Assembly (NCBI RefSeq): GCF_900100855.1
Contig: NZ_FNCB01000019.1
Location: 1-37,493 of the forward strand
Direction of reading: 5' to 3'
From: Idiomarina zobellii
GTDB taxonomy: Bacteria > Pseudomonadota > Gammaproteobacteria > Enterobacterales > Alteromonadaceae
DNA: 37,493 nt
Part shown: in pieces, positions 1-37,493 of the stretch
How the letters are laid out: each line of letters starts with the position of its first letter
Position numbering within the stretch: position 1 is the stretch's first letter
The notes under the pieces: generated by a model
Seen by the model: only the letters and a program-made list of their open reading frames with translations
Database searches by the model: none
What the model was told of the DNA's origin: nothing
Translations under genes and position numbers: made by a program

Positions 1-195
1 ACACGCCTTGGGATGCCTGTGAGCGAAATGGTGCGCTAACCCCGAGAGGGAGAACGGGGAGTTTACCCTCAGTACTGATTTGATCAACAAGGCCCACTAA
101 AGATACTGAATAATGAATTAGCAGGCGACATCCTATCAATATGGGCTAACGAGCCTTCATTAATAGGATTATACGGTGCACCACTGAAAGACAAG

Positions 196-1590
196 TTGAT
201 ATCTCTTGAGCTATTAGAAGGGGACTCACTTAACTTGATCGATCCTCAGGGGTTCTTAGCCTGGGTAAAGAAAAAGGTCAGCTCTGAAGATTTCATGGAT
301 CAATGGGAAGTGGTTGGTGAATTTTTGGCAAACTCTAGAGCTGGTGATACAGATTTTCAAGAAATATTAAGTGAAACCTCGTTCTTAGAGAACCTCATGG
401 GGTACCTTACTAAATCGATACAGCGCACCCATAAAGATCTGGATACTGATATAACTGTCTTAGAACCTCACCTATTTCAAAGACCAATTGAAAAGCTGCT
501 GTGTAGCTCTTACCAGCTTCATCATATGTGTCATATGACTAAATATACAGCACTTACTTGGCCAGAATATTTTGCAATAAAACTGCTTTGGTCATATGAC
601 TCAAAATCATTGTTAGAACTGGTTGCTGAAGAATCGCCTAAAATTCCGAAAGAGCCGGATCATGCTGACATAATTAGGCTGTCATTGTTAAGCCAAATTG
701 TTAGCGAGATCTCCCTATCCATAGAGCTGCTACCAAACTATTCCCGCACACGCACTTTATTGAATAGTTGTAACGGTTTAATTCGATGGATGGGCTTATA
801 TGCTCTAGAGCAGATGATTCATCAAACTAAAGACATCACATCAGAGCTGGGCTTGCTTTCAAGATTTGACCGCACGGAAAAGGTAAGATATTTAGGTTGG
901 TTGGTTAACAGATCGGCAAATGATGAAAGAAAACGTGATCAATACGAGAAATTATTAGTCGCACTCAAAAACGAACTACCAGAACAGCTATCTGAAAGTG
1001 ATTTGAGGCACGTAATCGATTCGATGAGAGGCCATATGCGCCAATTACCATGGACAGAACCGTGGTTGTTTCGGGATCTAGTTTTACCTCTACTTCAAAG
1101 TGAGCAAGCTGATACGGATGATGCTTGCAAAATCTGGATCGAGGAAATCGTTTCATTGATAGGCCCAGCTGAAAGCAGGAATTCAAGACTGTTCCAACTT
1201 TCACGGGAAGGGCAGATGACAAATACTTGTGCATTTATCTTCGCTCATAGTACGCCTGAGCAACAAAGAAAAGTAATTGGTATGATTCGACCCATCTTAA
1301 ATAAGCAGAAAAGAGTTTTACAACAACCTCTGGCAAGTACTTCCAACTGGTCTTGCTGGAACGATGCTTTGGTAGTCTCAATGTGGATATTGGCATTCAC
1401 TAGGTGGTGCCAATACTATTTAACCGAACTGAAGCAAGCTAATGTAGAATTAGATAACTTGTCAGGAGACGCATACGACCTTGCTATGTTAAGACCTATG
1501 GAAGAATGGGAATCAGAGGGGGTAGGAAAAGACAGAGAGCTCGCCTTATTTCTATCCCAAGCTGAAGATCTTATTTCGAAGTCGGAGTAA
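196..1590 (+). CDS. Unrecognised protein, probably the 3' part of a longer gene
   Basis: I do not recognise this protein (464 aa from the TTG at 196). It is soluble-looking, leucine- and tryptophan-rich and mostly helical in appearance, with no signal peptide, no obvious membrane segment and no nucleotide-binding or nuclease motif I can name. The start at 196 is unconvincing: no good ribosome binding site precedes it, and the same frame stays open back to 79 with coding-like content (for example GDILSIWANEPS) but no ATG. A different frame is open from 3 to 80, and removing one T near 78-81 would join the two. I infer a longer protein entering from outside the window, either frameshifted or affected by a sequence error. 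Size and lack of family resemblance suggest an accessory gene. Function unknown. Confidence 0.55.
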   Translation: MISLELLEGDSLNLIDPQGFLAWVKKKVSSEDFMDQWEVVGEFLANSRAGDTDFQEILSETSFLENLMGYLTKSIQRTHKDLDTDITVLEPHLFQRPIEKLLCSSYQLHHMCHMTKYTALTWPEYFAIKLLWSYDSKSLLELVAEESPKIPKEPDHADIIRLSLLSQIVSEISLSIELLPNYSRTRTLLNSCNGLIRWMGLYALEQMIHQTKDITSELGLLSRFDRTEKVRYLGWLVNRSANDERKRDQYEKLLVALKNELPEQLSESDLRHVIDSMRGHMRQLPWTEPWLFRDLVLPLLQSEQADTDDACKIWIEEIVSLIGPAESRNSRLFQLSREGQMTNTCAFIFAHSTPEQQRKVIGMIRPILNKQKRVLQQPLASTSNWSCWNDALVVSMWILAFTRWCQYYLTELKQANVELDNLSGDAYDLAMLRPMEEWESEGVGKDRELALFLSQAEDLISKSE

Positions 1591-1889
1591 CTCTACTGTC
1601 ATAGGGGCGAACAACTTGGCAGTCGGTCATACCACTCAATTAGGAGTGGATATTGACAGATGCAGAATAATCGAACAGGAGATACTTTATGTTCCCAGTT
1701 TCCCACTTTTCCCGGTTCATTGATGGGGCACCGGCATTCGGATCTACGGAAACTTGCAAATATTTACACTTTTTTTCGCACATTCCAGCACTCCGAGAGT
1801 GCTCCGTAAAATTTGCAAGCTACTGTTTTTAAAAGATAATAAATATTCTGCATCGGTAAATAAATAAACCGACAAATAAGGACTCTTTT
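1591..1889. other. Intergenic region, no gene seen
   Basis: No coding region is convincing here. It holds a short perfect hairpin (GCACTC-CGA-GAGTGC, 1788-1802). Two similar stretches flank it (AACTTGCAAAT near 1751 and AATTTGCAAGC near 1810). The AT-rich stretch just before 1890 carries AAGGA at 1879-1883, the ribosome binding site of the next gene. The hairpin is not followed by a T run, so it is not a typical terminator. Confidence 0.4.
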
Positions 1890-3569
1890 TTGAAAGACAG
1901 CTTAGCGCAATGGGGGTTTGACTACGTCCGTTTACGGTTTGGCTTTCGAACCGGCGTTGCTGCCTGTCTGTCTCTTCTTTTTGCCTGGGCGTTAGGTCTG
2001 GAACACCCTCAGTGGTCCGCTATGACTGTTTGGGCGGTATCGCAACCTACCCGTGGTCTTCTTATAGAAAAAGCCGCATACCGGGCATTAGGGACTCTGC
2101 TCGGAACCTTATTTGGTATGGTGCTGGTAGTTACCTCAGGCGGTGATATTCTTTGGTTAGTCACAGGGCTGACATTGTGGGTAACGCTGTGTGTTTACAC
2201 GGGCAATCTCCTGCATGGGCTTATCTCCTACGGTACTATTTTGGCAGGCTACTCGGCCTCTATGGTGGTGCTTCTAACCCAAAGCCCGGATGCCCTTATT
2301 CCGCTGGGTATTGACCGCCTGCTGACCGTTTTCGTTGGAATTATTTGCTCTTTAATCATTGGTTTTCTATTCACTTACAAGCGTGCTGAACAAACCATCA
2401 TTAACGAGTTACGTCGGCACACGGCCGCTAACCTATATGAGCTTGCTCAAGCGTTCTCAGATCCCAAAAATACCGCTATTCAACTGGATAAAAAGCTTTC
2501 AGAACTGGCTAATTTAGAGTCACAACTGTTAGACCACGGTACCGGTTCAGTCAGCGCTCACGAGTCAGCAAAAACCATTCGCCAGGTTATCAACACCCAA
2601 CTTGGTTTTATCACCGAATTACAAATACAGGGCTTTGAAGAAAATAACGAAGTAAGTACCCACTTACTTGAAACTTCAAATAAAATAAAAGCGTCTGTAC
2701 ACCGAAAGGATATTTTAAGCTCGTTAAATAATGCCTATAAGGCAATGCAAAACGACGCAGTAAAACGTCGTTTTAAAGAGTTTATCGATGCAACCGAAGA
2801 GCGCTTATCGTTCAAAGATACGGGCAAAACCGCTAATTCAACGCTACTTTCAACGACATTACTGCACAGAGACTGGCGCGGCGCTCGTCACTCTGCCATT
2901 AGAACCTGCATAATACTGGCTATAATTGGAGCGTTATGGTGGTACACACATTGGTTTCAAATGGCTTATTTAATGCTTGGTGCATCGGTCATGTTGACGC
3001 TGTTTTCAACCGCTGATAACCCTGCCCTGACCATGAGATACGTATTTTTTGGGCAAAGCGTCGGCGCATTAACGGCTGTAATGATGCAAGCCAGTGTCTG
3101 GCAATTTAGTGACTCAGTTTTGTGGATGCTCATTGCTATTATGCCGATTATTCTTATCGGTGGTTTTCCCATGTCTCATCAAAAAACCGCCAATGGCAGT
3201 ATGGATTTTAACTTAGTTTTTTTACTGCTCATGCAACCGAGCGTGCCCTATATATTCAATTTGAGCCACTCAATAACCATTGCATTAGCAGTTATATCTG
3301 CGCCACTTTTAGCAATGTTCGCTTATCGAATTATTTATCCAACCAGCTTGAAAAAGCGCTATAACCAACTGTTTGACTTACTGGAAAAGGAAATCGAAGA
3401 ACTAAACCAAACATCACTTACTTTAAGCCAATACAAACGCCGCAAAGCGCGCTTTTACCATCGTATATTTAAGCTCACTCAATTGGCTGACAAGCTCGCA
3501 ATAAAGGACAAAAGTCCTATTATTCAACAATTACTGGAAGGCCAGAACCGGTTAAACGCGACTGGCTAG
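1890..3569 (+). CDS. FUSC/AaeB-family inner-membrane transporter
   Basis: This 559-aa protein has the two-bundle layout of FUSC (fusaric acid resistance / aromatic acid exporter) proteins. An N-terminal block of hydrophobic helices spans residues ~20-165, starting with the family-like LEHPQWSAMTVWAVSQPTRG. A cytoplasmic helical region of ~170-330 follows, then a second helix bundle (~335-475) and a charged C-terminal tail. Family members export aromatic acids or similar small organics, often with a periplasmic adaptor; no adaptor gene is adjacent here, so the substrate is unknown. The TTG start at 1890 sits 6-7 bases after AAGGA. Its 3' end overlaps the convergent GIY-YIG gene by 18 bases. 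Family assignment is fairly sure, substrate is not. Confidence 0.8.
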   Translation: MKDSLAQWGFDYVRLRFGFRTGVAACLSLLFAWALGLEHPQWSAMTVWAVSQPTRGLLIEKAAYRALGTLLGTLFGMVLVVTSGGDILWLVTGLTLWVTLCVYTGNLLHGLISYGTILAGYSASMVVLLTQSPDALIPLGIDRLLTVFVGIICSLIIGFLFTYKRAEQTIINELRRHTAANLYELAQAFSDPKNTAIQLDKKLSELANLESQLLDHGTGSVSAHESAKTIRQVINTQLGFITELQIQGFEENNEVSTHLLETSNKIKASVHRKDILSSLNNAYKAMQNDAVKRRFKEFIDATEERLSFKDTGKTANSTLLSTTLLHRDWRGARHSAIRTCIILAIIGALWWYTHWFQMAYLMLGASVMLTLFSTADNPALTMRYVFFGQSVGALTAVMMQASVWQFSDSVLWMLIAIMPIILIGGFPMSHQKTANGSMDFNLVFLLLMQPSVPYIFNLSHSITIALAVISAPLLAMFAYRIIYPTSLKKRYNQLFDLLEKEIEELNQTSLTLSQYKRRKARFYHRIFKLTQLADKLAIKDKSPIIQQLLEGQNRLNATG

Positions 3570-3803
3570 TGCGACTTTTTCAGTACGTTTCATTCGTTTT
3601 ATCGCCGCTTCTCTTTGGCAGGCAGATGAACGTGATTCATGTGGCTCGGACCAAAATAAACGAACCGGTCGACGGCTTTTCGTGTATTTCGCTGCTTTTT
3701 TATCGTCACCGTTATGCTCATCGACACGCCGTTTTAGATCCTTTGTGACGCCGGTGTAGTAAGTATTATCAGAGCATTTAAGAATATAAACGTACCACGA
3801 CAT
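3552..3803 (-). CDS. GIY-YIG nuclease-fold protein (YhbQ/UPF0213-like)
   Basis: A small 83-aa protein consisting of a single GIY-YIG domain. The start MSWYVYILKCSDNTYYTGVT shows the paired YVYIL...YYTG strands, followed by the conserved Arg in KDLKRRVDEHN and a Glu/Lys-rich C-terminal helix (QREAAIKRMKR). Stand-alone GIY-YIG proteins of this size (E. coli YhbQ type) are nuclease-fold proteins implicated in DNA repair or processing. I chose the ATG at 3801-3803 because the domain starts there; the longer frame upstream only overlaps the glyoxalase gene antisense. It converges with and overlaps the FUSC gene tail. Confidence 0.8.
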   Translation of the reverse strand: MSWYVYILKCSDNTYYTGVTKDLKRRVDEHNGDDKKAAKYTKSRRPVRLFWSEPHESRSSACQREAAIKRMKRTEKVALASRV

Positions 3804-3879
3804 GACTTGAACTCTTTGGTAATCAACCTCAGATAACAGTGTACCAAGAGAGGCATATGAGACCCAGAAGGATTCCATT

Positions 3880-4431
3880 ATGAGCAGACATTTCGATGAA
3901 GCAAAAGGTTTATCTGAAAACCATGACCCGGCGACACATGATTTTGTGTTCAACCAAACTATGTTTCGCATTAAAGACCCAGAACGCACGTTAAAATTCT
4001 ACAGCGATGTACTGGGCATGACATTAGTAAAACGCCTCGACTTTCCGGAAATGAAGTTTACGCTGTATTTTATGGCGTCTATGTCGCCGGAGGAACGCAG
4101 TGACTGGTCAACAGACCACGACAAGCGCGTTGAGCAAACCTTTGGTCGACCGGCCATGTTAGAACTGACTCACAACTGGGGCGACGAAAACGACGATTCT
4201 GTTTCGTATCACAGCGGTAATGAAGAGCCTAAAGGGTTTGGCCATATTGGCTTTGCGGTACCTGATATTGATGCCGCCTGTGAGCGTTTTGAAGAAATGG
4301 GTGTGGAATTTCAGAAGCGCCCAAACGACGGTAATATGAAAGGCATTGCCTTCATTAAAGACCCAGACGGCTACTGGATTGAGATATTTACGCCAGAGCG
4401 TCAGCCTGAGTTACTCAAAGAACATTTATAA
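3880..4431 (+). CDS. gloA: Lactoylglutathione lyase (glyoxalase I), long form
   Basis: Glyoxalase I converts the methylglyoxal-glutathione hemithioacetal to S-lactoylglutathione. This 183-aa protein is the long, eukaryote/Pseudomonas-type form (human enzyme about 184 aa), not the ~135-aa E. coli form. The four expected metal ligands are visible: Gln26 ([11 protein letters not shown]), Glu95 (LELTHNW), His122 (GFGHIGF) and Glu168 (GYWIEIF). These lie in two beta-alpha-beta-beta-beta halves. The long form is usually zinc-dependent, which is knowledge of the family. AAGGA at 3867-3871 precedes the ATG at 3880. A strong terminator follows the stop. Confidence 0.92.
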
Positions 4432-4435
4432 AACA

Positions 4436-4479
4436 AAAAGCCAGTTCAGAGCGTTTTCACGTTTTTGAACTGGCTTTTT
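4436..4479. terminator. Bidirectional intrinsic terminator
   Basis: A 14-bp inverted repeat (AAAAAGCCAGTTCA ... TGAACTGGCTTTTT) with A and T runs at its two outer edges lies between the convergent gloA and the exported phosphatase-like gene. It can serve both strands. Confidence 0.85.
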
Positions 4480-4494
4480 ACCTTCTTTAACTAC

Positions 4495-4989
4495 TTACTG
4501 AGAAAGCATACCTTTTACTTTCGCTTCTAACGATGTCATTCCATGCTCTTTACCGACAGCGATTGCGTCATCAACTGACATGCCGTCTAACCAACCTGCT
4601 CGTAATGCCATTAATGCCCCGACCCGGTTGCTTGATGCACAGTGAACCAATACATTCTTATCACTGTTTTTCAGTAATATGCGATCGACCATACGAGCAT
4701 TTGCCAGCGTCACACCGTCAGCGCCGTTGACGGGAACATGGTAATACGCCATGCCATTTTTTGTCACAACAGCCGCTTCATTACTGTCCGTCATTTCTTT
4801 TTGAGACAGCAAATTAATAACCACCTCACCACCATTGTTAGCGAACTCAGACAATTGAGCGTCTGACGGCGTACCCATAACCCAAAGGTTATCAGAGACT
4901 TGTTTAGGTGACTCAATACCAGCATGAGCATTCATTGAAACTAAAACCGCACTCATAAGTACTAATACATTAACGAAAGCTTTTACCAT
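4495..4989 (-). CDS. Exported phosphatase-like protein (DUF442/TIGR01244-type)
   Basis: A 164-aa protein with a clear signal peptide (hydrophobic FVNVLVLMSAVLVS then AHA, cleavage around residue 23), so the mature protein is probably periplasmic. The mature part resembles the dual-specificity-phosphatase-like family (DUF442, beta-lactamase-hydrolase-like). A region matching GEVVINL is followed by the signature VHCASSNRVGA at about residues 121-131. The loop is Cys-x4-Arg, typical of this family, rather than the Cys-x5-Arg of true tyrosine phosphatases. The ATG at 4987-4989 follows a GGAGAA ribosome binding site and begins the signal peptide. It is divergent from mioC with about 55 bases between. 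Substrate unknown. Confidence 0.75.
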   Translation of the reverse strand: MVKAFVNVLVLMSAVLVSMNAHAGIESPKQVSDNLWVMGTPSDAQLSEFANNGGEVVINLLSQKEMTDSNEAAVVTKNGMAYYHVPVNGADGVTLANARMVDRILLKNSDKNVLVHCASSNRVGALMALRAGWLDGMSVDDAIAVGKEHGMTSLEAKVKGMLSQ

Positions 4990-5044
4990 AATTGTTCTCC
5001 TGTATGATTCGTATTTTTCTAATATAGCAAAGGTAACGCGAAAT

Positions 5045-5494
5045 ATGGCTGTTTTACATCTATTAGTTGGCACAACCTCTGGAAATACTGAATTTTTAGC
5101 CGACACAATAAGTGATGAGCTGATTGAACAGGGCTTTGAAACAGAACTTCATTACGAACCTGAACTGGAAGCCCTACCAACCTCAGAGCCTTGGTTAGTG
5201 CTGTTATCCAGTCATGGAGCCGGCGATTATGCCGACTCTATGCTCGATTTTTACGACGAAATTACGGCTCCACAAACACCGGATTTAAGCGATCTTAATT
5301 ACGCAGTTATTGCCATTGGTGAGTCTTCTTATGACACCTTTTGCCAGGCAGGTCGTCACTGTGACGAACGTTTACAGGAACTTGGTGGTACCCGAATGTT
5401 AGAGCGATTAGAAATAGATATGCTGCAAGACGATCCAGAACAAAAAGCGGCACAGTGGATCCCTTCAATAACGGACGCATTAAAGGCTCTGTGA
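5045..5494 (+). CDS. mioC: Flavodoxin-like protein MioC
   Basis: A 149-aa short-chain flavodoxin fold protein. The FMN phosphate loop is seen as GTTSGNTEFLAD near residues 9-20, and the later flavin-contacting loops as LLSSHGAGDY and IGESSYDTFC. E. coli MioC is 147 aa and lies next to oriC, transcribed toward it; the same arrangement holds here, with mnmG on the far side. MioC has been linked to biotin synthase electron supply; in E. coli its transcription runs into the origin and can affect initiation. The position beside oriC supports the name more than sequence alone would. Confidence 0.88.
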   Translation: MAVLHLLVGTTSGNTEFLADTISDELIEQGFETELHYEPELEALPTSEPWLVLLSSHGAGDYADSMLDFYDEITAPQTPDLSDLNYAVIAIGESSYDTFCQAGRHCDERLQELGGTRMLERLEIDMLQDDPEQKAAQWIPSITDALKAL

Positions 5495-5883
5495 TCATAC
5501 CCACAGGCTTTTGCACAGACTTGTACAACTGTGATTAAGATAAGTATAAGATCAGTTAAGCACTGTCCACGAGGTGGGTATAACTGTGGGGACAATTCGA
5601 TCTGTGTATAACTACCCTAGTTATCCACGATCTATGATCGGGGTTATTATCCAGTTATCTACACTTTTTGATCGCTCTGAACGCGTTGAATATAAAAGCA
5701 TTCAGCGATCTATTCACAGAAAACCGCTGACTAGTAGTAATAGTAATAAAAGATCTAAATAAGATCCTTTATTGATCTTTTTTTAGATCAAAACCAGTGA
5801 ACGAAATTTAACCGTTTCGATCTGAGTCAAAGCACGTTAAAATACTCGGCTATTTTTCTCTTCTTTAACGAAAGGTCATTTAA
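5495..5883. other. oriC: Chromosomal replication origin oriC
   Basis: This 389-bp gene-free stretch between mioC and mnmG has the E. coli-type origin arrangement. I count twelve GATC sites between 5493 and 5822, far above chance. DnaA-box-like 9-mers: TGTGTATAA at 5603-5611 (exact match to TTATNCACA on the minus strand), TTATCCACG at 5621-5629, TTATCTACA at 5655-5663, CTATTCACA at 5710-5718 and TGTGATTAA at 5530-5538 (each one or two mismatches). An AT-rich unwinding region at ~5728-5795 contains GATC-led 13-mer-like repeats starting at 5752, 5763 and 5774; the last begins GATCTTTTTTT. Order from mioC: boxes, then unwinding element, then mnmG, as in E. coli. Confidence 0.9.
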
Positions 5884-7779
5884 ATGTCACAACAGAGCCA
5901 ACAACACTTTGATGTTATTGTTGTCGGTGGAGGACACGCCGGAACGGAAGCCGCGCTTGCTGCCGCACGTTCAGGTGTTAATACCCTATTGCTTACGCAC
6001 AATATTGATACTTTAGGACAAATGTCTTGTAATCCCGCTATTGGTGGCATAGGGAAAGGTCATTTAGTTAAAGAAATTGATGCTTTAGGCGGTGTTATGG
6101 CTAAAGCCGCCGACAAAGCAGGCATTCAATTTAGAACGCTGAATTCGTCAAAAGGCCCGGCAGTACGTGCAACACGTGCCCAAGCCGACAGACAGCTTTA
6201 TAAACAAGCCATACGCTATGCATTAGAAACACAACCCAACCTGTCAATATTCCAGCAAGGCTGTGATGATTTGATCGTAGAAAACGATCAGGTTACCGGT
6301 GTGGTTACCCAAATGGGTCTTAAATTTACGGCTAAAACCGTTGTATTAACCGTTGGTACGTTCCTGGGTGGCCAAATTCATATTGGTTTAGATAATTACC
6401 AGGGTGGACGTGCTGGTGATCCTCCGGCGAACGCTTTAGCGAAACGCTTGCGTTCACTGCCTTTGCGAGTAGAACGACTGAAAACCGGTACACCGCCACG
6501 TATTGCCAGTCATAGCATTGATTTTTCAGTGATGCAGGAACAACCCGGTGATAATCCAACGCCGGTATTTTCCTACATGGGTTCTCAGGCAGATCATCCT
6601 GAGCAGATCCCTTGTTATATCACCCATACCAACGAAAATACGCACGATATTATTCGTTCAGGGCTCGACCGATCGCCAATGTATTCAGGAGTAATCGAGG
6701 GCGTAGGACCTCGGTACTGCCCATCGATAGAAGATAAAATTATGCGATTTGCCGACAAAGGATCGCATCAAATCTTTGTAGAACCAGAAGGGTTAAATAC
6801 CTTTGAAGTTTACCCTAATGGTATTTCTACAAGCTTGCCATTTGACGTCCAACAGCAGTTGGTTCGCTCCATTAAGGGTTTTGAGAATGCGCATATTACG
6901 CGTCCGGGTTATGCCATTGAATATGACTATTTCGATCCGCGAGATCTAAAACAGTCTTTGGAAACCAAAGTTATTAATGGCCTTTTCTTTGCTGGACAAA
7001 TTAATGGCACTACAGGCTACGAAGAAGCCGGAGCGCAAGGCCTTATCGCTGGTCTGAATGCAGCATTACAAGCACAAGGGAAAGAGTCCTGGTCGCCACG
7101 TCGTGATCAAGCCTACATGGGCGTATTGATAGACGATTTATCGACTCTGGGAACCCAAGAGCCGTATCGCATGTTTACGTCTCGAGCGGAATATCGTTTG
7201 TTGCTCCGTGAAGATAATGCCGATATTCGTTTAACAGAAATAGGTCGAAACCTGGGCTTAGTTGATGACGAACGCTGGGCAGCATTCAATGAAAAAATGG
7301 AAGCGGTTGAGCAGGAAAAACAACGTTTAAAAGCGACCTGGGTTCATAAAGATCATCCAGCGGTCGAGCAAATTAATGCGTTAGTGAAAAGTCCGGTTAC
7401 CAAAGAAGTTAACGGTGAAGAACTGTTACGTCGCCCGGAAATTCATTACAAAGATTTAGCTAAAACAGAATTTTTCGCGCCGGGAGTAACTGATCCTGCA
7501 GCTGCTGAACAGGTAGAAATTCAAATTAAGTACGCTGGTTATATTTCTCGTCAGCAGGATGAAATTGCAAAACAGCAACGACATGAAAATACGCTGCTGC
7601 CCTCGCCGTTCGATTACGCTAAAATTAAAGGCTTATCGAACGAAGTCATTGCGAAGCTGAATGATCATCAGCCGGAAACCGTGGGTAAAGCAGCCCGTAT
7701 ATCAGGTATAACGCCTGCAGCAATTTCCATGTTATTGGTGCATCTTAAAAAACAAGGGTTATTGCGCAAAAGTGCTTAA
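5884..7779 (+). CDS. mnmG: tRNA uridine-5-carboxymethylaminomethyl modification enzyme MnmG (GidA)
   Basis: The FAD-binding partner of MnmE, which installs the cmnm5 group on wobble U34 of certain tRNAs. At 631 aa it is the usual length (E. coli 629). The N-terminal dinucleotide-binding motif [19 protein letters not shown] spans ~13-31. Further GidA signatures are [22 protein letters not shown] (~49-70) and the [18 protein letters not shown]-like segment near 370. The C-terminal helical tail that binds MnmE and tRNA is present. The ATG at 5884 follows GAAAGG. It lies immediately beside the oriC unwinding region and runs into rsmG. Confidence 0.97.
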
Positions 7780-7788
7780 GGATTGAGT

Positions 7789-8409
7789 GTGGAAGAGCAG
7801 TTAAAGCAGTATTTACAGCAAGCTGACATAACCCTGACAGACCAACAAGTTCAACAACAAGTCGCGCTTGTTGGTTTATTAGACAAGTGGAATAAAGCGT
7901 ACAATTTAACCAGTGTCCGTAATCCGAACGATATGCTAACGCGGCATATTATGGACAGTGTGACAGTACGCCCATATTTGCACGGACAGCGCTTTATCGA
8001 TGTAGGAACCGGTCCGGGTTTGCCGGGACTGCCGCTGGCTATAGCGGAGCCAGACAAAGAATTTGTATTACTGGACAGTTTGGGCAAGCGAATTCGTTTT
8101 ATTCGCCAGGTTTGCCATGAACTCAAACTTGATAATGTCACGGCTGTTCAGGCCCGCGTAGAAGAATATCAGGACGAGACTCAGTTTGATGGCGTTATCA
8201 GTAGAGCCTTTGCCTCGCTTAATGATATGCTGAGTTGGTGTCAGCATTTACCGAAAAAGAACGGTAAATTTTATGCATTGAAAGGCTTATACCCTCAAGA
8301 TGAGTTGGACGAGTTGACTGAGGGTTTCGAAGTCGATGATATTCAGCAAATTAACGTTCCGGGCATTGACGCGAGCCGACATATCGTCATTATAAGCAAA
8401 CGGTCGTAA
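7789..8409 (+). CDS. rsmG: 16S rRNA (guanine527-N7)-methyltransferase RsmG (GidB)
   Basis: A SAM-dependent methyltransferase that modifies G527 of 16S rRNA. The SAM-binding glycine loop is [16 protein letters not shown] (~70-85), preceded by the family's [17 protein letters not shown] segment and followed by [15 protein letters not shown] and [12 protein letters not shown]. Length of 206-208 aa matches E. coli (207). I prefer the GTG at 7789, six bases after AAGGA (7778-7782). The TTG at 7783 in the same frame abuts the ribosome binding site and would add two residues. It sits a few bases after mnmG, so the two are almost surely co-transcribed. Confidence 0.95.
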
Positions 8410-8454
8410 AACCGAGCGTCGAGTCGACGACAACAACAAGAGGTTACCAAACCC

Positions 8455-9249
8455 GTGGCTACAACCATTGCTATTGCAAACCAAAAAGGTGGCGTTGGAA
8501 AAACAACAACAGCGGTGAATTTAGCGGCTTCCATGGCTGCGACTCGCCGTAAAGTGCTGCTTATTGATTTAGATCCACAGGGTAATGCCACAATGGGCAG
8601 CGGCGTCGATAAGTACGACGTTGAAAACACCATTTACGAACTGCTGATAGAAGAAAAGCCGGTCAAAGACGTTGCTATCACCGACACCAACGGTAAATAC
8701 CATCTTATTGCCGCTAACGCAGACGCTACTGCCGCTGAAATAAAGTTAATGGAAGTCTTTGCTCGTGAACTGCGTTTACGAAATGCATTGAAGTCCGTAG
8801 ATGACAGCTACGACTTTATTTTTATCGACTGCCCGCCTTCGCTGAACATGTTGACCGTGAATGGTATGGCCGCAGCTGACTCTATTTTAGTTCCTATGCA
8901 GTGCGAATATTATGCATTGGAAGGCCTAACAGCATTGATGGAAACCATCCGTCAACTTGCTGATGTTGTGAACCCGGGGCTTGAGATTGAAGGCATACTA
9001 CGAACTATGTATGACCCTCGTAACCGCCTGGCAAATGATGTGTCAGAACAGTTAAAAAATCACTTCGGTGACAAAGTGTATCGCACGGTTATCCCCCGTA
9101 ATGTGCGTTTGGCCGAGGCGCCATCTTTTGGTGCACCAGCAATGTATTACGATAAGTCGTCCACGGGTTCTAAAGCCTACTTGTCATTGGCCGGTGAGCT
9201 TATTCGACGAGCAGAAACAAAAAATAACAGCGTTGTAGAAGAATCTTAA
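8455..9249 (+). CDS. parA: Chromosome-partitioning ATPase ParA (Soj)
   Basis: A 264-aa P-loop ATPase of the MinD/ParA class. The deviant Walker A motif KGGVGKTTT starts at residue 11, with the signature Lys. Walker A' is in LLIDLDPQGNAT and Walker B in FIFIDCPPSLNMLT. There is no N-terminal helix-turn-helix, as in chromosomal Soj-type proteins. The GTG start at 8455 follows AAGAGG at 8439-8444. It acts with the adjacent ParB to segregate the origin region, and its location about 3 kb from oriC fits that role. Confidence 0.95.
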   Translation: MATTIAIANQKGGVGKTTTAVNLAASMAATRRKVLLIDLDPQGNATMGSGVDKYDVENTIYELLIEEKPVKDVAITDTNGKYHLIAANADATAAEIKLMEVFARELRLRNALKSVDDSYDFIFIDCPPSLNMLTVNGMAAADSILVPMQCEYYALEGLTALMETIRQLADVVNPGLEIEGILRTMYDPRNRLANDVSEQLKNHFGDKVYRTVIPRNVRLAEAPSFGAPAMYYDKSSTGSKAYLSLAGELIRRAETKNNSVVEES

Positions 9250-9267
9250 CAAGGGAATTTATTCAGC

Positions 9268-10146
9268 ATGTCGGCAAAAAAACGAGGACTGGGTCGCGGT
9301 TTAGATGCGCTTTTAACGAGTAACCAGCAAAACTCTGAGCGTCAATCATCAGAACAAGTTTCTGAAGAAGCAAAAGGCGAACTTCAAAAGCTGCCTATTG
9401 AGCAGCTGAAACCGGGCCGTTATCAACCTCGTAAAGACATGTCACCGGAAGCGCTGGAAGACCTAGCGGCGTCAGTTAAAGCGCAAGGCATTATTCAGCC
9501 GATTGTGGTGCGCCCGACCGCTAAAGACGAATATGAAATTATTGCTGGCGAACGACGCTGGCGTGCCGCGCAACTGGCGAAGCTTGATATGGTGCCTTGC
9601 TTAGTGAAAGAGGTACCCGATGAAGCCGCCGTTGCTATTGCACTAATTGAAAACATTCAGCGTGAAGATTTAAACGCTATGGAAGAAGCAACCGCATTAC
9701 AGCGACTGCTCGATGAGTTCCAGATGACGCATCAAGATGTCGCACAGGCGGTTGGTAAGTCCCGTACTACTGTGACTAATTTATTGCGTCTCAATAACCT
9801 TGAAGATGGCGTTAAAGTGCTTTTAGAGCGCGGTGACATTGAACTTGGTCATGCTAAGTTATTGCTTGCTTTGCAAGGTGAGCAGCAAGCTGATGTTGCG
9901 CAGCAAATAGTAGCGAAAGATATGACTGTGCGTGACGCTGAGAAATTAGTCCGCCGTACTATTGACCCACCCAAACAACCTGAAAAACCAGAGCCCGACG
10001 CGAATATTGAACATTTAGAAACCAAGTTGTCAGAAACACTTGGGGCGAAAGTGCAAATCAATCATGGTCGAAAAGGTAAAGGTAAACTGGTTATCAACTA
10101 TACAAGTCTTGATGAATTGGACGGAATACTGACTCACATCAAGTAA
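9268..10146 (+). CDS. parB: Chromosome-partitioning protein ParB (Spo0J)
   Basis: A 292-aa ParB. The basic N-terminus (KKRGLGRGLDALL) interacts with ParA in the family. The ParB/Srx domain carries the CTP-binding box GERRWRA at 94-100. A helix-turn-helix follows (THQDVAQAVGKSRTTVTNLL, ~155-174), then a C-terminal dimerisation region (~235-292). The start ATG at 9268 is 18 bases after parA, with GGGAA upstream; a two-gene operon. I did not find a convincing parS palindrome (TGTTNCACGTGAAACA type) in the window. Confidence 0.95.
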   Translation: MSAKKRGLGRGLDALLTSNQQNSERQSSEQVSEEAKGELQKLPIEQLKPGRYQPRKDMSPEALEDLAASVKAQGIIQPIVVRPTAKDEYEIIAGERRWRAAQLAKLDMVPCLVKEVPDEAAVAIALIENIQREDLNAMEEATALQRLLDEFQMTHQDVAQAVGKSRTTVTNLLRLNNLEDGVKVLLERGDIELGHAKLLLALQGEQQADVAQQIVAKDMTVRDAEKLVRRTIDPPKQPEKPEPDANIEHLETKLSETLGAKVQINHGRKGKGKLVINYTSLDELDGILTHIK

Positions 10147-10220
10147 AAATCCGCATCTTACTGAAACGTGTAGAACTTTTGTTAAATGGCATAGAAAACA
10201 ACGCCTACAGCCAAATTTGT

Positions 10221-10248
10221 TTGCAATTTCGGGGTAGATCTTTATACT
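10221..10248 (+). promoter_or_regulatory. Probable sigma70 promoter of the atp operon
   Basis: TTGCAA at 10221-10226 and TATACT at 10243-10248, separated by 16 bases, lie about 70 bases before atpI in the parB-atpI gap. This is a good match to the housekeeping promoter consensus; it is inferred from sequence only. Confidence 0.55.
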
Positions 10249-10315
10249 AGCGCCAGTTTCATTACAGCTGTTTAAAAGCTGTGCAACAAGCGCCGCCAGT
10301 TAAAAGGTTTTCATC

Positions 10316-10702
10316 GTGACACAGGCATTAAATGCGGTAGGCAAACAACTGGCAGGAAAAATCGTTGCAACACAATTTGTGGTGTTGCTTGTTGCATCAT
10401 TAGTCACGATAACAATTTTTAGCTTACAGTCAGGCCTTGGTGTTTTATCTGGTGGGCTGTCAGCGGTAATACCCAACGCTCTATTTGCAGTCATTGCGTT
10501 TCGCCATGCAGGGGCAAGAGCGAATAAAAAAGTCGTCCAGAGTTTTTTTGTGGGTGAAGGCGTAAAGTTAATTTTAACGGCAGTGCTACTCGTATTAGCG
10601 TTGCTGGTAACAAATTTTAATCCTGTGTGGTTACTGGCGGGCTTTGTTTTAACCGTCATCATGCAGTGGATTGCACCAATTTTGTATTTAAAATCAACGT
10701 AA
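10316..10702 (+). CDS. atpI: ATP synthase accessory protein AtpI
   Basis: A 128-aa membrane protein with four hydrophobic segments: ~18-36, ~40-62, ~75-96 and ~100-120. It is first in the atp operon, the expected place for AtpI, which assists assembly of the c-ring or Mg2+ supply. Sequence conservation of AtpI is low in general, so position carries much of the call. The GTG at 10316 follows AAAAGG. atpB starts 12 bases downstream. Confidence 0.85.
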   Translation: MTQALNAVGKQLAGKIVATQFVVLLVASLVTITIFSLQSGLGVLSGGLSAVIPNALFAVIAFRHAGARANKKVVQSFFVGEGVKLILTAVLLVLALLVTNFNPVWLLAGFVLTVIMQWIAPILYLKST

Positions 10703-11512
<810 letters not shown>

Positions 11513-11539
11513 GTTTTAATACGTTTTAACCAAAAAGTT

Positions 11540-11841
<302 letters not shown>

Positions 11842-11878
11842 GCGCGATTCGACGGTCACCAGATAAAGGAGGTCCGTT

Positions 11879-12349
11879 GTGGATATCAACGCAACTCTAA
11901 TTGGACAAACGATCGCGTTCATCGTGTTCGTGTGGTTCTGCATGAAATTCGTGTGGCCACCGATCATCAATGCTATCGAAGAGCGTCAGAAGAAAATTGC
12001 TGACGGTCTAAATGCGGGCGAACGCGCTCAAAAAGATTTAGAAAAAGCCCAGGAAGAAATTGCTGAGCAGCTAAAAGAAGCGAAACAGCAGGCAGCTGAA
12101 ATCGTTGAACAGGCGAAAAAGCGTGGCGCTAAAATCGTTGAGGAAGAAACTCAACGTGGTCACGAAGAACGTGAAAAAATCGTTGCGTCTGGTCACGAAG
12201 AAGTGACTGCTGAGCGTAATCGCGCTCGCGAAGAGCTGCGTAAGCAAGTTGCTGTTCTTGCAGTAACTGGGGCTCAGAAAATCATCGAGCGTGAAATTGA
12301 TAAAGACGCTCACAGTGACATTGTTGAAAAACTGGTCGCTGAACTTTAA
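11879..12349 (+). CDS. atpF: F1Fo ATP synthase subunit b
   Basis: Peripheral stalk subunit of 156 aa, the same length as in E. coli. One N-terminal membrane helix (~5-27, including [20 protein letters not shown]) is followed by a long, charged, alanine/glutamate/lysine-rich coiled coil to the end. The GTG start at 11879 is preceded by a near-ideal AAAGGAGGT at 11865-11873. Confidence 0.97.
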
Positions 12350-12367
12350 TAAAGGGGTTTAGAGCTT

Positions 12368-12901
12368 ATGTCAGAATTGACTACGGTCGCTCGCCCCTAC
12401 GCTAAAGCAGCTTTTGATTTTGCTTTGGAACAAGGAGCGCTTGATAAATGGGACGAAATGCTCTCTTTTGCTGCCTCGGTAGCACAAGATGACATTATCG
12501 CGTCTTTCTTGAGCAGCTCTGCGACTGTTGGGAAAACCACGGAAGTATTTTTAGGTGTTTGCGGCGATGAAATCGACGAAAACGTTAAAAACTTCCTGAA
12601 GGTTATGGCGGAAAACGAACGTTTACCGGCACTTCCGGCGGTTAGTGAGCTTTATCAGGCGTTTCGTGCAGAATATGACAAAGAAGTCACTGTCGATGTC
12701 AAATCAGCCACTCGTTTGCTCAAAGCGCAGCAAACAGAGTTAAGCAAAGCACTGGAAAAACGTCTGCAACGCAAAATTAAGCTGAACTGCAGTGTTGATA
12801 AGTCCATCATTGGTGGACTGGTAATTGAAGCAGGTGACACCGTTATCGATGGCACCTTGCGTGGCAAGCTCGATAGACTTGCCACCGCACTGCAATCCTA
12901 A
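12368..12901 (+). CDS. atpH: F1Fo ATP synthase subunit delta
   Basis: A 177-aa protein, the same length as E. coli delta (OSCP homologue), linking the b-dimer to the top of F1. The N-terminal [16 protein letters not shown] and C-terminal [22 protein letters not shown] are both family signatures. Eighteen bases after atpF, in the operon. Confidence 0.96.
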
Positions 12902-12915
12902 TTGGGGACTTGAGC

Positions 12916-14457
12916 ATGCAATTGAATTCAAATGAAATCGCAGAACTGATCAAACAGCGAATTGAGAAGTTCGAAGTCACCAGCGAAGCTCGCAACGAAG
13001 GTACCATCATGTCTGTTCAAGACGGTATTATTCGTGTTCACGGACTTGCAGACTGTCTGCAAGGTGAAATGATTGAGCTACCTGGTAATCGTTACGCTAT
13101 CGCATTGAACCTTGAACGTGATTCGGTTGGTGCGGTTGTTATGGGCCCGTATGCAGATTTGCAAGAAGGCACCAAAGTAAAATCTACCGGTCGTATCCTG
13201 GAAGTTCCGGTTGGCGATAAACTGCTAGGTCGTGTGGTTAACACGCTAGGCCAGCCTATCGATGGTAAAGGCCCTATCGAAGCAGACGGCTATGAGCCGG
13301 TTGAGAAAATCGCACCGGGTGTTATCGAACGTCAATCTGTTGATCAGCCAGTGCAAACTGGTTACAAATCAATTGACTCGATGATTCCAGTTGGTCGTGG
13401 TCAGCGTGAGCTTATCATCGGTGACCGCCAAACCGGTAAAACTGCATTAGCCGTTGACGCTATCATTAACCAGAAAAATTCTGGTATTAAGTGTGTTTAC
13501 GTTGCTATCGGTCAGAAAAACTCCACTATTTCTGCAGTTGTTCGTAAGTTGGAAGAGCACGGCGCAATGGAAAACACCATTGTAGTTGCGGCTTCTGCTT
13601 CTGAATCAGCAGCACTGCAATACTTGGCAGCCTACTCAGGTTGTACAATGGGTGAGTTCTTCCGTGATCGCGGCGAAGACGCTCTTATCGTATACGATGA
13701 TCTGTCTAAGCAAGCTGTTGCTTATCGTCAGATTTCATTGTTGCTGCGTCGTCCACCAGGTCGTGAAGCATTCCCGGGTGATGTTTTCTATCTTCACTCT
13801 CGTTTGCTTGAGCGTGCTGCGCGTGTAAACGCCGACTACGTTGAAAAACACACCGATGGTAAAGTGAAAGGTCAAACCGGTTCATTGACTGCGTTACCTA
13901 TCATTGAAACCCAAGCGGGTGACGTTTCTGCGTTCGTACCAACTAACGTAATCTCAATCACCGATGGTCAGATTTTCTTAGAAACTGACTTATTTAACTC
14001 AGGTATTCGTCCTGCAGTTAACGCGGGTGTTTCAGTTTCTCGTGTAGGTGGTTCAGCACAGACCAAAATCATCAAGAAACTGGGCGGCGGTATCCGTCTT
14101 GCTCTTGCTCAGTACCGTGAATTGGCGGCTTTCGCTCAGTTCGCATCTGACCTTGATGAGTCTACTCGCGAGCAGTTGGAACACGGTCAACGTGTTACCG
14201 AACTGATGAAACAGAAACAGTACAAGCCAATGAGCGTTGCTCAAATGGCTGTATCAATTTACGCCGTTGAAAAAGGCTTCCTGAAAGACGTTGCTGTCGA
14301 CAAAATCATGGATTTTGAAGAGTCTCTGCAATCTTTCATGGCGAGTGAATACGCCGACCTAATGGCTGAGATTGATAAAACTGGCAACTATAACGACGAC
14401 ATCGACGCCCAGTTGAAAGCGGCGCTTGAGAAATTCAAGCAAACGCAATCGTGGTAA
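12916..14457 (+). CDS. atpA: F1Fo ATP synthase subunit alpha
   Basis: The non-catalytic nucleotide-binding subunit of F1, 513 aa from the ATG at 12916 (E. coli 513). I chose this ATG over the TTG six bases upstream because GGGGA at 12904-12908 is seven bases before it and [16 protein letters not shown] aligns with the usual N-terminus. Walker A is GDRQTGKT at 169-176. The Arg-finger region [11 protein letters not shown] is present near 375. Confidence 0.98.
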
Positions 14458-14464
14458 TCGAACG

Positions 14465-14485
14465 TGGCCGCCCTATTCGCGGCCA
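14465..14485 (+). other. Small stem-loop between atpA and atpG
   Basis: TGGCCGC and GCGGCCA form a perfect 7-bp stem around a 7-base loop in the atpA-atpG gap. Without a strong T tract it is more likely an mRNA-stability or translation-tuning element than a terminator. Confidence 0.4.
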
Positions 14486-14514
14486 TTTGTCGTTGAGTTA
14501 ACAGGAGAATCGTC

Positions 14515-15378
14515 ATGGCCAGCGGTAAAGAGATAAAAACTCAGATCTCGAGTATCGGTAATACTCAGAAGATCACCAGCGCTATGGAAATGGTGGCTGC
14601 GTCTAAGATGAAAAAGGCGCAGGAACGTATGGAAGCAAGTCGCCCATACGCTGAAACCATTCGCAAGGTGATTGGTCATGTGGCACGCGGTAATCTGGAG
14701 TATCGTCATCCATTTATGGAAGAGCGCCAGGTAAAACGCGTGGGTTATATTGTGATTTCTACCGACCGTGGTTTGTGTGGCGGCTTGAACGGTAATGAGT
14801 TCAAAAAAGTCGTTAAGCACGCAAATGAGTGGAAAGAGCAAGGTGTAGAAGCTGATTTTGCTGCGATAGGCAGTAAAGGAACTGGATTCTTTAAGCGCTT
14901 TGGTAAATTGCAGGCGCAAGTATCAGGCATGGGTGAAAAACCTGAGCTGAAAGAAATTACCGGTTCTATCCAAGTCATGTTGGATGCCTACGAAGAAGGC
15001 AAAATCGATCGCTTGTACGTTGTATTCAACAAGTTTGTGAATACGATGACCCAAGAGCCGACCATTCATCAATTGTTGCCATTGCCGCAAACAGGTTCGG
15101 AAGATGATGTACAAACAGGCAGCTGGGACTACCTGTATGAACCGAATCCTGAAAGTATCTTAGATACGCTTATTCGCCGCTTTGTAGAAATGCAGGTGTA
15201 CCAAGGCGTCGTAGATAACTTTGCAAGCGAGCAAGCCGCACGGATGATTGCGATGAAAGCCGCAACCGACAACGCCGAAGATCTTATCGATCAGCTGCAA
15301 TTGCAGTACAACAAGGCGCGTCAGGCAGCAATTACGCAAGAAATTTCGGAAATCGTATCCGGCGCCGAAGCGGTATAA
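14515..15378 (+). CDS. atpG: F1Fo ATP synthase subunit gamma
   Basis: Central rotor shaft, 287 aa (same as E. coli). N-terminal and C-terminal helices that form the coiled coil are clear: [20 protein letters not shown] at 4-23 and the C-terminal [15 protein letters not shown] followed by [19 protein letters not shown]. The [12 protein letters not shown] signature lies near residue 80. A good AGGAG precedes the ATG. Confidence 0.97.
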
Positions 15379-15402
15379 CGCGGCAACGGTAAAAAGAATT
15401 GA

Positions 15403-16806
<1,404 letters not shown>

Positions 16807-16823
16807 CCAATCTGGAGGTTTAA

Positions 16824-17240
16824 ATGGCCACACAGACATTAACTCTGGACGTTGTTAGCGCTGAAGAAAAGCTTTTCTCCGGCGCTGTACAAACGGTTCA
16901 GGTTTCTGGTAGCGAAGGTGAGCTGGGTATTTACCCGGGTCACGCACCTCTACTGACAAAAATTAAGCCAGGTATGGTGCGTTATGTCAGTGAAGCAGGT
17001 GATGAAGAGCTTATGTATGTCGCTGGCGGTGTTTTAGAAGTTCAACCGGGTCACGTCATTGTACTAGCTGACGTAGCAGTACGTGGTGACGAACTGGACG
17101 AACAAGCCGCAGAAGCTGCGAAAAAACGTGCAGAAGAAGCTATTGCCGATTCAGGTGCCGATGTCACCTACGCAGAAGCAATTGCTGAATTGTCACGTGC
17201 GCTGGCTCAGCTTGAGGTTATTCGTAAGCTTAGACGCTAA
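16824..17240 (+). CDS. atpC: F1Fo ATP synthase subunit epsilon
   Basis: A 138-aa protein (E. coli 139). The N-terminal beta-sandwich contains the conserved [17 protein letters not shown] (~29-45). The C-terminal pair of helices (~90-138), which can insert into F1 and inhibit it, is alanine/glutamate-rich. Last gene of the operon; a terminator follows. The ATG follows GGAGG. Confidence 0.96.
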
Positions 17241-17260
17241 AAGTTTGTATATAACCTGTA

Positions 17261-17295
17261 AAAGGCCTTGTTGTGAGTACAACAAGGCCTTTTTT
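17261..17295 (+). terminator. Intrinsic terminator of the atp operon
   Basis: A stem of about 13 bp (AAGGCCTTGTTGT / ACAACAAGGCCTT) with a GAGT loop is followed by a T6-7 run, 20 bases after the atpC stop. Confidence 0.9.
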
Positions 17296-17336
17296 GTCGT
17301 TACAATGCGGGTTATGAACGTTTTATTAAGGATTCG

Positions 17337-18710
17337 ATGACTATGAAGTTACGCGTTGTGATTCTGGCGGCTGGTAAAGGAACCAGAATGCGCTCAGACT
17401 TGCCTAAAGTGCTGCATAAAGTAGCGAATAAGCCAATGGTAGAGCATGTAATAGACACGGCTCGGTCGTTAAAGCCTGAAGCAATAAACCTAATATACGG
17501 CCATGGTGGTGAGCAGCTACAGAACACAATTCAGGGAGATGACTTAACCTGGGTTGAGCAACGCGAACAACTGGGCACGGGACACGCAGTTCAGCAAGTC
17601 ATCCCTTACTTAAAAGATGATGAAAAAGTCGTTATTTTGTACGGTGATGTGCCGCTATTAACCGAATCGACCTTAATTAAGCTTTTAACGGCCACCCAGA
17701 CGACAGAGTTAGGCCTTCTAACCATGACTCTCGACGACCCTAACGGTTACGGTCGTATCGTCAGAAATACGGATAAACAAGTGACCGGCATTGTCGAGCA
17801 AAAAGATGCAAATGCCGAGCAACTCGCTATTCAGGAAGTGAACACCGGCATTATGATTGCCGATGGTGTTGAGCTTAAAGCGTGGCTAGAGAACTTGAGT
17901 AACGACAATGCCCAGAAAGAATATTATCTGACTGACATTGTTGCTATGGCCGCTGAACAAGGCGTGACAATTGCTACTGCGCAACCCGATGCGACCTATG
18001 AAGTTGAAGGAGCGAATAACCGTCAACAATTAGCGCAGCTGGAGCGTGCGTTTCAACGTCGTCAGGCTGACGAATTAATGACACAGGGCGTTACCCTAAT
18101 TGACCCGGCTCGTTTTGATTGTCGCGGTAAACTTACTGTCGGTAACGACGTCACTTTCGATATCAATGTGGTTATTGAAGGTGATGTCACTATAGGTAAT
18201 AACGTGACAGTAGAGCCTAACTGTGTGATTAAAGACGCAATCATTGGCGACAACACGGTGATTCGTGCTAATTCACACATAGAAGGCGCGGCGGTAGCGA
18301 ACAATTGTAAAGTTGGCCCGTTTGCTCGCTTGCGCCCAGGCGCGGAACTTGCCGATGAAGCGCAGGTCGGAAACTTTGTCGAAATGAAAAAAAGTCGCTT
18401 AGGTAAAGGCTCCAAAGCAAGTCATTTAACCTACCTGGGTGACGCTCAAGTTGGCGAGTACGCCAATATAGGTGCCGGAACCATTACCTGTAACTACGAC
18501 GGTGTTAATAAATTCCTGACGGAAATAGGTGACGGTGCGTTTATTGGCTCTAACAGCTCGTTGGTTGCGCCAGTAAAAATAGGTAACAATGCAACCGTTG
18601 GGGCCGGCTCGGTAGTGACCCGGGAAGTGGCCGATGAAGAACTTGCGGTAGCGCGTGGAAAACAGCGTAATATCAGTGGCTGGCAGCGCCCTCAGAAAAA
18701 AGGAAGTTAA
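17337..18710 (+). CDS. glmU: Bifunctional GlcNAc-1-P uridyltransferase / GlcN-1-P acetyltransferase GlmU
   Basis: The last two steps of UDP-GlcNAc synthesis, 457 aa (E. coli 456). The N-terminal uridyltransferase domain carries [18 protein letters not shown] (~11-28). The C-terminal left-handed beta-helix is built of hexapeptide repeats (for example [13 protein letters not shown]), with the acetyl-CoA region near [11 protein letters not shown]. It is directly followed by glmS (3-base gap), giving a glmUS operon. Confidence 0.97.
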
Positions 18711-18713
18711 GTT

Positions 18714-20546
18714 ATGTGCGGTATAGTAGGTGCAACATCAGAACGCCGTGTCGCCGGTATTTTGTTGGAAGGTCTTAAACGTCTTGAATACAGAGGCTAT
18801 GACTCAGCAGGCGTTGCTGTCATTGATGCCAATAACGAATTAAAGAGTGTTAGACGAACCGGTAAAGTCCAGGAACTGAAAGATGCGATAGCACAGAATC
18901 CACTAGACGGCACTATAGGCATTGCGCACACACGCTGGGCAACACACGGTGGTGTAACGGAAGCAAACGCCCACCCTCACCGCTCTGAAGATGAAATTGC
19001 TGTAGTGCATAACGGCATTATTGAAAATCATGAACGCCTGCGAGAAGAGCTTAAAGCTGAAGGTTATGTTTTTAACTCGCAGACTGACACCGAAGTAATC
19101 GCTCACTTAATTCACCATGAGCGCAAAACCAAGGGCGACTTATTAGATGCGGTTAAGTCAGCTGTTCGGCAGTTAGAAGGCGCTTATGGCACTGTCGTTA
19201 TGGATACTAAGCACCCTGAGCGCTTGGTCGTTGCGCGCTCGGGCAGCCCATTGGTCATTGGCGTTGGCATTGGTGAAAACTTTGTCGCCTCTGATCAGTT
19301 GGCCTTATTACCGGTTACCCGCCAGTTTATTTACCTGGAAGAAGGCGATGTCGCAGATATCAACCGCACAGATATTGCCATTTACGATACAGAAGGCAAT
19401 TCAGTAGAACGCGAAGTGGTCGAGTCTGATGTCAGCTATGACGCCGGTGGTAAAGGCCAGTACCGCCATTTCATGTTGAAAGAAATTTATGAACAGCCAA
19501 TAGCGGTTCGTAATACACTGGAAGGCCGTTTGTCGGAAACCACCGTGTTGGATAACGCCTTTGGTGAGAACGCAGCGGAAATTCTGAAGGATATTGAACA
19601 TGTCCAAATTGTCGCTTGTGGCACCAGTTATCATGCCGGTATGGTTGCCCGCTACTGGCTGGAATCTATGGCCAATGTGTCATGCAATATCGAAATTGCC
19701 TCAGAGTTCCGTTATCGCAAGTCCTATGTCCATCCGAATAGCTTATTAGTCACCATTTCTCAAAGTGGTGAAACGGCGGATACGTTGGCGGCACTGCGTT
19801 TGTCGAAAGAACTCGGCTATAAAGGCAGCCTCACCATTTGCAACGTAGGCTCTTCGTCTATGGTGCGCGAGTCGGACCTGGCCTTTTTGACGCGCGCCGG
19901 TGCTGAAATTGGTGTGGCGTCGACTAAGGCTTTCACAACCCAGCTTACTGGTCTATTAATGCTGACCTTAGGTATTGGTAAATACCGAGGTATGCCAGAG
20001 CAACAGCAAGAAGCAGTTGTTCATGCACTGCAAGCCTTACCAACCAAGCTGGAAGAAGCGGTGGCATTAGCCGATGAAATTGAAGAGCTGGCTCAGGACT
20101 TTGCGAATAAAGACCATAGCTTATTCCTTGGTCGAGGTAATCAATACCCGATAGCAATGGAAGGCGCGCTGAAACTCAAAGAAATTTCGTACATTCATGC
20201 TGAAGCTTACGCCGCTGGTGAGTTAAAGCACGGTCCACTGGCACTTATTGACGAAGAAATGCCAGTTATTGTCGTGGCACCAAACAACGACTTACTGGAA
20301 AAGCTGAAATCGAACGTTGAAGAAGTGCGTGCTCGCGGCGGTTTGATGTACGTTTTTGCCGACAAAAATGCTCACTTCAAGAGTGATGACACAATGAACG
20401 TACTGAACGTTTGTCATTGCGATGAAGTGATAGCTCCTATTGTCTACACCGTTCCTTTGCAGCTGCTGTCTTACTACGTAGCCCTGATAAAAGGTACGGA
20501 TGTGGATCAGCCGAGGAACTTAGCTAAGTCAGTTACTGTTGAGTAA
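18714..20546 (+). CDS. glmS: Glucosamine-6-phosphate synthase GlmS
   Basis: Glutamine:fructose-6-phosphate aminotransferase, 610 aa (E. coli 609), entry enzyme for amino-sugar and cell-wall synthesis. It begins MCGIVGA, so Cys2 becomes the N-terminal nucleophile after Met removal. The Ntn glutaminase domain spans ~2-240, and two SIS isomerase domains follow (CGTSYHAG near 302; SQSGETADT near 350). The conserved C-terminal end is [12 protein letters not shown]; the DNA encoding it is the site read by TnsD-type proteins, and a Tn7-like element is inserted 23 bp after the stop. Confidence 0.98.
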
Positions 20547-20571
20547 GATATTGATTTTTAAGACTGTATCT
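20510..20571 (+). other. attTn7: attTn7: TnsD recognition region and insertion point
   Basis: The last codons of glmS plus the downstream 25 bases. In Tn7, TnsD binds within the glmS 3' end and directs insertion about 25 bp past the stop. Here the transposon begins at 20572, and the first copy of the target duplication TATCT is 20567-20571. The spacing agrees with classical Tn7. Confidence 0.9.
20567..20571. repeat. Target-site duplication, right copy (TATCT)
   Basis: TATCT directly precedes the transposon right end and is repeated exactly at 34232-34236, directly after the left end. Five bases is the Tn7 duplication length. Confidence 0.93.
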
Positions 20572-20636
20572 TGTCGGCGTACATTAAAGTTCTTAATAAA
20601 CATTAAAGATCTTAAATGAGACATTAAAGTTGTTAA
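20572..20636 (+). repeat. Right end with three clustered TnsB-type sites
   Basis: After the terminal TGTCGGCGT, three copies of ACATTAAAGNTNTTAA lie at 20581-20596, 20600-20615 and 20621-20636, in the same orientation, 19 and 21 bases apart. Tn7's right end has closely packed TnsB sites; this compact array fits. Confidence 0.88.
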
Positions 20637-20730
20637 ATTGTAGTGGTTGCTGTTAGTTGTTTTTTGATGCTTTCTTGTCCAAACTAATGCTCGTAATAAA
20701 TTTTAGAATATATTCTCACATAAGATTCTT

Positions 20731-21804
20731 GTGAATAAACCGGATAGAGAATTCAAGATGCATTTAAATTTAGGGCAAGTGACACTTATTGATTTAGTTG
20801 AGCAAGTCGAACGAAAAGAAGTTCTTATCAATAAAGAGTACCAAAGAGGCTCAGGTCTTTGGCCTGACTCTGCCAGATCGTATTTTATTGATACCATATT
20901 GGAAGGTTACCCATTCCCTAAAATATATTTATATCAAATATTTAATGAAATGGTTAACAGACCAATAAAAGAGGTGGTAGATGGTCAACAGCGATTAACC
21001 ACAATTATAGATTTCTATTCAAATAAATTCCGCTTAACGTCGGCTTCACGTGATTATAAGGGGATGAAGTTCGAAGATTTGGATGATGATGCGAAGCAAC
21101 GATTTATTTCGTATCAGATTGAGGTCTCAACCATACTGTCAGCGAAACGCTCTGAACTTCTAGAAATGTTTAGACGAATAAATGCTTACACGGCTCCGTT
21201 ATCTGCCGCCGAGAAAAGACATGCTACTTATCAGGGAGCATTTAAATGGTTTGTGGTAGAAATGTCAGATAAGTACTCACCAGCCCTTGAAGGTCTAAAA
21301 GTCTTTACTTCCAAGCAGTTAGCAAGAATGCACGACTCTGAATTTATTGCCGATCTAATCTTGGCTTTAGAATCAGGAATAGTGCAAAAGTCGGCTTCCT
21401 CAATAGAAAAACTATATAAAAAGTACGAGAAAGAATTTCCACATTCTGACTACTATTACGAAGTAATCGACTCATTCTTCCAGGTTCTTGCTACCGATTT
21501 CGAACCATTGTACGACACCTTCATGATGAAATCCTATGCATTGAACTCACTGTTCTGTGCGTATACACATTGCAAGTTTGGGCTTCCTGGAGTAGAGCAG
21601 TTTACTGATGTTAGGCCCGATCTGGAATTCAAAATTGATAAGGAACGAGTCTTACCGAAACTTGAGGAGCTTGCGAGCGCTCATGAAAATCAGGATGAAG
21701 ACGGTGAGCACAAAGTATATGTGAAAGCTTGTATGTCTAGTACTACCAAAGCTCCCCAGAGAAGAGCTAGGTTCAAAGTGCTCTGTGATGTGCTAACTCA
21801 CTAG
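20731..21804 (+). CDS. DUF262 (ParB/Srx-fold) protein, cargo
   Basis: A 357-aa protein with an N-terminal DUF262 domain. The motifs are NKEYQRGSGLW (~34-44) and the DGQQRLTT box at 84-91, the mark of this ParB-related nucleotide-hydrolysing fold. IYLYQIF lies between them. DUF262 is the core of GmrS-like modification-dependent nucleases and recurs in phage-defence proteins. The C-terminal ~150 aa have no motif I can name; I see no HNH (DUF1524) pair, so catalysis may come from the partner gene. The GTG at 20731 lacks a strong ribosome binding site; the ATG at 20758 (MHLNLGQVTL) is an alternative. The next gene starts 2 bases after its stop, so they act together. It sits between the transposon right end and tnsA. 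Confidence 0.8.
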   Translation: MNKPDREFKMHLNLGQVTLIDLVEQVERKEVLINKEYQRGSGLWPDSARSYFIDTILEGYPFPKIYLYQIFNEMVNRPIKEVVDGQQRLTTIIDFYSNKFRLTSASRDYKGMKFEDLDDDAKQRFISYQIEVSTILSAKRSELLEMFRRINAYTAPLSAAEKRHATYQGAFKWFVVEMSDKYSPALEGLKVFTSKQLARMHDSEFIADLILALESGIVQKSASSIEKLYKKYEKEFPHSDYYYEVIDSFFQVLATDFEPLYDTFMMKSYALNSLFCAYTHCKFGLPGVEQFTDVRPDLEFKIDKERVLPKLEELASAHENQDEDGEHKVYVKACMSSTTKAPQRRARFKVLCDVLTH

Positions 21805-21806
21805 TA

Positions 21807-22457
21807 ATGCATTTAGCTAAAGCTTACAAAAAATTTAACTCACGGTGCTTCTCCTATAAATCGAGAGCCGATGAGATATATCTGAAGAGGAGAAAGCTTT
21901 CAAAATGGGAGTTTAACTACCTAACCGAAGTTCTTCTTTCAGATATGTGGCAGTCCTGGTGTAAGTTTAACCGAACCATGTTCCTGAGCTCTTGTTGGGG
22001 AACTAAAGCGCGTAATGGTGATTTGATTACAGGGATTGCGGCAGGGAAGTCTTGGCAAAGGCTTTGCTATGAGGCTAAGCAAAGTGCTTTTGGTAACAAT
22101 ACAACTCCCCGAGGCCATTTGAACTTCTTGATGAGAAAGGAACCTACTTGGGGAGATCTTGATGTATTTCTTCGAATTATCTCTAGAGTCCAACCAAGTA
22201 ATGAGCAGCAACTATCAACAGCTTATGGTAGCTTTCATAATATCAAACAGCTTCAAATTATCAGAAATGCCTGTGCCCATAAAAACCAAGAGACTTTTCT
22301 AGATGTTAAGCTTTTAAATCGACACTATTCTGGTGCCGCTATAAGCAGGCCTACTGAAGTAGCTTGGAAATTTAATCCTGCTAAACGAGCTCTTGCGGTA
22401 GATATATGGCTACATGAAATGAGAAAGATAGCTGAGTTAGCAACATCAACGACTTAG
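21807..22457 (+). CDS. HEPN-like protein partnered with DUF262 gene, cargo
   Basis: A 216-aa, basic, mostly helical protein. Near residues 150-160 it has LQIIRNACAHKNQE, which contains the Arg-x4-His pattern (RNACAH) that forms the RNase active site in HEPN domains. The rest (for example WQSWCKFNRTMFLSS and the aromatic N-terminal third) fits a helical HEPN-type bundle but I cannot assign a subfamily. Its start follows the DUF262 stop by two bases, so the pair is translationally coupled. By analogy with other HEPN pairs it could be a cell-suicide or anti-phage RNase controlled by the DUF262 protein. That role is inference. Confidence 0.6.
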   Translation: MHLAKAYKKFNSRCFSYKSRADEIYLKRRKLSKWEFNYLTEVLLSDMWQSWCKFNRTMFLSSCWGTKARNGDLITGIAAGKSWQRLCYEAKQSAFGNNTTPRGHLNFLMRKEPTWGDLDVFLRIISRVQPSNEQQLSTAYGSFHNIKQLQIIRNACAHKNQETFLDVKLLNRHYSGAAISRPTEVAWKFNPAKRALAVDIWLHEMRKIAELATSTT

Positions 22458-22458
22458 T

Positions 22459-22486
22459 TTGATAAACCGAGTAACTCGGTTATGCT
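22459..22486 (+). promoter_or_regulatory. tns operon promoter with operator dyad in its spacer
   Basis: TTGATA at 22459-22464 and TATGCT at 22481-22486 are 16 bases apart, and the spacer is filled by the perfect dyad AACCGAG-TAA-CTCGGTT (22465-22481). The placement suggests a dimeric regulator binding over the polymerase. tnsA starts 26 bases downstream. No binding protein is known from this sequence. Confidence 0.55.
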
Positions 22487-22512
22487 GAAACAAAGCAGAT
22501 CGAGTTGATGAC

Positions 22513-23343
22513 ATGGCAAAATCAAAATACTCGCTGAGCGAGACGCAGATTGCGAAAAGAATAAAGGAAGGACGCGGATCTGGCTCCGGCGCGGATTACA
22601 GCCCTTGGGTGCGAGTCGATGAACTTCCATCTCTAGGCCGATCCCGGCAGGTCTACTCTCATCTCACCAAACGCATCCACCACCTACTTTCTGATCTCGA
22701 ATTTGCCGTTTTCCTGTTGCTTGATAACAACCCTTTCGTTACCGACATACGCGAACAATTTCCCCTTATTCGCGATAACACGCGTGATATTGCCCGGGAA
22801 AATAATTTACCTCACCCTGCCAACAATGGCGTCGATACGGTCATGTCGTCAGACTTTTTAGTAGATTCCACAGACAAATTAGAGCCCAAATTCGTGCTAC
22901 AAGCCAAGTACACAGATAGCCTTGATGATGCTCGCATCGTCGAAAAGTTAGAAATTGAACGTCGTTACTGGAAGCAAAAGGAACTTCCCTGGTATCTCGT
23001 TACTGAGCGTGAAATTGATCCAGTAGCCAAGGCAAATATTGACTGGCTGTATGTTGTTAAAGGAGAGCTCGAGTCGGGTGACAAGGTTATCACGGCGTCG
23101 AGTCTGGCGATGTTTAAGGCGGCAGTCGCTGATAACCCGGGACTCAATATTATTGAGCTGTGTAAAGCCATAGACCGGGCTTATGACCTTGATCTGGGCG
23201 AATCACTTTATGACTTAAGGGTGCTCTGTGCATCCCGGGTTATTACGTTTGATGTCAGAAAACCATTCAGAAAACTGAGTGGAAAAGATTTTACGTGTCA
23301 CGAGTTAGAGAGCTTGGGAGGTGCGGTGAATGTGGCGAGTTAA
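22513..23343 (+). CDS. tnsA: Tn7-like transposase subunit TnsA (endonuclease)
   Basis: TnsA makes the 5' cuts at the transposon ends, letting the element excise as in cut-and-paste. At 276 aa it is close to Tn7 TnsA (273). The restriction-enzyme-like catalytic triad falls at the same positions as in Tn7: Glu63 (LSDLEFAVF), Asp114 (MSSDFLVD) and Lys132 (LQAKYTD). A winged-helix-like C-terminal half follows (~170-276). It overlaps tnsB by 14 bases, so translation is coupled. Intact and probably active. Confidence 0.95.
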   Translation: MAKSKYSLSETQIAKRIKEGRGSGSGADYSPWVRVDELPSLGRSRQVYSHLTKRIHHLLSDLEFAVFLLLDNNPFVTDIREQFPLIRDNTRDIARENNLPHPANNGVDTVMSSDFLVDSTDKLEPKFVLQAKYTDSLDDARIVEKLEIERRYWKQKELPWYLVTEREIDPVAKANIDWLYVVKGELESGDKVITASSLAMFKAAVADNPGLNIIELCKAIDRAYDLDLGESLYDLRVLCASRVITFDVRKPFRKLSGKDFTCHELESLGGAVNVAS

Positions 23344-25423
23344 TGATGTTGTTGAATATGACAACAAGCGGTACCGCATCTTATTCGTCGAGAGCACCCG
23401 GCTTGTTTGGTTGTGCATTGATGAGAATAAAGGAATACCCACCTCAGAATATATTGATGTGCTTGAGGACTTAGTTGCTTCCGGCCAACTCATTCGTGTT
23501 GATGACCCTTTCGCTGAACTCCAGGTATTGACGCCGGAAGAAGATAGCTCTGACTACAAACACCGTGAAAAAGCCTACCAGGCAATAAAGGACATTATCT
23601 CAGATGAAAAAATGTATTTTAAGAAAGAGCGCGCCGCACTGCTTAAACGTGTCGCTGAAGAATCAGAAGTCAGTGTTCCCACACTCTACAAATACTTGAG
23701 ACGGTACTGGCAACGAGGGCAGCTTAAAAATGCGCTGCTTCCCGACTTTAAGAACTCTGGTGCGGCCGGTAAGCCTCGAAACTTTAAAGACAAAACGCCC
23801 GGGCAACGTCGAATACACAGCCCCGGAAATACAGTGCCGTTAAATGATGATATACGGCGACTGTTTCGACGTACTATAGAAACGGTGTTACTTAACGACA
23901 AGAATATGTCTGTCAGCTATGCGTACCGTAAGTTTGCTTCAGCTTATAAGTTCGCAAACCCAGATGCCAGTGAAGAGCAGATACCAACCTATCGACAGTT
24001 TCAGCATTTTTATCTTCGTGAATATGAAAAAACCGACAAGCTTATAGCGCAAACACCTGTGACCAACTATCGCAAAGATGTTAGGCCGTTACACGGCACA
24101 GCAACCGAGCAAGCACTAGGCCCGGGGAGCCGTTACGAGATTGATGCGACAATTGCTGACATCTACCTGGTTGATGATGACGATTCCGAGAAAGTCATCG
24201 GGCGACCAACCATATACATGGTGATTGATGTTTTTAGTCGAATGGTAACGGGGTTTTATATTGGCGTAGATAACCCGTCTTATGTGGTTGCGATGAAGGC
24301 TTTAACGTCCAGTTTTGGCGATAAAACCGAAGTGTGCAAGAAGTTCGGCATGGATATTTCACCGGAGGGTTGGCCGTCAGTTGGTTTGCCGGATGTTGTT
24401 CTTGCCGACAGAGGTGAGTTAATGAGCCATCAGGCTCAATACTTGATTGAAGGACTGGGAGTCCGGCTGGAGAGTGCGCCGCCCCGCCGTGGTGATGCTA
24501 AAGGGATAGTGGAGCGCTTTTTTAAGACTATTCAGGGCACCTTCAAGCCATATTTACCGGGTGTTGTTGAAGGCAATCGGATCAAAAAACATGGTGAGAG
24601 TGATTATCGTGCGGAAGCTAAAATCTCGATGAACGACTTCACTGAAATAATGCTTAATGCCATCATTAATCACAACCTGCATAAACCCATGAAAAAGTAT
24701 GACCGGGCAGCGGATATTCCAGAAGAGGTTCCGTCAGTTCCTATTCACCTATGGAACTGGGGCATTCAGAACCGTGTTGGAAAACTTCGGAATGTCGACG
24801 TGAACCTTGCCCGGGTCGTTTTATTACCCAGGAAGAAAGTTACCGTTTCTGAGCAAGGTGTAAAACTCTGGGGGCTGACATATACAGGCCGAGAGCTGAT
24901 TGAAGCCGGATGGATGCATCGGGATTCATCCGTTAAAAGGCCGAAAGGCCTTATGGCTGCTTACGACCCGGGAAGCGCTAACCATATTTACTTGTTTCCG
25001 GAAGTGGGTAAGAAACTGTTCTGGACTTGTGATTTATCGACTCGAAGCCGTGAGTTTCGAGATCTTACCTGGAAGCAAGTTTGGGAGAGGCAGCAAATCA
25101 TTAAAGGTGCTCATGCAAAAGCTGAACAAGGATACGCGCCTAAAGCCCGGGAACTTGATCAGCTTATCGAAGATAAGGTTAAAAAAGCAACCAAGGGTGG
25201 CAGTGGATCAAAAAGCAGTGATGCTGAGCGTATTCGCAACATAAAGAAAAATAAAGCGGAAGCCAGAGAGCAAGAACGTCGGGATACGGCAGTTCGCCCT
25301 GAACGGGATAATAAAAAAGAACCGGCAAAAGTGGTTCCTATTAAGCACTCAAATGACGAGACTTACGATTACCCTGATTATCTGTCAGAGCTGTTTGGTG
25401 ATGACTCGGAGCCGAACTCATGA
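23330..25423 (+). CDS. tnsB: Tn7-like transposase subunit TnsB (DDE)
   Basis: TnsB binds the end repeats, cuts the 3' strands and joins them to the target. It is 697 aa (Tn7 702). The DDE triad is complete: Asp272 ([12 protein letters not shown]), Asp360 ([10 protein letters not shown]) and Glu395 ([12 protein letters not shown]), each one residue before the Tn7 numbers. An N-terminal DNA-binding region includes a helix-turn-helix ([14 protein letters not shown], ~115-128). The C-terminal tail is Lys/Glu-rich and ends [12 protein letters not shown], the part that contacts TnsC in this family. It overlaps tnsC by 4 bases (ATGA). Confidence 0.96.
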
Positions 25424-26175
25424 CATTTGATGGTATTGAATCAATAACCGCCGGTTATCATGATACCGGTGTGGAAAGTTACCGTGGCAACCCTCTGATT
25501 GAGGCTTTACCACCGATAAAGTCGGTAAAAAATATTGCTGAGTCTTTGAAAATTGATGCTCATTGTCGACCGGAAGACTTACTTGCTTCGGGACACGTCA
25601 GAGCCCACTCAATTAGCCGTCTCACAGATGAGTTCTTTCAACCGCTATCAACACACGTACAACTGGAAGAGAAGCTGTCCATTATGATCCGTGGTGGTTA
25701 TGTTGGCCGCAATCCAAAAAATGGATCAAGACAAAAGCACCTTCAGAACGGCTACGAGCGATTATTAACGGGCGACCTATCGGCTTTTCGCTTTGATGAA
25801 GTGAAATCAACCGCTCAAAGTATGTCGATTATTGGTTGCTCCGGCAGTGGTAAAACGACAACCATCGGCCGGGTGCTCTCTGGTTACCCCCAAGTCATTT
25901 ACCATCCTGATTATAACCTTGAGCAGGTGGTTTATCTGAAAGTTGATTGTTCGTTTGATGGTTCTCTTAAAGGCATTTGCCAGAACTTTTTTAGGGCGTT
26001 AGACCGAGTTCTAAATACGCACTATGAACAACGTTACGGTATGAAGCGCCACAGCGTAGAGAACATGCTGGCCATTATGGCTCAAATTGCTAATTCGCAT
26101 GCCCTGGGCGTTCTTATTATTGATGAGATCCAGCATTTGAGCCGATCAAAGTCAGGTGCTCTGAAAAAATGCTGA
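25420..26175 (+). CDS. tnsC: Tn7-like ATP-dependent regulator TnsC, N-terminal part
   Basis: TnsC is the AAA+ ATPase that links the target selectors (TnsD or TnsE) to the TnsAB transposase. This 251-aa reading frame holds Walker [10 protein letters not shown] at 139-147 and Walker [11 protein letters not shown] at 231-240, then stops at TGA 26173-26175. The stop comes in the middle of the AAA+ core, just before a segment that matches the usual continuation in another frame. The junction is at CTGAAAAAATGC (A6 at 26164-26169). Together the two frames give about 553 aa, against 555 in Tn7. Whether this is decay, a sequence error, programmed frameshifting or two coupled polypeptides cannot be decided here. 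Confidence 0.9.
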
Positions 26176-27077
26176 ATTTCTTTGTAACTTTGGTGAATAC
26201 CATCGGCTTGCCGGTTGTTCTTGTTGGCACGCCCAAAGCAAAAGAAATATTTGAAGTCGACTTGCGTTCAGCAAGACGCAGTGCGGGATTTGGCGCGATT
26301 TTCTGGGAGCCAATGAAACAATATCAGTCAAATGGTCGCCCGGGGGAATGGCACGCATTCACTAACAAGCTTTGGAAACTCCAATGGCTCAAACATCGCG
26401 ATGAGCTGCTGACTGATGACATCAGAAACACCTGGTACGACTTAAGCCAGGGCGTGTTGGATATTGTGGTTAAGTTATTTGTTTTAGCGCAATTAAGAGC
26501 CATAGCGACGGGAATAGAACGCATTACTTCGGGCTTATTGCGACAAGTATATCAGGATGAATTAGGTCCGGTGCATCCTATGCTGGCAGCGCTTCGCTCG
26601 AATGACATAGAAAAAATTGCGGAGTATTCAGATCTTAGGTTAAAGGATACGGATAAACGCCTACTTGAATTACAGTCCCAGATTGATGAAGCGTCGATTG
26701 CCTCTGATGAAATGGATGAGCTTGTTTCGGATGATGAAAAGCGGCTGTATATGATGCTCAGTCAGTTTGGATACGATGATAGCTCTCTGCTTCTTGAAAC
26801 GGTTAAACGCGCTTTCAATGAGCATCCTGACGCATCGCTTCAGGAACTATTGCCCATTGTATCGTCGTGGTTATCTGCTCCAGAGCATGATGACGTAAAA
26901 GCGGCGCCTAAAAAGCAAAAGACCAAGCGCCTGAAAAAAGACGAGTGGCATACACTAGCTACAGAAGACCTGAGGTTTTTATCTTCGCAAAGCAGCTCTA
27001 AAGACGAAGCTTATGAAACGCTTAAATCGTCTGGCCTCATATTTCCGATGAACAAATGGATGGATAAGGTCGGCTGA
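26169..27077 (+). CDS. tnsC: Tn7-like ATP-dependent regulator TnsC, C-terminal part
   Basis: The remaining TnsC (302 aa from the ATG at 26169), in the -1 frame relative to the first part. It starts [20 protein letters not shown], carrying the sensor 1 strand (VVLVGTPKA, Thr as in other TnsC proteins), then the lid domain and the C-terminal region that contacts TnsA/TnsB. Its ATG overlaps the upstream stop by seven bases (ATGCTGA). Reinitiation after the TGA is therefore possible in principle, but the product would lack the P-loop and could work only in complementation with the N-terminal part. tnsD starts one base after its stop. Confidence 0.9.
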
Positions 27078-27078
27078 A

Positions 27079-28584
27079 ATGACGAGTGTTCCTGTCCCCT
27101 ATCCTAATGAGCTGATTTACAGTGTCATAGCGAGGACAGGCGTTAATGAAGCCATTTCCAGCCCTAAGCAGTTGCTCGATGAAGTCTTTGGCAACCGTAA
27201 GGTGATATCAACGTTAGATTTACCCAGCCACATTGAGAAGATTAGCCAACACTTGGCAAGAGCAGGCCAATATTCTGCTGAAAAACTGATTTACCAACAT
27301 ACCCTATTCCCTTTTTATGCACCGTTCGTACCCGAGTCAATTCGACAGCGTGCGATAAAACTAATGTCAGGGTTCAGCAATGGTGCGGTTCATATGATGC
27401 TCGGTGTCGCTGCATCCAGAGTAAAAGCGGTAAACTACTTTCGTCTTTGCCCTTCTTGTATGGAAAATCAAATAAGGGATTACGGAGAAACCTTCTGGGA
27501 TAGACGGTGGTTTATTCCTGGACTCAATACCTGCGTATGTTCCGCATGCCTGAAGAATTTACCGGAAAGTTGGCAAGAGCATCGACACGCCTACGTTTTG
27601 TGTCCCACCACTATAAAAAATGAGTCAGAAGTAACTGGTAAAGTTTACCCGGGCTTGCTTAAGCTGTGCTCATCAGCAAACGAGGTCTTATCGCTACAGG
27701 CAATGGAGTCGGCGTCATTTGATCAATGGACGTCTTTTTATCAGGCATTAGCGGCTGACAACGCAATGACCAGAGGGCGTTATGCAGACCATGAGCAGAT
27801 AGCAGAAGCATTGCTGTCCTGCTTTCCGAGCTCTGCTCTTCAAGAGCTTAATTTAGACTTTGACGTCAAAAATGACACGAACTGGCTGAAAACTATTTTC
27901 CGTAAGCACCGGAAATCATTCAGTGCCTTGCAGCACTTAATGGTATGGCAAGCATTAAAATTGAAGGGGACGGTCGCGGAAACGATCCATGAAGTAAAGA
28001 AAAAGCGGGCTGTACCTATTCGCCGTCTTGTTAAGCAAAAGACCAAAGGGCAAGTCGATATCTATCGAGCGAAGTGGCAATCACTACTGCGTCGATTAGA
28101 AATAAAGGAAGCGAGGCGTGCTGAAGGAGGCGTTTATGCATGGCTTTATCGGCATGATAGGCAATGGTTAATAGACTTTAATGCAGGCAGGAGGCGGAAA
28201 CGTAACGGGCATAAACCGATAAACTGGCATTACCGTGACTTAACATTAACGCGGCGATGCTTAGAGCTTATAGCAGAAAAGGACTCTGATCTAAGCTCTC
28301 CCCGGTTATCTAAACTTTGGTTGATTAACCACCTTCCTCATGGCCGTTCATCTGCTAAAAAGCTCACCAAGCTCCCAATACTCGATCACTGTCTCGATAC
28401 TTACTCGGAATCCATAACGGATTATCAAATAAGAAGATTGACTTACGCTGCTTACCAACTTCTGCGTCAGCATGAAGAGCTGGCTCACTGGCGTCTGTTG
28501 CGACTGGCCGGGTTGAGTATCGAACGGATTACTGATGAAGCTAATGACTTTTTAAGAGAGGTTATTCTTCGTGTCAGACACTAG
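27079..28584 (+). CDS. tnsD: Tn7-like target selector TnsD (TniQ family, attTn7-specific)
   Basis: TnsD binds the glmS 3' end and recruits TnsC, giving insertion at attTn7, which is exactly where this element sits. 501 aa (Tn7 508). The N-terminal TniQ domain (~1-165) starts PYPNELIYSVIARTG and has a zinc-binding cluster: Cys124 and Cys127 (LCPSC), then Cys154 and Cys157 (CVCSAC), where most TniQ proteins have Cys-x2-His. The C-terminal two-thirds is the basic DNA-binding part with helix-turn-helix-like blocks. It overlaps tnsE by 14 bases. Confidence 0.93.
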   Translation: MTSVPVPYPNELIYSVIARTGVNEAISSPKQLLDEVFGNRKVISTLDLPSHIEKISQHLARAGQYSAEKLIYQHTLFPFYAPFVPESIRQRAIKLMSGFSNGAVHMMLGVAASRVKAVNYFRLCPSCMENQIRDYGETFWDRRWFIPGLNTCVCSACLKNLPESWQEHRHAYVLCPTTIKNESEVTGKVYPGLLKLCSSANEVLSLQAMESASFDQWTSFYQALAADNAMTRGRYADHEQIAEALLSCFPSSALQELNLDFDVKNDTNWLKTIFRKHRKSFSALQHLMVWQALKLKGTVAETIHEVKKKRAVPIRRLVKQKTKGQVDIYRAKWQSLLRRLEIKEARRAEGGVYAWLYRHDRQWLIDFNAGRRRKRNGHKPINWHYRDLTLTRRCLELIAEKDSDLSSPRLSKLWLINHLPHGRSSAKKLTKLPILDHCLDTYSESITDYQIRRLTYAAYQLLRQHEELAHWRLLRLAGLSIERITDEANDFLREVILRVRH

Positions 28585-30163
28585 GTTTAAAAATATTGAG
28601 AACAATTCGGAACTGCTGCATCTAGGCGATCTCTTCCGGAGCACGACAGCAAAATACTGGCGTATTAATGCTTGGTTGAGTCCGATACAGAATAAGCGTC
28701 ATGCTGCCTTCTCTAACTTACCCATGCTTGCCCGGGGGCGGGTGCTGAACGCCATAGGTGAAAAACCTAAGCGGGACAGAGCTTCGTGTTCAATCACCCG
28801 GGATTCAATAATTAGTGAATGCAATTTGAACGAGTTTCCGGAGTTTGCCTACGCCTCATTAGCGAAAGCAGAAGCGCGTCAAAAAGGGTTCCTAGTAGAA
28901 ACGCAAGGGAAGCCAAGTTTTATTATTCCACAGCTAGAGCTTGCGCGTGTTTTGTTTTTACACTCCGGATACCTGTGCCGGGCGGCACTTACCTCTGAAA
29001 CATTAACGCATGAGTTTGACGTTCAGGAGCGTTTAAACGAGGGAAAAGTGATTGTTAATGTCTTAAAGCTATCCACCTTTCCAAAAAAAGCGTTTGATGA
29101 TGCCGGTACCCGACGGATGTTAGCCTGGCTTTTGATAGATCGTAATGCTCGTAAGTCATTTGAAAGCATTTTTCGGTACTATAAGCAGTTCTCCAGAGTG
29201 AATAACGGCTGGGAAATGTGGACGTTTTCATTTGAACCGCCTCAAATGTTTGGTTGGTCTTTTACCTTCCATGGTCGAGCGGATGAAGCCAGCAATAAGT
29301 TCTTTGTGGAAGAAATTACGGATTTAACCTTTCACGGAAGCTTGCCGGATAGAGTGTTGTTCCAGCACGACTCATTTAAACGCTATGAAGATAAATCAAC
29401 CGGAGGCACACCGAACGGGTCTCCGTGGACACAGCGTCCGGATGAGCATGAAATTAATGATGACGAAACCGCATCGAATAATAACGAACCTGTCATTTTG
29501 AGAAACGACATCCACACCATTAATTTCCTTGGGCATACCCAAACCGCCAAAGTGAATCAGGTAGTCGAGAGTGACACAGGGGCTTTGAACCCTGAACCAA
29601 ATGAGGTTGCCAGCGAAGAGGTCAGCACCGACGAACCTACGGAAGGCGGGAAACTTCCCGCTGCTGATTTTACAGGGCCTAATGACGCGACAGATTTAAG
29701 CCGAATGTGTGAGAGTCGCTTTGAGGCCTTTAATCACATGTTGGAACTACTTCAGAAGAATGGAGTGACTTTGCTATCAAAAGAAACAAAAGCTCTGCCG
29801 CAGTCAGGACGAGGCCAAAAGCATTTGTTGAAGAACGGTGAGCCCAGGGTCATTTGTTGCGCTGAGGTGAGTTTTGAGGGGCGGCATGCGTATATTTTGG
29901 AGGTTGATACATCGGATGGTGTTAGCAAACTTTCATCTAAGATTTTTAGTTGCAGTTCATCAAAGCTCTATGAGGTCTGGGATACTTTAGTTATGGGAGT
30001 AACTTCAAAAAAACTAAGTTGGCCAGCTAGCTTAATAAATGAAAACTTTAATAGAGAGAGTATAGCGAGCGTTAATCATCCGAGGAATGCCGGATCGGGA
30101 CAGGGAAACATTCCAGCCGATGCGATTACTAACTGGGCACTCAGTTTTTTAATAAGACTATAA
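28571..30163 (+). CDS. tnsE: Tn7-like target selector TnsE
   Basis: TnsE steers Tn7 to replicating DNA and conjugating plasmids through the sliding clamp and 3' ends, favouring horizontal spread. This 530-aa protein (Tn7 538) is last in the tnsABCDE operon, the expected position, and shows the TnsE-like N-terminus (KYWRINAWLSPIQNKRH) and C-terminal DNA-binding region (~370-530). The GTG at 28571 lies within the end of tnsD. The residues ~295-370 between the two halves are acidic and low-complexity. Presence of both TnsD and TnsE marks a classical Tn7 lineage. Confidence 0.9.
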   Translation: MSDTRFKNIENNSELLHLGDLFRSTTAKYWRINAWLSPIQNKRHAAFSNLPMLARGRVLNAIGEKPKRDRASCSITRDSIISECNLNEFPEFAYASLAKAEARQKGFLVETQGKPSFIIPQLELARVLFLHSGYLCRAALTSETLTHEFDVQERLNEGKVIVNVLKLSTFPKKAFDDAGTRRMLAWLLIDRNARKSFESIFRYYKQFSRVNNGWEMWTFSFEPPQMFGWSFTFHGRADEASNKFFVEEITDLTFHGSLPDRVLFQHDSFKRYEDKSTGGTPNGSPWTQRPDEHEINDDETASNNNEPVILRNDIHTINFLGHTQTAKVNQVVESDTGALNPEPNEVASEEVSTDEPTEGGKLPAADFTGPNDATDLSRMCESRFEAFNHMLELLQKNGVTLLSKETKALPQSGRGQKHLLKNGEPRVICCAEVSFEGRHAYILEVDTSDGVSKLSSKIFSCSSSKLYEVWDTLVMGVTSKKLSWPASLINENFNRESIASVNHPRNAGSGQGNIPADAITNWALSFLIRL

Positions 30164-30261
30164 TTATCGGTTTATAATTTTGTGATAAATTTGTGGTTTT
30201 CCTTTATTTAAATTACTTTATCAACCTAGGGAAGAAAAATAAAAACTCCATGGGAGATTTG

Positions 30262-31752
30262 ATGTCTAACGAAAACACAAAGTGGTGGGAAAATAGGGTT
30301 CTAAGATCAGTTGATAATTTAAAATTATGGAATGAAAACCCTCGTCTCGATCCATCCAGTAAGCTGGTAACTGTGAGAGATTATGCCGAAGAGCTTATTT
30401 CAGACCCCAGTGATAAACAAAACTTCATTATACTTTTAAAATCAATTGCGAAACGGGGGTTTGTGTCTTTCGATCCTGTTGTCGTGTGGAAAGATGACGA
30501 TGAGCGATTTGCTGTAGCGGAGGGAAATCGACGGGTAACAGCATTGAAGCTTCTACGATCACCTGAGAAAGCTCCTATGCCGATCCGAAAGCTGGTTGTA
30601 TCGCTTGCTCGACAGATAGATAGAGATGACATTGAGAAGATTAAAGTAAGTCTGGCACCATCATTTGAAGACGCCAGGTGGTATATACTTCAGAGACATT
30701 CCACAGCCACTAACCAAATAAGATGGCAGAGGTTGCAACAACAAAGGTTCATTATAAATGTCTATGATTCGGTAGGTCAGGATTTGGAGGAAACCATTGC
30801 CATTACTGGATTTAAACGTGCCGCTATCCTAGATTCCTTGCGATACGTTAAGATTCGGGATATGGCGACTCGGCCTGGGGTTACAGCCCATCTAACAGAA
30901 GATGAGAAGGAAAAAGTTTACAGCCATCGAATTAATATGACAGTGATAGAAAGGTGGTTTGGTAACAGCCAAGTCAGAGAAGCTTGGCACATTAAGTTTA
31001 GCGATTCAGAAGTTAATATAGATGCTAACCTGAGCAGCTTTTATAAAGCTTACGCTGAGTTTTTAAAGCTAACTTTCAGCAAAGACAATGAACTTGGATA
31101 CTCCGTAAATACCAGGACTATAGACAGCAAATTTCAAGAAATATTTGAATACCTTCCCAAGGTAAAGCCGAAAGGTGAAGAAGAGGAAGATGAAGCACCA
31201 GTAGCTGATGAGCAAGAGAAGAGTGATAACGATAAAGAGAGTGAACAGCAACAAAGCGATGATGAAAAACCTGACAAAAAAGACAGATTAAAAGGAAATC
31301 CTAAACGCGGTCAGTTTACCGACAAATACCACACTATCAACTCAAAAAGCTATAAATTGAATGCGCTCTTCGATGAATTAGGTAGGCTTCCGGTGAAAAG
31401 ATATTCAAACGTAGCGGCCGCCTCCCTAAGGATTTTTTTAGAACTCTCGGTCGATGATTTTATCAAGAGCAATGACTTCACTGGCGAGGTGGCCAGACGA
31501 TTAAAAAAAGGCTATCATGAAGTCACATTACAGCAAAAACTGAATGTGCTGCGAGGTGAGTTTATAGATGACCGAGAAGCAAACAAGGTTATTGGTCAGC
31601 TGTTAAACAATAGCAACGATTATAGTTTAAATACTTTGAATGAATACATTCACGGTACGAAGGTTCACAAAGTAGAGCCTCAATTCCTAAATAGATTTTG
31701 GGATATGTTATCTCCTCTATTGGAGGTATTAGTCGAGTTGAGAGAAATATGA
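30262..31752 (+). CDS. ParB/Srx-like domain protein, first gene of cargo trio
   Basis: A 496-aa protein. Residues ~15-100 form a ParB/Srx-like domain: DNLKLWNENPR at the front and the nucleotide-binding box AEGNRRVTALKLL (EGNRR at 87-91), the counterpart of GERRxRA in ParB. A helical middle follows. A strongly acidic, Glu/Asp/Gln/Lys linker (~295-340, e.g. EEEEDEAPVADEQEKSD) separates the last ~140 aa, which resemble no family I know. I chose the ATG at 30262 because GGGAG at 30252-30256 precedes it; an in-frame GTG at 30193 lacks a site. It is not a partition ParB: no HTH or ParA partner. It overlaps the methylase start (ATGA), so the two are co-translated. Confidence 0.7.
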   Translation: MSNENTKWWENRVLRSVDNLKLWNENPRLDPSSKLVTVRDYAEELISDPSDKQNFIILLKSIAKRGFVSFDPVVVWKDDDERFAVAEGNRRVTALKLLRSPEKAPMPIRKLVVSLARQIDRDDIEKIKVSLAPSFEDARWYILQRHSTATNQIRWQRLQQQRFIINVYDSVGQDLEETIAITGFKRAAILDSLRYVKIRDMATRPGVTAHLTEDEKEKVYSHRINMTVIERWFGNSQVREAWHIKFSDSEVNIDANLSSFYKAYAEFLKLTFSKDNELGYSVNTRTIDSKFQEIFEYLPKVKPKGEEEEDEAPVADEQEKSDNDKESEQQQSDDEKPDKKDRLKGNPKRGQFTDKYHTINSKSYKLNALFDELGRLPVKRYSNVAAASLRIFLELSVDDFIKSNDFTGEVARRLKKGYHEVTLQQKLNVLRGEFIDDREANKVIGQLLNNSNDYSLNTLNEYIHGTKVHKVEPQFLNRFWDMLSPLLEVLVELREI

Positions 31753-32645
31753 ATTTTTTTTCGCCATTGCGCTACCCAGGGGGTAAGTCGAAACTAACGC
31801 CCTATGTGCTTGAAACCCTTAAGCTTAATAAGCTGGATGGGTGCGCATATGTGGAGCCATTTGCTGGGGGGGCTGCCATTGCGTGGTATCTTTTATTGAA
31901 TGGACATGTCAACAGGATTTATATAAACGATTTAGATCCAGCCATTCACGCGTTTTGGTATAGCTCCTTATATAGAACGGAAGAGCTTTGTGAGCTGATA
32001 AGAACTACACCGATAACTATTGATGAGTGGTTTCGACAGCGAGAAATTTATCGCGAATCGCCAGAAGACTTTCTTCGTCTTGGGTTCGCTACGCTATTTT
32101 TAAACCGTACCAATAGATCAGGAATACTAAAAGGTGGCGTGATTGGCGGGTTAGAGCAAAAAGGAGCATACAAGCTCGACTGCCGTTTTAATAAAGAGAA
32201 GCTAATAGAAAGGATTGTAGCTATAGGAGAACGGAGAGCTGATGTCAGGCTTAGCAACCTAGATGCAACGATTTTTATTGAAGAGCATATCCCCGATATC
32301 GAGGGGCAGGCGTTTGTTAATATCGATCCTCCTTATTACGTAAAAGGCAAAGGGCTTTACCAGAACTTTTTTGAACACGATGATCATTATCGGTTATATG
32401 AAAGCATCGTGAGGTTGGTACAACCATGGATAGTTACATACGACGATACGCCTGAGATATGTGGAATTTATTCAGAGTTCCAACCAGAGCCCTTTGGTCT
32501 CACCTACACGGCTCAAACGAAGTGTAAAGGCTCGGAGATTATTGTCCACTCAGATAGCTTGAGAAAAGCCAATTTCAAACCAGACATTACTTTTGGTGAG
32601 CTACGTAAATTAAAAAAGCTAAGCTCGCTGTCACCAGATTCCTAA
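31749..32645 (+). CDS. Dam-type (D12 class) DNA adenine-N6 methyltransferase, cargo
   Basis: A 298-aa D12-class adenine methylase, which transfers methyl from SAM to adenine N6. The SAM-binding motif RYPGGKSKL sits at 8-16 (PGGK 10-13), with VEPFAGGAA at 35-43. The catalytic motif IDPPYY is at 192-197 (DPPY 193-196). The segment LFLNRTNRSGILKGGVIGG is typical of the target-recognition region. The start at 31749 overlaps the stop of the ParB-like gene by four bases; an in-frame ATG 51 bases upstream is inside that gene and less likely. Target sequence is unknown; GATC is common in this class. No recognisable restriction enzyme is adjacent, so the role is either self-marking for the ParB-like partner or an orphan methylase. 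Confidence 0.88.
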   Translation: MNFFSPLRYPGGKSKLTPYVLETLKLNKLDGCAYVEPFAGGAAIAWYLLLNGHVNRIYINDLDPAIHAFWYSSLYRTEELCELIRTTPITIDEWFRQREIYRESPEDFLRLGFATLFLNRTNRSGILKGGVIGGLEQKGAYKLDCRFNKEKLIERIVAIGERRADVRLSNLDATIFIEEHIPDIEGQAFVNIDPPYYVKGKGLYQNFFEHDDHYRLYESIVRLVQPWIVTYDDTPEICGIYSEFQPEPFGLTYTAQTKCKGSEIIVHSDSLRKANFKPDITFGELRKLKKLSSLSPDS

Positions 32646-32664
32646 AAGTTTGAAGGCTCAATGT

Positions 32665-33678
32665 ATGAAGGCAATGGTTTCCGTAGTTCTTCTTGTACTA
32701 AGTTTTAGTGTCTTAGGTCAAGAAGCTGCTGTATCGAAAAAGGTTGAAACAGACCCAGGTAACGAAGAGAAAGTAGAGGCAAGCCCTGCCGTTCAGGATA
32801 AGCTTGTAGTTTCGGCCTCTGAGATAGATAGGATGCTATCTATCAAGGGAATTAAATCAAAGCAAGAGTTGATGAGTACTGCTTTTAGCTCGAATAGGAG
32901 CTTAGCCCTAGCAAGTTTTGGTTTTTCTCTTACAATTCTCTTAGGTGGCGCAATTTTTGTAGTGGTTAATCATGGACGGCTAGATAAGCTTGTAGATTCA
33001 TATTCCAAGAAACTCGAGGGAATTGAAGAAACAGAGATGAGACTTAAGAAGAAGGTTGACGAGCTTGATGAGCATAAATCAGTGCATATGGCGTTCGGAG
33101 ATTTATTAACATCTCAAGGCCTTATTGCTAGGCTAAGCTCTGTGATGATTAACCTTACGGCATCGTGCGACGAAGCATCCAAGAAGGAAATGAACCACGA
33201 CGTATCTGGCGACCTGAAAATGATCCATGAACGTATTTATGAAATGTGTCGAGAGATTCATGAAGTTGGCAGTCAGGCTTTAATGAAACTTCAGACTGCA
33301 AGAAGAGAACTGAAATCCGTTCGGTCATCTACAGTCGCTACGGGTGAGCTTGAGACGCATATCTGCATAGAACTTGCAAGAATACACACGCTGAATGCAT
33401 TGGCATATAAGCGCTTATGGGGGATTTCTTCTAGTGAAACAGATTTGCTCAAGGCTACAGACGAGATTAAAAGTGCTGAGCAAGAAGCAAAGAAATGCGA
33501 AAATGAATCTTTATTGGCAAAAGTAAAGTATAACTATGCATGTTACTTGAATCTAAGCGGAAACCAGAGTCGTGCGGAACACTTACTAAGGGAAGCGTGT
33601 GAGCTAGAGTCAAGATATGTAAACAAGGCAAAGACAGATCCGGACTTAAAGCGACTTGTGCTATGTGGGGAAGGTTGA
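32665..33678 (+). CDS. Exported/membrane coiled-coil protein with TPR-like tail, cargo trio
   Basis: A 337-aa protein I do not recognise. It opens with a signal peptide (MKAMVSVVLLVLSFSVLGQ), then a low-complexity Glu/Val/Lys segment, a membrane helix (ASFGFSLTILLGGAIFVVVNH, ~82-102) and a coiled coil (~105-145, SKKLEGIEETEMRLKKKVDEL). A helical region follows and a final TPR-like repeat (YNYACYLNLSGNQSRAEHLLREACEL). I chose the ATG at 32665 because GAAGG lies 8 bases before it and it begins the signal peptide. It follows the methylase by 19 bases, making a trio. A membrane-anchored sensor or effector is conceivable; that is speculation. Confidence 0.6.
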   Translation: MKAMVSVVLLVLSFSVLGQEAAVSKKVETDPGNEEKVEASPAVQDKLVVSASEIDRMLSIKGIKSKQELMSTAFSSNRSLALASFGFSLTILLGGAIFVVVNHGRLDKLVDSYSKKLEGIEETEMRLKKKVDELDEHKSVHMAFGDLLTSQGLIARLSSVMINLTASCDEASKKEMNHDVSGDLKMIHERIYEMCREIHEVGSQALMKLQTARRELKSVRSSTVATGELETHICIELARIHTLNALAYKRLWGISSSETDLLKATDEIKSAEQEAKKCENESLLAKVKYNYACYLNLSGNQSRAEHLLREACELESRYVNKAKTDPDLKRLVLCGEG

Positions 33679-33718
33679 TATATTTAACAGGCCTACTGTA
33701 AAGGAGAGGAGCTACATC

Positions 33719-33757
33719 ATGAGTTTTATCAAGAGAGATGAGTCTTGGTGGGTTTAA
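33719..33757 (+). CDS. Possible 12-codon micro-ORF with strong RBS
   Basis: AAGGAGAGG at 33701-33709 is an excellent ribosome binding site, ten bases before an ATG that opens MSFIKRDESWWV then TAA. Tandem Trp codons followed 18 bases later by a strong terminator (33775-33799) recall leader-peptide attenuation, but downstream is only a 68-aa orphan. Translation is unproven. Confidence 0.25.
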   Translation: MSFIKRDESWWV

Positions 33758-33772
33758 AAACATAAAATTCTC

Positions 33773-33799
33773 GAAGCCCGGCTTATGCCGGGCTTTTTC
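33773..33799 (+). terminator. Intrinsic terminator after the cargo trio
   Basis: AGCCCGGC-TTAT-GCCGGGCT followed by TTTT: an 8-bp GC-rich stem with a TTAT loop, downstream of the trio and the micro-ORF. Confidence 0.85.
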
Positions 33800-33820
33800 G
33801 TTTTAGGAAGGAGCTATTAT

Positions 33821-34027
33821 ATGATTGATAAAATGAGCAAAGACGAGCTGAAACATGCTGTTTACGCAATTGACTATGCCTTGCTAAGTAAAAGCATCGG
33901 AGAAAAGCATGATGACTCTAAAACTCTGGAAAAAATAAGTACAGAGTCATTACAAGAAGCACGTACTAAGCTCGTAGAAGCCTTAGGCAAGGACGTAGGA
34001 CTTCATCCTCCCGGGCGTGGAAATTGA
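33821..34027 (+). CDS. Small orphan protein of 68 aa, cargo
   Basis: A soluble, helix-forming protein with AGGAAGGAG at 33805-33813 ahead of its ATG. It starts MIDKMSKDELKHAVYAID and is rich in Lys and Glu, ending GLHPPGRGN. No family recognised. It is the last gene before the transposon left end and lies after a terminator, so it must have its own promoter or arise from readthrough. It could be a small regulator or antitoxin-like protein; nothing proves that. Confidence 0.5.
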   Translation: MIDKMSKDELKHAVYAIDYALLSKSIGEKHDDSKTLEKISTESLQEARTKLVEALGKDVGLHPPGRGN

Positions 34028-34095
34028 AGTTTGATAACCCCTGCCGGTTTCTGAGTATTTACATACCTCATTGTCTACAAAGCGCTAAATGAAAA

Positions 34096-34231
34096 TTAAG
34101 ATCTTTATTGTTTAGGCACTTATCTTAACGGCAATAAATTTTTAAGATCTTTAATGTTAGATAGAAAAGCTTTTTTATTGCAATTAACGGTTTTATTGAC
34201 AAAAAGTTTAAATCTTTAATGTACGCCCACA
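34096..34231 (-). repeat. Left end with three spaced TnsB-type sites
   Basis: Reading inward from 34231: terminal TGTGGGCGT, then ACATTAAAGATTTAAA at 34207-34222, ACATTAAAGATCTTAA at 34142-34157 (identical to right-end site 2) and ACAATAAAGATCTTAA at 34096-34111. Spacings of 65 and 46 bases match the looser layout of the Tn7 left end. Confidence 0.88.
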
Positions 34232-34236
34232 TATCT
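34232..34236. repeat. Target-site duplication, left copy (TATCT)
   Basis: Exact copy of the 20567-20571 sequence, directly following the left transposon end; the original glmS downstream sequence resumes here. Confidence 0.93.
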
Positions 34237-34262
34237 ACCTGCTGAATTTGACCTTTCTAAAG

Positions 34263-34293
34263 AACCCAACTACTGTGAGGTAGTTGGGTTTTT
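34263..34293 (+). terminator. Displaced glmS terminator (probable)
   Basis: An 11-bp stem (AACCCAACTAC / GTAGTTGGGTT) with a TGTGAG loop and a T5 run. Before the transposon arrived it would have lain about 50 bases after the glmS stop, so it was probably the glmUS terminator. It now follows the left end and precedes the permease gene. Confidence 0.8.
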
Positions 34294-34310
34294 CGTTTTA
34301 AGGAGCCGCT

Positions 34311-35525
34311 ATGGATAACTTCATATCGCTATGGGGCGAATCGGCGTACACCAGCCTTGGTTTTTTCTGGATGGCGTTATGGGCGTTTGTATTAGGTTAT
34401 TTGATCAGTAGCTTAATCCAAGTGCTCATTACCAAACGAAGAATGCGCAAGGCAATGGGCGGTAATGACTTAAAGTCTGTGTCGCTGGGTACTTTCTTTG
34501 GTTTTATTTCTAGCTCCTGTAGTTTCGCTGCACTTTCAACCACCAGAGCTTTATTTAACAAAGGCGCGGCGTTCAGTGCGTCTATGGCATTTATGCTGGC
34601 CTCTACCAACTTGGTTATTGAACTGGGGTTTGTCATTTCTATTTTTCTGGGTTGGCAGTTTGTCGTTGGTGAATACGTCGGCGGGTTGCTGCTCATTCTG
34701 TTCGTTTGGTTATTCATAACGCTCACCAACCCCAAAAAGCTGATTAAAAGTGCGCGTAAAGAGGAAGATGATGAAGACGAGCACCATCATGAAACAACGC
34801 TTTCCGATTTATTAAGTGCGGATACCTGGCAAAAAGTCGGGCAAAAGTACATTATGGAATGGCAGATGGTCTGGCAGGATGTACTTATCGGCTTTACCGT
34901 AGCTGGTGTTATTTCTGCCTTTGTGCCCAGTGCTTTCTTCGAGTGGCTGTTTATTGGTGTGGGTACTCAAGGCGAGCCAGGTTTCTGGTCATTATTGCAG
35001 CAGGCTGTTGTAGGTCCTATTGCCGCGTTTTTCACTTTCATAGGTTCCATGGGGAACATTCCGCTGGCAGCTGTTCTGTTTGGCGAAGGAGTTGCCTTTG
35101 CGGGTGTTATGGCATTCATTTTCTCTGACTTAATTGTGCTGCCAGTGCTGAAAATTAATGCGCGTTACTATGGTTGGAAAATGGCTCTGTACATTGCTTT
35201 AATGCTTTTTATTTGCCTGGTAGCGGCGTCTCTTGCTATGCATTACGGCTTGTTGGCCTTTGATGCCTTACCCGATGCGTCTCAATGGTCCTCACCAGCT
35301 AAGCAAGAACATTTCAAACTCAATTATGGTTTTGTGCTGAATATTATTTTCTTACTACTTAGCGCTGTCATGGTTGTGCTTTGGCGTAAGAAGCAAAAAG
35401 AGCACAAACACCATCACCATCATGACCACGGCGGGTCGTCTGTTGGGGATAAAGTAATGAATGCTTTGTGTGTAGTCAGTGTTCTTTGGTTAGCAGGCGG
35501 TATGGTGACTTACGCAGTTCAATAA
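34311..35525 (+). CDS. ArsP/DUF318-type permease with His-rich loop
   Basis: A 404-aa inner-membrane protein with about eight to ten helices in two repeats. The signature segment SSCSFAALSTTRALFNKGAA (~62-81), then SMAFMLASTNLVIELG, and a repeated copy GSMGNIPLAAVLFGEG (~239-254), point to the permease family that includes ArsP (PF03773). Members move organoarsenicals or metals; this one also has acidic/His-rich (DEDEHHHE, ~152-159) and His-rich (HKHHHHHDHGG, ~364-374) loops, which suggests metal binding. Substrate is unknown. AGGAG precedes the ATG, after the terminator of the previous unit. Confidence 0.75.
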   Translation: MDNFISLWGESAYTSLGFFWMALWAFVLGYLISSLIQVLITKRRMRKAMGGNDLKSVSLGTFFGFISSSCSFAALSTTRALFNKGAAFSASMAFMLASTNLVIELGFVISIFLGWQFVVGEYVGGLLLILFVWLFITLTNPKKLIKSARKEEDDEDEHHHETTLSDLLSADTWQKVGQKYIMEWQMVWQDVLIGFTVAGVISAFVPSAFFEWLFIGVGTQGEPGFWSLLQQAVVGPIAAFFTFIGSMGNIPLAAVLFGEGVAFAGVMAFIFSDLIVLPVLKINARYYGWKMALYIALMLFICLVAASLAMHYGLLAFDALPDASQWSSPAKQEHFKLNYGFVLNIIFLLLSAVMVVLWRKKQKEHKHHHHHDHGGSSVGDKVMNALCVVSVLWLAGGMVTYAVQ

Positions 35526-35556
35526 AAAAGAGGCCCTCAGCGGGGAGGCTGAGGGC
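35522..35556 (-). terminator. Intrinsic terminator for the minus-strand porin operon
   Basis: On the minus strand the stem GCCCTCAG / CTGAGGGC (plus 35533-35540 and 35549-35556) is followed by a T6 run (plus A run 35524-35529), just after the last gene. It may also slow transcription of the convergent permease. Confidence 0.8.
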
Positions 35557-35565
35557 TTAAGCCAT

Positions 35566-35964
35566 TTAGAAGGTCGCTATAACCTTTAAGTCACCTGAGA
35601 CTTTGCTTTTATCAGAAACATACCCAATACCTTGAGGGTTGCTTTTCAAAAACTCGATGACAGCATCGTCACTGTCTAACGTATCAAGTGGTGTTGCACG
35701 GCCAGTGAATTTTAACTTAGCCCAGTGACGCTTTAACTGATTGCCTGTCTGGCCAACCAATTTGGTTTCAAACGCTTTACGCGTGGCTGAGCTTTCAGGC
35801 AGGTTAACGCCTGTTAAAACACGCGACTGACCTAAATAAATTCGGGCGATGGACTCTTCGTTAATCTCTGTTTGAGAAACGACGACGCCGTTGTTCGCTG
35901 AGGCTGAAAAGCTCAGCATACCGGCGAACAAAACGATGAGAAATACGGCTAACTTTTTCATCAT
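35566..35964 (-). CDS. Small PstS-like exported substrate-binding protein
   Basis: A 132-aa exported protein. The signal peptide is KKLAVFLIVLFAGMLSFSASA; the mature part resembles the short phosphate-binding-protein-like (PBP) family common beside porins in marine gammaproteobacteria (ESIARIYLGQSR near the N-terminus, GIGYVSDKSKV near the C-terminus). It lacks the length of a full periplasmic phosphate-binding protein (~320 aa). Two ATGs in tandem start it; the second (35961) is better spaced from AAGGAAG. It is 6 bases after the porin stop, so a porin-PBP operon. Phosphate or anion binding is inference. Confidence 0.7.
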   Translation of the reverse strand: MMKKLAVFLIVLFAGMLSFSASANNGVVVSQTEINEESIARIYLGQSRVLTGVNLPESSATRKAFETKLVGQTGNQLKRHWAKLKFTGRATPLDTLDSDDAVIEFLKSNPQGIGYVSDKSKVSGDLKVIATF

Positions 35965-35970
35965 ACTTCC

Positions 35971-37221
35971 TTAAAATACAAATTGAACGGCAGCTGAAGC
36001 TAATACATCAGATTCGTCGGTTAACTTGTCGTCAGCGTGGGTAACATCAAACTTAAGAACCGCGCTTGGGGCAATATTGAAGTTAACACCAATAGAGGTG
36101 TACGCTGTTTCAGTAACAACGATATTGGCTGCCTGATTAACAAACGCTTGTAACTGAGGATCTGGCACAGTGAAACGTTCAGGGCTCATGACTTTATCGT
36201 CAGTTTTGCCGTAAGTTGCGTGTAACGCCCAGCTGTCAAAACGCTTTCCGGCAGTTAAATAGGCAGAACGCTGTTTAGGAACGTAGCTATTTTCCAGTTC
36301 TAATTCGGTGTATTCAGCACCAACAAACCAGTCGAAGTTGTCGTACATAACGCCAACACCAGCGAAAGTGCCTTTGTCTTCAGAGGCATCGAGCTCGTTG
36401 GCGACACCTTCCAGACCAGCAAGAGTCAGTGAATCAAGGAAATCGCCGATATTGACTTCTTGTCCATTAATATCAGTTGTTAAAGTGTCAGTACTGATAT
36501 TCGCATCATTGGTTTGGTAGTAGGCAACACGCATGGTCAAATTGCTGTATATCGCGCTGGTATTGAAGCCGATAAGGTTGTTCAATTCAGCTTCAGCTGT
36601 TTCACCACCTATAACGTTAATGTCGTCCTGCATATTGCCGGCAACAACTTGCGTGTTAAAGGTGAAGTCACCAACAAACGCATTGTGCTGAAAGCTTACA
36701 CCGGTGTAGTTGTCGAAAGGCACGCGATAAACGCTTTGAGGCGTGCGAAGCCAGTGGTAGCTGTAACCGACATCGAGGTAGTCAGAATACATGTAAAAAG
36801 GCAGACGCAATTTACCGACGTTAATGCTCGCAGAGTCAGTTAGTTGATACTGCAAATAAGCCCACTCGACTCCCAGATCAAAGTCCTCAGAGCCGCGCGA
36901 CATAATTTGCGTAGTGACACTGAGCTTGTCAGACAAGTTAGCCTTAGCCTGTAGAGCGAATAAGCTACCCGGATTAAAATCTAAGTCGTTATCGTAGCCG
37001 AACAGCTGGTCGTCGCTGCCGGTTGTCATGCCAGCGGCGATGCTGCCGAAGCCACTCCACTCAATTTGATCCTGGGCAAGCGCAGAAGAGCTCATAACCA
37101 GTGCCGCAGCACCGATAGACGCTAATGCATGTTTCGGATGCGTATTTCGGTCTATCCGGACAGCGATTCCGGCATCATTCGGACAAGCGTTCCGGTGTCG
37201 TCCGGACAAGTTAATTCTCAC
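35971..37221 (-). CDS. Outer-membrane porin with its 5' end replaced by an IS21-family end
   Basis: Beta-barrel porin-like protein: from about residue 30 comes the tail of a signal peptide (KHALASIGAAALVMSSSALAQ) and then a mature part with alternating aromatic/polar strands, ending in the Phe-terminated VQFVF of outer-membrane barrels. Upstream of residue ~29 (position ~37139) the sequence belongs to an IS element end, so the native start codon and promoter are gone. The open frame from the GTG at 37219-37221 runs through the IS repeats (LSGRHRNACPNDAG). That start has a poor ribosome binding site, so expression is doubtful; the native gene probably began just before KHALAS. Confidence 0.75.
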   Translation of the reverse strand: MRINLSGRHRNACPNDAGIAVRIDRNTHPKHALASIGAAALVMSSSALAQDQIEWSGFGSIAAGMTTGSDDQLFGYDNDLDFNPGSLFALQAKANLSDKLSVTTQIMSRGSEDFDLGVEWAYLQYQLTDSASINVGKLRLPFYMYSDYLDVGYSYHWLRTPQSVYRVPFDNYTGVSFQHNAFVGDFTFNTQVVAGNMQDDINVIGGETAEAELNNLIGFNTSAIYSNLTMRVAYYQTNDANISTDTLTTDINGQEVNIGDFLDSLTLAGLEGVANELDASEDKGTFAGVGVMYDNFDWFVGAEYTELELENSYVPKQRSAYLTAGKRFDSWALHATYGKTDDKVMSPERFTVPDPQLQAFVNQAANIVVTETAYTSIGVNFNIAPSAVLKFDVTHADDKLTDESDVLASAAVQFVF

Positions 37222-37493
37222 CTCGCATGATTTTCTTTTTACGTGATTTAGGCGTCACCTGCTAGTGTTTTTTTGCGTTGCGATTCACCTTGTAATTCCA
37301 ACCGATGCGCATTATGGATAAGTCGATCAAGCAATGCGTCTGCCACGGTCGGGTTATCCATCAGTTCATACCATTGTGATACCGGTAGCTGGCTGACGAT
37401 AATGGTACTGCGTCGCTCATAGCGATCTTCAATGACATCCAGCAGGTCGGTGATTTGTTTTCCCTTAAAGCCTTCCAGCCCCCAGTCGTCCAG
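37139..37493 (-). mobile_element. IS21-family element, end fragment in the window
   Basis: The element's terminus at 37139 (TGCGTATTTCGG) abuts the porin, and istB lies inward. Three consecutive 23-24-bp repeats of the form TGTCCGGA...CCGGAA..C lie at 37186-37208, 37163-37185 and 37139-37162 (minus strand), the multiple terminal repeats typical of IS21-type ends. The other end is outside the window, so the target duplication cannot be checked. Confidence 0.8.
37248..37493 (-). CDS. istB: IstB-like ATPase helper of IS21 transposition (C-terminal part)
   Basis: The C-terminal 81 residues of an IstB-type AAA+ helper, cut by the window edge. It contains WGLEGFKGKQITDLLDVIEDRYERRSTI in pieces typical of IstB, then IVSQLPVSQWYE (sensor 1 region) and LLDRLIHNAHRLELQGESQRK before the TAA stop. 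IstB (a DnaC-like ATPase) activates the IstA transposase; istA should lie further right, outside the window. Confidence 0.88.
   Translation of the reverse strand: MDDWGLEGFKGKQITDLLDVIEDRYERRSTIIVSQLPVSQWYELMDNPTVADALLDRLIHNAHRLELQGESQRKKTLAGDA

What the first reader, a model, noticed from the sequence alone, without database searches (positions are those of the whole stretch)
30262..33678. Unnamed three-gene cargo: ParB-like protein, Dam-type methylase, membrane coiled-coil TPR-like protein
The genes are tightly coupled (ATGA overlap, then a 19-bp gap), so they form one functional unit. A ParB/Srx domain with EGNRR, a separate adenine methylase and a membrane-anchored protein with a coiled coil and TPR-like tail do not match any defence or restriction system I can name. 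A model: the methylase marks self DNA, the ParB-like protein reads or loads onto unmarked DNA, and the membrane protein transmits or executes. This is the best candidate here for an undescribed system.
Basis: partly seen in the sequence, partly recalled or inferred. Interest (0 to 1): 0.72.

Follow-up and report, generated by a model that had tools for sequence, protein, structure and literature searches.

The report
Known PD-Lambda-5 pair plus orphan neighbour
The first two genes are a known two-gene anti-phage system (PD-Lambda-5) riding on a Tn7-like jumping element, and the third gene is an orphan membrane protein that sits behind them here but was not found beside them in the other places examined.

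Summary
Gene A (30262-31752) and gene B (31749-32645) match PD-Lambda-5_A and PD-Lambda-5_B (E 1e-240 and 5e-116), the two genes of a defence system found in E. coli by Vassallo et al. 2022 (PMC9519451). In 46 distinct loci with an A relative, B lies 3' of A on the same strand in 40; gene C (32665-33678) is in 0. C had no convincing relative in the collections searched. The closest relative of the pair (97.8% identical DNA) diverges 27 bases before B's stop and lacks C. Pair and C are cargo of a delimited Tn7-like transposon (20572-34231, TATCT duplication) beside glmS; two sister copies carry other cargo. Likely mechanism (inferred): B marks self DNA by adenine methylation; A, a ParB-like protein whose C-terminal domain resembles HEPN toxins, acts on unmarked DNA and causes abortive or direct restriction. 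C is best read as a separate membrane protein gene sharing the transcript; a role in the system is not excluded. New member of a known kind.

The parts
30262..31752 (+). Gene A, PD-Lambda-5_A: ParB-like N-terminal part (NPR 26-28, EGNRR 87-91), ParB-type helical/HTH region (about 147-296), low-confidence linker (about 307-341), HEPN-like C-terminal domain (about 360-494)
   Evidence: PADLOC PDLC03995 E 1.1e-240, residues 1-496; alignment of 29 A sequences; model and structure comparison
31749..32645 (+). Gene B, PD-Lambda-5_B: D12-class (Dam-like) N6-adenine DNA methyltransferase, 298 aa, ATGA overlap with A
   Evidence: PADLOC PDLC04018 E 4.8e-116; Pfam PF02086 E 3e-15; DPPY 193-196 with D, P, P, Y invariant in 14 aligned sequences
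32665..33678 (+). Gene C, orphan membrane-anchored coiled-coil/TPR protein, 337 aa; neighbour, not a conserved component
   Evidence: NCBIfam NF047558 35.7 bits; hydrophobic segments; in 0 of 46 loci with an A relative
33773..33796 (+). Terminator-like hairpin (10 pairs, 7 G-C) after C
   Evidence: number of hits in the region not above shuffles
33821..34027 (+). 68-aa ORF between the hairpin and the transposon end
   Evidence: coding-like codon score; no PHROG match
20572..34231 (+). Tn7-like transposon that carries the trio: TGTCGGCG...CGCCCACA ends with repeated motifs inside each end (read as TnsB sites)
   Evidence: inverted repeats I1, I3, I7-I9, I12; sequence read
20567..20571 (.). Target-site duplication TATCT, glmS side (the other copy is 34232-34236)
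34232..34236 (.). Target-site duplication TATCT, far side
20731..22457 (+). Second cargo pair between the right end and tnsA: DUF262/GmrSD_N protein (20731-21804) and 216-aa partner (21807-22457)
   Evidence: Pfam PF03235 E 2e-21; PADLOC NsnA E 1e-35
22513..30163 (+). tnsA, tnsB, tnsC (read as two overlapping ORFs), tnsD, tnsE
   Evidence: Pfam TnsA, Mu-transpos_C, Tn7_TnsC_Int, TnsD/TniQ, TnsE_C matches

Best explanation
A+B is a PD-Lambda-5 anti-phage system carried as cargo of a Tn7-like transposon at the glmS site (identity: about 0.95). B methylates adenines in a motif of its own and so marks the host chromosome. A is the sensor and effector in one chain: a ParB-like nucleotide-binding N-terminal part and HTH region engage DNA, and unmarked incoming DNA lets A switch or load, which turns on its C-terminal HEPN-like domain (RNA cleavage or another toxic act) or DNA nicking by the ParB/Srx part, giving a compact restriction-modification-plus-abortive-infection response (mechanism: about 0.45). 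C is a separately acquired membrane-anchored coiled-coil/TPR protein that shares the transcript and is not a component. Shown: family membership, A-B coupling, absence of C in the other loci examined, transposon borders. Inferred: self-marking, nucleotide binding, the trigger, the effector act, the shared transcript, the role of C.
Confidence: 0.7

Rival explanations
1. A three-component system: C is the membrane-bound transmitter or executioner, making this a PD-Lambda-5 variant with a membrane arm.
For: 19-bp gap, same strand, no terminator-like hairpin found on that strand between B and C and one after C; a sister transposon also ends its cargo with a protein having a signal-peptide-like start, a TM and predicted coiled coil (L059 15690-16850).
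Against: C is in 0 of 46 loci with an A relative, absent from the 97.8%-identical relative and from the E. coli pair opened. The L059 protein shows no convincing similarity to C (BLAST E 0.27; phmmer E 0.0075 at 1.7 bits in a one-sequence search), and the methylase gene before it ends 391 bp upstream.
Confidence: 0.12
2. Plain restriction-modification: the ParB/Srx part of A is a DNA nickase/nuclease that cuts unmethylated phage DNA, and the C-terminal domain only dimerises or binds.
For: A paper passage describes ParB/Srx proteins that nick DNA (PMC12839542, passages); EGNRR is invariant while the HEPN catalytic motif is not; an adenine methylase is beside A in 40 of 46 loci.
Against: No nuclease family was found in A; the authors of PD-lambda-5 suggest RM plus Abi.
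Confidence: 0.25
3. A and B are not a defence system but a maintenance or regulatory pair of mobile elements: B shields the element's DNA from host restriction and A regulates or partitions.
For: Found on P2-like phage, plasmids and Tn7-like elements; A is ParB-like; in Vibrio phage ValB1MD-2 a gene annotated ParA lies about 1.7 kb from the pair, on the other strand.
Against: PD-lambda-5 affected plaquing or plaque size of all but one of 10 phages (PMC9519451, section 7); no ParA-type family was seen among the window genes scanned beside A.
Confidence: 0.06

Closest known systems
PD-Lambda-5 (PD-lambda-5), Vassallo et al. 2022
   Same: ParB-like protein followed by a D12 adenine methylase; both match the system's PADLOC models; B is 45% identical over 277 residues to the B of an E. 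coli P2-like prophage pair
   Different: Carried on a Tn7-like transposon at glmS; A-B overlap by ATGA rather than a 69-nt gap; an extra gene C follows; A only 23-38% identical in local pieces to that prophage A. Whether that prophage pair is the clone tested by the authors was not checked
HEPN toxins (HepT/MntA, HEPN-MNT, Csm6 HEPN domain)
   Different: No conserved RX4-6H; fused to a ParB-like protein
ParB/Noc CTPases
   Same: N-terminal NPR and EGNRR motifs (likened to ParB boxes from recall) and ParB HTH-like region
   Different: Below Pfam and NCBIfam cut-offs; C-terminal domain different
Tn7 (tnsABCDE, attTn7 at glmS)
   Same: All five tns families, ends TGT...ACA, 5-bp duplication, insertion 25 bp after the glmS stop
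   Different: Has cargo also between the right end and tnsA; tnsC reads as two overlapping ORFs in this assembly

Membership tests
PD-Lambda-5 | Full-length A component | tested here: met
   PDLC03995, residues 1-496 to profile 1-503 of 503, E 1.1e-240
PD-Lambda-5 | B component (adenine methylase) | tested here: met
   PDLC04018, residues 4-279 of a 300-aa frame to profile 3-279 of 291, E 4.8e-116
PD-Lambda-5 | A and B adjacent, same strand, A first | tested here: met
   ATGA overlap; B 3' of A in 40 of 46 distinct loci; same order in the E. coli prophage pair
PD-Lambda-5 | Reduces phage plaquing | not testable with these tools
   No experiment; reported for the E. coli system (PMC9519451, section 7)
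Three-gene system A-B-C | C co-occurs with A-B | tested here: not met
   C in 0 of 46 loci; 35 of the 40 with B had at least 1.1 kb held 3' of the B match
HEPN RNase | HEPN fold | tested here: inconclusive
HEPN RNase | Conserved RX4-6H motif | tested here: not met
   H464 invariant in 29 of 29 but R 5-7 residues before it in 0 of 29; RX5H at 413-419 not conserved
ParB CTPase fold | ParB family match at curated cut-off | tested here: not met
   Pfam ParB_N best E 0.018 in 6 of 15 members; NCBIfam parB_part 14.7 against 58.45 bits; PHROG 1033 ParB-like E 7.9e-5
ParB CTPase fold | Nucleotide binding | not testable with these tools
   Motif evidence only
Tn7-like transposon | tnsABCDE, paired ends, 5-bp duplication, site at glmS | tested here: met
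   uninterrupted glmS-permease sites in G517 and G518
Type II restriction-modification | Separate restriction endonuclease | tested here: inconclusive
   Methylase present; no nuclease family found in A or C

The most novel reading that the evidence does not exclude
C is a recently recruited third component that ties PD-Lambda-5 to the membrane: A's NTP switch on unmarked DNA is relayed through the cytoplasmic coiled-coil/TPR part of C, giving a membrane-acting PD-Lambda-5 variant; the unrelated signal-peptide/TM/coiled-coil protein at the same last cargo place of a sister transposon would be a second such recruitment.
Probability: 0.1. Interest if true: 0.55.

Novelty: new member of a known kind. 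Interest (0 to 1): 0.3.

Why it matters
It places PD-Lambda-5, reported from prophages, ICEs and genomic islands (PMC12824646 and PMC12629846, passages), among the cargo next to tnsE in Tn7-like elements of three hosts (this one, Rheinheimera, Pseudoalteromonas), and gives a testable reading of a system whose mechanism I did not find described in my searches: a ParB-like DNA sensor fused to a HEPN-like effector and kept in check by its methylase. It also shows that tight spacing alone is weak evidence for a functional unit in transposon cargo.

Tried and rejected
C as a conserved partner: searched in plasmids, phages, genome contigs (24 pattern stretches, 0 relatives), IMG/VR (4 stretches, 0) and samples of 147 family, 369 class and 398 phylum genomes (the window's own genome is in each); apart from itself, one marginal match (E 0.006, query residues 210-303, L094), not followed. 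The pattern-based scans only reach close relatives, so distant ones are not excluded.

A by sequence in the PDB: none at E 1 or better; C likewise; B matches one chain, an adenine methylase, 7m6b. Foldseek of A in the PDB gave 26 hits, none at E 0.001 or better, and in BFVD one such hit, a Vibrio phage ValB1MD-2 protein. The C model is poor and its matches (mostly 14-3-3 and TPR-like helical repeats, best E 0.013) carry little weight.

E. coli search with the Yokenella pair DNA: 102 records, none with 80% of the query; the listed rows cover 18%, under a DNA adenine methylase; the one opened (L025) lies beside an AAA ATPase and an integrase, a different arrangement. Pfam scan of nine A proteins, some of them already, showed no HEPN family.

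Loci with an A-like match but no B 3' on the same strand: L004, L006, L007, L033, L098, L099. Their A matches cover little of A (L004 none by tblastn at E 0.01; the others at most 178 residues). L098 has a B-like frame on the opposite strand; in L033 another 900-bp gene follows; L004, L006 and L007 are short stretches of about 3.3-3.7 kb.

Literature: searches listed no paper whose shown text describes the mechanism of PD-lambda-5 or a ParB+Dam+membrane trio; I saw passages of PMC9519451 (and its section 7), PMC12824646, PMC12839542, PMC12704722, PMC10952713, PMC8649781 and PMC12629846, and listings of the rest; figures and supplements were not seen. The table row in PMC10952713 lists HEPN for PD-T4-2, PD-T4-5, PD-T7-3 and ApeA, not PD-lambda-5. 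PMC8649781 (Tn7-like cargo) has no 'ParB' in its main text.

Full report
What is there. The three genes exist as described: A 30262-31752 (496 aa), B 31749-32645 (298 aa, ATGA overlap) and C 32665-33678 (337 aa, 19 bp after B). C looks like a genuine coding frame by codon usage and length. A terminator-like hairpin follows C at 33773-33796 and none was found between the genes on this strand, so a common transcript is possible, though neither promoter nor terminator counts exceed shuffles.

A and B are PD-Lambda-5. In PADLOC-DB, A matches PD-Lambda-5_A (PDLC03995) end to end with E 1.1e-240, and B matches PD-Lambda-5_B (PDLC04018) with E 4.8e-116. A pair from an IMG/VR prophage contig (L090) gives PD-Lambda-5_A (PDLC03998, E 8e-168; PDLC03995 itself E 2e-28) and the same B model (E 1e-121); 22 of 5426 E. 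coli genomes hold that pair at 99% identity or more in a near-identity search, and in the one opened, strain KH_005, it lies between a replication endonuclease gene and the portal gene, without a third gene. Vassallo et al. 2022 (PMC9519451; [quoted passage not shown] I could not check that the L090-type pair is the clone they tested.

C is not part of the conserved unit. I collected A relatives from genome contigs, IMG/VR, plasmids and phages and G-handle genomes. tallies 46 distinct loci, the window left out and repeats of one place or contig counted once (L008 and L031; L020, L021 and L023 with L028-L030; L073 and L074 with L016 and L017): B, by tblastn at E 0.01, lies 3' of A on the same strand in 40; six lack it (L004, L006, L007, L033, L098, L099, all with weak or short A matches); C is in 0 of 46. 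In 35 of the 40 at least 1.1 kb is held 3' of the B match (not in L005, L019, L022, L028, L092). Several rows are near-duplicates (L017/L018; L087-L091), so these are not 46 independent events. H5 is a second record of the phage of L027 and was not opened. The most telling case is L019: 1204 bp at 97.8% identity that stop at window 32618, 27 bases before the end of B, with unrelated sequence after it; its A is only a C-terminal remnant (residues 384-496). Beyond A loci, C was found only in its own genome apart from one marginal match.

Setting. The trio sits in a delimited Tn7-like transposon: tnsA-E family matches, ends TGTCGGCG (20572) and CGCCCACA (34231) with repeated motifs inside each end, and a 5-bp duplication TATCT on both sides, starting 25 bp after the stop of glmS. 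Downstream of glmS I read up to about 18 kb in 18 other same-genus genomes (two stretches, L064 and L072, too short to judge): A, B and C occur in 0 of 18 at E 1e-5. G517 and G518 are uninterrupted glmS-permease sites. G519 and G072 carry a sister transposon (tnsA, tnsB, tnsD about 95-97% identical in protein, tnsE 85-87%) whose DNA match to the window ends within tnsE, with other cargo after it: in G519 an ATPase with weak Lamassu LmuB similarity and a methylase, in G072 a cytosine-methylase-like protein (my reading) and a protein with sub-cut-off similarity to BbrUII/HgiDII restriction enzymes. In Rheinheimera baltica (L009) and Pseudoalteromonas amylolytica (L010) A-B also follows tnsE directly, although tnsB is only 42-46% identical while A is 67-69% and B 77-78%. 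So A-B appears to move as a block between Tn7-like elements, P2-like phages and plasmids, independently of tns genes.

What C might be. A membrane protein with a probable signal peptide or first TM, a second TM at about 79-104, helices and a TPR-type end, without convincing relatives. In the sister transposon of G519, the last large cargo gene before the presumed left end also encodes a protein with a signal-peptide-like start, one TM and heptad-like helices (L059 15690-16850), without convincing similarity to C. I treat C as an independent accessory gene, with about 0.1 for a real role with A-B.

Verdict. A correct observation of a known two-gene defence system in a well-delimited transposon, with an orphan gene behind it. 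New member of a known kind; modest interest because the system's mechanism is open and the HEPN-like end of A makes it testable.

Noticed in passing
20731-22457: DUF262/GmrSD_N protein (NsnA-like in PADLOC) plus 216-aa partner without family, placed between the transposon's right end and tnsA; both 98.6% identical in the same place in sister genome G519 (L059). Probably a second defence cassette.
   Followed up: partly
25420-27077: tnsC reads as two overlapping ORFs here but as one uninterrupted frame in L059 and L069; either an assembly error or an element no longer able to move by itself.
   Followed up: partly
33719-33757: Twelve-residue ORF (MSFIKRDESWWV) with a strong ribosome-binding-like sequence just before the terminator-like hairpin; with up to 4 substitutions seen only in the window and its own copies among the loci held.
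   Followed up: partly
33821-34027: 68-aa ORF with coding-like codon use between the hairpin and the left transposon end; no PHROG match.
   Followed up: no
L059 15690-16850: 386-aa protein with signal-peptide-like start, TM and heptad-like helices as last large cargo gene of a sister transposon: same kind of architecture and place as C, no convincing sequence similarity.
   Followed up: partly
L027 3132-4684 and 7273-7911: Vibrio phage ValB1MD-2 (Peduoviridae) carries the same pair, but its A is annotated as two overlapping ORFs; a gene annotated ParA lies about 1.7 kb further on the other strand.
   Followed up: no
L019 6001-7235: IMG/VR contig with terminase- and capsid-like ORFs (my reading, not searched) holds a near-identical B but only the last 113 residues of A.
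   Followed up: partly
L009 9482-11047, L010 9469-11034: In Rheinheimera and Pseudoalteromonas Tn7-like elements an ATPase gene (AriA/PtuA/GajA-like in PADLOC for the L009 copy) follows A-B instead of C.
   Followed up: partly
L098 4001-6908: Vibrio campbellii replicon with an A-like match and a B-like frame on the opposite strand: a possible rearranged relative, not annotated in the record.
   Followed up: no
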